Shown here piece by piece: positions 1-55,984 of a DNA stretch of 55,984 bases. Made by a program: the position numbers and the translations under genes. The stretch is from assembly GCA_035546775.1 (NCBI GenBank), contig DASZWD010000072.1, forward strand, positions 185,021 through 241,004. The letters run 5' to 3'. This stretch comes from Acidimicrobiales bacterium (lineage in GTDB: Bacteria > Actinomycetota > Acidimicrobiia > Acidimicrobiales > JACCXE01). Within the stretch, counting starts at the first letter, position 1, and each line of letters begins with the position of its first letter. The notes beneath the pieces are model-generated. The model was given only the letters and a program-made list of their open reading frames with translations. It did no database searches and was not told the origin of the DNA.

Positions 1-323
1 AGTCCGCTCCCGGTTACCAAATGCTGCTCGGCGGTCACCTCGCCGACACCATGGTGGCGTTCGGCCAGAAGGCGCTGCGACTTCCCGCCAAGAACTGCGG
101 CGAGGCCGCGGTGCGGGTCATCGGCAAATTCGCCAGCGAGCGCAACCTCGGCGAGACGTTCCCCGCCTACATGGAGCGCATCGGCGGTGTGGGAGTACTC
201 ACCGACGCGGTGCGCGACCTCGACTGGTTCCCCAAACCCGACGAGGGCCCCGATTACTACGTCGACTACGACGAGACAGGTCCGTACGAAGTCGAACTCG
301 GAGAGTCTGAATGCGCGACGTGA
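1..323 (+). CDS. Nitrite/sulfite reductase, C-terminal end (partial)
   Basis: The frame is open from the left edge and reads through to a stop at 321-323, so only about the last 107 residues of the protein are present. The visible part (SAPGYQMLLGG near the start, then LPAKNCGEAAVRVIGKF and FPAYMERIGG) resembles the C-terminal end of the siroheme and [4Fe-4S] ferredoxin-dependent sulfite/nitrite reductases. The Fe-S cysteine motifs would lie upstream, outside the window. It overlaps the cysC start by 13 bases, and its place at the head of a sulfate assimilation operon favours sulfite reduction to sulfide over nitrite reduction. Family assignment is by residue pattern only. Confidence 0.75.
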   Translation, partial: SAPGYQMLLGGHLADTMVAFGQKALRLPAKNCGEAAVRVIGKFASERNLGETFPAYMERIGGVGVLTDAVRDLDWFPKPDEGPDYYVDYDETGPYEVELGESECAT

Positions 324-844
324 TCGACGTTTCTCAGGGAGCGACGATCTGGCTCACGGGGTTGCCGTCGTCGGGCAAGACGACACTGGCCTACGCGCTC
401 GAGAAGAAGTTCATCGAAGCCGGGCAGCGGGTGGAGGTGCTCGACGGCGACGTGATCCGCGAAGGGCTCACTGCCGACCTCGGCCTGTCGGCTGAGGATC
501 GCCGCACCAATGTGCGCCGCATCGGCTTCGTGGCCGAGTTGCTGTCCCGCCACGGCGTCGTCGCCATTTGCCCCGTCATCGCCCCTTACCGCGACGCCCG
601 TGACGAGGTCCGCGCCAAGCACGAAGGCCGCTTCGTCGAGGTGCACGTCGCCACGCCCGTCGAGTTGTGCTCCGAGCGCGACGTCAAGGGTCTGTACGCC
701 AAGCAACGCGAAGGGAAGCTGTCGGGCCTCACCGGCGTTGACGATCCGTACGAGGCGCCGATCGATCCGGAGATCCGGATCGACACCAGCGGCAAGCCGC
801 TCGAAGAGACCGTGGAGGAGCTGTGGCAAGCGTTGCACCCATAG
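311..844 (+). CDS. cysC: Adenylylsulfate (APS) kinase CysC
   Basis: A 177-residue protein, the usual size for a stand-alone APS kinase. It phosphorylates APS at the 3' hydroxyl to give PAPS. The P-loop GLPSSGKT lies at residues 17-24, followed by the family motifs LDGDVIREGL and NVRRIGFVAELL, and the APYRDARDEVR and GLYAKQREGK segments that shape the APS site. The ATG at 311 sits inside the end of the reductase gene, which suggests translational coupling. The next gene is an APS-type reductase, so PAPS made here may serve sulfotransferases rather than cysteine synthesis; that last point is inference. Confidence 0.93.
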   Translation: MRDVIDVSQGATIWLTGLPSSGKTTLAYALEKKFIEAGQRVEVLDGDVIREGLTADLGLSAEDRRTNVRRIGFVAELLSRHGVVAICPVIAPYRDARDEVRAKHEGRFVEVHVATPVELCSERDVKGLYAKQREGKLSGLTGVDDPYEAPIDPEIRIDTSGKPLEETVEELWQALHP

Positions 845-1509
845 CAACCGCCGACGGCTTCACCGACGCGGAGCTGCGCGACATCAGCGCGTCGTTCGAA
901 TCGGCGTCGCCGAGCGCGATCATCCGCTGGGCTGTCGACAACTTCGCCCCGCACCTGTGTCTCACGGCGTCGATGACCGACGCCGTGCTCGTCGACTTGG
1001 CGTGGAAGGTGTACGAGCCGATCGAGGTCGTCTTCATCGACACCGGCTACCACTTCCCCGAAACGCTCGAGACGGTCGAGAAGGTGCGGCGCAAGTACGG
1101 CCTCAACCTGCGCATGATGACGGTGCCGACCCACGACGAAGAGTTGTGGAAGGTCGATCCCGAGAACTGCTGCTCGGCGGTGAAGGTGGGCCAGCTCGAC
1201 CGCGCCCTCGCCGGCAAGGAAGCGTGGATGTCGGGCCTGCGCCGTGACGAAGCCGAGACGCGGGCCAACGCACCGATCGTCGCTCGCGACCTGCGCGGCC
1301 TGATCAAGATCAACCCGCTCGCCAACTGGACCCAGCAAGACGTCGACGGCTACATCCAGGACCACGACGTTCCCGTCAATCCACTGACCGAGCAGGGCTA
1401 CCCGTCCATCGGCTGCTGGCCGTGCACCAAACCGGTCGGCGAGGGCGAAGATCCGCGAAGCGGACGCTGGGTGGGCCGCGATAAGACGGAGTGCGGCCTG
1501 CACCTTTAG
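823..1509 (+). CDS. cysH: Assimilatory APS reductase CysH ([4Fe-4S] type)
   Basis: 228 residues from a GTG start overlapping the end of cysC by 22 bases. It reduces adenylylsulfate to sulfite and AMP using thioredoxin. A CC pair at residues 116-117 and a C-x2-C pair at 198/201 are the four [4Fe-4S] ligands that separate APS reductases from cluster-free PAPS reductases. The catalytic cysteine lies in the C-terminal ECGLHL motif (residue 224). FIDTGYHFPET and GLRRDEAETR are the conserved substrate-binding motifs. The GTG at 823 is the only early start that keeps the whole N-terminal domain. Confidence 0.94.
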   Translation: MASVAPIATADGFTDAELRDISASFESASPSAIIRWAVDNFAPHLCLTASMTDAVLVDLAWKVYEPIEVVFIDTGYHFPETLETVEKVRRKYGLNLRMMTVPTHDEELWKVDPENCCSAVKVGQLDRALAGKEAWMSGLRRDEAETRANAPIVARDLRGLIKINPLANWTQQDVDGYIQDHDVPVNPLTEQGYPSIGCWPCTKPVGEGEDPRSGRWVGRDKTECGLHL

Positions 1510-1524
1510 GCTTTCTCTTTCCCG

Positions 1525-2454
1525 ATGCCCACTGCCACCGATTCACGTAACCGATTCGAACTGTCGCACCTCGACATGCTCGAGTCCGAAGCCATCTTCG
1601 TCATGCGCGAGGTCGCCGCGACCTTCGAGCGCCCGGTGCTGCTGTTCTCCGGCGGCAAGGACTCGATCATCCTGCTGCGCCTCGCCGAAAAGGCGTTCCG
1701 TCCCGGCAAGTTCCCGTTCCCGATCATGCACGTCGACACCGGGCACAACTTCCCCGAGGCGATCGAGTTTCGCGACCGCCGCGTCGCCGAACTCGGCGAG
1801 CGCTTGATCGTCGCCAGCGTCGAGGAGTCGATCGCGAAGGGACGCGTCGTCGAGGAGACGGGGCCGCGGGCGTCGCGCAACCGCTTGCAGACCACCACCC
1901 TGCTCGACGCCATCGAGGAGTACGGCTTCGACGCCGCCTTCGGTGGCGCCCGGCGCGACGAGGAGAAAGCTCGCGCCAAGGAGCGCTTCTTGTCCTTCCG
2001 CGACGAGTTCGGGCAGTGGGACCCGAAGAACCAGCGCCCCGAGTTGTGGTCGCTCTACAACGGCCGCGTGCGCAAGGGCGAGCACATCCGCGCCTTTCCG
2101 ATCTCCAACTGGACCGAGCTCGACGTGTGGCAGTACCTGCGCCGCGAGAACCTCGAGATCCCCTCCATCTACTTCAGCCACGAGCGCGAAGTGTTCGAGC
2201 GCGACGGCATGCTGCTGTCGACGGCGCCGTTCATGCAGCTGCTGCCCGGCGAGACGCCCGAGCGCCGCATCGTGCGCTACCGCACGGTGGGCGACATGAG
2301 CTGCACCGGAGCCGTCGAGTCGACCGCCGCCACCATCGACGCCATCATCGACGAGGTGGCGTCGAGCCGCATCACCGAACGCGGCGCCACCCGCGCCGAT
2401 GACCGCTTCACCGAAGCGGCGATGGAAGACCGCAAGAAAGAGGGCTACTTCTAG
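1525..2454 (+). CDS. cysD: Sulfate adenylyltransferase subunit 2 CysD
   Basis: 309 residues, a normal length. This is the catalytic subunit of the heterodimeric ATP sulfurylase that adenylates sulfate to APS. The PP-loop SGGKDS is at residues 42-47, followed by HVDTGHNFPEA, the GARRDEEKARAKER segment and ISNWTELDVWQYL, all typical of CysD. The C-terminus ends in MEDRKKEGYF, which matches the family ending. It lies 15 bases after cysH and 2 bases before cysN, so it is in the same transcription unit. Confidence 0.96.
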   Translation: MPTATDSRNRFELSHLDMLESEAIFVMREVAATFERPVLLFSGGKDSIILLRLAEKAFRPGKFPFPIMHVDTGHNFPEAIEFRDRRVAELGERLIVASVEESIAKGRVVEETGPRASRNRLQTTTLLDAIEEYGFDAAFGGARRDEEKARAKERFLSFRDEFGQWDPKNQRPELWSLYNGRVRKGEHIRAFPISNWTELDVWQYLRRENLEIPSIYFSHEREVFERDGMLLSTAPFMQLLPGETPERRIVRYRTVGDMSCTGAVESTAATIDAIIDEVASSRITERGATRADDRFTEAAMEDRKKEGYF

Positions 2455-2456
2455 CC

Positions 2457-3698
2457 ATGGAGTTGTTGCGCTTTTCCACGGCGGGTTCCGTCGACGACGG
2501 CAAGTCGACGCTCATCGGCCGCCTGCTCTACGACGCCAAGAGCATTTTCGAAGACCAGTTGACCGCCGTCGAAGACGCATCGGAGCGGCGCGGTCTCGAC
2601 TACGTGAACCTGGCGCTGCTGACCGACGGTCTGCGCGCCGAGCGCGAGCAGGGCATCACCATCGACGTCGCCTACCGCTACTTCGCCACCCCGCGGCGCA
2701 AGTTCATCATCGCCGACACCCCGGGTCACGTGCAGTACACGCGCAACATGGTCACCGGCTCGTCGACCGCCGACGTCGCCCTCGTGCTCGTCGACGCCCG
2801 CAACGGCCTGGTCGAGCAGAGCCGGCGCCACACGTTCCTGGCAACGCTGCTGCAGATCCCCCACATCGTCGTGTGCATCAACAAGATGGACCTCGTCGAC
2901 TACGACGAGAAGGTCTTCGACTCGATCCGCGACGAGTTCCGCGAGTTCGCCACGCGCCTCGAGATCGCCGACCTGACGTTCATCCCGATCAGCGCGCTCA
3001 AGGGCGACAACGTCGTCGAGCCGTCGCAGAACATGCCGTGGTACCGCGGCCTGCCGCTGCTGACGCACCTCGAGGAGCAGGAGATCGCGTCGGATCGCAA
3101 CCTGGTCGACGCCCGCTTCCCCGTGCAGTACGTGATCCGCCCGCTCAACGACGAGCACCACGACTACCGCGGCTACGCCGGTCAGGTCGCGGGCGGCGTG
3201 TTCCGCCCGGGCGACGACGTGATGGTCTTGCCTTCCGGGCTCACCACCAAGATCGCGTCGATCGACACCTACGAAGGCCCGGTGGACGAAGCGTTCCCGC
3301 CGATGTCGGTGACCATGCGACTCGAAGACGACGTCGACGTGTCGCGCGGCGACATGATCTGCCGCGTCGGCAACCATCCGGCGCCGTCTCAGGACGTCGA
3401 AGCGATGGTGTGCTGGTTCAACGATCGCCCGATGCAGGTGGGCGGCAAGTACGCCATCAAGCACACGACGAACGAAGCGCGCGCCATCGTCAAGGAACTG
3501 CGCTACCGCCTCGACGTCAACACGCTGCATCGTGACGAAAGCGCCGGCGACCTCGCCCTCAACGAGATCGGCCGCGTCCTGCTGCGCACCACAGCGCCGC
3601 TGATGGCCGACGAGTACCGCCGCAACCGCACCACGGGGTCGTTCATCCTCATCGACGAGGCGACCAACGCCACCGTCGGCGCAGGCATGATTTTGTAA
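2457..3698 (+). CDS. cysN: Sulfate adenylyltransferase subunit 1 CysN (GTPase)
   Basis: 413 residues. It is the regulatory GTPase partner of CysD; GTP hydrolysis drives APS formation. The G1 motif GSVDDGKS is at residues 10-17, with the EQGITIDVAYRYF switch region, DTPGH and NKMD further on, then two beta-barrel domains as in elongation factor Tu. It ends without a fused APS kinase domain, which fits the separate cysC at the front of the operon. The ATG at 2457 follows the cysD stop directly. Confidence 0.96.
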   Translation: MELLRFSTAGSVDDGKSTLIGRLLYDAKSIFEDQLTAVEDASERRGLDYVNLALLTDGLRAEREQGITIDVAYRYFATPRRKFIIADTPGHVQYTRNMVTGSSTADVALVLVDARNGLVEQSRRHTFLATLLQIPHIVVCINKMDLVDYDEKVFDSIRDEFREFATRLEIADLTFIPISALKGDNVVEPSQNMPWYRGLPLLTHLEEQEIASDRNLVDARFPVQYVIRPLNDEHHDYRGYAGQVAGGVFRPGDDVMVLPSGLTTKIASIDTYEGPVDEAFPPMSVTMRLEDDVDVSRGDMICRVGNHPAPSQDVEAMVCWFNDRPMQVGGKYAIKHTTNEARAIVKELRYRLDVNTLHRDESAGDLALNEIGRVLLRTTAPLMADEYRRNRTTGSFILIDEATNATVGAGMIL

Positions 3699-3713
3699 TT
3701 AGCGTCTTTCTCC

Positions 3714-4451
3714 ATGACAGTCGTTCTGCTGCATGGAGTCCCCGAGACCGCCGACATCTGGGACGACGTCCGCGACCACCTCGAGCAGCCGTCGATCGCC
3801 CTGCGCCTCCCGGGGTTCGGCTGCGCCCGACCCGACGGGTTCAGCGCCACCAAGGACGCCTACGTCGACTGGGTCCTCGGCGAACTCCGGGGCATAGACG
3901 GTCCGATCGACCTCGTCGGCCACGACTGGGGCGGCGGCTTCACGGCGCGTATCGGCACGCATTATCCCGACGCGGTGCGGTCGTGGACGATCGACGTCGC
4001 CGGTGTCATCCACCCCGACTACGTCTGGCACGACTTCGCCCAGATCTGGCAGACGCCCGGCGAAGGCGAGAAGTTCTTCGAGCAGCAAGAAGCGTCGACG
4101 CCCGAGGAGCGGGCGCCGCTCATGCAGATGTTCGGCCTCGACGAGAAGGCGGCGCTGAAGCTCACGCGCATGAGTGATCCGGTGATGGGCACGTGCATCC
4201 TCGACCTTTACCGGTCGGCGACGCCGAACCCGCACAAGGACTGGGGCGACGGCTACAAACACTCGGAAAAGCCGTGCATGGTCCTCACGCTCACGGGCGA
4301 CCCCTTCACCGGCGGCACCGAACCGAGTAGCGAAGTCGCGCGGGTGCTGGGCGCCAAGGAAGTCACGTTTGAAACGGGACACTTCTGGCCGCTCCAGAAT
4401 CCGGTGGAGGGCGCGGGGTACATCAACGAGTTCGTTAGCGCGCTTGCCTGA
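3714..4451 (+). CDS. Alpha/beta hydrolase, epoxide hydrolase/dehalogenase-like
   Basis: 245 residues with the alpha/beta hydrolase fold order. The oxyanion motif HGVPET is at residues 7-12, and the nucleophile elbow GHDWGG puts an aspartate (D71) in the nucleophile position, as in epoxide hydrolases and haloalkane dehalogenases rather than in serine esterases. The catalytic histidine is probably that of ETGHFWPL near residue 226. No signal peptide is visible, so it is cytosolic. It starts 15 bases after cysN and may be cotranscribed with the sulfur operon, but no functional link is evident. The substrate is unknown. Confidence 0.8.
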   Translation: MTVVLLHGVPETADIWDDVRDHLEQPSIALRLPGFGCARPDGFSATKDAYVDWVLGELRGIDGPIDLVGHDWGGGFTARIGTHYPDAVRSWTIDVAGVIHPDYVWHDFAQIWQTPGEGEKFFEQQEASTPEERAPLMQMFGLDEKAALKLTRMSDPVMGTCILDLYRSATPNPHKDWGDGYKHSEKPCMVLTLTGDPFTGGTEPSSEVARVLGAKEVTFETGHFWPLQNPVEGAGYINEFVSALA

Positions 4452-4453
4452 TT

Positions 4454-5263
4454 GTGCTGCGCGTCCTCACCCTCAACATCTGGAACGTCATGGGCGACTG
4501 GCGCGCCCGGCGCCAGGACATCGTGGCGTGGATCGACCACCTCGAGCCGCACGTCGTGTGCCTGCAAGAGGTGATCGAGTCGCCCGACGGCAAGAACCAG
4601 GCCGACTGGATCGCCGAGCACACCGACGGCGAGTGGCACATCGCGTACACCGGCCGCGATGTGATGGACGGCGCCGCCAAGTTCGGCAACGCCGTCATGT
4701 CGCGCTGGCCGATCGACGCGCAACACGACGCCGACCTCACCTCGAACCCGCCCGGCCGACTCGACGAAGTGCAGCGCTGCATCCTCCACGCCCGCACCAA
4801 CGACTACGACATCTTCAGCACCCACCTCGTGTGGCGCTACGACGAGGGCAACATCCGCGAACGCGAGGTCCTCGAGATCGACGACTTCATTCGCCAGCAC
4901 GCCGATGCCACCGGTCCCCTCCCGCCGGTCCTGTGCGGCGACTTCAACGCCGAGCCCGACTCGACCGAGATCCGGTTCCTGACGGGCTCCACGTCACTCG
5001 AAGGGCGATCCACCTACTTCCAGGACGCGTGGCGCGTGGCCGGGGGTCGCGGCGACGGCTTCACCTGGGACAACCGCAACACCAACGCGGCGGTCGAGCG
5101 AGAACCCGACCGGCGCATCGACTACATCTTCAGCGGCTGGCGCAAAGACGACACCAAGGGCGCCGGGCGCGTGGCGTTCTGCGACGTCGTGTGCAACCGG
5201 GCGCTGACCGGCGCGTTCGGCTCCGACCACTTCGGCGTGTTCGCCGAGATCGAGACGCCGTGA
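4454..5263 (+). CDS. Endonuclease/exonuclease/phosphatase (EEP) family protein
   Basis: 269 residues from a GTG start two bases after the previous stop. Motifs of the EEP fold appear in order: LTLNIWNV (metal-side Asn), CLQEV (metal-binding Glu), GDFNAEPDS, and the C-terminal catalytic SDHFGV. The fold includes DNases, sphingomyelinases and inositol phosphatases. The absence of a signal peptide and the short length suggest an intracellular phosphodiesterase or phosphatase of unknown substrate. It overlaps the next gene by 4 bases. Confidence 0.82.
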   Translation: MLRVLTLNIWNVMGDWRARRQDIVAWIDHLEPHVVCLQEVIESPDGKNQADWIAEHTDGEWHIAYTGRDVMDGAAKFGNAVMSRWPIDAQHDADLTSNPPGRLDEVQRCILHARTNDYDIFSTHLVWRYDEGNIREREVLEIDDFIRQHADATGPLPPVLCGDFNAEPDSTEIRFLTGSTSLEGRSTYFQDAWRVAGGRGDGFTWDNRNTNAAVEREPDRRIDYIFSGWRKDDTKGAGRVAFCDVVCNRALTGAFGSDHFGVFAEIETP

Positions 5264-6012
5264 GCGGGGTCGTCGCCGAACTGTGGCGCTACCCGGTCAA
5301 GTCGATGCAGGGCGAGCGCGTCGAGCAACTGAGCCTCGGTTCGGGGGGCGCCGTCGGCGATCGCATGCTGGCGGTGGTCGACGCCGGGGCCCGCAAGGTG
5401 CTGTCGGGCAAGCGCTACGCGGAACTACTGATGGCGTCGGCGCGCCTCGAGGGCGGCGACGTCGTCGTCACGCTGCCCGACGGCGCCGAATACGCCGCCG
5501 GCGACCCGGGCGTGCACGCCGCGCTCTCGGCGTGGCTCGACAAGGAGGTGCGCCTCGAGCCACCGCCAACCGACGCCGTCTACCCGATGGAGATGTACAC
5601 CGGGATGTCGGACGAGTCGACGCCCGTCTTCGACTGGCCGGGGCCGCCCGGCACGTGGCTCGACTTGGCGGACGCCCACTTCCTCACGACGTCGAGCCTG
5701 CGCGCCGCCGCGGCGCTGCATCCCGACGGTGTGTGGGACGTGCGCCGGTTCCGGCCCACGGCGCTGGTCGAAACCGACGACGACGGTTTCGTCGAGGACG
5801 GCTGGTCGACCATCGCCCTCGGGGCCGTCGAGACCGAGGTCATCATGAAGACGCCGCGCTGCTCGATGCCGTCGCGGGCCCAGCCCGGATTCGAGCGGGA
5901 CATGAAGATCGGCACGACGATCCGCGACGGGCACGACAACAACCTCGGCGTGTACTGCGCGATAACCCAGGCGGGTCTCGTGGCGGTCGGCGACGCCGTG
6001 GAGGCGGTGTGA
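5260..6012 (+). CDS. MOSC domain protein
   Basis: 250 residues from a GTG at 5260 that overlaps the previous stop as GTGA. The N-terminal ELWRYPVKSMQGE segment is the hallmark of the MOSC N-terminal beta-barrel domain, and a MOSC domain follows with TPRCSMPSRAQPG in the C-terminal third. MOSC proteins are related to the sulfur-carrying domain of molybdenum cofactor sulfurase and often act in pyridoxamine- or moco-dependent detoxification. An open frame extends upstream to 4369, but that stretch is antisense-like shadow of the EEP gene, so the start was placed at the coupled GTG. Confidence 0.85.
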   Translation: MSGVVAELWRYPVKSMQGERVEQLSLGSGGAVGDRMLAVVDAGARKVLSGKRYAELLMASARLEGGDVVVTLPDGAEYAAGDPGVHAALSAWLDKEVRLEPPPTDAVYPMEMYTGMSDESTPVFDWPGPPGTWLDLADAHFLTTSSLRAAAALHPDGVWDVRRFRPTALVETDDDGFVEDGWSTIALGAVETEVIMKTPRCSMPSRAQPGFERDMKIGTTIRDGHDNNLGVYCAITQAGLVAVGDAVEAV

Positions 6013-6371
6013 ACATCGAAGGCATCGACCACGTGCAGTTGGCCATTCCCGTCGGCGAGGAAGACCGCGCCCGCGCCTTCTACGGCGGCCTCCTCGGGTT
6101 GACCGAAGTGCCCAAGCCGGCGGAACTGGCCGGCCGCGGCGGCTGCTGGTTCGAGCGCGGCGCGGTGCACGTCCACATCGGCGTCGAGGCCGACTTCCGC
6201 CCGGCCCGCAAGGCGCACGTGGCGTTCCGGGTGGACGAAGTGCGCACGCTCGGCGAGGCCGCCCGCGCCGACGGCTACGAGGTCAAAGACGACGACCCAC
6301 TCGCAGGCGTCGACCGCATCTTCGTCTTCGACCCCTTCGGCAACCGGCTGGAGTTTCAAGCGCCGCAGTAG
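6009..6371 (+). CDS. VOC (glyoxalase/bleomycin resistance) family protein
   Basis: 120 residues from a GTG at 6009 that overlaps the MOSC stop as GTGTGA. The GIDHVQLAIP opening strand, the ARAFYGGLLGL helix and the terminal DPFGNRLEFQ motif are the vicinal-oxygen-chelate fold signature; a single domain of this size would act as a dimer. His in DHVQ, His in VHVHIG and Glu in LEFQ are candidate metal ligands. Substrate unknown. Last gene of a tightly packed run of nine. Confidence 0.85.
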   Translation: MNIEGIDHVQLAIPVGEEDRARAFYGGLLGLTEVPKPAELAGRGGCWFERGAVHVHIGVEADFRPARKAHVAFRVDEVRTLGEAARADGYEVKDDDPLAGVDRIFVFDPFGNRLEFQAPQ

Positions 6372-6381
6372 CGTTCGCCGC

Positions 6382-7932
6382 GTGACCTCACGCGTGCTGC
6401 GCTTCGTCGTTGTCGTGTTCATGATCACTGCCGGCGCAACGGCCCTGGGGGCGCCACCGGCCCGGGCGACGACGACTGGGACTTATGTGATCGACCCGAT
6501 CTCCGGGGTGAGCGAGGGAGACACCTCGGTTCTCGTCAGCGTCACCCGCACGAGCGCCACCGACACGAGCGACACCGTCGACTACGACACCGCCGACGGC
6601 ACGTCGAGCGGCCTGACCTTGCCGCCGGACATCACGAATCCAGCCACCGCGAACGCGACGGCACCCGAGGACTACACCGCGACGGAAGGCACGCTCGTCT
6701 TCGGACCCGGCATCGTGACCCAAACCTTCAGCGTGCCGATCACGGACGACGACATCGTCGAGGACCCAGAGGTGTTTCGGGTCCTCGTGAACGGCGCCGA
6801 GGCTTATGTCGAGATTTACGACAACGACGTGGCCCCCCAGGACTGGCACGTTGCCATCACCACGCCGCCGCCGGCGAGCGCGCACGTCGGCGACACCGTG
6901 TCCGTCGGCTACTCGGTCTCGGTCGATCCCGGCGCTGACGATCTCACTGTGACGAACGTCGCCGCCGGCGCCGGCACGAGCGGGCTCGATTCCGCGTCGT
7001 TCCCGTCGCCGCCGACGAGCGTTGCCGCCGGGACGACGACTCCCGCGACCGGTACCGCGCGGGTCGTCGCCCCGCCCGGCACCGGCGGTGTCCACCTCCA
7101 GATCACCGTGAGCGGCACGCTCGGCGCGGACTCGTCCGACAAGTCGGCGGCGACGGCAACGATCGCGGTTGCCGAGGCCCTCAGGGGGAAGCTCACCGTC
7201 GACAAGCACAACATCCGCGTCGGTCGTCCGCTCACGTACACGCTGACGTTCACGAACAGCTCGGCGACACCCGCGCAGCTGTCGGGTCTCCCTGCGGGAT
7301 TCGTCCCGCCCGCCGGGACGACGCTCACGTCGCGCAGCGACGGCTCGACCACCGTGGCGGCCAACGGTGGAGCGTCGGTGTGGACGCTCGTCGTCGGCGT
7401 GGACGACGCCGACACCAACGGTCAGGTCATCACGCAAGCACCGACCGGGGTGCAGTACGCGATGGCCGACGTCGGGCTCGCGGCGCGGCCCGTACCGCTG
7501 TCGCCCGCCAACGTGTCGAGCACGGTGCAGGCCGCCGTCGTCGGCGTGTCGTCGCACCAGCTCAGCGACCTCGACGGCGGCTCGCTCCTGCCCGGCGACG
7601 TGGTCCGCGTGACGATCACCGTGGCCAACTCCGGCGGCGCGCCGGGCAATGCGACCTTGCGCGACGCGTTGAGCCAGCTGCAGGCGCCAACCGATGTGCT
7701 GGTCGACGGCTCGCCGTGCGGCGCGGCGTGCACCGTCAGGAGTGCATCCGTCATCGCGGCGCTGGGCAACATCCCCGCCGGGGGCTCGCGCGTCGTGACC
7801 TTCACGGTCACCGTCCGGCAACCACCGACGAGCAACACCGCGTCGAGCGGCGCGACCGTCGCCTTCCACCCGGCGACGGCGGGCGCCAGCCCCACCCCCG
7901 CCAACGTGGCGACGCTGTCAATCGCCGCCTAG
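6382..7932 (+). CDS. Secreted Calx-beta / repeat-domain protein
   Basis: 516 residues from a GTG. A Sec signal peptide is clear: a short positive N-terminus, a hydrophobic run (VVVVFMITAG) and an APPARA cleavage region near residue 29. Residues from about 35 to 150 resemble one Calx-beta domain (VSEGDTSVLVSVTRT, DYTATEGTLVFGPG, DDDIVEDPEVFRV). Two or three Ig-like or conserved-repeat (DUF11-like) domains follow, for example LTYTLTFTNSS and VVRVTITVANSGG. No LPXTG motif or terminal membrane anchor is seen, so it is probably released or loosely wall-associated. The specific role is unknown. It converges on the TetR gene with a 4-base overlap. Confidence 0.75.
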   Translation: MTSRVLRFVVVVFMITAGATALGAPPARATTTGTYVIDPISGVSEGDTSVLVSVTRTSATDTSDTVDYDTADGTSSGLTLPPDITNPATANATAPEDYTATEGTLVFGPGIVTQTFSVPITDDDIVEDPEVFRVLVNGAEAYVEIYDNDVAPQDWHVAITTPPPASAHVGDTVSVGYSVSVDPGADDLTVTNVAAGAGTSGLDSASFPSPPTSVAAGTTTPATGTARVVAPPGTGGVHLQITVSGTLGADSSDKSAATATIAVAEALRGKLTVDKHNIRVGRPLTYTLTFTNSSATPAQLSGLPAGFVPPAGTTLTSRSDGSTTVAANGGASVWTLVVGVDDADTNGQVITQAPTGVQYAMADVGLAARPVPLSPANVSSTVQAAVVGVSSHQLSDLDGGSLLPGDVVRVTITVANSGGAPGNATLRDALSQLQAPTDVLVDGSPCGAACTVRSASVIAALGNIPAGGSRVVTFTVTVRQPPTSNTASSGATVAFHPATAGASPTPANVATLSIAA

Positions 7933-8564
7933 CCACCTACGTAGCGCGCCAGTAGCCGCACGACTTCGGCGATGAGCCGCTCGCGTGTCGCTTCGTCGGT
8001 GACGGTGGCGATGCGCGGCGCGAACTGGCTGACGACGCCGATCGAGATGTACACGGCGAGGTCGATGTCGGGAACGTCGAGGTCGGCCGCGGCGACGCTG
8101 AGGTAGTCCTTCGTCAGGTCGTGGACGTGGGCGACGGCGCTGTGCGCTTCGGGCCGCGACGGCGCCGCCGCCAGGTACGGCGCCAGCACTTCGGTGACGC
8201 CGGGCTCGGCGGCGAAGAAGTCGACGGCGGCGCGCAGAACGGTCTCGGCGGCCTGCGTGTACGAAAGCTCGCGCACGGCGGCCATGCGGTCGACCGCGAG
8301 CTGGGTGAGGCGCGCGGAGCGGTCCTGGACGACCGCCCGCACCAGCGCCTCCTTGTCGGGGAAGTACTGGTAGATCGAACCCACAGCCACGCCGGCGGCT
8401 TTGGCGACCTTGTTGGTGCTCAGCTGGTCGAGCCCGACCTCGGAAAGAACCTGAGCAGTGGCGTCGATCAAGCACGCCACCAGCCGCTGCGACCGTTCCT
8501 GAGTGGGCGTGCGGCGTCGCGAAGCTCCAGGTGACGCCGGTCTTTTGTGCGACCCAGTGGGCAC
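7929..8564 (-). CDS. TetR family transcriptional regulator
   Basis: 211 residues from a GTG at 8564, chosen because AGGAGG lies 6 bases before it; an ATG 33 bases further upstream lacks such a site. The N-terminal HTH reads LIDATAQVLSEVG, LSTNKVAKAAGVAVGSIYQYFPDKEAL, the standard TetR DNA-binding domain. The C-terminal ligand domain is not assignable. It is divergent from a ferritin-like hydrolase gene with a 63-bp shared region, so it most likely represses that gene and itself. Confidence 0.9.
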   Translation of the reverse strand: MPTGSHKRPASPGASRRRTPTQERSQRLVACLIDATAQVLSEVGLDQLSTNKVAKAAGVAVGSIYQYFPDKEALVRAVVQDRSARLTQLAVDRMAAVRELSYTQAAETVLRAAVDFFAAEPGVTEVLAPYLAAAPSRPEAHSAVAHVHDLTKDYLSVAAADLDVPDIDLAVYISIGVVSQFAPRIATVTDEATRERLIAEVVRLLARYVGG

Positions 8565-8627
8565 GGCGACCTCCTGCCGGAAAATGGTCCTGGACATGAA
8601 TACCTACTCACATTTTAGATTGCCGCT
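8565..8627. promoter_or_regulatory. Divergent promoter region with candidate TetR operator
   Basis: This short divergent region is richer in A and T than its surroundings. An imperfect palindrome, TGAATACCTACTCA, at 8597-8610 pairs at most positions with its own complement (TGA..TA/TA..TCA) and is the best operator candidate for the adjacent TetR protein. No clear -10/-35 pair could be assigned. Confidence 0.4.
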
Positions 8628-9506
8628 ATGAGTGACCTCCAAGTGCGCCGGATTCCCTTCACCTTCGACGACGTCGACTTCCACTGGAACCCGTCCAACA
8701 AGGCGATCTCGGTATTCGTGAACGCCATCTCGTTCTGGGTCATCGGCCTCGAGAAGTACTTCGTGCGGACGATGCGCGAAGCCGAATCGCGCATTACCGA
8801 TCCCGACGTGTTGGAAGAGGCGCAGCTGTTCCGGCAGCAGGAGGCCGTCCACGCCGCCACGCACCGCCGCCACGTGAACGCGCTCATCGACCAGTACCCC
8901 GGGCTCCAGGCCGTGCTCGACGACATCGTCGCCCGCTATGACGCGCTGTTCGAGGCGCATGCCCTCGAGTACCACCTCGCCTACGCCGCCGGGCTGGAGG
9001 GCACCTTCACGCCGACGTTCAAGATGATCATGGATCACCGCCACACGCTGCTCGCCGATGGCGATGCGCGCGTCGCGTCCCTCACGCTGTGGCACTTCTG
9101 CGAGGAAGTCGAGCACCGGAGCTCGGCGGTCATCGTCTACGACCACGTCGTCGGCGACGCCGCCTACAAGATCCGGGCCTTCCCCTCGGTCGTGCGTCAC
9201 CTCGACGGCTGCATGGAGGCGCTCCAGCGCGGATTCCAAGCGGCCGTCCCGGGCGAGGCCGGTGCCGCGCACTACGGCGGTCGCTTCCAGCGCCTCGTTT
9301 GGCGCGGGCCGGCGAATCCGCTGGCGGACGTGCCCGTATCGGGGCTCGTGACCGCGCTGGTCAGATCACTGCGTTCGCTGACGAGTACCTACGACCACCA
9401 GGCGCAGCCGCTGCCCGCGTACGCCGAAGAGTGGTTCGCCCGCTTCGACGCCGGCGAGGACATGACCGAAGTGTTCGGCGTCCCGCACGGTCGCCTCGCC
9501 TCGTAA
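8628..9506 (+). CDS. Predicted metal-dependent hydrolase (ferritin-like, PF10118 type)
   Basis: 292 residues, normal for this family. The pattern VRRIPFTFDDVDFHW, then FVNAISFWVIGLEKYFVR, then FRQQEAVHAATHRRH and the later WHFCEEVEHRS matches the predicted metal-dependent hydrolases of the COG3687/PF10118 group. Conserved Glu and His residues on long helices suggest a di-metal site in a ferritin-like four-helix bundle. The biochemical activity of the family is not well established. It is divergent from a TetR gene that probably controls it. Confidence 0.8.
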   Translation: MSDLQVRRIPFTFDDVDFHWNPSNKAISVFVNAISFWVIGLEKYFVRTMREAESRITDPDVLEEAQLFRQQEAVHAATHRRHVNALIDQYPGLQAVLDDIVARYDALFEAHALEYHLAYAAGLEGTFTPTFKMIMDHRHTLLADGDARVASLTLWHFCEEVEHRSSAVIVYDHVVGDAAYKIRAFPSVVRHLDGCMEALQRGFQAAVPGEAGAAHYGGRFQRLVWRGPANPLADVPVSGLVTALVRSLRSLTSTYDHQAQPLPAYAEEWFARFDAGEDMTEVFGVPHGRLAS

Positions 9507-9512
9507 TCGGCT

Positions 9513-10946
9513 TCAGTCGAGCAGGCCGACGAAGTTCTCGAGCTGGCGCAGGTTGCGGCACTCGTAGACGCCGTCGCAGTGGGTGCCGTACTCGGAGACG
9601 ATCGAGTCGCCGGTATCCCAGTACGAACGCGGCTCGGGATTGAGCCAGTAGACGTGGCGCGCCCGCTTGTTCATCTCGTGCACGACCCAGCTCTGCGCCG
9701 CGTGGTAGTTGTTGCGGGCGTCGCCGAGGAGAAGCACGGAGGTCTTGGGGTTGAGCTCCTTGCCCCAGCGCTCCCAGAACACTTCGAAGGCGTGGCCGTA
9801 GTCGGAGTGGCCGTCGACCCAGATCACGTCGGCTTCGTTGTTGACGCGCGTGATCGCGTCGGTGATGTCCTCGACGCCGGTGAAGAACTCCGTCACCTCG
9901 TCGACACCGTCGATGAACACGAAGGAGCGCACCTTCGAGAACTGCGTGTTCAGCGCGTACGTCAGGTGCAGCGTGAAGCGGGCGAACGCGGCGACCGAGC
10001 CTGAGATGTCGGCGATGATCACCAACTCGGGCTTCGAGGGCCGCGGGTACTTGAACTTCGGCTCCGCCGGCACGCCGCCGTAGGACAGCGAGTGGCGCAC
10101 GGTGTTGCGGAAGTCGAGCGGGCCTTTGCGCCCGTGCCGGCGCTTGCGGGCCAGGCGCACCGCCAGCTTGCGCGTCAAGGGGGCGATCGCCTTGCGCAGG
10201 CTCGCCAGCTCCTCCTTGGACGCGTGCATGAAGTCGATGTCTTCGGGCAACGGCTTGCGCAGCGTCCGCGCCATCGCTTCGGGACCGCGATCGGCCACCA
10301 GACGCCGGCGGATCTCGGCTTCGATCTCCTGGCGCAGCTTCTCGATGCGGGACTGGTACTCGTCGTGGGCGAGGCGTTCTTCGAGACTCGTGAGTTGGCC
10401 GTCGTCGGCCTCGTTCTGCGCCTCCTGCATCATGCGTTCGAGCATTCCCTCGAGGTCGAGGTTGCGCAGGGTGCGATACAGGTAATACGTACCGCCGACG
10501 GGACGGCCCGGCTCCATCCCGGCGTAGCGAGCGACGGCCTGCTTGGCGAGCGCCTTGATCATGGCGTCATCGGCGTTCATCAACGCCTTGTAGAGCATCT
10601 CGGCGAGTTGCTCAGGCGTGAGGCCGTCGAGACCACCGCCCGCTTGCTCGCCGCTCTGTTGCATCTCGCGCAGCATTTCGAGCGCGGCTTCGTCAAGCGC
10701 GCCGTTGCCGTCGCCGCCTTCGGGCGGGGCCAGCCGCGTCGAGAAGTACACCTCGAACACCGTCTCGAAGGCGCGCCAGTGCGCAGCGGACTTCACCATC
10801 GTGGCGCCCAGCGCGTACTTGAAGGCCTCGCGGTCTTCGAGCGGCACGTGCTTGACCGCCTCCATGGCGTCGATCGACTCCGTCAGGCTGACCGGGAGCC
10901 CCGCGTTGCGCAGTTCACCGACGAACCCGTTGAGGAGGTCAAGCAT
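9513..10946 (-). CDS. VWA domain (CoxE-like) protein
   Basis: 477 residues. The N-terminal half is helical and charged; the C-terminal part has a von Willebrand factor A domain with the MIDAS motif ADISGS near residue 314 and the following LTYALN and VFIDGVDEVTEFF strands. This matches the CoxE-like VWA proteins that work with a MoxR-type AAA+ ATPase to insert metals or remodel enzyme complexes. The upstream moxR gene overlaps it by one base (TAATG), so the two are coupled. The target complex is not in this window. Confidence 0.85.
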   Translation of the reverse strand: MLDLLNGFVGELRNAGLPVSLTESIDAMEAVKHVPLEDREAFKYALGATMVKSAAHWRAFETVFEVYFSTRLAPPEGGDGNGALDEAALEMLREMQQSGEQAGGGLDGLTPEQLAEMLYKALMNADDAMIKALAKQAVARYAGMEPGRPVGGTYYLYRTLRNLDLEGMLERMMQEAQNEADDGQLTSLEERLAHDEYQSRIEKLRQEIEAEIRRRLVADRGPEAMARTLRKPLPEDIDFMHASKEELASLRKAIAPLTRKLAVRLARKRRHGRKGPLDFRNTVRHSLSYGGVPAEPKFKYPRPSKPELVIIADISGSVAAFARFTLHLTYALNTQFSKVRSFVFIDGVDEVTEFFTGVEDITDAITRVNNEADVIWVDGHSDYGHAFEVFWERWGKELNPKTSVLLLGDARNNYHAAQSWVVHEMNKRARHVYWLNPEPRSYWDTGDSIVSEYGTHCDGVYECRNLRQLENFVGLLD

Positions 10947-11824
10947 TAGGAGTCGGAGAGTTCCTTCGTCGCCTTGGCGATGTCGGTTTGGTACTTGAGC
11001 AGGATGTGCAGCGTCTCTTTGGCCTGCTCGGCGTCGATCGACTGAATGCCGAGCAGCACGAGCGTGCGGGCCCAGTCGAGCGTTTCGGAAACCGACGGGT
11101 GCTTCTTGAGGTCGAGCGAGCGGATGGAACGCACGATGCGCACGATCTGATCGGCGAGGTGATCGGTGATGCCCTCGACGCGGGTGACCACGATTTCCTT
11201 CTCGCGCTCGAGCGACGGGTAGTCGATGTGGAGGAACAGGCAGCGACGCTTGAGCGCTTCGGACAGCTCACGGGTGTTGTTCGACGTCAGGAACACGAGC
11301 GGGATCTGCTTGGCCGTCACTGTGCCGAGTTCGGGGATCGACACCTGGTACTCAGAGAGGATCTCGAGCAGCAGCGCTTCGGTCTCGACCTCGACGCGGT
11401 CGACCTCGTCGATCAGCAGAACCACGGGCTCTTCGGCGCGGATGGCCTCGAGCAGCGGGCGGGTCATGAGGAACTCCTCGCCGAAGATGTCCTCTTCGAT
11501 CTCCTTCCAGGTGCCCGACTCCTCGGCGTTGCGCTGGGCCTGGATGCGGAGCAGCTGCTTCTTGTAGTTCCACTCGTAGAGCGCCTTGGCCTCGTCGAGC
11601 CCCTCGTAGCACTGGAGGCGGATCAACCGGGCGCCGGTGATCTCGGCCACCGACTTGGCCAGCTGCGTCTTGCCGGTACCAGCCGGTCCTTCGACGAGCA
11701 CCGGCTTGCCCAGGCGGTCGGCGAGGTGCACGACACCGGCGATGCCGTCGTCGGCGAGATAGGCCACGTCGTGCAGCTTTTGCCGAACTTCGGCGACGGA
11801 TTCGAACCGGTGATCAGTGCTCAT
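10946..11824 (-). CDS. MoxR-type AAA+ ATPase
   Basis: 292 residues from the ATG at 11824; an in-frame ATG at 11833 is an alternative, but GGAG lies just ahead of the second one. Walker A reads GPAGTGKTQ, Walker B VVLLIDEVDR, sensor 1 FLTSNNTRELSEALKRRC. The family acts as a chaperone with VWA proteins such as the one downstream. The TAATG junction with that gene supports joint expression in about equal amounts. Confidence 0.88.
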   Translation of the reverse strand: MSTDHRFESVAEVRQKLHDVAYLADDGIAGVVHLADRLGKPVLVEGPAGTGKTQLAKSVAEITGARLIRLQCYEGLDEAKALYEWNYKKQLLRIQAQRNAEESGTWKEIEEDIFGEEFLMTRPLLEAIRAEEPVVLLIDEVDRVEVETEALLLEILSEYQVSIPELGTVTAKQIPLVFLTSNNTRELSEALKRRCLFLHIDYPSLEREKEIVVTRVEGITDHLADQIVRIVRSIRSLDLKKHPSVSETLDWARTLVLLGIQSIDAEQAKETLHILLKYQTDIAKATKELSDS

Positions 11825-11870
11825 GGTCTCCATTACCAGCCGACACTAATTGAGAACTTGACCGCTCGGT

Positions 11871-12353
11871 CTAGTTTTGCCCGACCCGGGTCGGGATCGG
11901 CATGTCGAAGTGCAGCACGCCGTCGCAGAAGGTGACCGACGTGCCCGGAGCCCACTTGCGGAACACGTGCATCATCGAGCGGTTGTCGGCGAGCACGTCC
12001 GCCTCGAAGCGGGCGACGCCGTGCGCGCGGCCCCACTCCCCGAGCGCCTCGAGCAGACGCGAACCGATCCCTTGCCCCTGGAGACGGTCGGTCACCACGA
12101 AGGCCACCTCGCCGATGTCGTCGCCCGTCCGGTCGAAGCGCCCGACGCCGACGACGTTGTCGTCGCCGTCCACCGCCACCAGCGCCTCGCGATCGACGTG
12201 GTCGACATGACTGAAGCGGTCGACTTCTGCCGGCGTCAGGTGCGGATGCGGGGAGAAGAACCGGTAGTGGCGCGTCACGTCGCTCAGGCTCTCGTGGAGA
12301 TCGACGAGCTTGGGCCCGTCGGCCGGCTCGATCGGACGGATGCGGATGGCCAT
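11871..12353 (-). CDS. GNAT family acetyltransferase
   Basis: 160 residues from an ATG at 12353. The protein opens with IRIRPIEPADGPKLVDLHESLS and carries the acetyl-CoA motif LQGQGIGSRLLEAL. It aligns along its length with the GNAT at 12836-13294 (PIEP-D, LS-D--R--RFF-PHP, HVDH-DRE), so the two are paralogs around the CopD-like gene. This type is related to the C-terminal acetyltransferase domain of acyl-CoA-synthetase-like protein acetyltransferases. Substrate unknown. An open frame extends further upstream but is a shadow of the next gene. Confidence 0.83.
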   Translation of the reverse strand: MAIRIRPIEPADGPKLVDLHESLSDVTRHYRFFSPHPHLTPAEVDRFSHVDHVDREALVAVDGDDNVVGVGRFDRTGDDIGEVAFVVTDRLQGQGIGSRLLEALGEWGRAHGVARFEADVLADNRSMMHVFRKWAPGTSVTFCDGVLHFDMPIPTRVGQN

Positions 12354-12355
12354 GG

Positions 12356-12754
12356 CTAGTGCAGTTGGATCCCGATGAACAGCGCGCCGAGCGCCCCCAG
12401 CGCCGAGAGCGCGCCGAACACGGCCAGCGCGGCCTTCGAGCGCGCGATGGTGTGCAGGAACGCCGACACGCCGGCGACGGCCACGACGAGCACCTTGACC
12501 ATCACGGTGCGGCCGTAGGCGGTGTCCCACTGCGGGTTCACCGTCATCACGTTCCAGATCCCGGTGACGACGAGGACGCCGAACGCCGGCCACGCGATCC
12601 GGTTGAACCGCCGGGCGACCGTGCGCGGCGCGTCCTCGCCCAGCGCCCGCAACCCTGGCACGAGTCCGGCGAGCGTCAACTGCCCGCCGACCCACACCGT
12701 GGCGGCGAGCACATGAATGAACAGGCGGATGGTCGTCCACGAGACAGGCAGCAC
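12356..12754 (-). CDS. CopD-like integral membrane protein
   Basis: 132 residues from a GTG at 12754, chosen because the first predicted helix begins shortly after it. Four hydrophobic segments are visible: IRLFIHVLAATVWVGGQLTL, AWPAFGVLVVTGIW, VMVKVLVVAVAGVSAFL, and ALAVFGALSALGALGALFIG. The H-x4-VWVGG pattern in the first helix and the order of helices resemble the CopD/copper-resistance D superfamily and related heme-handling membrane proteins. It lies between two paralogous GNAT genes with a 2-base spacing to one of them. Function unproven. Confidence 0.7.
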   Translation of the reverse strand: MLPVSWTTIRLFIHVLAATVWVGGQLTLAGLVPGLRALGEDAPRTVARRFNRIAWPAFGVLVVTGIWNVMTVNPQWDTAYGRTVMVKVLVVAVAGVSAFLHTIARSKAALAVFGALSALGALGALFIGIQLH

Positions 12755-12780
12755 CCGCCCATTCTGTCCACGCGGGCCCC

Positions 12781-12824
12781 GTGTGCGGACTTGCTCCGGC
12801 GAATGCCGGAGCAATCCCGCACAC
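12781..12824. repeat. Strong 20-bp hairpin between two genes (terminator or REP-like)
   Basis: The left arm at 12781-12800 and the right arm at 12805-12824 pair at 18 of 20 positions around a 4-base loop (gaat). It sits 12 bases beyond the stop of the minus-strand GNAT gene. No T-run follows on either side, so it could be a hairpin-only terminator or an extragenic palindrome. No second copy was noticed in the window. Confidence 0.6.
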
Positions 12825-12835
12825 AGGGTGGTTTG

Positions 12836-13294
12836 TCACGCCGACAGGGGCATCTCGAAGTGGATGTAGCCGCTGTCGAAGCTCGACTTGCGGTTGGGTG
12901 ACCAGTGGCGCATGAGCGCGATCGCCGCCCGGTTCTCGCCCATGGTGTCGGCGACGAAACGGGAGATGCCGACCTCGCGCGCCCGTTGTGCCAGCGCGTC
13001 GAGCAGCGCGGTGGCGAGGCCGTGGTGCTGGTACGGCTCGCCGACCACGATGGCGACTTCGGCGACGCCGGGCGCCACGACGTCATACCGACCGACCGCA
13101 GCGATGAACGGCCCGTCGACGGCCACGAACGCCTCGCGGTCGTGGTGGTCGACGTGCGTGAAGAACGACGCCTCGCTGGCGGACAGGACCGGGTGGGGCC
13201 GGAAGAAGCGGAGCCGACGCGACTCGTCGCTCAGGTGGTCGTGCGCCTTGACGAGTGCCGGCGCATCGGATGGCTCGATGGGACGGATCTCCAT
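12836..13294 (-). CDS. GNAT family acetyltransferase (paralog)
   Basis: 152 residues from ATG. It opens MEIRPIEPSDAPALVKAHDHLS and carries the acetyl-CoA pyrophosphate loop region YQHHGLATALLDAL. The motif is slightly degenerate from the usual Q-x2-G-x-G/A. It is a close paralog of the GNAT at 11871-12353 (same opening, same HVDHxDRE motif, same C-terminal HFDMPI/HFEMPL ending). Substrate unknown. Confidence 0.82.
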   Translation of the reverse strand: MEIRPIEPSDAPALVKAHDHLSDESRRLRFFRPHPVLSASEASFFTHVDHHDREAFVAVDGPFIAAVGRYDVVAPGVAEVAIVVGEPYQHHGLATALLDALAQRAREVGISRFVADTMGENRAAIALMRHWSPNRKSSFDSGYIHFEMPLSA

Positions 13295-13317
13295 GCACTG
13301 TGCAACGCCGCCGCCGG

Positions 13318-13336
13318 CCGCATCGTTCCGATGCGG
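13318..13336. terminator. Candidate terminator hairpin downstream of proA
   Basis: CCGCATCG at 13318-13325 and CGATGCGG at 13329-13336 form a perfect 8-bp stem with a 3-base loop. A second small stem, GTGAC/GTCAC at 13340-13353, overlaps the proA stop codon. The pair lies in the 55-base gap between proA and the GNAT gene on the minus strand. No T-tract is present. Confidence 0.45.
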
Positions 13337-13349
13337 ACCGTGACATCCG

Positions 13350-14603
13350 TCACGACCGGATCTGGCCCGTCCCGTGGATGACGTACTTCGTCGTGGTGAG
13401 TTCGCGCAGGCCCATCGGGCCGCGGGCGTGGAGCTTCTGGGTCGAGATGCCGATTTCGGCGCCGAAGCCGAACTGCTCGCCGTCGGTGAAGCGGGTCGAC
13501 GCGTTGACGATCACCGCCGCGGCGTCGACCTCGTGGGTGAAACGTTCCGACGACGCCAAGTCACGCGTGATGATCGCCTCCGTGTGACCGCTCGAGTAGC
13601 GGTTGACGTGGGCGATAGCGGCGTCGAGGTCGTCGACCACAGCCACACTCATCTTCATGTCGAGGAACTCGGACGCGAAGTCCTCCTCGGTGGCCACGGC
13701 CATCGAGTCGACGATCGCCCGCGCCCGCGCGTCGCCGACCAACTCGACGCCCTCGAGGGCGGCGGCCACTCGCGGTAAGAAGGCGTCGGCGACCGACGCG
13801 TGCACGACGAGTGACTCCGCCGCGTTGCACACCGACGGTCGCTGCGTCTTGGCGTTGACCACGATCGCCTCAGCCATGTCGAGGTCGGCCGACGCGTCGA
13901 CGTACACGTGACAGTTGCCGTCGCCGTCGATCACGTAAGGCACCGTCGCGTTCTCCAGGATGGACGCGATGAGCGACGGCCCGCCGCGCGGGATCAGGCA
14001 GTCGACGACGCCGCGCAGGCGCATGAACTCGACGGCAGCCTCGCGCGACACGTCGTCGACAAGGGTGACAGCGTCCTCGGGCAAACCCGCCTTCGCAATG
14101 CCGGTGCGCAGCGCCTCGGCGATGGCCCGGTTCGACTCGGCCGCGCCCGACGACCCGCGCAGGAACGCGGCATTGCCCGACTTGATGCACAGCGCCGCTG
14201 CGTCGGACGTCACGTTCGGACGGTTCTCGTAGATGATCGCCACCACGCCGAGGGGCACGCGCACGCGCTCGATGCGCAGCCCGTTGGGGCGGACCCACCC
14301 GTCGAGCACTTCGCCGACCGGGTCGGGCAGCGCGGCGACCTGACGCAATCCGTCGGCCATCGACTCGATGCGCGCCGGTGTGAGCCGCAGCCGGTCGATG
14401 ACAGTCGCCGACACCCCGTCGGCCTCGGCCCGCGCCACGTCGGCGGCGTTGGCCGACAGGATCGCTTCGGTGCGCGAAACCAGCACGTCGGCCGCCGCCA
14501 GCAGCGCGGCGTTCTTGGCGTCGGTGCTGGCCAGCGCCACGGCTGGGGCCGCCGCCTTCACCAGTGCGCCCTGTACCGCAACGTCTTGGGCCGCCACGTC
14601 CAT
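13350..14603 (-). CDS. proA: Glutamate-5-semialdehyde dehydrogenase (gamma-glutamyl phosphate reductase) ProA
   Basis: 417 residues, a normal length. It reduces gamma-glutamyl phosphate with NADPH in the second step of proline synthesis. Visible family motifs are VPLGVVAIIYENRPNVT, AAALCIKSGNAAFLRGSS, the VDCLIPRGGPSLI segment, the catalytic-cysteine region TQRPSVCNAAESL, and FGFGAEIGISTQKLHARGPMG near the C-terminus. proB lies about 2 kb away on the same strand rather than directly adjacent. A 425-residue frame on the same strand overlapping its start is a shadow. Confidence 0.96.
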   Translation of the reverse strand: MDVAAQDVAVQGALVKAAAPAVALASTDAKNAALLAAADVLVSRTEAILSANAADVARAEADGVSATVIDRLRLTPARIESMADGLRQVAALPDPVGEVLDGWVRPNGLRIERVRVPLGVVAIIYENRPNVTSDAAALCIKSGNAAFLRGSSGAAESNRAIAEALRTGIAKAGLPEDAVTLVDDVSREAAVEFMRLRGVVDCLIPRGGPSLIASILENATVPYVIDGDGNCHVYVDASADLDMAEAIVVNAKTQRPSVCNAAESLVVHASVADAFLPRVAAALEGVELVGDARARAIVDSMAVATEEDFASEFLDMKMSVAVVDDLDAAIAHVNRYSSGHTEAIITRDLASSERFTHEVDAAAVIVNASTRFTDGEQFGFGAEIGISTQKLHARGPMGLRELTTTKYVIHGTGQIRS

Positions 14604-14634
14604 TTCCCAAGACTACCGGCGATAGGTTGAGCCC

Positions 14635-15228
14635 ATGTCCGAGGTGCGCAAGGCAACGATGGCCGACATCGACCGCCTGTCGACCGCGCTGGCCAGCGCG
14701 TTCGACGACGATCCCGTGTTCGAGTTCCTCTTCCCGCAGAAGAATCGCGCCAAGACGTACAAAGCGTTCTTCGGCCGTGAGCTGGCGAAGCACTACCTGC
14801 CCCACGACGAGGCGTGGACGACCAGTGACCGCAACGGCGCGGCGCTGTGGGCGCCCCCGGGCCGGTGGCGCCAGAGCAACCTCGACACGATCAAGAGCCT
14901 GCCGTCGTTCATCCGCATCCTCGGCGCCTCGCTCCCCCGCGCCTTCCGGGCGCTGCTGGAGGTCGAGAACGCCCACCCGCCGGGCGAGCACTACTACCTC
15001 GCGGTGCTCGGCACCGAGCAAGCCGCCCAAGGCAAGGGCGTCGGCACCTCCGTGCTCGCCCCCGTCCTCGAGAAGTGCGACGAGCAGGGCATCGGCGCCT
15101 ACCTCGAGTCGAGCAAAGAGAAGAACATCCCCTTCTACAACCGTCACGGTTTCGAGGTGATGCGCGAGCTTCCGCTGCTCGGCGGCAAGGGGCCGTCGGT
15201 GTGGCTCATGTGGCGCGACCCGCGTTGA
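14635..15228 (+). CDS. GNAT family acetyltransferase
   Basis: 197 residues from ATG. The opening VRKATMADIDRLSTALASAF and the acetyl-CoA site EQAAQGKGVGTSVL, with the later IPFYNRHGFEV strand-helix, are the GNAT fold. The layout, with the long central insertion WAPPGRW, resembles the puromycin N-acetyltransferase-like subgroup. Substrate unknown. It is divergent from proA with a 31-base gap and overlaps the next gene as TTGA. Confidence 0.85.
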   Translation: MSEVRKATMADIDRLSTALASAFDDDPVFEFLFPQKNRAKTYKAFFGRELAKHYLPHDEAWTTSDRNGAALWAPPGRWRQSNLDTIKSLPSFIRILGASLPRAFRALLEVENAHPPGEHYYLAVLGTEQAAQGKGVGTSVLAPVLEKCDEQGIGAYLESSKEKNIPFYNRHGFEVMRELPLLGGKGPSVWLMWRDPR

Positions 15229-15698
15229 GCTGGTTCCGGCGCAAGCCGAAGAAAGAGCGGATCGACCCCTTCACGCTCACCGATCCATGGCGCTCGTTCG
15301 TGCAGGACGCGCAGCAGGCGCAGACGCGGTTCGGCCGCATCGTCGCCACGGTGACCGACGGCCCGCTGCGCGAGCGCCTCGTCGACATCGACGACCGCGT
15401 CGCCGACGGCGTCCACGCCTGCTGGCGCATCGCCCGCACCGGCTACCAACTGCACAAGGCGCTCCTCGAGGTGGCCGACACGCCGTCGGACGCCGTCACC
15501 CGCATGCGCGCCCGCGAGACCGACACTCAGCAGAAGCTGGCGGCGCTGACCAAGAGCCTCGACGAAGCCGTCGCCCGCGCCGCCGAGTTGGCGACGGGGC
15601 AGCTGGGCGGGCTCGACGCACTGGCGGGCGACGTCGACTCGGTCGTCGACGACCTCGAAGCGCTGCGCCAAGCGATCGCCGAAGTCAGCCCCTCCTAA
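15225..15698 (+). CDS. Conserved hypothetical protein
   Basis: 157 residues from a TTG at 15225 that overlaps the GNAT stop as TTGA; no ATG or GTG gives a better start. The N-terminus is basic (SWFRRKPKKE), and the rest is predicted mainly helical and charged with likely coiled-coil segments (ARETDTQQKLAALTKSLDEAVARAAEL). It lies 17 bases before a PspA-like gene, and the spacing suggests joint expression and perhaps a shared membrane-stress role. No catalytic motif was recognised. Confidence 0.7.
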   Translation: MSWFRRKPKKERIDPFTLTDPWRSFVQDAQQAQTRFGRIVATVTDGPLRERLVDIDDRVADGVHACWRIARTGYQLHKALLEVADTPSDAVTRMRARETDTQQKLAALTKSLDEAVARAAELATGQLGGLDALAGDVDSVVDDLEALRQAIAEVSPS

Positions 15699-15715
15699 AT
15701 AGCTACGCTGCGGCC

Positions 15716-16507
15716 ATGTTCAAGCTGCTGCAGCGCATCCGGCGGTACTTCACCACCGCGGGCAACATGAAATTCAACGAGAAGGCCGACCCCAAGGTGC
15801 AGTTGGAACAGGCCATCCAGGAGGCACAGGACCAGCACCGCCGCCTCACCGAGCAGGCGGCCAGCGTCATCGCCAACCAGAAGCAGACCGAGATGCGCCT
15901 GTCACGGGCGATGGAGGACCTCGAGAAGCAGAACTCGTCGGCGCGCCAGGCCGTGCTGATGGCCGACGAGGCCACCAAGAAAGGCGACACCGCCAAGGCC
16001 GCCGAGTACACCCGAGCCGCCGAGGCCTTCGCCGGCCGCCTCGTGTCGATCGAGAAGGAAGTCGAGAACCTCAAGGCGCTGTCGCTCCAGGCGACCGAGG
16101 CGTCGGACAAGGCGAAGGCGGCGGTGCAGCAGAACTCCTCCGCACTCCAGATGAAGCTCAACGAGAAGCAGAAGCTCCTGAGCCAGCTCGACCAGGCGAA
16201 GATGCAGGAGCAGATGAACTCGGCGATGACGCAACTGACCGCCGCCGTCGGCCAGGACGTCCCCACCCTCGCCGAAGTCCGCGACAAGATCGAAGCGCGC
16301 TACGCCAAGGCGATCGGCGCCGCCGAGCTTCAAGGGGCGACGGTCGAGACGCGCATGCTCGAAGTCGAGCGTGCCGCCCAGGACAACGAAGCCGTGGCCA
16401 AGCTCGCCCAGATCAAGGAACAGCTCGGCATCGCCGCCCCGGCCGCCGAGGCGGCGCCGGCTATCACCGACGCGGAGACCGAGCCCGCCGACAAACCCGA
16501 GGCGTAA
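15716..16507 (+). CDS. PspA/IM30 family protein
   Basis: 263 residues from the ATG at 15716. Almost the whole chain is long alpha-helix with coiled-coil heptads, as in phage shock protein A and Vipp1, which coat and stabilise membranes. The opening MFKLLQRIRRYF resembles the amphipathic N-terminal helix, and DPKVQLEQAIQEAQDQHRRL matches the family start of helix 1. The tail after residue 240 is Ala/Pro/Glu rich. An open frame extends upstream through the previous gene, but the family start fixes the ATG here. It converges on proB. Confidence 0.88.
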   Translation: MFKLLQRIRRYFTTAGNMKFNEKADPKVQLEQAIQEAQDQHRRLTEQAASVIANQKQTEMRLSRAMEDLEKQNSSARQAVLMADEATKKGDTAKAAEYTRAAEAFAGRLVSIEKEVENLKALSLQATEASDKAKAAVQQNSSALQMKLNEKQKLLSQLDQAKMQEQMNSAMTQLTAAVGQDVPTLAEVRDKIEARYAKAIGAAELQGATVETRMLEVERAAQDNEAVAKLAQIKEQLGIAAPAAEAAPAITDAETEPADKPEA

Positions 16508-17608
16508 CTAGCCGTCGAGCACCACGAGGTCGTCGCGATGGACGACTTCGGGATCGTCGCCCGCCGCGAGTGCGTCGGTGCGCTGGCCCTTCGCCGCGCT
16601 GACCCAGGCCGCATCGTGGGCGGCGATGCCCTTGGCGAACACCACACCGTCGGGTCCGCAGATCTCGACGCCGTCGCCCTCGGAGAACGACCCCCGCACA
16701 TCGGTGACGCCCGCCGGTAGGAGCGACGTGCCGCGCTCGACCAGGGCGCGCCGCGCCCCGGCGTCGACGGTGATGGCGCCGTGGGCCCCGAGGGCGAAGC
16801 CGATCCACAGCTTGCGGGCGGAGAGTTTCTTGCCCGCGGAGGCCCGCACGACGGTGCCGATGCCGCTGTCGCCCCGCAGCGCGGCGTGCAGCACGTCGGG
16901 ACGCGCCGCCGCCGCGATCACCGTCGGCACCCCGCTGCGCGACGCGATGCGCGCCGCGGCCAGCTTCGACGCCATGCCGCCGCTGCCCCGCTCGGTGCCG
17001 GCGCCGCCGGCGGCGGCTTCGATGGCGGCGTCGACGGCGACGATGTCTTCGATCAAGGTGGCATCGGCGTCGAGGCGCGGGTCGGCGGTGAACACCCCCT
17101 CGGTGTCGGTGAGCAGCACGAGCAGGTCGGCGTCGACCAGGTGGGCCACGAGCGCGGCGAGCCGGTCGTTGTCGCCGAAGCGGATCTCGTCATCGGCGAT
17201 GGCGTCGTTCTCGTTGACGACGGGGATCACGCCGAGTTCGAGCAGCCGCGTGAGCGTCTGGCGAGCGTGCAGGTACTGCTGGCGATGGGCGAAGTCGAGC
17301 GGCGCCAGCAGCACCTGGCCGACGACGAGGCCGTGGGCCGAGAAGGCGTCGTCGTAGACGCGCATCAGGCGGCTCTGGCCGACGGCGGCGACGGCTTGCA
17401 GCGTCGGCATGTCGGTGGGTCGTGGCTCGTGGAGGCCCAGGCGCGGCAAGCCGGCGGCGATGGCACCACTGGTGACCACCACGACGCGGTGGCCCTCGGC
17501 GCGCAGCCCGGCGACTTCGCCGACGAGCTTTTCGATCGCCTCGGCCGTGACCACGCCGCGCGCGTCGGTGACGCTGCTCGTCCCGATCTTGGCCACGACG
17601 GTCGACAC
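16508..17608 (-). CDS. proB: Glutamate 5-kinase ProB
   Basis: 366 residues from a GTG at 17608. It phosphorylates glutamate to gamma-glutamyl phosphate, the first step of proline synthesis, usually feedback inhibited by proline. The amino acid kinase domain shows VVAKIGTSSVTD, VVVVTSGAIAAG, NENDAIADDEIRFGDNDRLAALVA and the GSGGMASKLAAA loop; the last 90 residues form a PUA domain (KLWIGFALGAHGAITVDAGA, GVTDVRGSFSEGDGVEI). The GTG is 2 bases beyond the obgE stop, so it belongs to the obgE operon. Open frame upstream is shadow of obgE. Confidence 0.95.
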   Translation of the reverse strand: MSTVVAKIGTSSVTDARGVVTAEAIEKLVGEVAGLRAEGHRVVVVTSGAIAAGLPRLGLHEPRPTDMPTLQAVAAVGQSRLMRVYDDAFSAHGLVVGQVLLAPLDFAHRQQYLHARQTLTRLLELGVIPVVNENDAIADDEIRFGDNDRLAALVAHLVDADLLVLLTDTEGVFTADPRLDADATLIEDIVAVDAAIEAAAGGAGTERGSGGMASKLAAARIASRSGVPTVIAAAARPDVLHAALRGDSGIGTVVRASAGKKLSARKLWIGFALGAHGAITVDAGARRALVERGTSLLPAGVTDVRGSFSEGDGVEICGPDGVVFAKGIAAHDAAWVSAAKGQRTDALAAGDDPEVVHRDDLVVLDG

Positions 17609-17610
17609 GG

Positions 17611-18840
17611 CTAATCCGCCTCGTATTCGAACACGAACCCGCCGATCCGTACGAGATCCCCGGGCCGCACACCGGCGCGGGCCAACGCGCGGTCGACGCC
17701 GAGCCGTTTGAGTCGTTGCTGCGCGTACTGGAGGGCACCGAGGTCCGTGAGGTCGCTGAGGGCGACGGCGCGCTCCGCGGCGCGGCCGACCACGACCCAG
17801 TCGTTGCCGTCGCGTTCGATGCGGAAGCCGTCGGGCTCGGGGCGGTGGATCACGAAGATCTCGCCTGTCGGTTCGGTGTTGCGGGCGGCGTCGACGAGGT
17901 CCATCAGCTGACCGAGCAACGGCCGGATGCCCTCGCCGGTAGCGGCGGAGATGCGCTCGCCGTCCCACTCGAGGGCGGCGGCGTCAGCTTTCGTGCCCAC
18001 GACGACGCGGGGCCGATCGAGCAATTCGGGTTCGTAGTCGCCCAGCTCGCGCAACAGCGCGTCGACCTGGTACTGCGGGTCGCGCCCCTCGGCCGAGGCG
18101 AGATCGACGAGGATCAGCAGCACGCGGGCGCGCTCGATGTGGCGCAAGAACTCGTGGCCGAGGCCCTTGCCGGTGCTGGCGCCCTCGATCAATCCGGGGA
18201 TGTCGGCGATGACCATCTCGCGGTCGTCGAGGCGGACCACCCCGAGATGCGGCTCGAGCGTCGTGAACGGGTAGTCGGCGATCTTCGGCTTGGCCGCGCT
18301 GACCGCCGAGATGAACGTCGACTTGCCCGCGTTCGGAAACCCGACGAGCGCCACGTCGGCCATGAGCTTGAGTTCGAGGTCGAGCCAGCGCTCCTCGCCC
18401 ATCTCGCCCTGCTCGGCGAAGGCGGGCGCCCGGCGCTTGTTGCTCAGGAAGCGGGCGTTGCCGCGGCCGCCCTGGCCGCCTTTGGCCGCGAGGTAGCGCA
18501 TGCCTTCGGTGTGCAGGTCGGCGAGGATCTCGCCGTCGGTGTCCTTGACGACCGTGCCGATGGGCACCGGGGCGACGTTTGGCTCGCCCCGTTTGCCATG
18601 CTTCTGCTTGCCCTGCCCGTGCACGCCGTTCTCGCCGGCCCGGTGGGGATGGTCGCGAAACGACAGCAGCGACACCGTGTTGTGGTCGGCGACGAGCCAC
18701 ACGTCGCCCCCGTCTCCCCCGTCGCCTCCGTCGGGCCCGCCCCGGGGGACGTGCGCCTCACGACGAAACGACACCGAACCCGCGCCGCCGTTGCCCGCCT
18801 TGGCGTGCAGCTGCGCGGTGTCGACGAAGGAACTGCTCAG
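17611..18840 (-). CDS. obgE: GTPase ObgE/CgtA, probable CTG start
   Basis: Ribosome-associated GTPase needed for large-subunit maturation. G1 reads GFPNAGKST, then [21 protein letters not shown] and GTKAD; a C-terminal OCT domain follows ([19 protein letters not shown]). Homology continues upstream of the first ATG/GTG (18774): the next 22 codons read [18 protein letters not shown] and GS, which is the expected start of the glycine-rich Obg fold. The only start-like codon at the right place is CTG at 18840, overlapping the rpmA stop as CTGA. From there the protein is 409 residues. Starting at 18774 would cut the Obg fold. Confidence 0.93.
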
Positions 18841-19082
18841 AGGACGTTGACGATTTTGCGGCCGCGGCGCTCGCCGAACTTGACCGCACCATCGGTGAGG
18901 GCGAACAGCGTGTCGTCGCCGCCCTTGCCGACGTTCTCACCGGGGTGAATGCGCGTGCCGCGCTGGCGCACGATGATGGCGCCGGCCTTCACGACGCCGC
19001 CGTCGAACACCTTCACGCCGAGGCGCTGTGCGTTGGAATCGCGGCCGTTACGAGTGGAGCCGCCGCCCTTGGTCTTCGACAT
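18837..19082 (-). CDS. rpmA: 50S ribosomal protein L27
   Basis: 81 residues. The opening [20 protein letters not shown] and the [19 protein letters not shown] core match bacterial L27, which reaches into the peptidyl transferase centre. It sits in the conserved rplU-rpmA-obgE order, 5 bases downstream of rplU, and ends in an overlap with obgE. Confidence 0.98.
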
Positions 19083-19087
19083 GTCAG

Positions 19088-19387
19088 TTAACCCTTCGTG
19101 ATCCCGGTGATCTCGATGGTCGAGAAGCTCTGCCGGTGGCCCCAGCGCTTCCGCTGGTTCGTCTTGTTCTTGTAGGTGAAGCCCCGGATCTTCTTGCCGC
19201 GCCCCTCGCCCACGATGTTGGCGGTCACCGACGCGACGGAGGCTGCCGGGCCCGCCAGCACGGTGTCGCCGTCGACGACCATGAGCGGGACAAACGTCGC
19301 GGACTCGCCGGTGAGCTTCTCGACGTCGAGACGATCACCTTCGGTCACCTTGTACTGCTTGCCGCCGGTCCGGATGACTGCATACAT
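19088..19387 (-). CDS. rplU: 50S ribosomal protein L21
   Basis: 99 residues with the L21 opening [20 protein letters not shown] and the C-terminal [22 protein letters not shown] segment, which binds 23S rRNA domain V. It is the first ribosomal gene of the rplU-rpmA-obgE-proB run, 20 bases downstream of the RNase E/G gene. Confidence 0.98.
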
Positions 19388-19407
19388 AGGGTCGGAGATT
19401 GTAGCCG

Positions 19408-21228
19408 CTAGTAGAGATCTGTCTCAATTACGAGGCCGCGGCCTTCGCACATGGGGCAGGTGTGGGACATCGATTCGACCAGGCCCTCGCCGATCCGCTT
19501 GCGCGTCATCTCGACGAGACCGAGCTCGGAGATCTCGAAGGCCTGCGTGCGGGTCTTGTCCCGGGCCAGCGCCGCCCGGAACGCCCGGATCACGTCGTCG
19601 CGGTTGGCCTTGATCTCCATGTCGATGAAGTCGATGACGATGATGCCGCCGATGTCGCGTAGCCGCAGCTGGCGGGCGATCTCCTCGGCCGCCTCCAGGT
19701 TGTTGCGGTAGACGGTCTCCTCGAGCGACGACGAACCGACGTTGCGGCCGGTGTTGACGTCGATGACGGTGAGCGCCTCGGTCCGTTCGATGATGAGCGA
19801 CCCACCCGAGGGCAACCACACCTTGCGGTCGAGCGCCTTGTGCAGCTGCTCGTGGATGTGGAAGCGCTCGAAGATTGGCAACCCGCCGTTGTCGGCCTCG
19901 GACGGGTCGTAGAACTCGACGCGGTCGGCGAGACCGGGGCTGATGTCGTGCACGTAGTCCCGCACCTGCTGGTAGAGGTCGCGGTTGTCGATCACGATGC
20001 TGCGGTAAGAGGCGTTGAACTCCTCGCGGATGATGCGCAGGGCGGCGAAGGGCTCCCGGTAGAGCAACGCCGGCGCCTTGGTGCGCCGCTGCTGGTCCTC
20101 GATCTTGGCCCACTGCTCGCTCAGCAGGCGGACGTCGGCGACCAGTTCGTCGGCGTTCACTCCCGCCGCCGCAGTGCGCACGATGAGGCCGTGCCGCTCC
20201 GGCTTGATGTCGTCGAGGATGCGCCGGAGGCGCTTGCGCTCGTCGTCGGGCAGTCGCTTCGAGATGCCATAGGTGTCGCTGTTGGGGACGAGCACTACGA
20301 ACCGACCGGGCAGCGACACCTCCTGCGTCAGGCGGGCACCCTTGCTGCCGATCGGATTCTTCGTCACCTGGCAGGTGACGACCTGGCCCGGGCGCAGCAG
20401 GTTCTCGATGCGCACTGATTCACGGGCCGTGGCGGTGTCGAGGTCGCCACGGTCGAACTGGACGTCGCCGCGGTAGAGGACCGCGTTTTTCGGGGTGCCG
20501 ATGTCGACGAAGGCGGCCTCCATTCCGGGCAGCACGTTCTGGACCCTGCCGAGGTAGATGTTGCCGTCGATCTGGGTGGCGTCGTCGGCCGGGCGGGAGA
20601 CGTAGTGCTCGATCAGCGCTCGACCTTCGAGCACGGCGATCTGGGTGACCTCGTCGCGCACGTGCACGCACATCATGTAGCGGCCCACGGCCTTGCCGCC
20701 GCGCATCTTGCCGACGCGCATGTCCTCGACCGACACCGCGTCGTCCTCGCGCCGATCACGCTCGCGGCCCCGACCCCGTCCGCCGCGGCTGCGCGCCCGC
20801 GCCGGGCGCTCGGCTCGCTCGGCGCGTGCGTCTCTTTGGTCCGTTACGGCCTCTGTGGGGCCGCTGGTGCCCAAAGAGCTGGCGTCGGCGGTGTCGGCCG
20901 TGGCGTCGGCGGTGGGCGCCTCGGATCGGCGCTGCTGGCCGGCACGACGGCGCCGGCGACGGGCCGCCCCCGAGGTGGTCGAGCGCTGGCCCTCCGTGCG
21001 GGGCTCGCGCGGCTCGCGCGGTTCACGCGGTGTGGACGCGGCCGCCGGCGGCGCCGGTCGGGTGTCGCCGATCTTCGGACGGGGAACGCCTTCGTAGGGC
21101 GGGTCGGGCAGATCGTCGGGCTGGCGGTCGACGGCGTCGACCGCGGGGGCAGTAGCTCCCGCTACGCGGTTCGGGCGGCGACGGCGTCGCCGGGGGGTTG
21201 GTGTGTAGTCAGGGGAAGAGTCGGACAT
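19408..21228 (-). CDS. rng: Ribonuclease E/G family endoribonuclease
   Basis: 606 residues. The first 130 are Arg/Pro/Ala-rich and disordered, as in actinobacterial RNase E. An S1 domain follows (IYLGRVQNVLPGMEAAFVDIG). The catalytic domain shows VIDVNTGRN near residue 489 and IIVIDFIDME near 529, which supply the metal-binding aspartates, then the zinc-link CPMCEGRG near 589. It processes rRNA and tRNA precursors and turns over mRNA. The start at 21228 overlaps the end of the previous gene by 67 bases; a later start inside the disordered region is possible and would not affect the domains. The name rng versus rne is not decidable from the sequence. Confidence 0.93.
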   Translation of the reverse strand: MSDSSPDYTPTPRRRRRRPNRVAGATAPAVDAVDRQPDDLPDPPYEGVPRPKIGDTRPAPPAAASTPREPREPREPRTEGQRSTTSGAARRRRRRAGQQRRSEAPTADATADTADASSLGTSGPTEAVTDQRDARAERAERPARARSRGGRGRGRERDRREDDAVSVEDMRVGKMRGGKAVGRYMMCVHVRDEVTQIAVLEGRALIEHYVSRPADDATQIDGNIYLGRVQNVLPGMEAAFVDIGTPKNAVLYRGDVQFDRGDLDTATARESVRIENLLRPGQVVTCQVTKNPIGSKGARLTQEVSLPGRFVVLVPNSDTYGISKRLPDDERKRLRRILDDIKPERHGLIVRTAAAGVNADELVADVRLLSEQWAKIEDQQRRTKAPALLYREPFAALRIIREEFNASYRSIVIDNRDLYQQVRDYVHDISPGLADRVEFYDPSEADNGGLPIFERFHIHEQLHKALDRKVWLPSGGSLIIERTEALTVIDVNTGRNVGSSSLEETVYRNNLEAAEEIARQLRLRDIGGIIVIDFIDMEIKANRDDVIRAFRAALARDKTRTQAFEISELGLVEMTRKRIGEGLVESMSHTCPMCEGRGLVIETDLY

Positions 21229-21920
21229 GGGGTACTCGTTTCATCGAGCAACAGTGGCTCGGTACGCGTCCCTTCAGAGGGCGCAATCCATTGGTGGGTG
21301 CGACGCACGTCGAGGCGCGTCGCCGGCAGTTCCAGTGCATGACCGATGTCAGCGGGACGGATGCCGCGCGGGTAGGTCGATAGTTCCACCGCGAGAATCG
21401 GGGTCCCGTCGGGTCGGGCCTCGGCGCTCAGCGCGGCGATGTTCGGGCGGACGTCATCGCTGACCATCTGCCCCTTGCGTTCGCGGGTGACGACTAGTTC
21501 GTGTGCGGCCAGCAACCGGTCCGCCGCCTCCGGGAACCAGCCATGAGGCATGGGGTCACCGAACACGCCGATCTCCCACCGGCAGGCGACCACGCCCTCT
21601 TGCAGCGACATCGCCCCTTGGGGAATGGGCGCGGTCGCAGTGACGTCGATACCAACCGGCAGCCCCGCGGACAGCGCCGGCCCGACCGTTGCCGCATCGA
21701 CTTCGTTCGCACCGAAGTCGATGTCGAGGTACTCCGCCGACGATTCGGCGCCGGTCGGCAGCGCCAGTCCGAAGGCGATGCGAGGGCGCGGTGAGAAGCC
21801 CTCGCTGTAGGCGACGGGCAGCTTCGCCCGCCGCACGGCGCGCTCGACACAGCGCGCAATATCCCGGTGGCTGATCCAGCGCACCTTGCCCAGCTTGGTG
21901 TAACGGATGCGGAGCTTCAT
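21162..21920 (-). CDS. DUF2344 / TIGR03936-type radical SAM-associated protein
   Basis: 252 residues from the ATG at 21920, which overlaps the radical-SAM stop as ATGA. The opening MKLRIRYTKLGKVRWISHRD and the YSEGFSPRPRIAFGLALPTGAESSAEYLDI stretch are diagnostic of this family, which is encoded next to, or fused with, the TIGR03960 radical SAM protein. Its role is unproven; placement ahead of an RNase E/G gene suggests RNA modification or processing, which is inference. Confidence 0.9.
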   Translation of the reverse strand: MKLRIRYTKLGKVRWISHRDIARCVERAVRRAKLPVAYSEGFSPRPRIAFGLALPTGAESSAEYLDIDFGANEVDAATVGPALSAGLPVGIDVTATAPIPQGAMSLQEGVVACRWEIGVFGDPMPHGWFPEAADRLLAAHELVVTRERKGQMVSDDVRPNIAALSAEARPDGTPILAVELSTYPRGIRPADIGHALELPATRLDVRRTHQWIAPSEGTRTEPLLLDETSTPCPTLPLTTHQPPGDAVAARTA

Positions 21921-23863
21921 GCCCCACCCCCGCGCGTTGCGAGCAGCTGCACAGGAATCTCGCCGCCTGCCGTCAGATCCTGCCCGGTGCCCTGCGAGCC
22001 GCCCGCCGGCGGCACGTTCGATGCGACGACGTGTTCGATGCCGAACTCCGTGCAGGCGCCGCAGTCGTAACACGGCGTCCACCGGCAGTCGGGCAGGCCG
22101 TGTTCGGCGAGCGCGTCCTGCCAGTCGTCCCACAAGAAATCCTCGTGCAATCCCGCCCCGATGTGGCTCCACGGCAGGATTTCGTCGCGCCCGCGGTGCC
22201 GGTACACGAAATCCTCCACCGCCAACCCGTGCTTGGCCATGGCGTCGAGCCAGCGGTCGACCGAGAAGCACTCGGACCACTCCTGGAACACCCCGCCGTT
22301 GCGCCACACCTCTTCGATCACCGCGCCCATCCGGCGATCGCCGCGCGACGCGATGCCTTCGGCGAGCGACGCCTTGGGGTCGTGCCACTTCAGTTGCGCG
22401 CCCTTGATCGTCTTGAACGCGTCCTTGAGCAGCCATACGCGGCGCTGGAGTTCGTCCACGGGCACCTGGCCGAACCACTGGAACGGCGTCTGCGGCTTCG
22501 GTACGAATCCCCCGACCGACGCCACGACGTTGGCCGCCTTCGTGTGCCGGCGACCGATCGCCGCGCAGTTGCGGGCCAACTCGGCGATGCCGAGCACGTC
22601 GTCGTCGGTTTCGGTCGGCAACCCGATGAGGAAGTACAGCTTCACCCGCCGCCAGCCCTGCGAGAACGCCGCTTCGACCGACGCGTACAAGTCCTCTTCG
22701 GTGATGAGCTTGTTGATGACCTGGCGCATGCGCCACGTGCCCGCTTCGGGGGCGAAGGTGAGGCCGGTGCGGCGCGCCTTTTGGATCTCGGCGGCGATGC
22801 CGACGGTGAAGGCGTCGACCCGCAACGACGGCAGCGACACACTCACCTGGCCGCCGCACTCGGGGTCGTTGACGATGCCCCCGACGACTTCCTTGATGCC
22901 GGAATAGTCCGCGCTCGACAGCGACGTGAGCGACACCTCGTCGTAGCCGGTGCGCTTGAGACCTTCGGTCACCATCGTGCGCACCTGATCGGCAGGGCGC
23001 TCGCGCACCGGCCGCGTGATCATCCCGGCCTGGCAGAAGCGACACCCCCGCGTGCAGCCGCGGAAGACCTCGACGTTGAGACGATCGTGCACGACCTCGG
23101 TCAGCGGCACGAGTTGGTGCTTGGGATACGGCCACGCGCCGAGGTCGGCGATGGTGCGCTTGTCGACTCGGCTCGGCACGTCGGCGAACCGGGGGGCCAC
23201 CGTGGCGATGCGCGGCCCGTCGTACACGACGTCGTAGAGCGAGGGCACGTACACGCCCGGCACCGTGGCCAGCGCCCGCAGGCGCTCGGCGCGCCGCTGG
23301 CCGCGGGTGGCGCGGATCGACTCGGTGATCTCGCGCACGACTTCCTCGCCGTCGCCGATCACGAAAAAGTCGACGAAGTCCGCAAGCGGCTCAGGGTTGA
23401 ACGTGCAGTGACCACCGGCACATACGAAGAAGTCGTCGTCGGACCGGTCCGCCGCCTGGATCGGGACGCCGGCGAGGTCGATGCAGTTGAGGACGTTGGT
23501 GTAGACGAGCTCCGCCGACAGGTTGAACGCCAGCACGTCGAAGTCGGACGCGGCGCGGTGGGTCTCGAGCGAGAACAGCGGCACGCCGTGGGCCCGCATC
23601 TGCGCTTCCATGTCGCTCCAGGGCGCGTACGAGCGCTCGGCGGCCGTATCCGGCGCCTCGTTGAGCAACTCGTAGAGGATCTGGAGACCTTGGTTGGGAA
23701 GCCCGACTTCGTAGGTGTCGGGGTAGACGAGCAACCACGAAACGGTCTCGGGGCCGTATGACGGGGAAATCGCCCCGTCTTCGCACCCGATGTACCGCGC
23801 CGGCTTCTGCACCATGGCCAGCAGCGCCTCAACCCTGTTCCACAGGGTGGCTTCCTGCGTCAT
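21917..23863 (-). CDS. B12-binding-type radical SAM protein (TIGR03960)
   Basis: 648 residues. The N-terminal domain looks cobalamin-binding-like (SWLLVYPDTYEVGLPNQGLQIL, FDVLAFNLSAELVYTN). The radical SAM domain has the cluster motif C-x3-C-x2-C in RGCTRGCRFCQAGMITRP. A cysteine-rich tail (CYDCGACTEFGI) may hold a second cluster. It is coupled to the DUF2344 gene and is typically encoded beside RNase E/G. The reaction is unknown. Confidence 0.92.
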   Translation of the reverse strand: MTQEATLWNRVEALLAMVQKPARYIGCEDGAISPSYGPETVSWLLVYPDTYEVGLPNQGLQILYELLNEAPDTAAERSYAPWSDMEAQMRAHGVPLFSLETHRAASDFDVLAFNLSAELVYTNVLNCIDLAGVPIQAADRSDDDFFVCAGGHCTFNPEPLADFVDFFVIGDGEEVVREITESIRATRGQRRAERLRALATVPGVYVPSLYDVVYDGPRIATVAPRFADVPSRVDKRTIADLGAWPYPKHQLVPLTEVVHDRLNVEVFRGCTRGCRFCQAGMITRPVRERPADQVRTMVTEGLKRTGYDEVSLTSLSSADYSGIKEVVGGIVNDPECGGQVSVSLPSLRVDAFTVGIAAEIQKARRTGLTFAPEAGTWRMRQVINKLITEEDLYASVEAAFSQGWRRVKLYFLIGLPTETDDDVLGIAELARNCAAIGRRHTKAANVVASVGGFVPKPQTPFQWFGQVPVDELQRRVWLLKDAFKTIKGAQLKWHDPKASLAEGIASRGDRRMGAVIEEVWRNGGVFQEWSECFSVDRWLDAMAKHGLAVEDFVYRHRGRDEILPWSHIGAGLHEDFLWDDWQDALAEHGLPDCRWTPCYDCGACTEFGIEHVVASNVPPAGGSQGTGQDLTAGGEIPVQLLATRGGGA

Positions 23864-23889
23864 GACGGCCTGAGTTTACAAGGGCCCGC

Positions 23890-24726
23890 TCAGGTAATCG
23901 TTACCCCTTGGAACATGCCCTTGAGGAAATGCGGCTGGCCGTCGGCCGGATCCGGAATCGGGCAGTAGAAGACGTAGGTGCCCTTCGACAGATTGGCGGT
24001 GAACGCCGTGGTCGCCCCCGGGCCGGCGGCGGGTCCGCCCATGAATGAAATCGGCGGCGGGCCCTGGTGCGTCTTGAGCCACTGGAGGGCGTCGTCGGCC
24101 GTCTTGCCGTCGGCCACCTTGGCGAAGCCGAGCACGTGGTCCTGGGCGCCGGTGTTGTGGAACCGGATTGTGGTGGACCCCGCCTTCAGGGCCGGCAGGT
24201 CGAACTGGAACTCCTTGCCGCCGGCGTTCACGCCGTCGGGCAGGGGCAGCGACGTCGTCGAGTTCCCGGTGACGTTGAAGCCGCTGAGCATGCCCTTGGC
24301 GAAGTGCGGCACTCCGTCTGGGCTCTGCACGTAGCAAATGAAGGCATAGGAGCCCGCCGGGAGCGCCTGGGTGACCGACGCGGAGCCGCCGGGGTCGACT
24401 GCGGTGAGACCACCGGCGACGGCGAAGGGGGCGGGGCCCGACGGTGCCTTCTGAGCGAGGAAGCCCTTCACGTCGTCGACCGTCTTACCGTCGCTCAGCT
24501 TGATGATCGCCGCCTCGTGCGGTTCGGTTCCCTCGTTCTTGAGCGTGATCTTGGCGAGGTTGTCGACGCTCACGGTTGGTGGCGCGTCGGCGAACTGGTA
24601 GTCCTTCGCCGTCAGGTTGATGTCGGTCGGCTTGGGCAACGAGCTGTCGAGCGACGGGTTGTCATTCTTGCCGCAGGCACCGAAGAGCACGGCGACGAGG
24701 GCAACCGCGATTGCGATCTTCCGCAT
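23890..24726 (-). CDS. Double cupredoxin-like lipoprotein
   Basis: 278 residues from the ATG at 24726. A lipobox LFGAC places the lipidated Cys at residue 18, so it is anchored outside the membrane. The rest is two repeats of about 115 residues. Each has the same potential type-1 copper ligands: H70, C131, H141, M146 in the first and H197, C255, H266, M271 in the second, the last two in PHFAKGM and PHFLKGM. Each also has a matching DGKT-DD helix. This suggests a two-copper electron carrier. It lies 10 bases upstream of rodA, with no obvious connection to cell shape. Partner unknown. Confidence 0.78.
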   Translation of the reverse strand: MRKIAIAVALVAVLFGACGKNDNPSLDSSLPKPTDINLTAKDYQFADAPPTVSVDNLAKITLKNEGTEPHEAAIIKLSDGKTVDDVKGFLAQKAPSGPAPFAVAGGLTAVDPGGSASVTQALPAGSYAFICYVQSPDGVPHFAKGMLSGFNVTGNSTTSLPLPDGVNAGGKEFQFDLPALKAGSTTIRFHNTGAQDHVLGFAKVADGKTADDALQWLKTHQGPPPISFMGGPAAGPGATTAFTANLSKGTYVFYCPIPDPADGQPHFLKGMFQGVTIT

Positions 24727-24736
24727 GCGTTGGACC

Positions 24737-25894
24737 CTAGCTAAACCGGCGCATGCCGACGTTGAGCACCAGGCCGACGCCGGCGAAGGCTGCCAAGGTC
24801 GACGAGCCGCCATAACTGATGAAGGGAAGCGGGATGCCGGTGATCGGCATGATCCCCATCGTCATGCCGATGTTCTCGAAAATCTGGAACACGAACATGC
24901 ACAGCACCCCCACGCAGACGAGCGTGCCGAACAGGTCCCGCGACGTCGCCGCGGCGCGCCACATGCGCCAAGTAATGAACCCGAACAACAAGATCAGCGC
25001 ACTCGACCCGACGAGGCCGAGTTCCTCGCCCACCACGGTGAAGACGAAGTCGGTCGACTGCTCCGGGACGTAGCGCAGGTTCGTCTGCGTGCCCTTGAAC
25101 AGCCCCTTGCCCGTCAGGCCGCCTGAACCGATGGCGATCTTGGACTGGTTGAGGTTGTACTTCGCCGGACTCACGCTGTAGGCGACGCGCTGACTCGAGC
25201 TCTGCTGGTCCAAGAAGGCGCCGAAGCGGTCGAGCTGGTACTGCTTCAGCACACCCAGTTGGAGCACGAGCACGAAGGCGGTGACGCCGAGGGCGGCGAG
25301 GATCGCGAGGTGGCGCGGCTTGGCACCCGCCACGGCGAGGATCCCGAGCAGCACGGCGATGAAGACGAGTGCGGTACCGAGGTCGGGCTGGAGGTAGATG
25401 AGGCCGATGGGGACGGCCGACAGCAGCAAAAGGCCGGTGATGTGGCCGCCCGTGAGGCGGCCGCGGAACGACGCGCAGAACGCGGCGATGCACACGACCA
25501 TCACGATCTTGGCCCACTCCGACGGCTGGAACTGGTAGGGCCCGAAGTCGAAGCGCGCCTGGGTGCCGAGTTGTTGCGAACCGAGCGGTGTCTTGACGAG
25601 CAATAGCAACGCCACCGTGCCGCCGAACAAGTACGGCGCCATCGCCCGCAGGTTGCGGTAGTCGACAAAGGTCATGATGATCATCACGACGATGCCGCCG
25701 AGCACGAACGTCGCCTGCTTGTTCACCGTGCTGTTCTGCGGCAGACCGAGCGCTGCGAGTTCGTGACGTGTGGCGGAGAACACCGCCACGAGGCCGAGGG
25801 TGGCCGCGGCCACGCAGGCGATGATCAGCGCATGGTCGGCGTGCCGCCACGACCGCAGCATCGAGAAGCGTTCTTGGGGTCGAGCCGACAGCAC
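24737..25894 (-). CDS. rodA: Rod-shape peptidoglycan glycosyltransferase RodA
   Basis: 385 residues from a GTG sharing one base with the PBP2 stop (TAGTG). About ten hydrophobic helices of the SEDS family are visible, with the hallmark DLGTALVFIAVLLGIL, the QSKIAIGSGGLTGKGLFKGTQ loop, the DFVFTVVGEELG loop and the C-terminal GIPLPFISYGGSSTLA. RodA polymerises lipid II during side-wall growth together with PBP2, encoded just upstream. Placement within the mre cluster separates it from FtsW. Confidence 0.94.
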   Translation of the reverse strand: MLSARPQERFSMLRSWRHADHALIIACVAAATLGLVAVFSATRHELAALGLPQNSTVNKQATFVLGGIVVMIIMTFVDYRNLRAMAPYLFGGTVALLLLVKTPLGSQQLGTQARFDFGPYQFQPSEWAKIVMVVCIAAFCASFRGRLTGGHITGLLLLSAVPIGLIYLQPDLGTALVFIAVLLGILAVAGAKPRHLAILAALGVTAFVLVLQLGVLKQYQLDRFGAFLDQQSSSQRVAYSVSPAKYNLNQSKIAIGSGGLTGKGLFKGTQTNLRYVPEQSTDFVFTVVGEELGLVGSSALILLFGFITWRMWRAAATSRDLFGTLVCVGVLCMFVFQIFENIGMTMGIMPITGIPLPFISYGGSSTLAAFAGVGLVLNVGMRRFS

Positions 25895-27837
25895 TAGTCG
25901 ACCCCGCTCGGGACGATGTCAGCGGAGTTGTCGTTGGTGCGGCCCAGGACCGAGTCGAAGATGTGGCGGGCGACGGGGGCGGCGATGGCGCCGCCGAAGC
26001 CGGCTTCCTCGACGACGACGGCCACGCACCATTGCGGGTCCTCGACCGGCCCGTAGGAGACGAACAGGGCGGTGTCCTGCTTGTTGTGCACCTGAGCGGT
26101 ACCGGTCTTGCCCGCCAGCGTCATGCCTGTGAACCCGTTGAAGGCGTTGTAGGCGGTGCCTTTCGGATCGGCGATCACGCCCCGCAGACCGGCTTCGATC
26201 GGCCCCTTCACGTCAGGGGCGACGGTCGGGCCGCTGGCCGGCACCGGAGCGAACGTGGCCGCCGTCGTGAAGCTGCCGTTGTCGTTTTCGGTCAGCGCGT
26301 CGGAGGCGACCCGCGGCACGTACGTCTTGCCGTTCATGGCGAAGGTCGCGTACGCCCGCGCCAGCTGGATCGGTGTCACGACAAGCTCGCCCTGGCCGAT
26401 GGCGAGGTTGATGTTGTCGCCGGGGAACCACCCGCGCGTGGGAAACGCCTTGGGATTGGCGTCGTGGAGCGCGGCGCGCGAGTCAGGAGTCGGCACGCGC
26501 CCCGCGTGTTCTTCGAGGCCGATACCGGTCTTGGTGCCGAAGCCGAGGGCACGGGCGACGTCCTGGATGGCGGTGTTGCCGTACGTGCTGCGGTCGCGCC
26601 AGAACAGATCGCCGAGGCGGTAGAAGAACACGTCCGACGACACCGTGATCGCCCTCGTGACGTTCACCGGACCGTTCGCCTCGTTGCCGGCGTTGTGCTT
26701 CACGCAGCCGGCCGACGCCGCCGCGCCGAGGCAGTTGGGCACGACGTAGCGGCCGTTGTCGATGATGCTCGTGCGCGGGTCGAGCAGGCGCGTGTTCAGG
26801 GCGGCGACGGCGGTGGCGAGCTTGAACGTCGAACCCGGCGCGTACTCGCCGGCGAGGGCGCGATTAGTCAGCGGGCTGTGCGCGTCGGGCGCGGTCAGCG
26901 CCTGATACTGCGGCGTGGAGATGCCGCCGACGAAGTCCGCCGGGTTGTAGGTCGGGAACGACGCCATGGCGCGCACCGACCCGTCACGCGGGTCGAGGAC
27001 GATGGCCGAGCTCGCGGGCGCGATGAAGTCCTTTGCCTGCCCGCGGTCATAGGTGTTGTGCGCCGCGTTCATGGCGCGCGTGAGCGCCGCCTCGGTCGCC
27101 ATTTGCACGTTGAGGTCGAGCGTGAGGCGGATGTCGTGGCCCGGGATCGGATCGGTGTGGAACAGCGTGCGCACGACGCGATCAGCGCTGTCGACCTCCA
27201 GCCGCGTCACGCCCGGTGTTCCCCGCAGGTACTTCTCGTACAGCAGCTCGACGCCGCTCTTGCCGATCTCGTCGGACGGTTGGTAGTTGTCGCGCCGGTG
27301 ATCCTGCAGCTCGTGCTCGTTGATCTTGCCGACGTAGCCGAGCAGGTGAGCGGCGAGGGTCCCGTGCGGATAGTCGCGTTCGGTCACGCGCGCGGCGTCG
27401 ACGCCGGGAAAGTCGGTCTGGTGCTCGCGGATGTAGACGATCGCCTCTTCGGGCGCTTCGGTGATGACGGGCACCGGCGTGAAGGGTGAGAAGCGCTGAT
27501 CCTTGACGCGCGCTTCGATGTCGGCGCGTTGGATGTGCAACAGCGCGGCGAGGCGGTCGATCACGACGTCGTTCTTGGCGGCCTGCTCGCGGCTGAGCGT
27601 GATGACGTTCGACACCTTGTTGTCTACGAGCACCTGGTTGTTGCGGTCGAGGATGCGGCCGCGCGGGGCTTCCTCGTAGACGACGCGCACGCGGTTCTGC
27701 AGGGCCTGGTTCTTGAAGGCGTGCGAGTCCATCGCCTGGAGATATGTGGCGCGACTCAGCAGCGTCGCGAAGAGCGACAACACGATGATGCCGACGATCG
27801 TCAGGCGCAGGTGCGCCGATCCCTGCGGATCAGGCAT
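25894..27837 (-). CDS. mrdA: Penicillin-binding protein 2 (elongation transpeptidase)
   Basis: 647 residues, anchored by one N-terminal helix (LTIVGIIVLSLFATLLSRATYL). The dimerisation/pedestal region is followed by the transpeptidase domain with the SxxK motif YAPGSTFKLATA, the SxN equivalent VSSDVFFYRLG, and the KTGT motif (LAGKTGTAQVHN). It cross-links side-wall peptidoglycan with RodA. It overlaps mreD by 8 bases upstream and rodA by 1 base downstream. Confidence 0.94.
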   Translation of the reverse strand: MPDPQGSAHLRLTIVGIIVLSLFATLLSRATYLQAMDSHAFKNQALQNRVRVVYEEAPRGRILDRNNQVLVDNKVSNVITLSREQAAKNDVVIDRLAALLHIQRADIEARVKDQRFSPFTPVPVITEAPEEAIVYIREHQTDFPGVDAARVTERDYPHGTLAAHLLGYVGKINEHELQDHRRDNYQPSDEIGKSGVELLYEKYLRGTPGVTRLEVDSADRVVRTLFHTDPIPGHDIRLTLDLNVQMATEAALTRAMNAAHNTYDRGQAKDFIAPASSAIVLDPRDGSVRAMASFPTYNPADFVGGISTPQYQALTAPDAHSPLTNRALAGEYAPGSTFKLATAVAALNTRLLDPRTSIIDNGRYVVPNCLGAAASAGCVKHNAGNEANGPVNVTRAITVSSDVFFYRLGDLFWRDRSTYGNTAIQDVARALGFGTKTGIGLEEHAGRVPTPDSRAALHDANPKAFPTRGWFPGDNINLAIGQGELVVTPIQLARAYATFAMNGKTYVPRVASDALTENDNGSFTTAATFAPVPASGPTVAPDVKGPIEAGLRGVIADPKGTAYNAFNGFTGMTLAGKTGTAQVHNKQDTALFVSYGPVEDPQWCVAVVVEEAGFGGAIAAPVARHIFDSVLGRTNDNSADIVPSGVD

Positions 27838-28357
27838 GCAGGCTCCCGTGCACGGCGACGGGGCCGAGAGCCCAGCGCACGGCGCGAATCACGGGAGTCG
27901 CCACGATGGCGTTGAACACGCCGACGACGAGCACGGAGCCGATCAGCGAGACGCGGAAGTACTGCGGCTCGCCGAAGATCGCCGCCGCCATGCCGATGCC
28001 GACGACACCCAAGGCGCTGGCGACGCCGGCGACCGCCGGCTGCAACCAGCGATCGGCGCGGATCACACCGCGCTCGAACGACGCCACGCCGTAGCCGACG
28101 ATGGCGAATACGAGCGCCGTGAGCCCGAGCGGTGTTTCGAGGAAGAGGTCGAACACGAGGCCGGTGACGAACCCCGCCACCGCGGCGCGCGAGCCGTCGC
28201 CCTCGAGCGCGGCGGCGATCGGTACGAGGAACAAGATCACCGGGTGATGGCCGGCGATCTGGATCCCGTCGACGATGTGCAGCTGAAGTTCGAGCAGCAC
28301 GAGCAGCACCAGGGCTACGCGAAGAATGCGATTTCCATCCGTCACGACGGCGACCAC
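27830..28357 (-). CDS. mreD: Rod-shape determining protein MreD
   Basis: 175 residues of mostly hydrophobic helices (VALVLLVLLELQL, AALEGDGSRAAVAGFVTGLVFDLFLETPLG split over two helices, AIVGYGVASF), the MreD pattern with the FDLFLETPLGLTAL motif. It overlaps mreC by 16 bases and PBP2 by 8 bases. A GTG four codons in could also be the start. It belongs to the elongasome. Confidence 0.9.
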   Translation of the reverse strand: MVAVVTDGNRILRVALVLLVLLELQLHIVDGIQIAGHHPVILFLVPIAAALEGDGSRAAVAGFVTGLVFDLFLETPLGLTALVFAIVGYGVASFERGVIRADRWLQPAVAGVASALGVVGIGMAAAIFGEPQYFRVSLIGSVLVVGVFNAIVATPVIRAVRWALGPVAVHGSLHA

Positions 28358-29169
28358 TGCAGCACACGAACGAAGGAAAGTCTGCGCAGGTTCACCAGCG
28401 GACGAACCCGCACGGACTGGGTCAAACCCGCGCGATCTTTCTTGGAAGAGATCACCCGCCCAACGGGCAGGCCGCCGGGATACTCGCTTTCCTGCAGCCC
28501 GCTCGTCACGACGGCGTCGTTGGTGTGGATCTCGGTATTGGGCTCGACCAGCGACATCACCATGTCGCCGCCGTCGCCTGTCGCCACGCTGAGGTCACCG
28601 GTGCGGGCGAGGCGCACGCCGACGCTCAACGCCGGATCGGACAGCAGCTGGATCGTCGAACGATGGGCGATGGCGCGTTGCACGCGCCCGATCAGCGCGC
28701 CGCCCGACACTACGGGCATCCCCCGCGTGATCCCGTCGTCCTCGCCCTTGTCGATCTCGATCGTGAGTTGCAGCGCCGAGGGCGAGCCGCCGGTCACCCG
28801 CGCCGCCACCGACGGGATGTCACCCGTGCTCGACAGGTTGAGCTCGTCCTCCATGCGCTGGAGTTGGCTTTTGGCGTCCTGGGCTTCGACCACCTGACTG
28901 CGAGCCTGCGCCAGTTCGTCGCGCAGCTTGGCGTTCTCGTGGCGGACGCGGCCGAAGTCGAGGATGCCGCCCACGACGTTGCCGACGGGCGTGACGACGT
29001 AGTCGACGGCGGTGCCGACGGGCTGGAGCACGGTGCGCGCCGCGTTGCGGATCGACCCGGTGACCCCACCGCCGTTGGCGCGGTAGTCGAGGGTGATCAG
29101 CGTGATCGCGGTGAGGACGATCAGCAGCAGCGTGAAGCGCGGGCGGGAAGTGCGCCTGGGGGCGACCAC
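28342..29169 (-). CDS. mreC: Rod-shape determining protein MreC
   Basis: 275 residues with one N-terminal membrane helix (FTLLLIVLTAITLITL), a coiled coil (RHENAKLRDELAQARSQVVE) and the beta-rich domain with SALQLTIEIDKGEDDGITRGMPVV and GLIGRVQ-type strands. MreC sits outside the membrane and links MreB to the synthases. It lies 12 bases after mreB. Confidence 0.93.
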   Translation of the reverse strand: MVAPRRTSRPRFTLLLIVLTAITLITLDYRANGGGVTGSIRNAARTVLQPVGTAVDYVVTPVGNVVGGILDFGRVRHENAKLRDELAQARSQVVEAQDAKSQLQRMEDELNLSSTGDIPSVAARVTGGSPSALQLTIEIDKGEDDGITRGMPVVSGGALIGRVQRAIAHRSTIQLLSDPALSVGVRLARTGDLSVATGDGGDMVMSLVEPNTEIHTNDAVVTSGLQESEYPGGLPVGRVISSKKDRAGLTQSVRVRPLVNLRRLSFVRVLQWSPS

Positions 29170-29181
29170 AGGTCGCCGAGG

Positions 29182-30222
29182 CTAGTTCGGGGGGTTCGAG
29201 TTAATGAAGACGCCCTTGAGGACCTCGAACTCCTCGAGGCACTGACCCGACCCGATGGCCACGGCGTGCAGTGGGTTGGGCGCGATCACAATCGGCATGC
29301 CCGTCTCGTGCTCGAGCCGCGCGGCCATGCCGTGCAGCAGCGCGCCGCCGCCGGTGACGACAATCCCTCGCTGCATGATGTCGGCGGCGAGTTCGGGCGG
29401 CGTCTTGTCCAGCGTGACCTTGACGGCGTCGACGATGGCGGCGACCGGCTCTTCGATCGCCTCGCGGATCTCACTCGTCGAGGTCATGATCGGCTTGGGC
29501 AGACCGGTGATCAGGTCGCGACCGCGGATCTCGAAGTAGAGCTCCTCCTCGAGCGGCCACGCCGAGCCGTAGTAGCACTTGATCTCTTCGGCCGTCCGCT
29601 CACCGAGGGCGACGGAGTATTCCTTCTTGATGTAGTTGATGATCGACTCGTCGAGCTCGTCGCCGCCGATGCGGATCGAGCCGGCGGTCACGATGCCGCC
29701 GAGCGAGATGACCGCCACCTCGGTAGTGCCGCCACCGATGTCGACGACCATGTTGCCCGCCGGTTCGTGGACCGGCAGCCCGGCGCCGATGGCGGCGGCC
29801 ATGGGCTCTTCGATGATGTAGACGGGCTTACGGGCCCCGGCGAACTCGGCGGCCTCGGCCACGGCCCGCTGCTCGACGCCGGTGATGCCCGACGGCACGC
29901 AGATGACCATGCGCGGGTGCGAGAAGCGCCGCTGGTGCACCTTCTGGATGAAGTAGCGCAGCATCTTTTCGCAGATGTCGAAGTCGGCGATGACGCCGTC
30001 CTTCAGCGGGCGAATGGCGCGGATGTGATTCGGCGTGCGGCCGATCATGCGCTTGGCTTCCATCCCCACTGCTAGCGGTCGCCCGTCGCGCACGTTGACC
30101 GCCACGACCGAGGGCTCGTTGAGCACGATGCCACGGCCGCGCACGTAGACGAGCGTGTTGGCCGTGCCCAGGTCGACGGCCATGTCGCGACCTAGGAGGT
30201 TGGAAAAGATGCTCTCAGACAC
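29182..30222 (-). CDS. mreB: Rod-shape actin homolog MreB
   Basis: 346 residues from a GTG at 30222, with AGGAGGT near 30194-30200 internal to the reading frame and so not its ribosome site. Phosphate 1 motif [13 protein letters not shown], connect 1 region [13 protein letters not shown], phosphate 2 [13 protein letters not shown] and adenosine motif [11 protein letters not shown] are all present. MreB filaments guide side-wall synthesis. It is the first gene of the cluster, so the promoter should lie in 30223-30383. Confidence 0.97.
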
Positions 30223-30271
30223 TTACGGGCTCCGCACGGGATCGGGGTCCCCCCGGGAAGCCAGTCAGGCT

Positions 30272-30385
30272 AGCAGGGCACTGAAAAACGACGCGGTCGA
30301 GCTTCGGCCGAGAACCACATGCGAATCAGGAAAGCCGTCTGGGCAAGCGGCCGAAGCTCGACCGCTTGTTTTTCAGGGTCCTGCT
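30272..30385. repeat. 114-bp inverted repeat ending at the ndk stop
   Basis: An 18-bp perfect stem (30293-30310 with 30348-30365) is extended outward by a 9-bp match, CTGAAAAAC with GTTTTTCAG (30281-30289 with 30368-30376), and by AGCAGG with CCTGCT at the ends (30272-30277 with 30380-30385). The loop is 37 bases. The A and T runs flank the stem symmetrically, as in a bidirectional terminator, and its right end touches the ndk stop codon at 30384-30386. A small non-autonomous mobile element is the alternative. Confidence 0.65.
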
Positions 30386-30794
30386 ACAGCCCCGGGAAGA
30401 ACAGTGCGATCTCGCGGGCGGCCGACTCGGGGCCGTCGCTGCCGTGCACCAGGTTCTCGGTGACCTCGATGCCGTAGTCGCCCCGGATCGTGCCCGGCGC
30501 CGATTCTCGGGGGTTCGTGACGCCCATCATCGTGCGCACGACCTTCCAGGTGTCTTCCGGGCCTTCCAGCACGAGCAGCATCGCCGGGCTGCGCCCGATG
30601 AAGCTCACCAGCTCGCCGAAAAAGGGCTTCTCGGCGTGCTCGGCGTAGTGCTTGCCGGCGACCTCCGCGTCGATGACGCGCAGCTCGGCGGCAACGATCT
30701 TGAGTCCCTTGTTCTCGAAGCGGCGGATGATCTCGCCGGTCAGGCCCCGCTCCACTGCGTCGGGCTTACAGATAACGAACGTACGGTCTGCCAT
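30384..30794 (-). CDS. ndk: Nucleoside diphosphate kinase
   Basis: 136 residues, the normal length. It transfers the gamma phosphate between nucleoside triphosphates and diphosphates through a phosphohistidine, here H117 in NLVHGSDGPESA. FVICKPDAVERGLTG and the MLLVLEGPEDTWKVVRTMMG nucleotide site match the family. It follows folC at a 58-base distance, and its stop overlaps the large inverted repeat. Confidence 0.97.
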   Translation of the reverse strand: MADRTFVICKPDAVERGLTGEIIRRFENKGLKIVAAELRVIDAEVAGKHYAEHAEKPFFGELVSFIGRSPAMLLVLEGPEDTWKVVRTMMGVTNPRESAPGTIRGDYGIEVTENLVHGSDGPESAAREIALFFPGL

Positions 30795-30852
30795 AGCGGC
30801 GGTGAGGCTACCGGCCCACCCGCCCCTTCTCCGAACCGGTACGCGGATTCGG

Positions 30853-32154
30853 TCAGTGGTGGGTGGCGGCGCCGGCGACGTACAGCGAGCCGGCCACGAG
30901 GACGAGGCCGTCGGCGCCGGCGACGAATTTGGCGCGGGCGACGCCCTCGTCGACCGTGCCGGCGACTTCGGCGTTCACCCCGAGGTCGAGCGCCGCGGCG
31001 GCGATGGCTTCAGGATCCATGGTGCGCGGCGACGGGGCCGGCACGGCGATGACGAGCTCGGCGCTGGTGGCGCCAAGGGCGTCGAGCAGGCGCTCGGGGT
31101 CCTTGCCCTTGCCCTGCAGCATCCCGACGACGAGCACGCGAGGCGACACCGTGGACCACTCTTCGTCGAGGGCGTGCTTGACGGCCGCCGCGCCCATCTC
31201 GTTCTTCGTGCCGTCGAGGATCACAAGCGGATTGCGGCCGACGACCTCGAGGCGACCGGGCGACGTCAAGCCGGCGGTGGCGGCGAGGACCAGCTCCTCG
31301 TTCAGCGGCCGGTCGAAGAACGCTTCGGTGGCGGCGATGGCGCACGCCAGGTTCTCGGACTGGTGTCCGCCGTGCAGCGGCAGGAAGATCTCGTCGTAGC
31401 GCGCTCGCGGCGTGCGCACCGACACGAGGCGCCCGCCGATGGCCACACGATCACTGGTGAGGGCGAAGTCCTCGCCCGCATGGACGATGCTGGCCGCGCC
31501 GACCTCACGAGCGCGCTCGTCGATCACGCGGCGGGGACCGTCGTCGACGTATCCGACCACGACGTCCGCGCCGGCTTTGATGATGCCGGACTTCTCGGCG
31601 GCAACGTCCTCGGCGGTGTCTCCGAGGAACTCGAGGTGGTCGAGACCGACCGACGTCACGACGGCCACGGCGCCGTCAGCAGCGTTGGTGGCGTCCCACG
31701 TTCCGCCGAGTCCGACTTCGATCACCGCCGCATTCACCGCGGTGTCGGCGAAGTGGGCGTACGCCGCCGCGGTCATCAGCTCGAACCACGTGGGGCGCTC
31801 GGCGAGCAACGGTTCAAGCCGCGCCAGCTGCCCGATCAGACTGCCGAAGTCGTCGCGGGTGATGGGGACGTCGTCGCGCAGGATCCGTTCGGTGAGCGAT
31901 ACGACGTGCGGGCTCGTGTACGTACCGACCGTGAGGTCGTGAGCCATGAGCAGCCGACCGATGGCGCGGCTCGTCGACGTCTTGCCGTTCGTGCCGGTCA
32001 CGTGCACGATCGGGTACTGCTGTTCGGGATCTCCGAGCAGGCGCAGCAACTCACGGATCCGCTCGAGCGTGGGCGCGGTCGCCCGCTCCCCCGCCAGCAT
32101 CTTTTCCATGTTGATGTGCTCGTCGAGGAATTCGACTGCGGCGTCGAAATTCAT
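30853..32154 (-). CDS. folC: Folylpolyglutamate / dihydrofolate synthase FolC
   Basis: 433 residues. A Mur-ligase-type ATP grasp: P-loop VTGTNGKTS near residues 52-60, TSPHVVSLTERI, AAVIEVGLGGTWDATN, and HGGHQSENLACAIAA in the central domain, DGTKNEMG in the C-terminal domain. It adds glutamate to dihydropteroate or folates. It overlaps the ValRS-like gene upstream as ATGA, preserving the actinobacterial valS-folC coupling. Confidence 0.94.
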   Translation of the reverse strand: MNFDAAVEFLDEHINMEKMLAGERATAPTLERIRELLRLLGDPEQQYPIVHVTGTNGKTSTSRAIGRLLMAHDLTVGTYTSPHVVSLTERILRDDVPITRDDFGSLIGQLARLEPLLAERPTWFELMTAAAYAHFADTAVNAAVIEVGLGGTWDATNAADGAVAVVTSVGLDHLEFLGDTAEDVAAEKSGIIKAGADVVVGYVDDGPRRVIDERAREVGAASIVHAGEDFALTSDRVAIGGRLVSVRTPRARYDEIFLPLHGGHQSENLACAIAATEAFFDRPLNEELVLAATAGLTSPGRLEVVGRNPLVILDGTKNEMGAAAVKHALDEEWSTVSPRVLVVGMLQGKGKDPERLLDALGATSAELVIAVPAPSPRTMDPEAIAAAALDLGVNAEVAGTVDEGVARAKFVAGADGLVLVAGSLYVAGAATHH

Positions 32155-33521
32155 TCGGCCGCGACGCTCACGAGTTCGTCGTAGGGCACGGCACCGGCGA
32201 GGCGCAGCCCGAGGGCGGCGACGGGCAAGGCGAAGCCGGTCACGTCATCGGGGCCTGCGAACACGATCGTGCGGTCGACCTCGACCTTGTCGACGGGCCA
32301 ACCCGTCAGCGCCAGCGGCCACAGCGCGGCGAGGAAGCGGGCGTCGAGCACGTCGTCGGTGGGCACGAGTTCGCCCATGCACTTGCCACACGACGGCGAC
32401 GGCTCGGCGGTGACCGCCAGCTGCCCGCAGTCGATGCAACTCGCCGCCGGTACGACCTCGCCCGCCCACACCTGATTCGACAGGCACCAGGCTTCGGCCC
32501 GGGCGGCGCGGTCGACGAAGCGTTCGCGCGCCTCGACGTCGTCGATCTGCAACGCGCCCTCACGCACGGCGTCAGCGGCCGCAACCTCGAGATCCGCCGT
32601 CCGTAGGAACCAGTGCCAGCCGAGCAACGGCGTGAGCGACGTGGCACAGCGGCCGCAGCGCAACTGGTCGACCGTCTCGGTCACCTCGGAGACGAGCACA
32701 CCTTCGGCCCGGAGCAAGTCGGCGGCCGCGGCGCGTGCCGCGTAGCGCGCCAGGCCTGCGAGGGGTCCTTCGCTGACGACGACGCCGTCGCGATTGAGCA
32801 CGGGTACCGGCGCCAGCCCGTGGTGGCGGGCCACGTCGAGCGCGCCCGCCGAATGCGCCGGGATCACAAACCAGGGCTCGTCGCTTTCGTCCGCAATGAC
32901 AGGGACGTCGCGACCGAGGGGCACGCGCACCGTCGCACCGGCGCTCGGATGCGCGGCGGGTACAGCGACGGCGACCACGCCGGGCAGCAGTTCGAGCTCG
33001 ACGAGCGCCACTTCGAGTCCGTCGAGGTTGATCACCGCGCGCACCTCGTCGGTGGGCACTGGAGCGGCGTCGGTGGCCTCGACGACCGTTTGGCAACGCG
33101 AACAGATGTCGACGACGCGCTCGGAGCGCTCGAGGAGTCCGGCGTCGTACAACCGCACGAACGCGATGCGCGCCGCCCGCAGCACTGCTTCGTCCGCCGT
33201 GCGGCCCCCGTCGACGTCGGCGGTGACGCCGGCGTCGCTCAGCGCGTCCCGCAACTCCGCGCGGTGCCGGGCCTCGGAATCGCGGACGCGCTCGACGAAG
33301 GACTCGCGGCCGATGACCGTGCGGTCCAACCCCTCGCGCGCCAGATCCACCTCGACGGCGTGCTGTGACGCCAGGTCGCCCTCGAGAGTGCCGACGATCA
33401 ACTCGGTGTCGCCTTCGGTGTCGAAGCGCCGCTCGGCGGCGGCGCGCGCCGCTGCGAGTGCAACCGCATCGGGCTCCGCCGCCAGTACGGCAGGCGCGAC
33501 CAACAACCGCGTCAGCGACAC
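32151..33521 (-). CDS. Truncated, catalytically stripped valyl-tRNA synthetase-like protein
   Basis: 456 residues from a GTG at 33521, about half the length of ValRS. It can be followed along ValRS: GTLEGDLASQ (44-53, cf. GTDHAGIATQ), RESFVERV, FVRLYDAGLLERSERVVDICSRCQT, PAHSAGALDVARHHGL (221-236, cf. PAHDPNDFEVGKRHGL), VLNRDG, PLAGL, RCGRC...LTPLLGWHWFLR, WCLSNQVW (345-352), DDVLDARFLAALWPLALTGWP, and DVTGF to AGAVPYDEL. It has no HIGH motif, and it stops just before KMSKS and the anticodon domain. The editing aspartates are replaced by S and A. Four Cys pairs (140/143, 289/292, 362/365, 378/381) remain. It is at the usual valS position, so it is probably a repurposed or decaying valS; a functional valS must lie elsewhere. 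Confidence 0.82.
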   Translation of the reverse strand: MSLTRLLVAPAVLAAEPDAVALAAARAAAERRFDTEGDTELIVGTLEGDLASQHAVEVDLAREGLDRTVIGRESFVERVRDSEARHRAELRDALSDAGVTADVDGGRTADEAVLRAARIAFVRLYDAGLLERSERVVDICSRCQTVVEATDAAPVPTDEVRAVINLDGLEVALVELELLPGVVAVAVPAAHPSAGATVRVPLGRDVPVIADESDEPWFVIPAHSAGALDVARHHGLAPVPVLNRDGVVVSEGPLAGLARYAARAAAADLLRAEGVLVSEVTETVDQLRCGRCATSLTPLLGWHWFLRTADLEVAAADAVREGALQIDDVEARERFVDRAARAEAWCLSNQVWAGEVVPAASCIDCGQLAVTAEPSPSCGKCMGELVPTDDVLDARFLAALWPLALTGWPVDKVEVDRTIVFAGPDDVTGFALPVAALGLRLAGAVPYDELVSVAAE

Positions 33522-33537
33522 GTTGGACCCGGGGAGG

Positions 33538-34806
<1,269 letters not shown>

Positions 34807-34818
34807 CGTTTGCTGCTC

Positions 34819-35448
34819 CTATGCCGCGCCGAGCGCGTGCTCGGAAACGGGAAGACGGGTCGAAATCACTTCGTCGATAACGCCGTAGGCCTGAGCTTCT
34901 TCCGCGCTCATGATGAAGTCACGCTCCGTGTCCTTGGCGACACGCTCGAAGGGCTGACCGGTGTCGGCCGCCAGCATCTGGTTGAGCAGGTCCTTCATGC
35001 GGAGGATCTCCTTCGCCTGAATCTCGATATCGGTTGCCTGTCCGGCGGCTCCGCCGTAGGGCTGATGCATCAGGATACGGGCGTGGGGCAGCGCGTAACG
35101 GCGACCCTTGGTGCCTCCAGCAAGCAGCACGGCTGCAGCCGAGGCCGCCTGGCCGTAGCAGAAGGTGTGAATTTCGTTACCGACGTAGCGCATGGTGTCG
35201 TAGATGGCCAGCAGGGCCGTGATCTCACCGCCCGGTGAATTGATGTAGAGCGATATGGGCTTGTCGGCGTTTTCCGACTCCAAGAACAGCATTTGCGCAC
35301 AAATGAGGTTGGAAATCGTGTCGTCGATCGGCGTGCCGAGGAAGATGACGTGCTCCTTGAGCATGCGGGAGTACAGGTCGTAGGCGCGCTCGCCCCGGCT
35401 CGAACTCTCGACGACGGTCGGCACGAGGTAGTTGTAGGTCGGTTCCAT
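34819..35448 (-). CDS. clpP: ATP-dependent Clp protease proteolytic subunit ClpP
   Basis: 209 residues. The catalytic serine lies in [12 protein letters not shown], the histidine in [11 protein letters not shown], and the aspartate follows in the [10 protein letters not shown] region. IYDTMRYV and the [17 protein letters not shown] strands complete the fold. Its start overlaps the tig stop. In actinobacteria a second clpP often sits alongside; only one copy is present here. Confidence 0.97.
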
Positions 35449-36785
35449 TACTCGTTTTCCTCACCATCTGTCTCTGGAGCCGCCGTCAACGCGGCCACAT
35501 CGATCGGTTGTCCTTCTTCGTCGACTACTTCAGCATTGTCGATCAGCCACTGCAGCGCCTTCGCTTTGGCCAGATCGAGTTTGACCGCCGGCAGGACGCC
35601 GTTGGCCTCGAGTTGTTTGCGCAGCTTGGCGGGCTTCTCACCGGCGCTCTCGGCAACCTTCGCCAGTTCCTCGTCGAGTTCGTCGTCGGAGATCTCGATG
35701 CCTTCGGCGGCGACGACGGCGCGCAGTGCCAAGTCGACCTTGACGTTGCCGACGGCGTCCTCGCGGTGCGAGGCGAGAAAGTCTTCGGGCGACTGGCCGG
35801 TGGCCTCGAGCCACTGCTGGAGCGTTGCGCCCTGATGCGACAAGCGGTGCGCCAGGTCTTCGACGCGGCGTGAGACCTCGCCGTCGATCAGCGCGTCGGG
35901 CATGACGTCGACCACCAGGTCGGCGAGCGCCTCGGCAACACCCGATCGCAGCGTCATCTGCGCATTGGCTTTGCGCACCGTGGTCATGCGCTTCACCAGA
36001 TCGGCGCGCAGTTCCTCGACGGTGTCGAACTCGGAGACTTCGCTCGCCCACTCGTCGGTGACTGCGGGCAGCACCTTCTCCTTCACGCTCTTCACGAGCA
36101 CCTTGAAGGCGACTTCGCCCTCGTGGCCCGGGACCTCGTGCGTGAACGTGACGACGTCGCCGGCTTTGGCGCCGGTGATCGCCTCGTCGAGACCTTCGAC
36201 GAGCGTGCCGGTGCCGACCTCGTAGGTGAGATCGGTGGCCTCGAGCCCGGGAACGATCTCGTCGTTTTGCGAACCGTGGATGTCGATGACGACGGCGTCG
36301 CCGTTGCGGCAGTCGCGATCGACGTCGTTGAGCTCGGCGCCTTGGTTGCGTAGCCGGTCGATCTGGGCGGTGATGTCGTCCTCGGACGGCTCAGGCCGGG
36401 GGACGACCACCTTCAGCGCGTTGTAGCCCGGCACCGTGATGACGGGGCGCACCTCGACGACGGCGTCGAACACCAGCGGGCCGGTCTCCTCGCCCGACGT
36501 GATGTCGATGTCAGGCGAGGCGATGGCGTCGGTGTCGGTCTCGCGCAGGGCGGTGACGTAGTACTTCTCCAGCTCGACGCGAATGGCCTCTTCACGCGCC
36601 ACGCCGGCGCCAAGCTTCGCTTCGAGGACGCGCCGGGGCGCCTTGCCGGGGCGGAACCCGTCGATTTTGACCTCGCGGGCGAGCCGGCGGAACGCCGCGT
36701 CGACCGCTTTTTCGAATTCGGCCTCGTCGACCTCGACGGACAGCTTGACTTTGTTGCCCTCGAGGGGTTCAGCGACCGCTTTCAT
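35448..36785 (-). CDS. tig: Trigger factor
   Basis: 445 residues. Ribosome-binding N-terminal domain with the signature [16 protein letters not shown], a FKBP-type isomerase domain around [21 protein letters not shown], and a long helical C-terminal domain. It chaperones nascent chains at the tunnel exit. The gene stands first in the tig-clpP-clpX run, a common bacterial order. No tRNA gene lies between it and the next region. Confidence 0.96.
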
Positions 36786-36837
36786 AGGAAGTCAGCAGTG
36801 TACTGGCGCGCGGAAGCAATCCCTTTCCTTGGCCTGG

Positions 36838-39800
36838 TCATGCAGTGGCGACGGCGCGACCCGACACCCATCGCTCCAGCGTCGAGCCCAAGGCGGTCAG
36901 GTTCACGGGCTTCGAGACGTAGTCGTCCATACCCGATTCCGTGCAGCGATCGCGGTCTTCGGCCATCGCCAGCGCCGTCATCGCGATGACTGGCGTCCGG
37001 TCGGCACCATCGGCCTCCTCTCGGGCGCGCAACTCGCGAGTGGCGGCGAAGCCGTCCATCTCGGGCATGTAGCAGTCCATCAGGACGGCGGCGTACGGGC
37101 GCAACCGCAGGGCCTCGAGCGCCTCGGCGCCGTTACCGACGACGTCGCACTCGTAGCCGAGCCGACGGATCATCTCCTTGGCGACCAGCTGGTTGATGGC
37201 ATTGTCCTCGGCCACGAGGATCCGGCCGCCACGCCGCGGTGGGGTCGCCGGGCGCAGGCTCACCGGTGTGGTCGGCGCCTCGGTCTCAGCCGGCGCGGCG
37301 GCGACGCTGACGACGCTAAAGGGAATCTCGACCCAGAAGGTCGAGCCGACCCCGAACTCGCTCTCGACGCCGATCGTGCCGCCCATCGCTTCGGAGAGGC
37401 GCGAGCAGATGGCGAGGCCGAGCCCGGTGCCACCGAAGCGGCGCGTCGTCGACGCGTCCGCCTGGGAGAACGGCTCGAACAGGCGCTCGCTGTCCTCAGG
37501 GCGCAACCCGACGCCCGTGTCGATCACTTCGAAGCGCAGTTGGGTGCGGCCGTCGTCGAGTACGCCCGTCTTGGCGACGCGCACCCGCACGCCGCCGTGT
37601 TCCGTGAACTTGACCGCGTTGGCGAGCAGGTTGAGCAGGATCTGGCGGAGGCGGCCGACGTCGCCGCGGATACTCGTGGGCACGCCGGGCTCACAGCCCC
37701 ACGTGAGTTCGAGATGCTTCGCCGCCGCGCCGCGCGCCACGAGGCTGGCGACGTCCTCGAGGGCGGCAGGCAGGTCGAAGTCGATGCTCTCGAGCTCTAG
37801 CTTGCCCGCTTCGATCTTGGAGAAGTCGAGAATGTCGTTGATGACGCCGAGCAACGCCTCGGCAGACATGCGCACCGCCTCGGCGTACTCGCGCTGCAAA
37901 TCGGTGAGATCGGTCTCGAGCAACAGCCCGGTGAGGCCGATGACGCCGTTCATCGGCGTGCGGATCTCGTGGCTGGTGGTGGCGACGAATTCGGACTTGA
38001 GGCGGCTCGCTTCCATCGCCTTGTCGCGGGCGACGGCGAGCGCCTGCTCGGTGCGCACGCGTTCGGTTACGTCACGGAAGCTCCACACGCGCCCGACGAT
38101 CTGGTCGCCGATGCGTTGGGGCTTCGAGCCGCGCTCGAACACCCGGCCGTCCTTGAATTCGATCGTGTCGTAACTCTCGGCGCCCGGGGCGGCGTACAGC
38201 TCGTTGACTTTCCGGATGAAGTCGTCGGGGTCGACGAGGCGGTCGAGGACGTAACGCGTCGCCTCGTTGTCGTCGCGCCGTTCGAGCACCGACGCCGGAA
38301 TCCCCCACATCTCGGCGAAGCGACGGTTGTAACTCGTCATGCGCCCGTCGAGATCGACGACGAGGATGCCGTCGATGGTGGCGTCGAGCGCGGCCTCGAG
38401 CAGCGACGACGTCACCGTCAGGTCGTCGAGCATCTGGCGCAGTTCGGCTTCGGTGTTGGCGACGTGTTCCATCGCGGCACCAGCGAGGGTGGCGATGAAC
38501 TCGGCGATGCGGATCTCGTCGGCACCGAAAAGGTCCTCGAATCCGTTGTGGCTGACGTAGACCAGCGCGACCACGTCGCCATCGCGCATCACGGGCGCAC
38601 ACAGCGCCGAGCGCACCCCCGAGAGTTCGATGCTCTCGGAGCTGTCGAGGACGTCGCCGTCGAGCGCGGACAGCGCGACAACAGAACGCTCTTCGACGGC
38701 GCGACGCACGATCGTGCGGCTGACGTTTTGCAGCGTGGTCGCGTCGTCGGGCACCGGGAACATCTCGCATTGATCGCCGCGCAACAGCGCCACCGACGCG
38801 TGCTTGACCGCGGTGACCACGCCCTCGGCGGTGGTCGCTGCCGCGATCTCGCGCCCTGCCGCCAGCAGCGTGGCGAAGCGGTCCAGCAACGACAGCGACT
38901 GCAACGTCCCTTCGACTTCTTCGGTTTCGAGCTTCGCCACCTCGGGCACCAGCAGCGCGAGTTCGGCTTCGGCCGACTCCCGCAGCACGGCGGCCGGCGT
39001 GCCGCGCACGTCGACGCCCAGCGACGCCCACGCCCGCAGCGTCAGCAGGCGCTCGTACATAGCGTCTTGCGCTTCGGCCGCGTCGAGGCTCTTGGCCATG
39101 AGCCGCTGCGCCGTGCGCGAGCGGCCGCCGATGGCGGCGTAGAGCGCCGCCTCCCGCAGCGCGTGCGGCCAGTTGTTGCGGTAGAAGAACGCGATCCGCC
39201 GCGCAGCACGCACGGCGCGCTTGCCCTCGATAAGCGCGGCGCGGCGTTCGCTCAGATCCCACGGCGGCTTCGACTCGGCCAGTTCACGCAGGGCAGTGGC
39301 GAGCCACGGCTGCACCGGAGCGATGTACTCCTGGCGCAGGCCGGCGTCGCGCACGATGGCCGCCGCCTTGCGCAGCACCTCGACGGCGCCGGCGTAGTCG
39401 TGCTCACCCAGCAGCCGCACCGCGTCGGCCAGGTTGACGTCGGCGTCGGTCTGGGCGTCTTCGAGGCCGTAGTCGAGCTGCGTGCGGATCAGCTCCGCTG
39501 GCACTTGGCCCGCCGACGCACGCGACCACGCACTCAGCGCGGCACCCGCGGCGGTCATGTCGCCCATCGCAGTGGCGGTCTCGTGCAGCCGGCGTCCGAT
39601 GCGCACGGCGTCGTTGAGCTCTCCGAGGCGGTAGTGAGCGAACGCCTTGTTCCACAGCGCGACGTTGGCTTCCCAGCGGTCGCCCGTTTGATCCAGCAAC
39701 CGGTACGCCTCTTCGAGCTTCTCGATCGCTTCGCGGTAGCGCGACGCGGCGTACAGCGACACACCGTAGAAGTTGAGCGACTGGCCCTGGCCCCATAGGT

Positions 39801-42612
39801 CGCCGAGGTCGGTGCGGATCTTCAGCGAGCGCTCGACGTACTGAATGCCGCGCTTCAACCACGGCGCCATCGTCATCACCGGCGCGTGTTCGGAGTAGGC
39901 CTGCGCCAACTCCAGGGTCGGTGGATAACGCTCCGCCATGTTCATCTCGCGCAAGTGCGCCCACGCGCACGCCACCTTGCCGGCGCTGAACCAGTACACG
40001 TAGGCGAGCCGGCTGTAGAGCCGGATGAGGAGGAAGGTACGTTCGGAGCCCTCGAGCGAGCGACGGTTCAGGAACAACCGCGGCGCGATCGAGTGCCCGG
40101 CCTGCACGACCACTTCGAACACCAGCGCGCACAGCAGCGCCACTGAATTCTTCGGCAGGCGTCCCCCCAACTCGTTGACGGCCGCTTCGATGTGGGCTCG
40201 CGCCGAACGCTGGTCGCCCTTCTTGAACGCGACCTCGCCCAGCTTGCCCATCAGGGCGGCGCGGCGACCGTCGGTCGACGCGTGTTCGAGCGCCGCGGAC
40301 AGCTTTGCGGCCGCCTCGTCGTACGCGCCCTGCAACGTGAGGACGTCGCCAAGAGACTCGGCCACGCCGGCGCGGTCGGCGTCGGAACCGCCGCTCGTAC
40401 GCAGCGCGGCTTCGGCGATGCGGTAGTTGCGCAGCGCCACGTCGAGCGAGTGCTGTGCGCGCGCCGTCTCGGCGGCGCGCAGGGCGTACGGCAGCGCCAG
40501 GTCGTCGCGGCGCGCCGCGTCAAAGTGGTACGCCAGTTCGAACGTGCGGTCGGCGTCGAGGCTCTCGATGCGCTGCGCGGCCCGCAGGTGCAGGCTGGCG
40601 CGTTCGTCGGTGCTGATGCGGCTGAGCAGCGCCTCACGCAGTTTGTCGTGGAGGAAGCGGGCGTGGCCCGTGGTCTCCTCGGGCCACACGATCCGGCGTT
40701 GCGCGGCTTCGCTCAGCGCCGACGCGACGGTCACCGAGTCCTGCCGGCACAACTCGGCCGCAAGATTGGCGTCGAACTCCTTGCCGAGGATGGCGCCCAC
40801 GGTGAGCAGTTCGAGGGTCGTGGGGGCCAGCAACTCGAGGCGGCGCAGCAGGAACAGCGCGGCGCGCCGTGACGTCTGGGCATCGGCGAGACGCACTTCG
40901 TCGACGCGCCACCCGCGCGCTTCGTGCACCAGCGCGCCGGTCTCGACCAGGCCGCGCAGGACGGCGGCGGCCATGAACGGACTGCCTTCGGACAGCGCGG
41001 CGACGGTGTCGATGGCGGCAGCAGGCAGCGAGCCCGCCATCGACTCGGCGAGGCTCTCGACGTCGGCGACCCCGAAGGCCTGCAGCTTGACGTGGGCGAT
41101 CGGGTGCCCGCGCCGCAGCGGATGGCTGACGGGGACCTCCTCGGTACGGAAGGCCGCGATGACGATCGTGCGGCACGGCGATTCCGTGGGCCACTCGGCG
41201 AGCAGCTTGAGGGTGGAGGCGTCGGCCCACTGGCAGTCGTCGAGTAGCACGACCGCCGGGCGACCGGTCTGGCCGAGCGCCTGCAACAACACGTTGATGG
41301 CGGCGATGCTGCGCGTCTCGCCGTAGGCCTCGGGGCCCAGGTTCACCACCGCGTCGATGTCGAAGGTTGCCGCGAGGTCTGGCAGGGCAGCGACCACCGC
41401 GTCGGCGCGGTCGCCCACGCGCTCGCGCAGGGCGACGGCGACGTCGGGGTCGTCGACGGCCGCGGCGTTCACCGCCTGCACGAGACCCTCGAGCACCTGG
41501 AAGGGCCGCTGCGCGCCCTGGTCGACGCCCTGGCCGCGCAACACCCATGCCGCATTGCCGACCCGCAGTGCCAACTCCTCGAGCAGCCGGGACTTGCCGC
41601 CGCCCGATTCGGCTTCGAGCAGCACGAGCCCGCCCTCGCCCGCCGCCGCAACGTCGACGGTATGGGCCAGCAGCGCCAGTTCGGCGGTGCGCCCGACGAA
41701 CGCGGGCTCGGTGAGGACCGGACGGTTGTCGTGCGCACCGACGACGATGACGGGATCGGGGTTGCCGCGCAGGATGGCGTCGTGGATCTCGCGCAGATCC
41801 TCGAGCACCGCGCCCGCCGACTGATAGCGCTCCGCCGGGTCTTTGCGCAGCAGTCGCTGCACGACGGCGTCGAGCGCGCGCGGCACGTCAGCGCGCAACT
41901 CACGCAGCGACGGCGGCGCGGCATTGAGGTGCTGACGCAACAGCTGGCCCACATCTTCGGCTTCGAACGGCGCGCGCCCCGCCACGCACTCGAAGAGGAC
42001 GACGCCGAAGGAGTACAGGTCCGAGCGCTCGTCGACCTCGCGCTCGAGCAGCCCCGCCGCCTCAGGCGCGAGGTAGCGCGCCGTGCCGACGCGGTCGTCG
42101 CGCACGTCGAGGTCGAGCGTCGGGCTGCGGGCGAAGCCGAAGTCGATGAGCACGACGCGATCGACGGGCTCGGCCTCGTCGACGATCACGTTGGCCGGCT
42201 TCACGTCCCGGTGCAGGATGTTGTGATCGTGCGCCTGCTGGAGCGCTTCGAGCAGATGCATGCCGACGCGCAGCGACGACTCGATGGTCAAGCGGCCGCG
42301 GCTGAGTCGTTCGGAAAGGTTGATGCCTTCGACGGCGGGCCGCACCATGTAGAAGCTGCCGTCTTCGCGCCCGGTCGTGACCGGCGCACGGAACGAGCGG
42401 CTCTCGAGGCGCCGCAGTACTTCGGCTTCGTGCGCCAGGCGAACCCACGCACGATCCATCCGACCGTCGCTGGCGACGCGCTTGACGATGATCGCTGAAC
42501 GCGACTCGATATCAACGCCCGCGAACGTCTCAACGCCGGCGCCCGCTTTGAGCAACCGGTCGCAGCGATATCGTCCGCCGAGAAGCGGTCGCGCGAACGC
42601 GTCTTCGGCCAT
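36838..42612 (-). CDS. Giant Ser/Thr kinase - ATPase - GAF/PAS - histidine kinase - receiver protein
   Basis: 1924 residues from the ATG at 42612, preceded by AAAGGTGAAG; a start 39 bases upstream lacks a better site. Domains in order: Ser/Thr kinase with VKRV lysine (K44), HRDVKPAN (134-140), DFGFAR and APE; AAA/STAND-type ATPase with ESGGGKS (about 335-341) and VVLLDDCQWAD; a long TPR-like helical region; GAF; PAS; HisKA with SHEIRTP (H1548); HATPase with N, DTGVGL and GGTGLGLAI boxes; receiver with LMDCYMPEMDG (D1846). All catalytic residues look intact. It has no membrane segment, so it is a cytosolic integrator of signals. The output partner is unknown. It is divergent from maf. Confidence 0.93.
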   Translation of the reverse strand: MAEDAFARPLLGGRYRCDRLLKAGAGVETFAGVDIESRSAIIVKRVASDGRMDRAWVRLAHEAEVLRRLESRSFRAPVTTGREDGSFYMVRPAVEGINLSERLSRGRLTIESSLRVGMHLLEALQQAHDHNILHRDVKPANVIVDEAEPVDRVVLIDFGFARSPTLDLDVRDDRVGTARYLAPEAAGLLEREVDERSDLYSFGVVLFECVAGRAPFEAEDVGQLLRQHLNAAPPSLRELRADVPRALDAVVQRLLRKDPAERYQSAGAVLEDLREIHDAILRGNPDPVIVVGAHDNRPVLTEPAFVGRTAELALLAHTVDVAAAGEGGLVLLEAESGGGKSRLLEELALRVGNAAWVLRGQGVDQGAQRPFQVLEGLVQAVNAAAVDDPDVAVALRERVGDRADAVVAALPDLAATFDIDAVVNLGPEAYGETRSIAAINVLLQALGQTGRPAVVLLDDCQWADASTLKLLAEWPTESPCRTIVIAAFRTEEVPVSHPLRRGHPIAHVKLQAFGVADVESLAESMAGSLPAAAIDTVAALSEGSPFMAAAVLRGLVETGALVHEARGWRVDEVRLADAQTSRRAALFLLRRLELLAPTTLELLTVGAILGKEFDANLAAELCRQDSVTVASALSEAAQRRIVWPEETTGHARFLHDKLREALLSRISTDERASLHLRAAQRIESLDADRTFELAYHFDAARRDDLALPYALRAAETARAQHSLDVALRNYRIAEAALRTSGGSDADRAGVAESLGDVLTLQGAYDEAAAKLSAALEHASTDGRRAALMGKLGEVAFKKGDQRSARAHIEAAVNELGGRLPKNSVALLCALVFEVVVQAGHSIAPRLFLNRRSLEGSERTFLLIRLYSRLAYVYWFSAGKVACAWAHLREMNMAERYPPTLELAQAYSEHAPVMTMAPWLKRGIQYVERSLKIRTDLGDLWGQGQSLNFYGVSLYAASRYREAIEKLEEAYRLLDQTGDRWEANVALWNKAFAHYRLGELNDAVRIGRRLHETATAMGDMTAAGAALSAWSRASAGQVPAELIRTQLDYGLEDAQTDADVNLADAVRLLGEHDYAGAVEVLRKAAAIVRDAGLRQEYIAPVQPWLATALRELAESKPPWDLSERRAALIEGKRAVRAARRIAFFYRNNWPHALREAALYAAIGGRSRTAQRLMAKSLDAAEAQDAMYERLLTLRAWASLGVDVRGTPAAVLRESAEAELALLVPEVAKLETEEVEGTLQSLSLLDRFATLLAAGREIAAATTAEGVVTAVKHASVALLRGDQCEMFPVPDDATTLQNVSRTIVRRAVEERSVVALSALDGDVLDSSESIELSGVRSALCAPVMRDGDVVALVYVSHNGFEDLFGADEIRIAEFIATLAGAAMEHVANTEAELRQMLDDLTVTSSLLEAALDATIDGILVVDLDGRMTSYNRRFAEMWGIPASVLERRDDNEATRYVLDRLVDPDDFIRKVNELYAAPGAESYDTIEFKDGRVFERGSKPQRIGDQIVGRVWSFRDVTERVRTEQALAVARDKAMEASRLKSEFVATTSHEIRTPMNGVIGLTGLLLETDLTDLQREYAEAVRMSAEALLGVINDILDFSKIEAGKLELESIDFDLPAALEDVASLVARGAAAKHLELTWGCEPGVPTSIRGDVGRLRQILLNLLANAVKFTEHGGVRVRVAKTGVLDDGRTQLRFEVIDTGVGLRPEDSERLFEPFSQADASTTRRFGGTGLGLAICSRLSEAMGGTIGVESEFGVGSTFWVEIPFSVVSVAAAPAETEAPTTPVSLRPATPPRRGGRILVAEDNAINQLVAKEMIRRLGYECDVVGNGAEALEALRLRPYAAVLMDCYMPEMDGFAATRELRAREEADGADRTPVIAMTALAMAEDRDRCTESGMDDYVSKPVNLTALGSTLERWVSGRAVATA

Positions 42613-42695
42613 ATCTTCACCTTTCGGCCGCGTCTCAAATGTTTTGACCACCGGCGGCGCAACTTGGGACCAACGGCCATGCGCGACGATTGGGG

Positions 42696-43295
42696 ATGCC
42701 CAGGCGTCGCCTCGTCCTCGCGTCGGCGTCGCCCGCCCGGTTACGCCAGCTGACCATGGCGGGTTTCGCGCCGGAAGTGATCGTCAGCGGGGTGGATGAG
42801 GACGACCTAGACCATTTGTCCACTTCTGAACAGGCTCGCGCGCTCGCGGAACGCAAGGCCGAGGCGGTCGCGGCGCGGGTGGAGGCGGCCGACGCCATCG
42901 TCGTCGGCTGCGACTCGATACTGGCGTTCGACGGCGCGTCGCTCGGCAAGCCGGCCAGCGCCGAGGAAGCAGTACTGCGGTGGAAGATGATGCGTGGCAA
43001 TCACGGCGTGCTCACAACCGGCCACTGCGTGATCGACGTACGGACGGGCCGGCGCGCCGCCGACGTGGCGGCGACGCTCGTGCGCTTCGGCACGCCGAGC
43101 GACGACGAGATCGCCGCCTACGTGGCGTCGGGCGAACCGCTGGCCGTGGCCGGCGCGTTCACGCTCGACGGACGCTCCGCGCCCTTCGTCGAGGGTGTCG
43201 AAGGCGACCCTGGCGCGGTAATCGGCATCTCGCTACCGCTATTCCGTCAACTCTTGGCGGTCGTGGGGATCTCAGTGGTGGACCTGTGGGACTGA
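42696..43295 (+). CDS. maf: Maf family nucleoside triphosphate pyrophosphatase
   Basis: 199 residues from the ATG at 42696; a TTG six bases earlier is less likely. RRRLVLASASPARLRQL is the family's substrate-binding opening, VVGCDSILAFDG carries the conserved catalytic aspartate, and KPASAEEAVLRWKMMRG plus EGVEGDPGAVIGISLPL follow. It hydrolyses non-canonical or modified NTPs. The following dus gene overlaps its stop by 10 bases. Confidence 0.92.
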   Translation: MPRRRLVLASASPARLRQLTMAGFAPEVIVSGVDEDDLDHLSTSEQARALAERKAEAVAARVEAADAIVVGCDSILAFDGASLGKPASAEEAVLRWKMMRGNHGVLTTGHCVIDVRTGRRAADVAATLVRFGTPSDDEIAAYVASGEPLAVAGAFTLDGRSAPFVEGVEGDPGAVIGISLPLFRQLLAVVGISVVDLWD

Positions 43296-44410
43296 GCATC
43301 GGGCCCCTCGTCGTCGATCCGCCGGTGGTGCTCGCGCCGATGGCGGGTGTGACCAACACCGCGTTCCGGCGCCTGTGCCGGTGCTACGGCGGCGGGTTGT
43401 ACGTGAGCGAGATGGTCACGGCGCGCGCGCTGGTCGAGGGCAACCGCAAGACGGCGCGCATGGTGGCCCGCGCCGAGGGTGAGCCCGTTCATTCCGTCCA
43501 GCTCTACGGCGTCGACCCCGACGTGATGGGGCGCGCCGTGGCGATCCTGGTCGACGACGTGGGCGTCGACCACGTCGACTTGAACTTCGGCTGCCCCGTC
43601 CCGAAAGTGACCAAGCTCGGCGGCGGTGCCGCCCTGCCGCTGCATCACAACTTGTTCACCGCCATCGTCACCGCCGCGGTAGGCGCGGCGGGCGACGTCC
43701 CCGTCACCGTGAAGATGCGCGTCGGGGTCTCCGACGAACACATCACCTACCTGCGGGCGGCCCGCGCCGCGGCCGACGCCGGCGTCGCCGCGGTTGCTTT
43801 GCACGCCCGCACCGCCGAGCAGCTGTACTCCGGCGTAGCCGATTGGCGCCGCATCGCCGATCTCGTCGCGCTGCTCGACACCACCGGCGTGCCGGTACTC
43901 GGCAACGGCGACATCTGGGAGGCGCACGACGCCCGCCGCATGATGGAGGTAACGGGGTGCGCGGGCGTCGTCGTGGGTCGCGGCTGCCTCGGACGGCCCT
44001 GGCTGTTCCGCGATCTCGACCTCGCGCTGCGCGGTGAGCCGGTGCCGGCCGCGCCGGCGCTAGCGATCGTCGCCGACACGATGCGCACCCACGCCCGGTT
44101 GCTCGCCGAGGACTTCGCCGACGAGGCGTCGGCCGTGCGCGACTTCCGCAAGCACGTCGCTTGGTACCTCACGGGCTATCCGGTCGGTGGTGAGGTGCGG
44201 CGGTCGATGGCGCTGGCGTCGTCGCTCGCCGAACTCGACGCCATGCTCGACGCCCTCGACGGATCCCTGTTGCCCCACCCCGACGCGGCGCGCGCCAAGC
44301 GCGGCCATACCCAAGGGCCGCGGCCGGTGTCGCTCCCCTACGGCTGGATCGATTCGGCGGAGTCGACGGAGGTACCCGCCGGCGCCGAACTGCTCGTCAG
44401 CGGCGGGTGA
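43286..44410 (+). CDS. dusB: tRNA-dihydrouridine synthase
   Basis: 374 residues from a GTG at 43286 inside the end of maf. FMN-dependent TIM barrel with LAPMAGVTNTAFRRLCR at the start, VDLNFGCPVPKV, the MRVG strand (VKMRVGVSDEHI), LHARTAEQLYSGVADW, and VVGRGCLGRPWLF. It reduces uridine in the tRNA D loop. The cysteine in the FGCP motif is the catalytic acid. DusB is the likely subclass from the actinobacterial form, but A, B and C are not separable with certainty. It converges on coaA with a 14-base overlap. Confidence 0.92.
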   Translation: MGLSIGPLVVDPPVVLAPMAGVTNTAFRRLCRCYGGGLYVSEMVTARALVEGNRKTARMVARAEGEPVHSVQLYGVDPDVMGRAVAILVDDVGVDHVDLNFGCPVPKVTKLGGGAALPLHHNLFTAIVTAAVGAAGDVPVTVKMRVGVSDEHITYLRAARAAADAGVAAVALHARTAEQLYSGVADWRRIADLVALLDTTGVPVLGNGDIWEAHDARRMMEVTGCAGVVVGRGCLGRPWLFRDLDLALRGEPVPAAPALAIVADTMRTHARLLAEDFADEASAVRDFRKHVAWYLTGYPVGGEVRRSMALASSLAELDAMLDALDGSLLPHPDAARAKRGHTQGPRPVSLPYGWIDSAESTEVPAGAELLVSGG

Positions 44411-45050
44411 TCTCGGCCACGTTGTGGTCGGCGTCGAAACGCACGATCAGGTCCGCAGCCGCTTCGGCCGGGCGGACTTCGTCGTCGACCACCAGCGCGT
44501 TGAGATCGCGCCACACCTGCAGCGCCATCGCGTCGAGCACGTCGGGCTCCATATCCCGGTAGGGATACAGGAACGCCGTCGGGTCGTCTTTGGCCCGGGT
44601 GCGGAGTTCTTGGAATCGCGTCAGGTACCACCCGCGCAAAACGTCGGTCGGCGCGTCCAGGTGCACGAGTACGTCGATGCGGTCGCGCACGCCGATGCTG
44701 GCGTGGCCGAGGTGCAAGCCGTCGAGGACGACTTCGTGTCCCGTGATGTCGTCGCGGCCCACGACGTCGTAGTGCAAGTGGGAGTACCGCGGCGCGATCG
44801 CGTGGCCGTCGTTGGTCACGGCGTCGAGGAAGCCGGCGATCGCCGGCGCGTCGTACGAGTCGGCGTAGCCCTTGCGGTCGCCCGCATCGGGCCGGATGAA
44901 TCCGTCGGTCGACACTGTCGGCCATCCGAGTGCGGCCGCCACCGCCGCGGCCACCGTCGACTTGCCCACCGCGATGCCGCCGGTGATGCCGACCACGTGC
45001 GCGTCACGCTCGCGAACGAGCGCCACGATTTCGGCGACGAGATCGGTCAC
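44397..45050 (-). CDS. coaA: Type I pantothenate kinase-like protein (short CoaA)
   Basis: 217 residues from a GTG at 45050; typical CoaA is about 310. P-loop GGIAVGKS is at residues 24-31, followed by VSTDGFIRPDAG, RKGYADSYDAPA, the YSHLHYDVV segment, LDGLHLG and the WYLTRFQELR region that closes over the substrate. The N-terminal extension of normal CoaA is missing, with homology starting at once at the P-loop strand. A homologous kinase for another small molecule is the alternative. The upstream open frame to 45188 runs antisense through tRNA-Pro and is not coding. Confidence 0.8.
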   Translation of the reverse strand: MTDLVAEIVALVRERDAHVVGITGGIAVGKSTVAAAVAAALGWPTVSTDGFIRPDAGDRKGYADSYDAPAIAGFLDAVTNDGHAIAPRYSHLHYDVVGRDDITGHEVVLDGLHLGHASIGVRDRIDVLVHLDAPTDVLRGWYLTRFQELRTRAKDDPTAFLYPYRDMEPDVLDAMALQVWRDLNALVVDDEVRPAEAAADLIVRFDADHNVAEITRR

Positions 45051-45077
45051 GCCGTGACAGTACGCTGCAGCTTTCGA

Positions 45078-45154
45078 CGGGACGTGGCGCAGCTCGGTAG
45101 CGCACCTGCTTTGGGAGCAGGGGGTCGCGAGTTCAAATCTCGCCGTCCCGACCA
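45078..45154 (+). tRNA. tRNA-Pro (anticodon TGG), 3' part supplied by the element
   Basis: 77 bases including the encoded CCA. Acceptor arms CGGGACG (45078-45084) and CGTCCCG (45144-45150) pair fully; the anticodon arm reads CCTGC-TTTGGGA-GCAGG, giving TGG; the T arm has GTTCAAATC. The 3' 60 bases are repeated at 51668-51727, so this gene is the target of the integrative element and remains intact on its left side. Confidence 0.97.
45095..45154. repeat. attL, 60-bp direct repeat within tRNA-Pro
   Basis: Identical over 60 bases to 51668-51727, starting at CGGTAG in the D arm and ending with the encoded CCA. The crossover probably lies in the anticodon-to-T-arm part, as for other tRNA-targeting tyrosine integrases. 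The intact tRNA stays on this side. Confidence 0.93.
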
Positions 45155-45209
45155 TATTGGTGCTGGTAGTGAGGCTGTCCGGGCTCATCGATCGCGGTGC
45201 GATTCTCGG

Positions 45210-45232
45210 CCGTGCCCACTACGTGCCCACCA
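45210..45232 (+). promoter_or_regulatory. Candidate integrase arm site, left end
   Basis: A 23-bp sequence shared exactly with 51554-51576. It contains the octamer GTGCCCAC twice, 11 bases apart. It lies 56 bases inside attL. The position near both ends, the same strand and the doubled octamer fit arm-type binding sites of a heterobivalent tyrosine integrase. Confidence 0.6.
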
Positions 45233-45340
45233 GGATCGGTGTCAGACGCGTCCTCGTGGGCAGTCGAGGTCATCAGCGGTTCATTCGTCGCCGCAGCCTC
45301 GACGCACGTAGCTCCCGCCCCGGCGAGCAGATCGCCTTGG

Positions 45341-45601
45341 CTAATCCAAGGCCTCGATCGCGCGATCGGCGACTGTCGTGCGTCGCCAATCACCGAGCGG
45401 CTCGTCAAGTTCCACGAGCCATCCGTATCGCAGAGGGCCGAAGTCGCGTCGCCTAATCAGCGTCGCTGTTCGACCGTTCATTCGAAGCAACCGCGAATAC
45501 CCGTCGCTCGCGACGATTCGGACCCGTGCGCCAGGGTTGAGCTTCCTGCTGAAGTCCGCACGCTGAACACGCACAGCACGTCGCTTCACCCACCAGAGCA
45601 C
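45341..45601 (-). CDS. Small hypothetical protein, beta-barrel-like
   Basis: 86 residues from a GTG at 45601; a second GTG five codons in is possible. The central part, LNPGARVRIVASDG, LRMNGRTATLIRR and GWLVELDEPLG, resembles a small SH3- or KOW-like barrel with conserved glycines at turns. No family was recognised. It lies 15 bases downstream of the preceding small gene on the same strand, as the last gene of the integrase operon. Confidence 0.55.
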   Translation of the reverse strand: MLWWVKRRAVRVQRADFSRKLNPGARVRIVASDGYSRLLRMNGRTATLIRRRDFGPLRYGWLVELDEPLGDWRRTTVADRAIEALD

Positions 45602-45616
45602 GATGCTGAGGTCTAC

Positions 45617-45862
45617 TCAGGCGACGGTCGCGAGTAACTCGACGGCTGCCGGGTCGTTCCTGTCGAGCTGCACGAAGTGGACCTGTCCGTCGTCGTCTAC
45701 GGCCGTGATCCGCACGACCGACCAGAAACGAGGCATCCCCGCGATCAATACAGCCCCGACCGTCACCTGTGAGGGGTCGACCGCATCGCGGAGGAGCGTC
45801 CAGCAGTGGCCGTCGTCGTCCTCCATGTTGAGGTCGGCGATGAGAGAAATCGGTGGTGTCAC
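45617..45862 (-). CDS. Small hypothetical protein coupled to the upstream gene
   Basis: 81 residues from a GTG at 45862 that overlaps the upstream stop as GTGTCA on the plus strand (GTGA-type coupling read on the minus strand). The sequence is acidic near the start (MEDDDGHCW) and predicted beta-rich afterwards ([29 protein letters not shown]). An open frame extends further upstream, but this overlaps the next gene and is not needed. No family recognised. The tight coupling suggests its product acts with that of 45859-46248. Confidence 0.6.
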
Positions 45863-46248
45863 TCGGAGCCTCCTTCGACGCTCAGTGGGTTCTTCACGAC
45901 ACGGTGTGCACATCCAAGGATACGACTGACGAGTTGATCGAGGTCGTCGTGGACGATGTCGTAATGCGGCGCCTGCCCTGTGTCCCATAGCGCCAGGCCG
46001 TTGTCGAGCAACGATCGGGCGGTGAACAGGACGAGCCACTCGGACTCTCGGAGTCGGGTGATCGACACGATCTCAGCCCACGTGAGGCCGCCGACCTCGG
46101 CGAACACGGACACGCCGTAGAACCCGTAGACCTCGTAGTTCCTGAGCGCGCCGAAGGAGAGCGAATCCGGATCGAGCAGGTCGCCTCGGATGACGAATGC
46201 CGCGTCGTCGGGGACCGATTCGCCGCGGCGCTGGCGCTGCTTCGGCAT
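45859..46248 (-). CDS. Hypothetical protein coupled to the integrase gene
   Basis: 129 residues from an ATG that overlaps the integrase stop as ATGA. Residues 15-60 read [20 protein letters not shown] and [17 protein letters not shown]; the second half has [16 protein letters not shown] and [19 protein letters not shown]. The protein looks globular, mixed alpha/beta, with conserved-looking aromatic positions, and no signal or membrane segment. No family was recognised. Translation directly from the integrase mRNA suggests a function tied to integration state, or a toxin-like cargo pair with the next gene. Confidence 0.68.
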
Positions 46249-47369
46249 CAGCGCTCAACTCCGGTAGAAGGCTCCACGTCGCCGAAGCGTTCGAGGTAGC
46301 GGACGATGTCGGCGTCCTGGCCGTCGATGACGTGCTGGTAGCGCAGCGCCGCGTCCGCCGACGCGTGACCGATGCGCGCCATCAACGCCTTCAGGCTCGT
46401 TCCGCTCGCGGCGGCGAGTGTCGCCGCGGTGTGGCGCAGGTCGTGGAAGCGCAAGCCGCTCACGCCGACGGCCTTCGTTGCCGGCTCCCATACGCGGCGG
46501 CGGAAGTTGCTGCGGCGCAAAGGCTCGCCGTCGGTGCTCGGGAACACGAGGCCGTCCGGCCCGCGCAGCGCGTAGTTGTCGATGTGCGCAGCGAGCGAGT
46601 CGGCGACGAACGACGGGATGCCGATGGTGCGCTTGCCGGCCGCGGTCTTCGGCGGACTGAACGAGAGCGTGCCGTTGACCTCGCCGAGCTTGCGCCTCAC
46701 CGTCAGGGTGTTGGTCTCGAGGTCGACATCGCACCGCCGTAGCCCGGCGAGTTCGCCCCACCGCAGTCCGCTGTAGGCGGCGGTGAGCACGAGGGCTTCC
46801 CAGCGCGGCCCGACCGCGGCCGCGAGTGCCGCAACCTCGTCAGGTGTCGCCACGGACATCTCGGCGTGACGCTCAGTGCCGGCGCCCTTGAAGGTGCAGG
46901 GCGAGCGGGCGATCAGGCCGGCGTCGACGGCACCCTCCATCACGCCACTGAGGACGCGGTACGCCTTGGCGACGGTGTTTGGGCTCAGATCAGTCGCGTG
47001 GAGGTCGGCTAGCCAGGCCTGGACGGCGGCTGGCGTGATCCGGCCGACGTCGGTCTTGCCGAAGCGCGGGACAACGTGACGCCGCAATAGATAGCGGTAC
47101 AGATCCTCGGTCGCGGGCGCAAGGCGCGGCGCCTTCGTGGCCAGCCAGCGGTCGGCCCACTCGTGGAACGCCACCTCGCCGAGCCGCGGGTCGTGCCAGT
47201 CGCCGCGCGCCATGTCGGTCTCGGCGGCCGACAGCCAGCGTTGCGCGTCGCCTCTGGTGGCGAAGGTGTTGGGCGCGCCGATGCGGTCGCCGGCGGAGTC
47301 CCAGTAGCGCGCCTGCCAGCGCCCGGATTGAAGTCGACGAACTGAGCCGAAGCGACGCCGTGCCGTCAC
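46248..47369 (-). CDS. int: Tyrosine recombinase / site-specific integrase
   Basis: 373 residues from a GTG at 47369 with AGGAGG 9 bases upstream. An N-terminal arm-binding domain ([20 protein letters not shown]) is followed by a SAM-like core-binding domain (residues 65-150) and the catalytic domain with R203 in SGLRWGEL, K241, H309 and R312 in [10 protein letters not shown]335 in IGHAS and Y344 in ALRYQHV. All six catalytic residues are present, so the enzyme should be active. The AP2-like N-terminus fits arm-site binding at the 23-bp repeats near the ends. Confidence 0.95.
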
Positions 47370-47457
47370 GGTCGAGCCTCCTGATACGTGGAGTCATCGA
47401 GGCCGAGTGAACGGCGAGGCCCGTCGGGCAATCGCAGAATACGCCCGCGGTGTGACG

Positions 47458-47670
47458 TCATCGCCTCGCGTCAGCGGCGCTCCGGTTGTGGTCGAGCCAC
47501 GCCGCGATCTCGTCGGAGTCGAAGCGGATCAGGTGACCCCACTTGATGAAGGGGATGCGGCGCTCGGCGATGAGGCGGCGGACGTGGCGGACGTTGACGC
47601 CGAGGTGCTTGGCGACGGCGGGGATGTCGAGCAGCTCGGGGAGCTGGCGTCTTGGATGGGCGATGGTCAC
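47458..47670 (-). CDS. xis: Excisionase-type helix-turn-helix protein
   Basis: 70 residues from a GTG at 47670 with AAGGAG 5 bases before it. The sequence LLDIPAVAKHLGVNVRHVRRLIAERRIPFIKWGHLIRFDSDEIAAWL is split here for length but forms the MerR/AlpA-like HTH_17 domain: the helices are LDIPAVAKHLGV and VRHVRRLIAER, and the wing is FIKWGHLIRF. Such proteins bend DNA for excision or regulate the integrase. It lies 88 bases upstream of int on the same strand. Confidence 0.88.
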   Translation of the reverse strand: MTIAHPRRQLPELLDIPAVAKHLGVNVRHVRRLIAERRIPFIKWGHLIRFDSDEIAAWLDHNRSAADARR

Positions 47671-47698
47671 GGCGCTCCTTCGTGGTTGGCCTGTAATC

Positions 47699-47714
47699 AC
47701 ATCCACGTACGATC
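47699..47714 (-). promoter_or_regulatory. Promoter-like motif copy A (upstream of xis)
   Basis: Read on the minus strand as GATCGTACGTGGATGT. It ends 28 bases before the xis start. An identical 16-base copy in the same orientation relative to its gene lies at 48134-48149, and a 13-base match lies at 49174-49186. It probably marks a common promoter element or an operator of an element regulator. Confidence 0.6.
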
Positions 47715-47744
47715 CGGCACCGCGAAGCGCGACGCGTACCGCGT

Positions 47745-47759
47745 GCTGTGTCACACAGC
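47745..47759. promoter_or_regulatory. Palindrome 1, candidate operator
   Basis: GCTGTGTCACACAGC is a perfect 7-bp palindrome around one central base, 75 bases upstream of the xis start. A second palindrome with the same arms lies at 47819-47833. Confidence 0.6.
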
Positions 47760-47779
47760 GGGCTGGTCGCGGGGCAGCA

Positions 47780-48040
47780 TCACCCGTTGTCAACCTTGCG
47801 CGTCAAGGCGTCGGCCGCGCTGTGTGACACAGCATCCCTGGTACGGCGCTTGACGCCGTGGAAGCGCTCGTGCGCTGCTTGTCGAGTGATGCCAAAGGCC
47901 GCGCCGATGTCAGCCCAGCTCGCGCCGCAGTCGTGGGCCTCGAGGACGTACGAGATCGCTTGGCGCCTGCACTCGATCGCATGCTCCTCGGATTGACGAG
48001 CGAGCACGAGCAAGCGCGCGGCCCTTTCGGTGGTCTTCAC
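47780..48040 (-). CDS. Small HTH protein
   Basis: 86 residues from a GTG at 48040 with GGGAG upstream. The C-terminal half contains ASWADIGAAFGITRQAAHERF, a helix-turn-helix of the type seen in sigma region 4-like or phage regulatory proteins. The first 45 residues are helical (ARLLVLARQSEEHAIECRRQ) and could dimerise. It lies upstream of xis on the same strand and its 3' end contains palindrome 2, so it is a likely autoregulated controller of int/xis. Confidence 0.72.
   Translation of the reverse strand: MKTTERAARLLVLARQSEEHAIECRRQAISYVLEAHDCGASWADIGAAFGITRQAAHERFHGVKRRTRDAVSHSAADALTRKVDNG
47819..47833. promoter_or_regulatory. Palindrome 2, candidate operator inside the HTH gene
   Basis: GCTGTGTGACACAGC has the same seven-base arms as palindrome 1. 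The centres (47752 and 47826) are 74 bases apart, close to seven helical turns. It lies inside the 3' coding part of the small HTH gene. Confidence 0.6.
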
Positions 48041-48133
48041 ACGGCTCTCCCGACGTGATCGGTCGATCTAGGAGAACCGATGCCGGTTCCGAGCTGCACG
48101 AATTATCGCGCGCCTTCGCGCTTTTCGGTCACC

Positions 48134-48149
48134 GATCGTACGTGGATGT
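48134..48149 (+). promoter_or_regulatory. Promoter-like motif copy B (upstream of the RHH-like gene)
   Basis: GATCGTACGTGGATGT on the plus strand, identical to copy A. It ends 35 bases before the ATG of the gene at 48185. It falls in the 144-base divergent region between the HTH gene and the plus-strand genes. A short 23-codon frame (48080-48151) with AGGAGA ahead also ends here; I give it little weight. Confidence 0.58.
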
Positions 48150-48184
48150 AGTGCAGCCATTCCCGAACCCGCGAGGTGCCATCG

Positions 48185-48910
48185 ATGACCGAACCGCTCT
48201 ACCCGCGTCAACAACACAGCAACGACTTGAAGAACGACACAGACTTGCCATTACCGCGTAGCGGCAATGGCGGAAACGAGTCGCGCGCGTCAAACGTGCC
48301 GGCGCAGCCAACCGCTGCTGAGCTGATGGCGGCGCTCGACGACGCCCTGCTCGTGCCCGACGGCCCGCCACTCCACGAAGTCGACCCGCAGACGGTCCTC
48401 GACTGGGCAGAGCGAGCAAGCGAGCGGCTGCTCTTCCGTCGCGATCGAGTGCGACTGGTCCGTGACGTGCTCCGCGTCCTGGACGACGAGTGGCGCTCGG
48501 CCTACGCCGCCGACCAGCTCCGCCAACAGATCGAGGCGCGCGAACGAGACCGGATCGCGCGCGCCCAGGGCACGTACTGGCAGCGTCGCGACAGCTACCG
48601 ATCGGCGGAGCAGGCGACGCATGTTGTCGTGGACCGCGGGGCCTGGGGCCGGGCCAAGGCCGTAGCCGTGGCACGCCGGACCACCGTCGGTGTCATCGTC
48701 GGGGACCTAGTTGCTGCTGAGGTCCGTCGCCCCCGCCCACGCCGCACGCACCCCGGCGAGTCCGAGACCCGGGTCTTCGCCCGCATCACGATCACGAAGG
48801 AAACCTGGGCGATCTTCCGGTCCCTCGCCAGCCGCAATCACACCACCGCCGAGCGCGCCCTTGGTTCGCTCGTCGAAGCAGCGTTCCCGCAAGATCGGGC
48901 GGGAAGGTGA
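48185..48910 (+). CDS. Tandem ribbon-helix-helix-like protein
   Basis: 241 residues from the ATG at 48185, with GAGG 8 bases upstream. The first 45 residues are polar and probably disordered. A helical acidic region follows. The C-terminal third has two strand-helix-helix units: THVVVD, WGRAKAVAVARRTT, VGVIVGDLVAAEV, and then RVFARITI, KETWAIFRSLASRN, AERALGSLVEAAF. This is the pattern of ribbon-helix-helix DNA-binding units, here two in one chain. It could be a partition, accessory or repressor protein of the element. No family recognised. Confidence 0.6.
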   Translation: MTEPLYPRQQHSNDLKNDTDLPLPRSGNGGNESRASNVPAQPTAAELMAALDDALLVPDGPPLHEVDPQTVLDWAERASERLLFRRDRVRLVRDVLRVLDDEWRSAYAADQLRQQIEARERDRIARAQGTYWQRRDSYRSAEQATHVVVDRGAWGRAKAVAVARRTTVGVIVGDLVAAEVRRPRPRRTHPGESETRVFARITITKETWAIFRSLASRNHTTAERALGSLVEAAFPQDRAGR

Positions 48911-48990
48911 GCCGCTGCGCTGGCGGACCACTTCGGCATAACGCAGGTCGGCCGCGTCGGCGAGAGCTCTGGCCGCAGCAATCCGCCGCC

Positions 48991-49025
48991 GTTATCTCGT
49001 GCGATAACGGCAACTCTGTGCCGTT
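48991..49025. repeat. Two adjoining small hairpins
   Basis: GTTATC (48991-48996) with GATAAC (49003-49008), then AACGGCA (49006-49012) with TGCCGTT (49019-49025), each with a 6-base loop. The two stems share three bases, so only one can form at a time. They lie 80 bases after the RHH-like gene, in the 325-base gap 48911-49235, which otherwise holds the motif copy C and a probable gene remnant. Could be a terminator or switch. Confidence 0.35.
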
Positions 49026-49143
49026 CCGCTGAGAGATCGATCACCGCGCTGAGTGCAGGCGCCGAACGCGATTTGGGCGAGGTCGTCCGTCCGGTCGAAG
49101 ACTTGGTCGCTGAAGCGGACTTGGTCCGGCGGCGTCAGGACAC
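48992..49143 (-). pseudogene. Possible frame-disrupted small gene
   Basis: On the minus strand AGGAGG at 49149-49154 is followed 5 bases later by GTG (49143), but the third codon is a stop. In the frame one base away, an open stretch of about 48 codons (TPPDQVRFSDQVFDRTDDLAQ, in part) runs to 48992. Motif copy C lies 30 bases upstream, at the same spacing as copies A and B to their genes. The combination of motif, ribosome site and immediate stop suggests a gene lost by a frameshift. A leader peptide is the alternative. Confidence 0.35.
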
Positions 49144-49173
49144 GGTGACCTCCTGTGGGTGCGGTTGACACTT

Positions 49174-49186
49174 CATCCACGTACGA
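49174..49186 (-). promoter_or_regulatory. Promoter-like motif copy C
   Basis: TCGTACGTGGATG on the minus strand, a 13-base match to copies A and B. It ends 30 bases before the GTG at 49143, with a strong ribosome site between. Confidence 0.5.
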
Positions 49187-49235
49187 CGCGCGACGGAAAG
49201 TCGCGACGCGCCGGCCGCGCTCTATGGTCATCGGC

Positions 49236-49730
49236 ATGGCCAAGACCTGTCGGCCACCAACCGAACAAGACGCCGCCGAAGCCAAACGAGTCGTGCTCGA
49301 GGGCCTGGCCCGCGGCGACGATGTTCCCGGTCTCGCGACGCAGCTCGCTCCGCTACACCCGAAGAACAACACTTTCCCCGGCGAGGTTCTGCTCAACCTC
49401 GGCGCCGACGCAATCGACCTCGCGGGCGCGTCCCGCGACGAGCCGCTCGCCTACGAAGGAGTTCGTGAACGATTTCTCCCGGAGTGCGAATTCTTCGGCC
49501 GCGACGACCGCAAGCTGCGTTACGCGTTGCTCGCGGTTGCTGCAGTTCGCGGCGGCGTCGAACTTGACCTCCTCGATGAAGTCATCTGGTGGCAGACCGA
49601 CGACCTCTGGTACTACGCACTTTGCGCCTGCGTCGCCTGGATCCGCGCCGCTGCCGACCGCGCCGGGCTGTCCATCAAGATCGCGTGCGAGCGGCTCGCC
49701 GCCGACGACGGGATCGACCTCGGGGCGTAA
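49236..49730 (+). CDS. Hypothetical protein of the integrative element
   Basis: 164 residues from the ATG at 49236; an in-frame ATG at 49224 is also possible, and no clear ribosome site favours either. The sequence is predicted helical: EQDAAEAKRVVLEGLARG, ECEFFGRDDRKLRYALLAVAAV and LWYYALCACVAWIRAAADRAG. A conserved-looking LGADAIDLAG and IWWQTDDLWYY lie in the middle. No membrane segment and no recognised family. It is in the plus-strand half of the element. Confidence 0.6.
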   Translation: MAKTCRPPTEQDAAEAKRVVLEGLARGDDVPGLATQLAPLHPKNNTFPGEVLLNLGADAIDLAGASRDEPLAYEGVRERFLPECEFFGRDDRKLRYALLAVAAVRGGVELDLLDEVIWWQTDDLWYYALCACVAWIRAAADRAGLSIKIACERLAADDGIDLGA

Positions 49731-49861
49731 CTCGCAGTCACGGCGGCTCCGCGGAGCCGGTCTGGCATCCCCATGCACGTGCGCATAACGGCACATAGCG
49801 CGTAGGGGGTATCGCAGCCTGCGCCCACAGATATGCCACGAGAACGATTTGTGCGCTCGGA

Positions 49862-50017
49862 CTATCGCCTTCGAGCGCGCCATTCCGCGAAACCCGCCAG
49901 CGCTAGTCCACCTGCGACAGTGGCAAGCGCCACCACCGGTCCGTACCTGAGCCAGCTGAGCGCCGTCCAGAGCGTCGCGGCCGGAACCCACGCCCAGTGA
50001 ATGTGAAGACGCTTCAC
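49862..50017 (-). CDS. Possible small membrane protein
   Basis: 51 residues from a GTG at 50017. Two hydrophobic stretches, WVPAATLWTALSWL and PVVALATVAGGLALAGF, end in a basic tail (EWRARRR). Two-helix hairpin proteins of this kind include holins and small toxins, but the region could be non-coding. No good ribosome site is visible. Confidence 0.35.
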   Translation of the reverse strand: MKRLHIHWAWVPAATLWTALSWLRYGPVVALATVAGGLALAGFAEWRARRR

Positions 50018-50090
50018 GACGAAATAGTCGCGCGAGCCACGCTCGGGATCGGCATGTCTGCTCGCTGAGCCGGTCGCGTTAGGACGCGGG

Positions 50091-50903
50091 TTAGCCGACC
50101 AGGACGTCGAACGGCCACGGCCGGACGTCTCTGAAGCGTTCCAACTGTTCGCTGATTTGGGCATCGCTGACACGCTCCGTGACCCCCGGCGCAATTTGAG
50201 CCCGGATCAGCGGCACCAGCTCGTCATCAGGCGGATGGTGCTCACCGTGAATCGGCCGGCCATCGAAGTAACGGGGATCGCTTCGGCCTAGCACCCGGTG
50301 AATGGCGAGATCAACGTTCATCTTGTCGCCCGACCAGTGGTCGCCCGGTGGGTAACGGTGGAACATCGGCGAGGCCCTAAGCGCGTCGACCAACGCGGCC
50401 AGGCGACTCGGGTCAGTCAGACCGGGCCGGGCTTGGTCCGTGGCGGCGACATACTTTGCGAGCGCGGGCGCTTCTCGGAACGCGAAGTGGAACGGCGTCC
50501 TTAACGATGCCGGGATCTTCGCTTCCGATGCGGGCCACCCGACTTGCCGCGACTCGCCCGGCGCCGGGTCGTAGTCGCTAACCACGACAGCGGCACTGCT
50601 GGTCCGCGAACCTGGATAGCCGCGGATGGTCCAGCCTCTGGATGGTACGGCCACGTCATTGAGGGCTTCCCAGCGGTGAAGGCGCTCGTCGGTTCGAGAC
50701 ACGACCACGAGCCCGTCTGGATCGAAACGAAGGCGACCGCGCTTCCGATCAGGTCGGAGCCATAACCGGTCGCCAACGATTGCGAGGCCTCCCCACGATC
50801 TACGCCCCGCGCCGCTCACGCAATCGACGCTATTCGGCGACGAGCTACGCCAAGGCTCGCTAAAGGTCCGTGCCCGTATTCCAACGGAGGTAGACCCACG
50901 CAT
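50091..50903 (-). CDS. Hypothetical protein of the integrative element
   Basis: 270 residues if started at the ATG at 50903; the first 40 residues are of low-complexity type and the true start may be later. From about residue 40 the chain looks real: GLAIVGDRLWLRP, RLRFDPDGLVVVSR, HRWEALNDVAVPSR, then AALVDALRASPMFHRYPPGDHW and DVRPWPFDVLVG at the end. The beta-rich first half resembles a PH-like domain. No family recognised. It lies 16 bases after the toxin gene on the same strand. Confidence 0.5.
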   Translation of the reverse strand: MRGSTSVGIRARTFSEPWRSSSPNSVDCVSGAGRRSWGGLAIVGDRLWLRPDRKRGRLRFDPDGLVVVSRTDERLHRWEALNDVAVPSRGWTIRGYPGSRTSSAAVVVSDYDPAPGESRQVGWPASEAKIPASLRTPFHFAFREAPALAKYVAATDQARPGLTDPSRLAALVDALRASPMFHRYPPGDHWSGDKMNVDLAIHRVLGRSDPRYFDGRPIHGEHHPPDDELVPLIRAQIAPGVTERVSDAQISEQLERFRDVRPWPFDVLVG

Positions 50904-50919
50904 ACCGGATATGGCGCTG

Positions 50920-51288
50920 TCAGGCGATTGGCAGCGGGCGAATGCGCAGGCGGCCGTCGCCGATGACAACAACCGCTCCTGCGGTCAGGTCGTCGGTGAC
51001 TTGGTCGAGATTCGCCAAGATGAGTTGGACCTGGTTGAGCGGCCGGCGGGTGACTTCGCCACGGAGCAGGATGACGCTCGGAACCGAGGAGCCCGAGCGC
51101 GCGATCAACGCGCCGAAGTCGGTGTCGATGGTGATGAGCACGCAGCCGTCGGAGACCGCGCGCTCAAGGATCTGCTGATCCGACCGACTGGTGAGGCCCA
51201 CGTCGTAGACGTGCGCAGCTTCGTGGCCCGCGGCGCCGAGTTGTTCTGCGAGGAGCGGCGAGACGCTCTCGTCAACGAGGAACTTCAA
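50920..51288 (-). CDS. DUF5615 PIN-like toxin
   Basis: 122 residues from a TTG at 51288, which overlaps the antitoxin stop as TTGA. MKFLVDESVSPLLAEQL, the VYDVGLTSRSDQQILERA segment and LITIDTDFGALI carry the acidic residues of the PIN-like nuclease fold (D6, E7, D54, D56 region). Members are predicted to be RNases paired with DUF433 antitoxins. Coupling to the upstream gene keeps the antitoxin made first. Confidence 0.85.
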   Translation of the reverse strand: MKFLVDESVSPLLAEQLGAAGHEAAHVYDVGLTSRSDQQILERAVSDGCVLITIDTDFGALIARSGSSVPSVILLRGEVTRRPLNQVQLILANLDQVTDDLTAGAVVVIGDGRLRIRPLPIA

Positions 51289-51515
51289 GCGCCCTGACGG
51301 AGAGGCAGCTCGCGCTCGCGCACGGCTTCGGCCGCGTACTCAAGCGCTTGCCGAATGTCGCCACGCTCGAGATACGGATATGCCTCGAGAATCTCTTCCG
51401 TCGTCATGCCTTCGGCGACCATGCCGACGACGGTCGCGACGGGAACGCGCAGCCCGCGGATGCACGGTACGCCGCCCATCTTGTCGGGCTCGATGGTGAT
51501 CCGGTCGTAGCGCAT
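51285..51515 (-). CDS. DUF433 antitoxin
   Basis: 76 residues from the ATG at 51515. RITIEPDKMGGVPCIRGLRV, VATVVGMVAEGMTTEEIL and YPYLERGDIRQALEYAA are the DUF433 HTH-like motifs. It precedes and overlaps the DUF5615 gene, the standard order of this predicted toxin-antitoxin type. It likely stabilises the element in its host. Confidence 0.87.
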   Translation of the reverse strand: MRYDRITIEPDKMGGVPCIRGLRVPVATVVGMVAEGMTTEEILEAYPYLERGDIRQALEYAAEAVRERELPLRQGA

Positions 51516-51553
51516 CGGCCACAAGGTTACGACCGCGTCGCGGGCGACGTGGT

Positions 51554-51576
51554 CCGTGCCCACTACGTGCCCACCA
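51554..51576 (+). promoter_or_regulatory. Candidate integrase arm site, right end
   Basis: Exact 23-bp copy of 45210-45232, in the same orientation, 91 bases inside attR. It contains GTGCCCAC twice. It falls just upstream of the DUF433 gene, so it might also influence that promoter. Confidence 0.6.
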
Positions 51577-51667
51577 CACCGGACAACTGCGGCTACGGAA
51601 CGGTCTCCACGGTCAACGAATACAGCGGTTGACCAGCGGAGATGCCGCTAAGGCAAAGTAGGAGCGC

Positions 51668-51727
51668 GGTAGCGCACCTGCTTTGGGAGCAGGGGGTCGC
51701 GAGTTCAAATCTCGCCGTCCCGACCAA
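51668..51727. repeat. attR, 60-bp tRNA-Pro fragment
   Basis: Exact copy of the last 60 bases of tRNA-Pro without its 5' acceptor and the first part of the D arm. The sequence ahead of it (GGCAAAGTAGGAGCG) cannot complete a tRNA. This is the displaced original 3' end after integration. Confidence 0.93.
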
Positions 51728-51753
51728 ACGAAACAGCCGGACAGGTGGCCGGG

Positions 51754-54336
51754 TCAGTCGAACGTCGACCAGTCGCCCTGCGCCAGCTGGGCGCGGGCGT
51801 CGGTGACGTCGCGGCCGTCGCGCACAGCGTCCTGCACGCCGGCCGACAGCAGCGGGTAGCCGACGACGATTGCGCCGGCGACGCGGCCGTCGTGCAGCAC
51901 GAGCTTGCGGTAGCCGTTGGTGTCGTCGGCGACGACGATCTCCTCGTCGCCCTCGACGGCGTTGATGCGGCCCGCCGACATGACGTCGAATCCCTCGACC
52001 TTGAGGATGGTGGCGATGGGCCGCGCCGCGTATGGCTCGCGCGCACCCAGCGCGTTGCGCGCCGCCACCTCGCCTTGGTGCGCCGCGTCGGGCCACAGGC
52101 CGCGCATGCCGCTCGTCGGCTGCGCGGCATCGCCCACGGCGAAGATGTTGGGGTCGTCGGTGCGCAGGAACTCGTCGACGACGACGCCCCGGTCAACGGT
52201 CAATCCCGCTTCCTGCGCCAGCGCGGTTGACGGCGCGTTGCCGGTGCAGACCAGGAGCATGTCGGCGGCCACGGCGCGACCGTCGAGCAGTCCGACACCT
52301 TCGACGTCGCGCTCGCCCGTGACGCTCGCTAGTTCGGCGTCGGCGAGCACGTCGATGCCCAGGTTCTCGAGATACGTGCGCAGCAACGTGGCCGCGGCGG
52401 CGTCGAGTTCACGCCCGAGGAGGTACGGGCCGCGGTTGAGCAGCGTCACCGCGAGCCCCATCTTGTGCACGGCGTACGCCGATTCGATGCCGAGCAGCCC
52501 GCCGCCGGCGACCACGACACGGTGCACCTTGTCGTGCTGCGCGTAGGCCCGAACCGCGATGGCGTCGTCGGCGTCGCGCAACACGAAGCAGCCGGCGAGA
52601 TCGATGCCCGGTATGCGTGGTCGTGCCGCACTGGCGCCCGTGGCCAGGATCAGGCGGTCGTAGTGCAGCTGCTCGCCCGTCGCCAGCTGGACGACTCGTG
52701 CCTCGCGGTCGAGCCGGCGCGCCCGGGTGTTGAGCCAGCAGGTGACGTTGTGCTTGTCGTACCAGTCCTCGGGCAGCAGGAACAGGCCGTGCATGGCCGA
52801 GCGGCCGTAGACGAGCCGCGTGATCGCCATGCGGTTGTACAGCCGGCGCGGTTCGGCGGCGACCACGTGCAGTTCGCAGTCGGGGTTGAGCCGCCGCAGG
52901 TGGTCCACGGCCGACGACCCGCCGATGCCGTTGCCGATGACGACGACGGAGCGGACCGTGTCGTCGAGCTCGAAGCCCGCAGGTACTTCCGGCACTGGGC
53001 CGGCGTCGGCGCTCTGCGCGTCGAGCGAGACGCGGCAGTCGCCGTTGACCCGGGCCATGCACGCCATGCGCGTCGCCCCACCGAGACCCAACCGGGCGAT
53101 CGTGTCGGCCTCCTGGGTCCGCAGCGGCGAGAGGCTGTCGCCACCGTCGAGCACGGCGACGGGATCGGATCCACACACGCCCATGCGGCAGCCGGCCTCG
53201 ATCGACAAGCCGGCGCGCTCGACCAGTTCGAGCAACGAGGTGCCCACGGGTGCCGCGACCGTCACCCCTTCCGGTTCGATGTCGACGACGGGTTCGCCCG
53301 CCGCCTCGCGCCGCCTCGCCGTGACCGCTTCGACGGGAATGACGGCGTGCGCCGGCGCGACCTCGCGCAGGTACTCCTTCTCCTTGGCGAAGGTGCGGGA
53401 AAGCCACACGACACTCGCCGCGCCGACGGCCGCGCGACCGGTCCACACGAGCGCGAATGGCGCGCCACCGACGACGATCGGCAGGACGTGCCAGTAGAAG
53501 AGGTTGATGGCGAGCGCGGCGAACAGTGCCGTCGTGCGGTGCGAGCCGAGCGGGCCGAACGTGTCGAGGAGCACGAACACCGCGAGGCTTACCGCGATGA
53601 ACACCCCGTAGCGGGTGTAGATGTGCTGGACGGCGGCGCCGTCGTGAAGCGAGAAGAACGCCACGATGAAACCCGGGAACCCACCGGCGAAGACGGCGCG
53701 GTAGCCGCGGTAGCGCTTGTCGTCGTCGTCGAGGTCGGCGAGTTTGGCGACCTTCGGGTTGAAGTCGTAACAGTTCTTGGCGCAGCCGACGCACGGTTTG
53801 CAGTAGCGGTTGGCGCTCAACACGAACGGCGTCTCGCCGTACAGCCGCTGCACCGGCAGCAGCGGACACACGCTGCTGCACCAGCCGGCCTTGCCCTTGA
53901 AGGCGAGGCCACCGGTGAACGCCAGCGCGATGACGGCGAGCAGGAGCAATGCCGTGGCCGGCCCGTTGGTGTCGAACACGACGCGCCGCAGCGAGATCAA
54001 CACGACGAACGCCACGAGACCGATGGCGTAGGTGGTGCGCAGCATGGCGTCGGGCAGCGCCTTGCCGCGAGTGATGCCAAGACCGCGCGGCACCTGATTC
54101 GCCGCCGCCAGCGGGCAGAGGTTGCGCCACAAGCCCGGCACGATCAGCCAGACCGCCGGCAGCACCGGCACCGTGAACCGCCAGAAGATCGTGAGGCCGA
54201 GGTGCGGCTTGACGAACAGCAGCGCGCACAGCACCAGAAACGAACTCACACTGATGATGCGACCGACGACCCACACGCGCTCGGGCACGCGCCGGCGCAT
54301 TTGCAGGTAGTTCGGAAACGCCACGGCGGTGTTCAC
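51754..54336 (-). CDS. Redox fusion: membrane Fe-S module, [2Fe-2S]-like domain and FAD/NAD reductase
   Basis: 860 residues from a GTG at 54336 that overlaps the upstream stop as GTGA. Residues 20-310 hold about seven membrane helices with cysteine groups C74, C153, C157 and the ferredoxin-like C179, C182, C185, C189, as in NosR- or NapH-type electron-transfer proteins. Residues 350-440 form a ferredoxin-like domain with C383, C388, C426 and C434 (CRMGVCG and ACMARVNGDC). Residues 460-860 are a pyridine-nucleotide disulfide-type reductase, as in the N-terminus of NirB or rubredoxin reductase, with VVVIGNGIGGSS for FAD and VVVAGGGLLG for NAD. The acceptor is unknown. Confidence 0.85.
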   Translation of the reverse strand: MNTAVAFPNYLQMRRRVPERVWVVGRIISVSSFLVLCALLFVKPHLGLTIFWRFTVPVLPAVWLIVPGLWRNLCPLAAANQVPRGLGITRGKALPDAMLRTTYAIGLVAFVVLISLRRVVFDTNGPATALLLLAVIALAFTGGLAFKGKAGWCSSVCPLLPVQRLYGETPFVLSANRYCKPCVGCAKNCYDFNPKVAKLADLDDDDKRYRGYRAVFAGGFPGFIVAFFSLHDGAAVQHIYTRYGVFIAVSLAVFVLLDTFGPLGSHRTTALFAALAINLFYWHVLPIVVGGAPFALVWTGRAAVGAASVVWLSRTFAKEKEYLREVAPAHAVIPVEAVTARRREAAGEPVVDIEPEGVTVAAPVGTSLLELVERAGLSIEAGCRMGVCGSDPVAVLDGGDSLSPLRTQEADTIARLGLGGATRMACMARVNGDCRVSLDAQSADAGPVPEVPAGFELDDTVRSVVVIGNGIGGSSAVDHLRRLNPDCELHVVAAEPRRLYNRMAITRLVYGRSAMHGLFLLPEDWYDKHNVTCWLNTRARRLDREARVVQLATGEQLHYDRLILATGASAARPRIPGIDLAGCFVLRDADDAIAVRAYAQHDKVHRVVVAGGGLLGIESAYAVHKMGLAVTLLNRGPYLLGRELDAAAATLLRTYLENLGIDVLADAELASVTGERDVEGVGLLDGRAVAADMLLVCTGNAPSTALAQEAGLTVDRGVVVDEFLRTDDPNIFAVGDAAQPTSGMRGLWPDAAHQGEVAARNALGAREPYAARPIATILKVEGFDVMSAGRINAVEGDEEIVVADDTNGYRKLVLHDGRVAGAIVVGYPLLSAGVQDAVRDGRDVTDARAQLAQGDWSTFD

Positions 54337-54788
54337 AGCCGCTGTTCGATAGCGCGCAGACGGCTCGCCATCAGCGAGCCCAGGTCGAGCAGCAGGGCGC
54401 GGCCGAGTTCGGGATGGCGCGCCGTCAACAACTCCCATTCGTCGTAGCCCAAGCGGAGCAACTCGCCGTCGGAGAGGGCCCGAACCGTCGCCGACCGCGG
54501 TCGGCCATCGAAGAACGCCACTTCGCCGAACACGGCGCCGGTCTCCATGATCCCGGTGCGCTTGGTACCGCGACGCCCGGCGACGAGTACCTCGACGGTC
54601 CCGTCGCTCAAGACGTACAGCGAGCGATCGCTCTCCCCCGCCTCGAGGATCGTGTCGCCCTGGCGGAAGCGCCGCCGCTCCATGGCGGCGATCAGTGTTT
54701 CCCAGTCCTTGGGGTCCCGACCGGCAAACAACACGAAGCCCGAGTGGTGAGACTCGGTCGGGTTGCCGTAATCGAAAAACGAACTCAC
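54333..54788 (-). CDS. Cyclic nucleotide-binding domain protein (Crp-like, no HTH)
   Basis: 151 residues from a GTG at 54788. One cNMP-binding domain is seen: FRQGDTILEAGESDRSLYVLSDGTVEVLV, written in pieces here as RQGDTILEAGE, SLYVLSDG, TGAVFGEVAFFDGRPRSATVRAL. The phosphate-binding cassette reads GEVAFFDGRPRSAT. No helix-turn-helix follows, so it is not a classic Crp regulator. It is coupled to the redox fusion gene by a 4-base overlap and is likely its regulatory partner. The open frame upstream to 55124 is a shadow. Confidence 0.85.
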   Translation of the reverse strand: MSSFFDYGNPTESHHSGFVLFAGRDPKDWETLIAAMERRRFRQGDTILEAGESDRSLYVLSDGTVEVLVAGRRGTKRTGIMETGAVFGEVAFFDGRPRSATVRALSDGELLRLGYDEWELLTARHPELGRALLLDLGSLMASRLRAIEQRL

Positions 54789-54848
54789 TGCGAGAGGCCT
54801 ACTGCTGTCATCGGGCGCCTTGTTACACCCCTGGCGTACAACGAACGA

Positions 54849-55289
54849 ATGAAACGCTGCTCGCGCTGCGGCGAAGAGAAACCCCTCACCGAATTCTCCT
54901 GGAAGGACAAGGAGAAAGGCTGGCGCAAAAGCCATTGCAAGGCGTGCGTGCGGATGAAGAGCCGGGCGCACTACGCCTCGAACAAAACGTCGTACGCCGC
55001 ACGAATTAGGCGCTACAAACGACGCAAGCGCGCGGACCGGCTCGACTTTCTCGTCCGGTATCTCGAGACGCACCCGTGCGTCGACTGCGGCGAGACCGAT
55101 CCGCTCGTGCTGGAGTTCGACCATCTGCGCGACAAGCGTTTCAACATCGGCGGAGAGTTCCTATGGCGAACGTGGGACGAGGTTCTAACCGAACTCGATA
55201 AATGTGAAGTGCGCTGCGCGAATTGCCACCGACGACGTACAGCTGCTCGTGGCGGATTCCGTCGCCTCGTCCTCGGGACAGAGCAGTGA
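54849..55289 (+). CDS. HNH-like nuclease family protein (copy 1)
   Basis: 146 residues from ATG 54849. A zinc-finger-like start (CSRCGEEKPLTEF, CKACV) precedes a basic helical region and the HNH-type part CVDCGETDPLVLEFDHLRD, then KCEVRCANCHRRRTA. The DH, N and H residues fit an HNH nuclease with a structural zinc site. It shares layout and motifs with the following gene. It is divergent from the cNMP gene. Confidence 0.8.
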   Translation: MKRCSRCGEEKPLTEFSWKDKEKGWRKSHCKACVRMKSRAHYASNKTSYAARIRRYKRRKRADRLDFLVRYLETHPCVDCGETDPLVLEFDHLRDKRFNIGGEFLWRTWDEVLTELDKCEVRCANCHRRRTAARGGFRRLVLGTEQ

Positions 55290-55750
55290 AGCGCTGTTCG
55301 ATGTGTGGAATGGAGAAGGCGCTCAACGACTTCATGTGGAGTCGCAAGGCGGAAGGCAAGCGAGATTCGTACTGCCGTCCTTGCCGCGCCGAGTACAAGA
55401 AGGCGCACTACGCCGCCAACAAACGGCGTTACCTGGCGAACGCCACGGCCATGACGAAGAAGCTCCTCGACCAAAGGGTCATGTGGCTCCTCGACTACTT
55501 CGCAACGCATCCGTGCGTTGATTGTGGCGAAGCCGACCCGATCGTCCTCGACTTCGATCACCTGCGAGATAAGTCGTTCACAATCAGCACTGCACTCCAC
55601 TACAAGAGCATGAAGGCAATTCTGGCGGAAATCGAAAAGTGCGAAGTCAGGTGTGCGAACTGCCACCGACGACGGACCGCCAGAACGGGCGGGTTCGCTC
55701 GCGTGATGTTCGTCGGCTGGAACCGGCTTGCTTTGCGGTTCGGAGACTGA
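55286..55750 (+). CDS. HNH-like nuclease family protein (copy 2)
   Basis: 154 residues from a GTG at 55286 overlapping the previous stop as GTGA. The same motifs recur in order: CSMCGMEKALNDF, CRPCR, HYAANK, CVDCGEADPIVLDFDHLRD, KCEVRCANCHRRRTA. The two copies are clearly paralogous but diverged, especially in the middle. Tandem coupling suggests a heterodimer or recent duplication. Target unknown. Confidence 0.8.
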   Translation: MKRCSMCGMEKALNDFMWSRKAEGKRDSYCRPCRAEYKKAHYAANKRRYLANATAMTKKLLDQRVMWLLDYFATHPCVDCGEADPIVLDFDHLRDKSFTISTALHYKSMKAILAEIEKCEVRCANCHRRRTARTGGFARVMFVGWNRLALRFGD

Positions 55751-55774
55751 CCAATCGCTAACCTGGGCAGCCGC

Positions 55775-55851
55775 GCGGGTGTAGCTCAATTGGCTAGAGC
55801 GCGACCCTTCCAAGGTTGAGGTTGCCGGTTCGACCCCGGTCACCCGCTCCA
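55775..55851 (+). tRNA. tRNA-Gly (anticodon TCC)
   Basis: 77 bases including encoded CCA. Acceptor GCGGGTG (55775-55781) pairs with CACCCGC (55841-55847); the anticodon arm is CGACC-CTTCCAA-GGTTG giving TCC; the T arm has GGTTCGACCCC. No sign of integration at its 3' end inside the window. Confidence 0.96.
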
Positions 55852-55852
55852 G

Positions 55853-55896
55853 TCTTGGCGCAGTTGTGCTCCCCAAGGGCAATAACTGCGCCAAGA
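55853..55896. terminator. Hairpin between tRNA-Gly and a convergent gene
   Basis: A perfect 13-bp stem, TCTTGGCGCAGTT at 55853-55865 with its complement at 55884-55896, loop 18 bases. It starts two bases after the tRNA and ends just before the stop of the convergent gene, so it probably terminates both. No strong T-run follows. Confidence 0.6.
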
Positions 55897-55900
55897 GTTG

Positions 55901-55984
55901 TTACGACACGGCTGCGGTTGAGCGTGCCTTCAGCGGCCACGCTGTCCAGGCCAGCCACACGCCGATGGCGATGCAGGCGAACAC
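55901..55984 (-). CDS. Membrane protein, C-terminal end (partial)
   Basis: The last 27 codons of a minus-strand gene that continues past the right edge. It reads VFACIAIGVWLAWTAWPLKA, then RSTAAVS and a TAA stop (55901-55903), a terminal membrane helix followed by a short polar tail. Nothing more can be said on its family. Confidence 0.6.
   Translation of the reverse strand: MFACIAIGVWLAWTAWPLKARSTAAVS

Follow-up and report, generated by a model that had tools for sequence, protein, structure and literature searches.

In the present work, we describe a pair of overlapping genes on the minus strand of the analyzed window, a stretch of 55,984 nucleotides from an Acidimicrobiales bacterium. With about an even chance of being right, the pair can be read as encoding an NAD(P)H oxidoreductase that is bound to the membrane and has its activity controlled by a signal sensor. 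The upstream gene encodes a stand-alone cyclic-nucleotide-binding protein (cNBD) of 151 residues (54333..54788), assigned by Pfam and alignment with CRP. The downstream gene encodes a three-module redox fusion of 860 residues (51754..54336), described from its translation, Pfam matches, and an alignment of 77 family members. The GTG start of the fusion and the stop codon of the cNBD gene share 4 nt (GTGA); all features below lie on the same minus strand. The fusion is built of (i) a membrane Fe-S module, (ii) a [2Fe-2S] ferredoxin domain, and (iii) a ferredoxin-reductase-type FAD/NAD domain, in this order. Pfam detects Fer2 at residues 352-430 (E 3e-7), Pyr_redox_2 at 463-755 (E 8e-55), and Rubredoxin_C at 775-839 (E 2e-12) in the fusion, and cNMP_binding only, at residues 38-124 (E 1e-19), in the partner. 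The whole fusion chain is modeled by AlphaFold2 with a mean pLDDT of 88.5, and the source genome contains one full copy of it. The translated frames agree with the coordinates, the 860-residue length, and the gene overlap reported in an earlier sequence-only reading of this DNA.

Relatives of the fusion were searched for with a profile built from the N-terminal half of four relatives and run against one-genome-per-species data. The search found 141 related places, of which 80 were fetched as loci from four phyla. The actinobacterial loci come from Nocardia, Mycobacterium/Mycolicibacterium, Geodermatophilus, Nocardioides, Solirubrobacter, and Acidimicrobiia, and further loci from Chloroflexota, beta- and gammaproteobacteria, and metagenome-assembled Verrucomicrobiota genomes; the full-length alignment comprises 77 members. 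All three modules lie on one chain in every relative frame that is not cut by a contig end. The modules might have occurred as separate genes in the relatives, a possibility raised earlier, but every full-length relative that was found has them fused. The fusion is a real but sparse family: counting the source genome, it is present in 2 of 396 genomes drawn from its own phylum and in 5 of 298 from its own order, and it is absent from the one genome of the same genus, itself only 77% complete. A search for plasmid-borne copies yielded, among the matches listed, no record covering 80% of the query. Searches for this architecture or its parts in the open-access full-text literature, which is an incomplete set, yielded no published description of the architecture. 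Each module has relatives, and the combined protein is neither NapH/NosR, nor NirB, nor CRP.

The FAD/NAD(P)H reductase domain (Pyr_redox_2 and Rubredoxin_C, 51757..52950) was delimited by Pfam and by fold match. It is of the rubredoxin/ferredoxin reductase type, as both Pfam domains score above their gathering thresholds and the fold agrees with NADH-dependent enzymes that reduce ferredoxins: the match to toluene dioxygenase reductase has Z 37.3 and rmsd 2.2 over 391 aligned residues, with 29% identity (VIA). The GxGxxG sites are conserved in the 77-member alignment. The redox disulphide is absent, the flavin site having an invariant YNRM and no CxxxxC. At position 634, where the second beta strand of the NAD site ends, 71 of the 77 members have Glu but the window protein has Asn, and its preference for NADH may therefore differ from the usual one. 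The domain resembles the TodA/BphA4-type reductases in its FAD/NAD fold (Z 33-37, 22-29% identity), in Rubredoxin_C, and in having a [2Fe-2S] ferredoxin as partner, but the fusion carries this ferredoxin and a membrane anchor on the same chain, and there is no dioxygenase. The best NCBIfam match of the fusion is NirB (TIGR02374) at residues 464-850, covering profile positions 1-394 of 794 with 275.6 bits against a cut-off of 578.35. Assignment as a NirB nitrite reductase was rejected because of this low score and the lack of a sirohaem part. The likeness to NirB is in the N-terminal FAD domain, whereas the BFD-like and sirohaem domains are missing from the fusion. The earlier label "NirB-type reductase" is thus right in that NirB shares this domain, but the fold is that of the ferredoxin/rubredoxin/putidaredoxin reductases.

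The ferredoxin domain (Fer2, residues 352-430, 53047..53283) was defined by Pfam and by invariance in the 77 members. It passes the Fer2 gathering score (30.7 bits versus 21) and matches ferredoxin-4 (9i2a) in a profile comparison with E 1e-12. The candidate [2Fe-2S] ligands, C383-x4-C388-x2-D391 ... C426, are invariant in 77/77 sequences. They depart from the canonical four-Cys set C-x4-C-x2-C ... C in the third position, where D391 aligns to the third Cys of ferredoxin-4 and is Asp throughout the family. The [2Fe-2S] site of E. coli SdhB, in which an Asp ligates the cluster, has the same series C-x4-C-x2-D ... C (CREGVCGSDGLNMNGKNGLAC), even including CGSD; the domain partners of the fusion are different, and the shared part is the ligand pattern only. 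Judging from these residues, a family-wide conserved Asp-ligated [2Fe-2S] site is probable. Of the ferredoxin spacings proposed before, C-x4-C is invariant in the 77 members, but C-x7-C (C426 to C434) does not hold, since C434 is replaced by Val in 61/77 and is no ligand candidate.

The membrane Fe-S module occupies residues 1-330 (53347..54336), as judged from AlphaFold2, loop charge, and remote NapH/Fer4_5 matches. Modeled alone by AlphaFold2 (pLDDT 91.3), it has eight long predicted transmembrane helices, N-in/C-in. Its cysteine motifs are (i) the half motif W70-R-N-x-C74-P75 (54112..54129), which has one Cys of a CX3CP-like site and in which W70, R71, C74, and P75 are invariant in 77 members, (ii) the GWCxxxCP motif (C153 and C157, 53863..53886), invariant in the same 77 and located in the region of the Fer4_5 match, and (iii) the [4Fe-4S] motif C179-x2-C182-x2-C185-x3-C189 (53770..53802), with all four Cys invariant in 77. 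Over the entire fusion, ten Cys residues and one Asp never vary: C74, C153, C157, C179, C182, C185, C189, C383, C388, D391, and C426. The mean number of Lys and Arg residues over 77 members is 3.4 (residues 66-95), 5.5 (146-206), and 3.4 (after helix 8) in the loops of the cytoplasmic side, versus 0.65, 0.26, 0.19, and 0.30 in the loops facing the other side. From this positive-inside pattern, the two termini and all invariant Cys are expected to face the cytoplasm, beside the ferredoxin and the reductase. A haem-bearing membrane module was rejected, as none of the His within residues 1-350 is invariant.

Similarity of this module to known families is remote. At E<=0.01, 38 of 61 relatives match Fer4_5 and 40 of 61 match NapH; the window fusion scores 17.6 bits against the NapH model TIGR02163 (curated cut-off 213) and 16.7 bits against Fer4_5 (curated cut-off 22). 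Foldseek and VIA-align searches for a structural relative in PDB yielded nothing beyond weak hits scattered over helical membrane proteins. The module resembles NapH/MauN and NosR/RdhC in having multiple helices and a CX3CP site (GWCxxxCP) ahead of C-x2-C-x2-C-x3-C, and its HMM matches to them are weak. It differs from them by its eight helices, the absence of an FMN domain, and the state of the motifs: of the two CX3CP motifs of NapH/NosR, the second one is intact (C153, C157) and the first is the single-Cys WRNxCP, whereas C-x2-C-x2-C-x3-C, expected twice, is present once, between helices 4 and 5. Thus, the term "NosR/NapH-like" used in the sequence-only reading is justified as a resemblance but not as membership, and the membrane Fe-S part is confirmed, but with one full motif, GWCxxxCP, and a half motif in place of two complete 4Fe-4S motifs. 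A further difference is that the fusion module shares its chain with a ferredoxin domain and an NAD(P)H reductase domain. The proposed electron source of NapH is quinol (PMC5928378); the fused domains point to electron entry from NAD(P)H instead of quinol as in NapH/NosR. The half loss of the first CX3CP of NapH/NosR counts against the reading of the pair given above, and no quinone site was identified in the fusion.

The cNBD gene is located directly upstream of the fusion gene in the loci lacking an FHA domain, overlapping it or separated from it by at most 60 nt in 34/35 cases with a measured partner. The window cNBD has no DNA-binding domain: Pfam finds cNMP_binding alone, the E. coli CRP alignment stops before the HTH, and the protein ends at the C-helix, all of which bears out what had been said of this partner. 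Assignment as a CRP/FNR transcription factor was accordingly rejected, the C-terminal HTH being absent. The phosphate-binding cassette FGEVAFFDGRPRSA (54489..54530) was located by CRP alignment and a partner survey. E89, R98, and S99 of the window protein align with Glu72, Arg82, and Ser83 of E. coli CRP, which hold the cAMP phosphoribose (PMC11253593), and the concern that the cNMP domain might lack its binding residues is thus removed. However, Deinococcus DdrI functions without cAMP although both the Glu and the Arg are present in it (PMC11253593), and retention of these two residues is therefore no proof of nucleotide binding. Among cNBD-only members, the pocket Glu is found in 33/37 and the pocket Arg in 34/37. 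Degenerate pockets occur in several of the cNBDs (L102, L173, and G413).

The N-terminal tag FFDY[P/G] (54765..54779) is common to nearly all partners, a loose FFDYP-like pattern being found in 43/47 cNBDs, and is a possible docking motif. In one relative (L095), the cNBD is membrane-anchored. A cNBD without a DNA-binding part that controls an enzyme has a precedent in Bd1971, a cAMP-sensing EAL phosphodiesterase in which the cNBD is the input module and has a cassette, FGEMALIDNQNRSA, resembling FGEVAFFDGRPRSA (PMC6717892). Another such enzyme is the mycobacterial acetyltransferase Pat, which the window cNBD also matches in NCBIfam. In both of these systems cNBD and enzyme form a single chain, whereas here the cNBD is encoded by a separate overlapping gene and its presumed effector is a redox protein.

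In one actinobacterial branch, an FHA domain takes the place of the cNBD. About 30 of the 77 members, all actinobacterial, lack a cNBD and carry an FHA domain at the N-terminus of the fusion chain itself, 9 have both (eight with an N-terminal and one with a C-terminal FHA), and 2 have neither. The C-terminal case, from Chloroflexota (L099), is a separate FHA gain adjoining a kinase gene. The FHA domains retain the phosphothreonine-binding residues GR, SxxH, and NG. The pocket Arg of the cNBD is lost in 6/9 members with FHA and in 3/37 without it (Fisher p 0.0006, kinship ignored). The tree holds 3-4 independent FHA/no-FHA comparisons, all in the expected direction and too few for significance, so decay of the cNBD pocket in the presence of FHA is a lead and no proof.

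Genes for kinases or cyclases occur close to part of the loci. A Ser/Thr kinase is encoded in the flanks of 18/26 FHA-only loci, versus 2/21 cNBD-only loci (p 7e-5, kinship ignored); kinases are numerous in Actinomycetota. In 32 loci, a second FHA gene is found downstream in convergent orientation. Cyclases are encoded nearby in 5/21 cNBD-only and 1/26 FHA-only loci (p 0.08, kinship ignored). A Nocardioides locus (L139) has a run of cNBD, fusion, and, 4 nt apart, class III cyclase genes on one strand, and a Chloroflexi locus (L100) has a run of class III cyclase, cNBD, and fusion, also on one strand. No cyclase was found within about 129 kb of the gene pair on the contig of the window; in the source genome, 23 matches to class III cyclases were counted, and hence a cyclic nucleotide is likely made. 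Neighbor clustering over 80 loci and a Pfam tally of 77 near neighbors of cNBD loci revealed no general third partner that would name the electron acceptor and no periplasmic reductase as a conserved neighbor. The commonest domains in the tally were Guanylate_cyc (4), HD (4), TPR (4), and Pkinase (3).

From these data, we infer the electron route, the acceptor, the direct contact of cNBD and fusion, and the gating with its sign. NAD(P)H would reduce the FAD of the C-terminal domain, from which electrons would pass singly to the fused [2Fe-2S] domain with its three Cys and one Asp. They would then move to the [4Fe-4S] site that the eight-helix NapH-like module has on its cytoplasmic side, and on to a membrane acceptor, for which quinone is the leading candidate. 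The cNBD protein may dock on the fusion, perhaps via the FFDYP tag, and its binding of cAMP or cGMP would change the rate of electron flow. In relatives, the fused FHA would replace this sensor, with phosphothreonine as input, perhaps made by the neighboring Ser/Thr kinase. We regard the cofactor chain from NAD(P)H via FAD, [2Fe-2S], and [4Fe-4S] to a membrane acceptor as very probable, gating by the sensor as an evenly balanced question, and quinone as the acceptor as a tentative proposal, somewhat short of even. Membrane electron entry is supported by the anatomy of the fusion, the AlphaFold model, and the predicted positive-inside topology. The "cyclic-nucleotide-gated electron entry" suggested at the outset thus survives as membrane entry. 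Its gating by a cyclic nucleotide has indirect support in the near-universal cNBD coupling of FHA-less loci, in the two gene runs with a class III cyclase, and in the cyclase matches of the source genome, but it is not general. Given the FHA-only relatives and the lost cNBD pockets, the family is better described by gating through a signal than through a cyclic nucleotide.

The gating itself may be questioned. The fusion could be an ungated NADH:quinone (or NADH:membrane thiol) oxidoreductase, with cNBD and FHA serving assembly, localization, or oligomer formation. The persistence of cNBDs with degenerate pockets is consistent with such a role, and so are the anchored cNBD and the two members without any sensor; the tag on nearly all cNBDs could be a plain docking element. 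However, pocket Glu and Arg are kept in most cNBD-only members, FHA domains keep their phosphopeptide residues, kinases and cyclases lie near some loci, and chance recruitment of two unrelated signal-binding folds would be needed. We consider an ungated enzyme unlikely. Information might also flow the opposite way, which the pairing itself would allow, with the redox chain as a sensor and the reductase reporting the NADH or quinone state to a cNBD or FHA pathway. Proteins of the NosR type used to be regarded as regulators (PMC5928378). Yet the cNBD described here lacks any part for catalytic or DNA-binding output, and in the characterized Bd1971 a cNBD acts as the input module (PMC6717892). 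We consider this arrangement quite improbable.

The destination of electrons is a separate matter. Instead of reducing quinone, the module could pass them across the membrane to an exocytoplasmic acceptor. This is suggested by its nearest named relatives, which are NapH-type, and by NapH, NosR, and RdhC working with exocytoplasmic reductases (PMC5928378). On the other hand, all invariant Cys are on predicted cytoplasmic loops; neither a pair of invariant His that could bind haem, nor an FMN domain, nor an exocytoplasmic redox site is apparent; and no periplasmic reductase is a conserved neighbor. We hold transfer across the membrane to be doubtful. The predicted cytoplasmic Cys and the lack of an invariant His favor a quinone on the cytoplasmic side over an outward wire, without deciding between them.

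The near-constant pairing with a signal-sensing module suggests an electron gate that could be switched by cell signals. We tentatively propose, at somewhat less than even confidence, that a conserved NADH-FAD-[2Fe-2S](Cys3Asp)-[4Fe-4S]-membrane chain has had its input exchanged between a cyclic nucleotide, sensed by a separate cNBD, and phosphorylation, sensed by a fused FHA domain. Bacterial cAMP/cGMP and Ser/Thr-kinase signals are mostly thought to act via transcription, and to our knowledge little is known of their direct allosteric action on membrane redox input. If the proposal is true, second messengers or kinases would directly set the electron flow into the membrane, and the fusions would constitute a class of signal-gated electron-entry proteins that has not been described before. 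The swap of sensors on a kept redox core would provide a natural experiment on the regulation of electron entry, with predictions that can be tested at the cNBD pocket Arg and at the FHA Arg, Ser, His, and Asn. Such regulation would be relevant to Actinomycetota, including Nocardia and environmental mycobacteria, and to other phyla.

An integrated element of about 6.5 kb (45091-51726) lies in the tRNA-Pro(TGG) gene and is delimited by a proximal repeat copy, the 64-nt 3' end of the tRNA gene (45091-45154), and a distal repeat with 98% identity to it (51663-51726). The element includes a tyrosine integrase (46248-47369, minus strand), an HTH_17 gene (47458-47793, minus strand) and, at its distal end, tandem DUF5615 (PIN-like) and DUF433 genes (50920-51563, minus strand) that likely constitute a toxin-antitoxin-like pair. 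The redox fusion, the 860-residue chain of a membrane Fe-S module, Fer2 and an FAD/NAD(P)H reductase, lies outside the element, its end separated by 27 nt from the distal repeat.

In the reductase, residue 634 (52435-52437) stands where an acidic side chain usually confers the preference for NADH; in the alignment, it is Asn in the window protein, whereas 71 of the 77 full-length relatives have Glu. At loci of relatives whose fusion carries an FHA domain, a second, convergent FHA-domain gene was observed, usually a few nucleotides past the fusion (e.g., L165:10664-11851, minus strand). This gene forms a cluster of 32 loci and is present at nearly all the Nocardia, Mycobacterium and Geodermatophilus loci.

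Immediately upstream of the gene for the stand-alone cyclic-nucleotide-binding partner, on the other strand, are two mutually similar tandem frames (54414-55750, plus strand) with zinc-ribbon and CVDCGExDPxVLxFDH...CEVRCANCHRRRT sequences. No Pfam match was found for them at 0.001; by eye, they appear HNH-like.

In one Actinomycetes MAG, the cyclic-nucleotide-binding partner (384 aa; L095:1556-2710, minus strand) combines a signal sequence with a transmembrane anchor, and its pocket residues are gone. Across the whole 3.7-Mb genome that contains the window, 23 Guanylate_cyc matches were found, a high count of class III cyclases.
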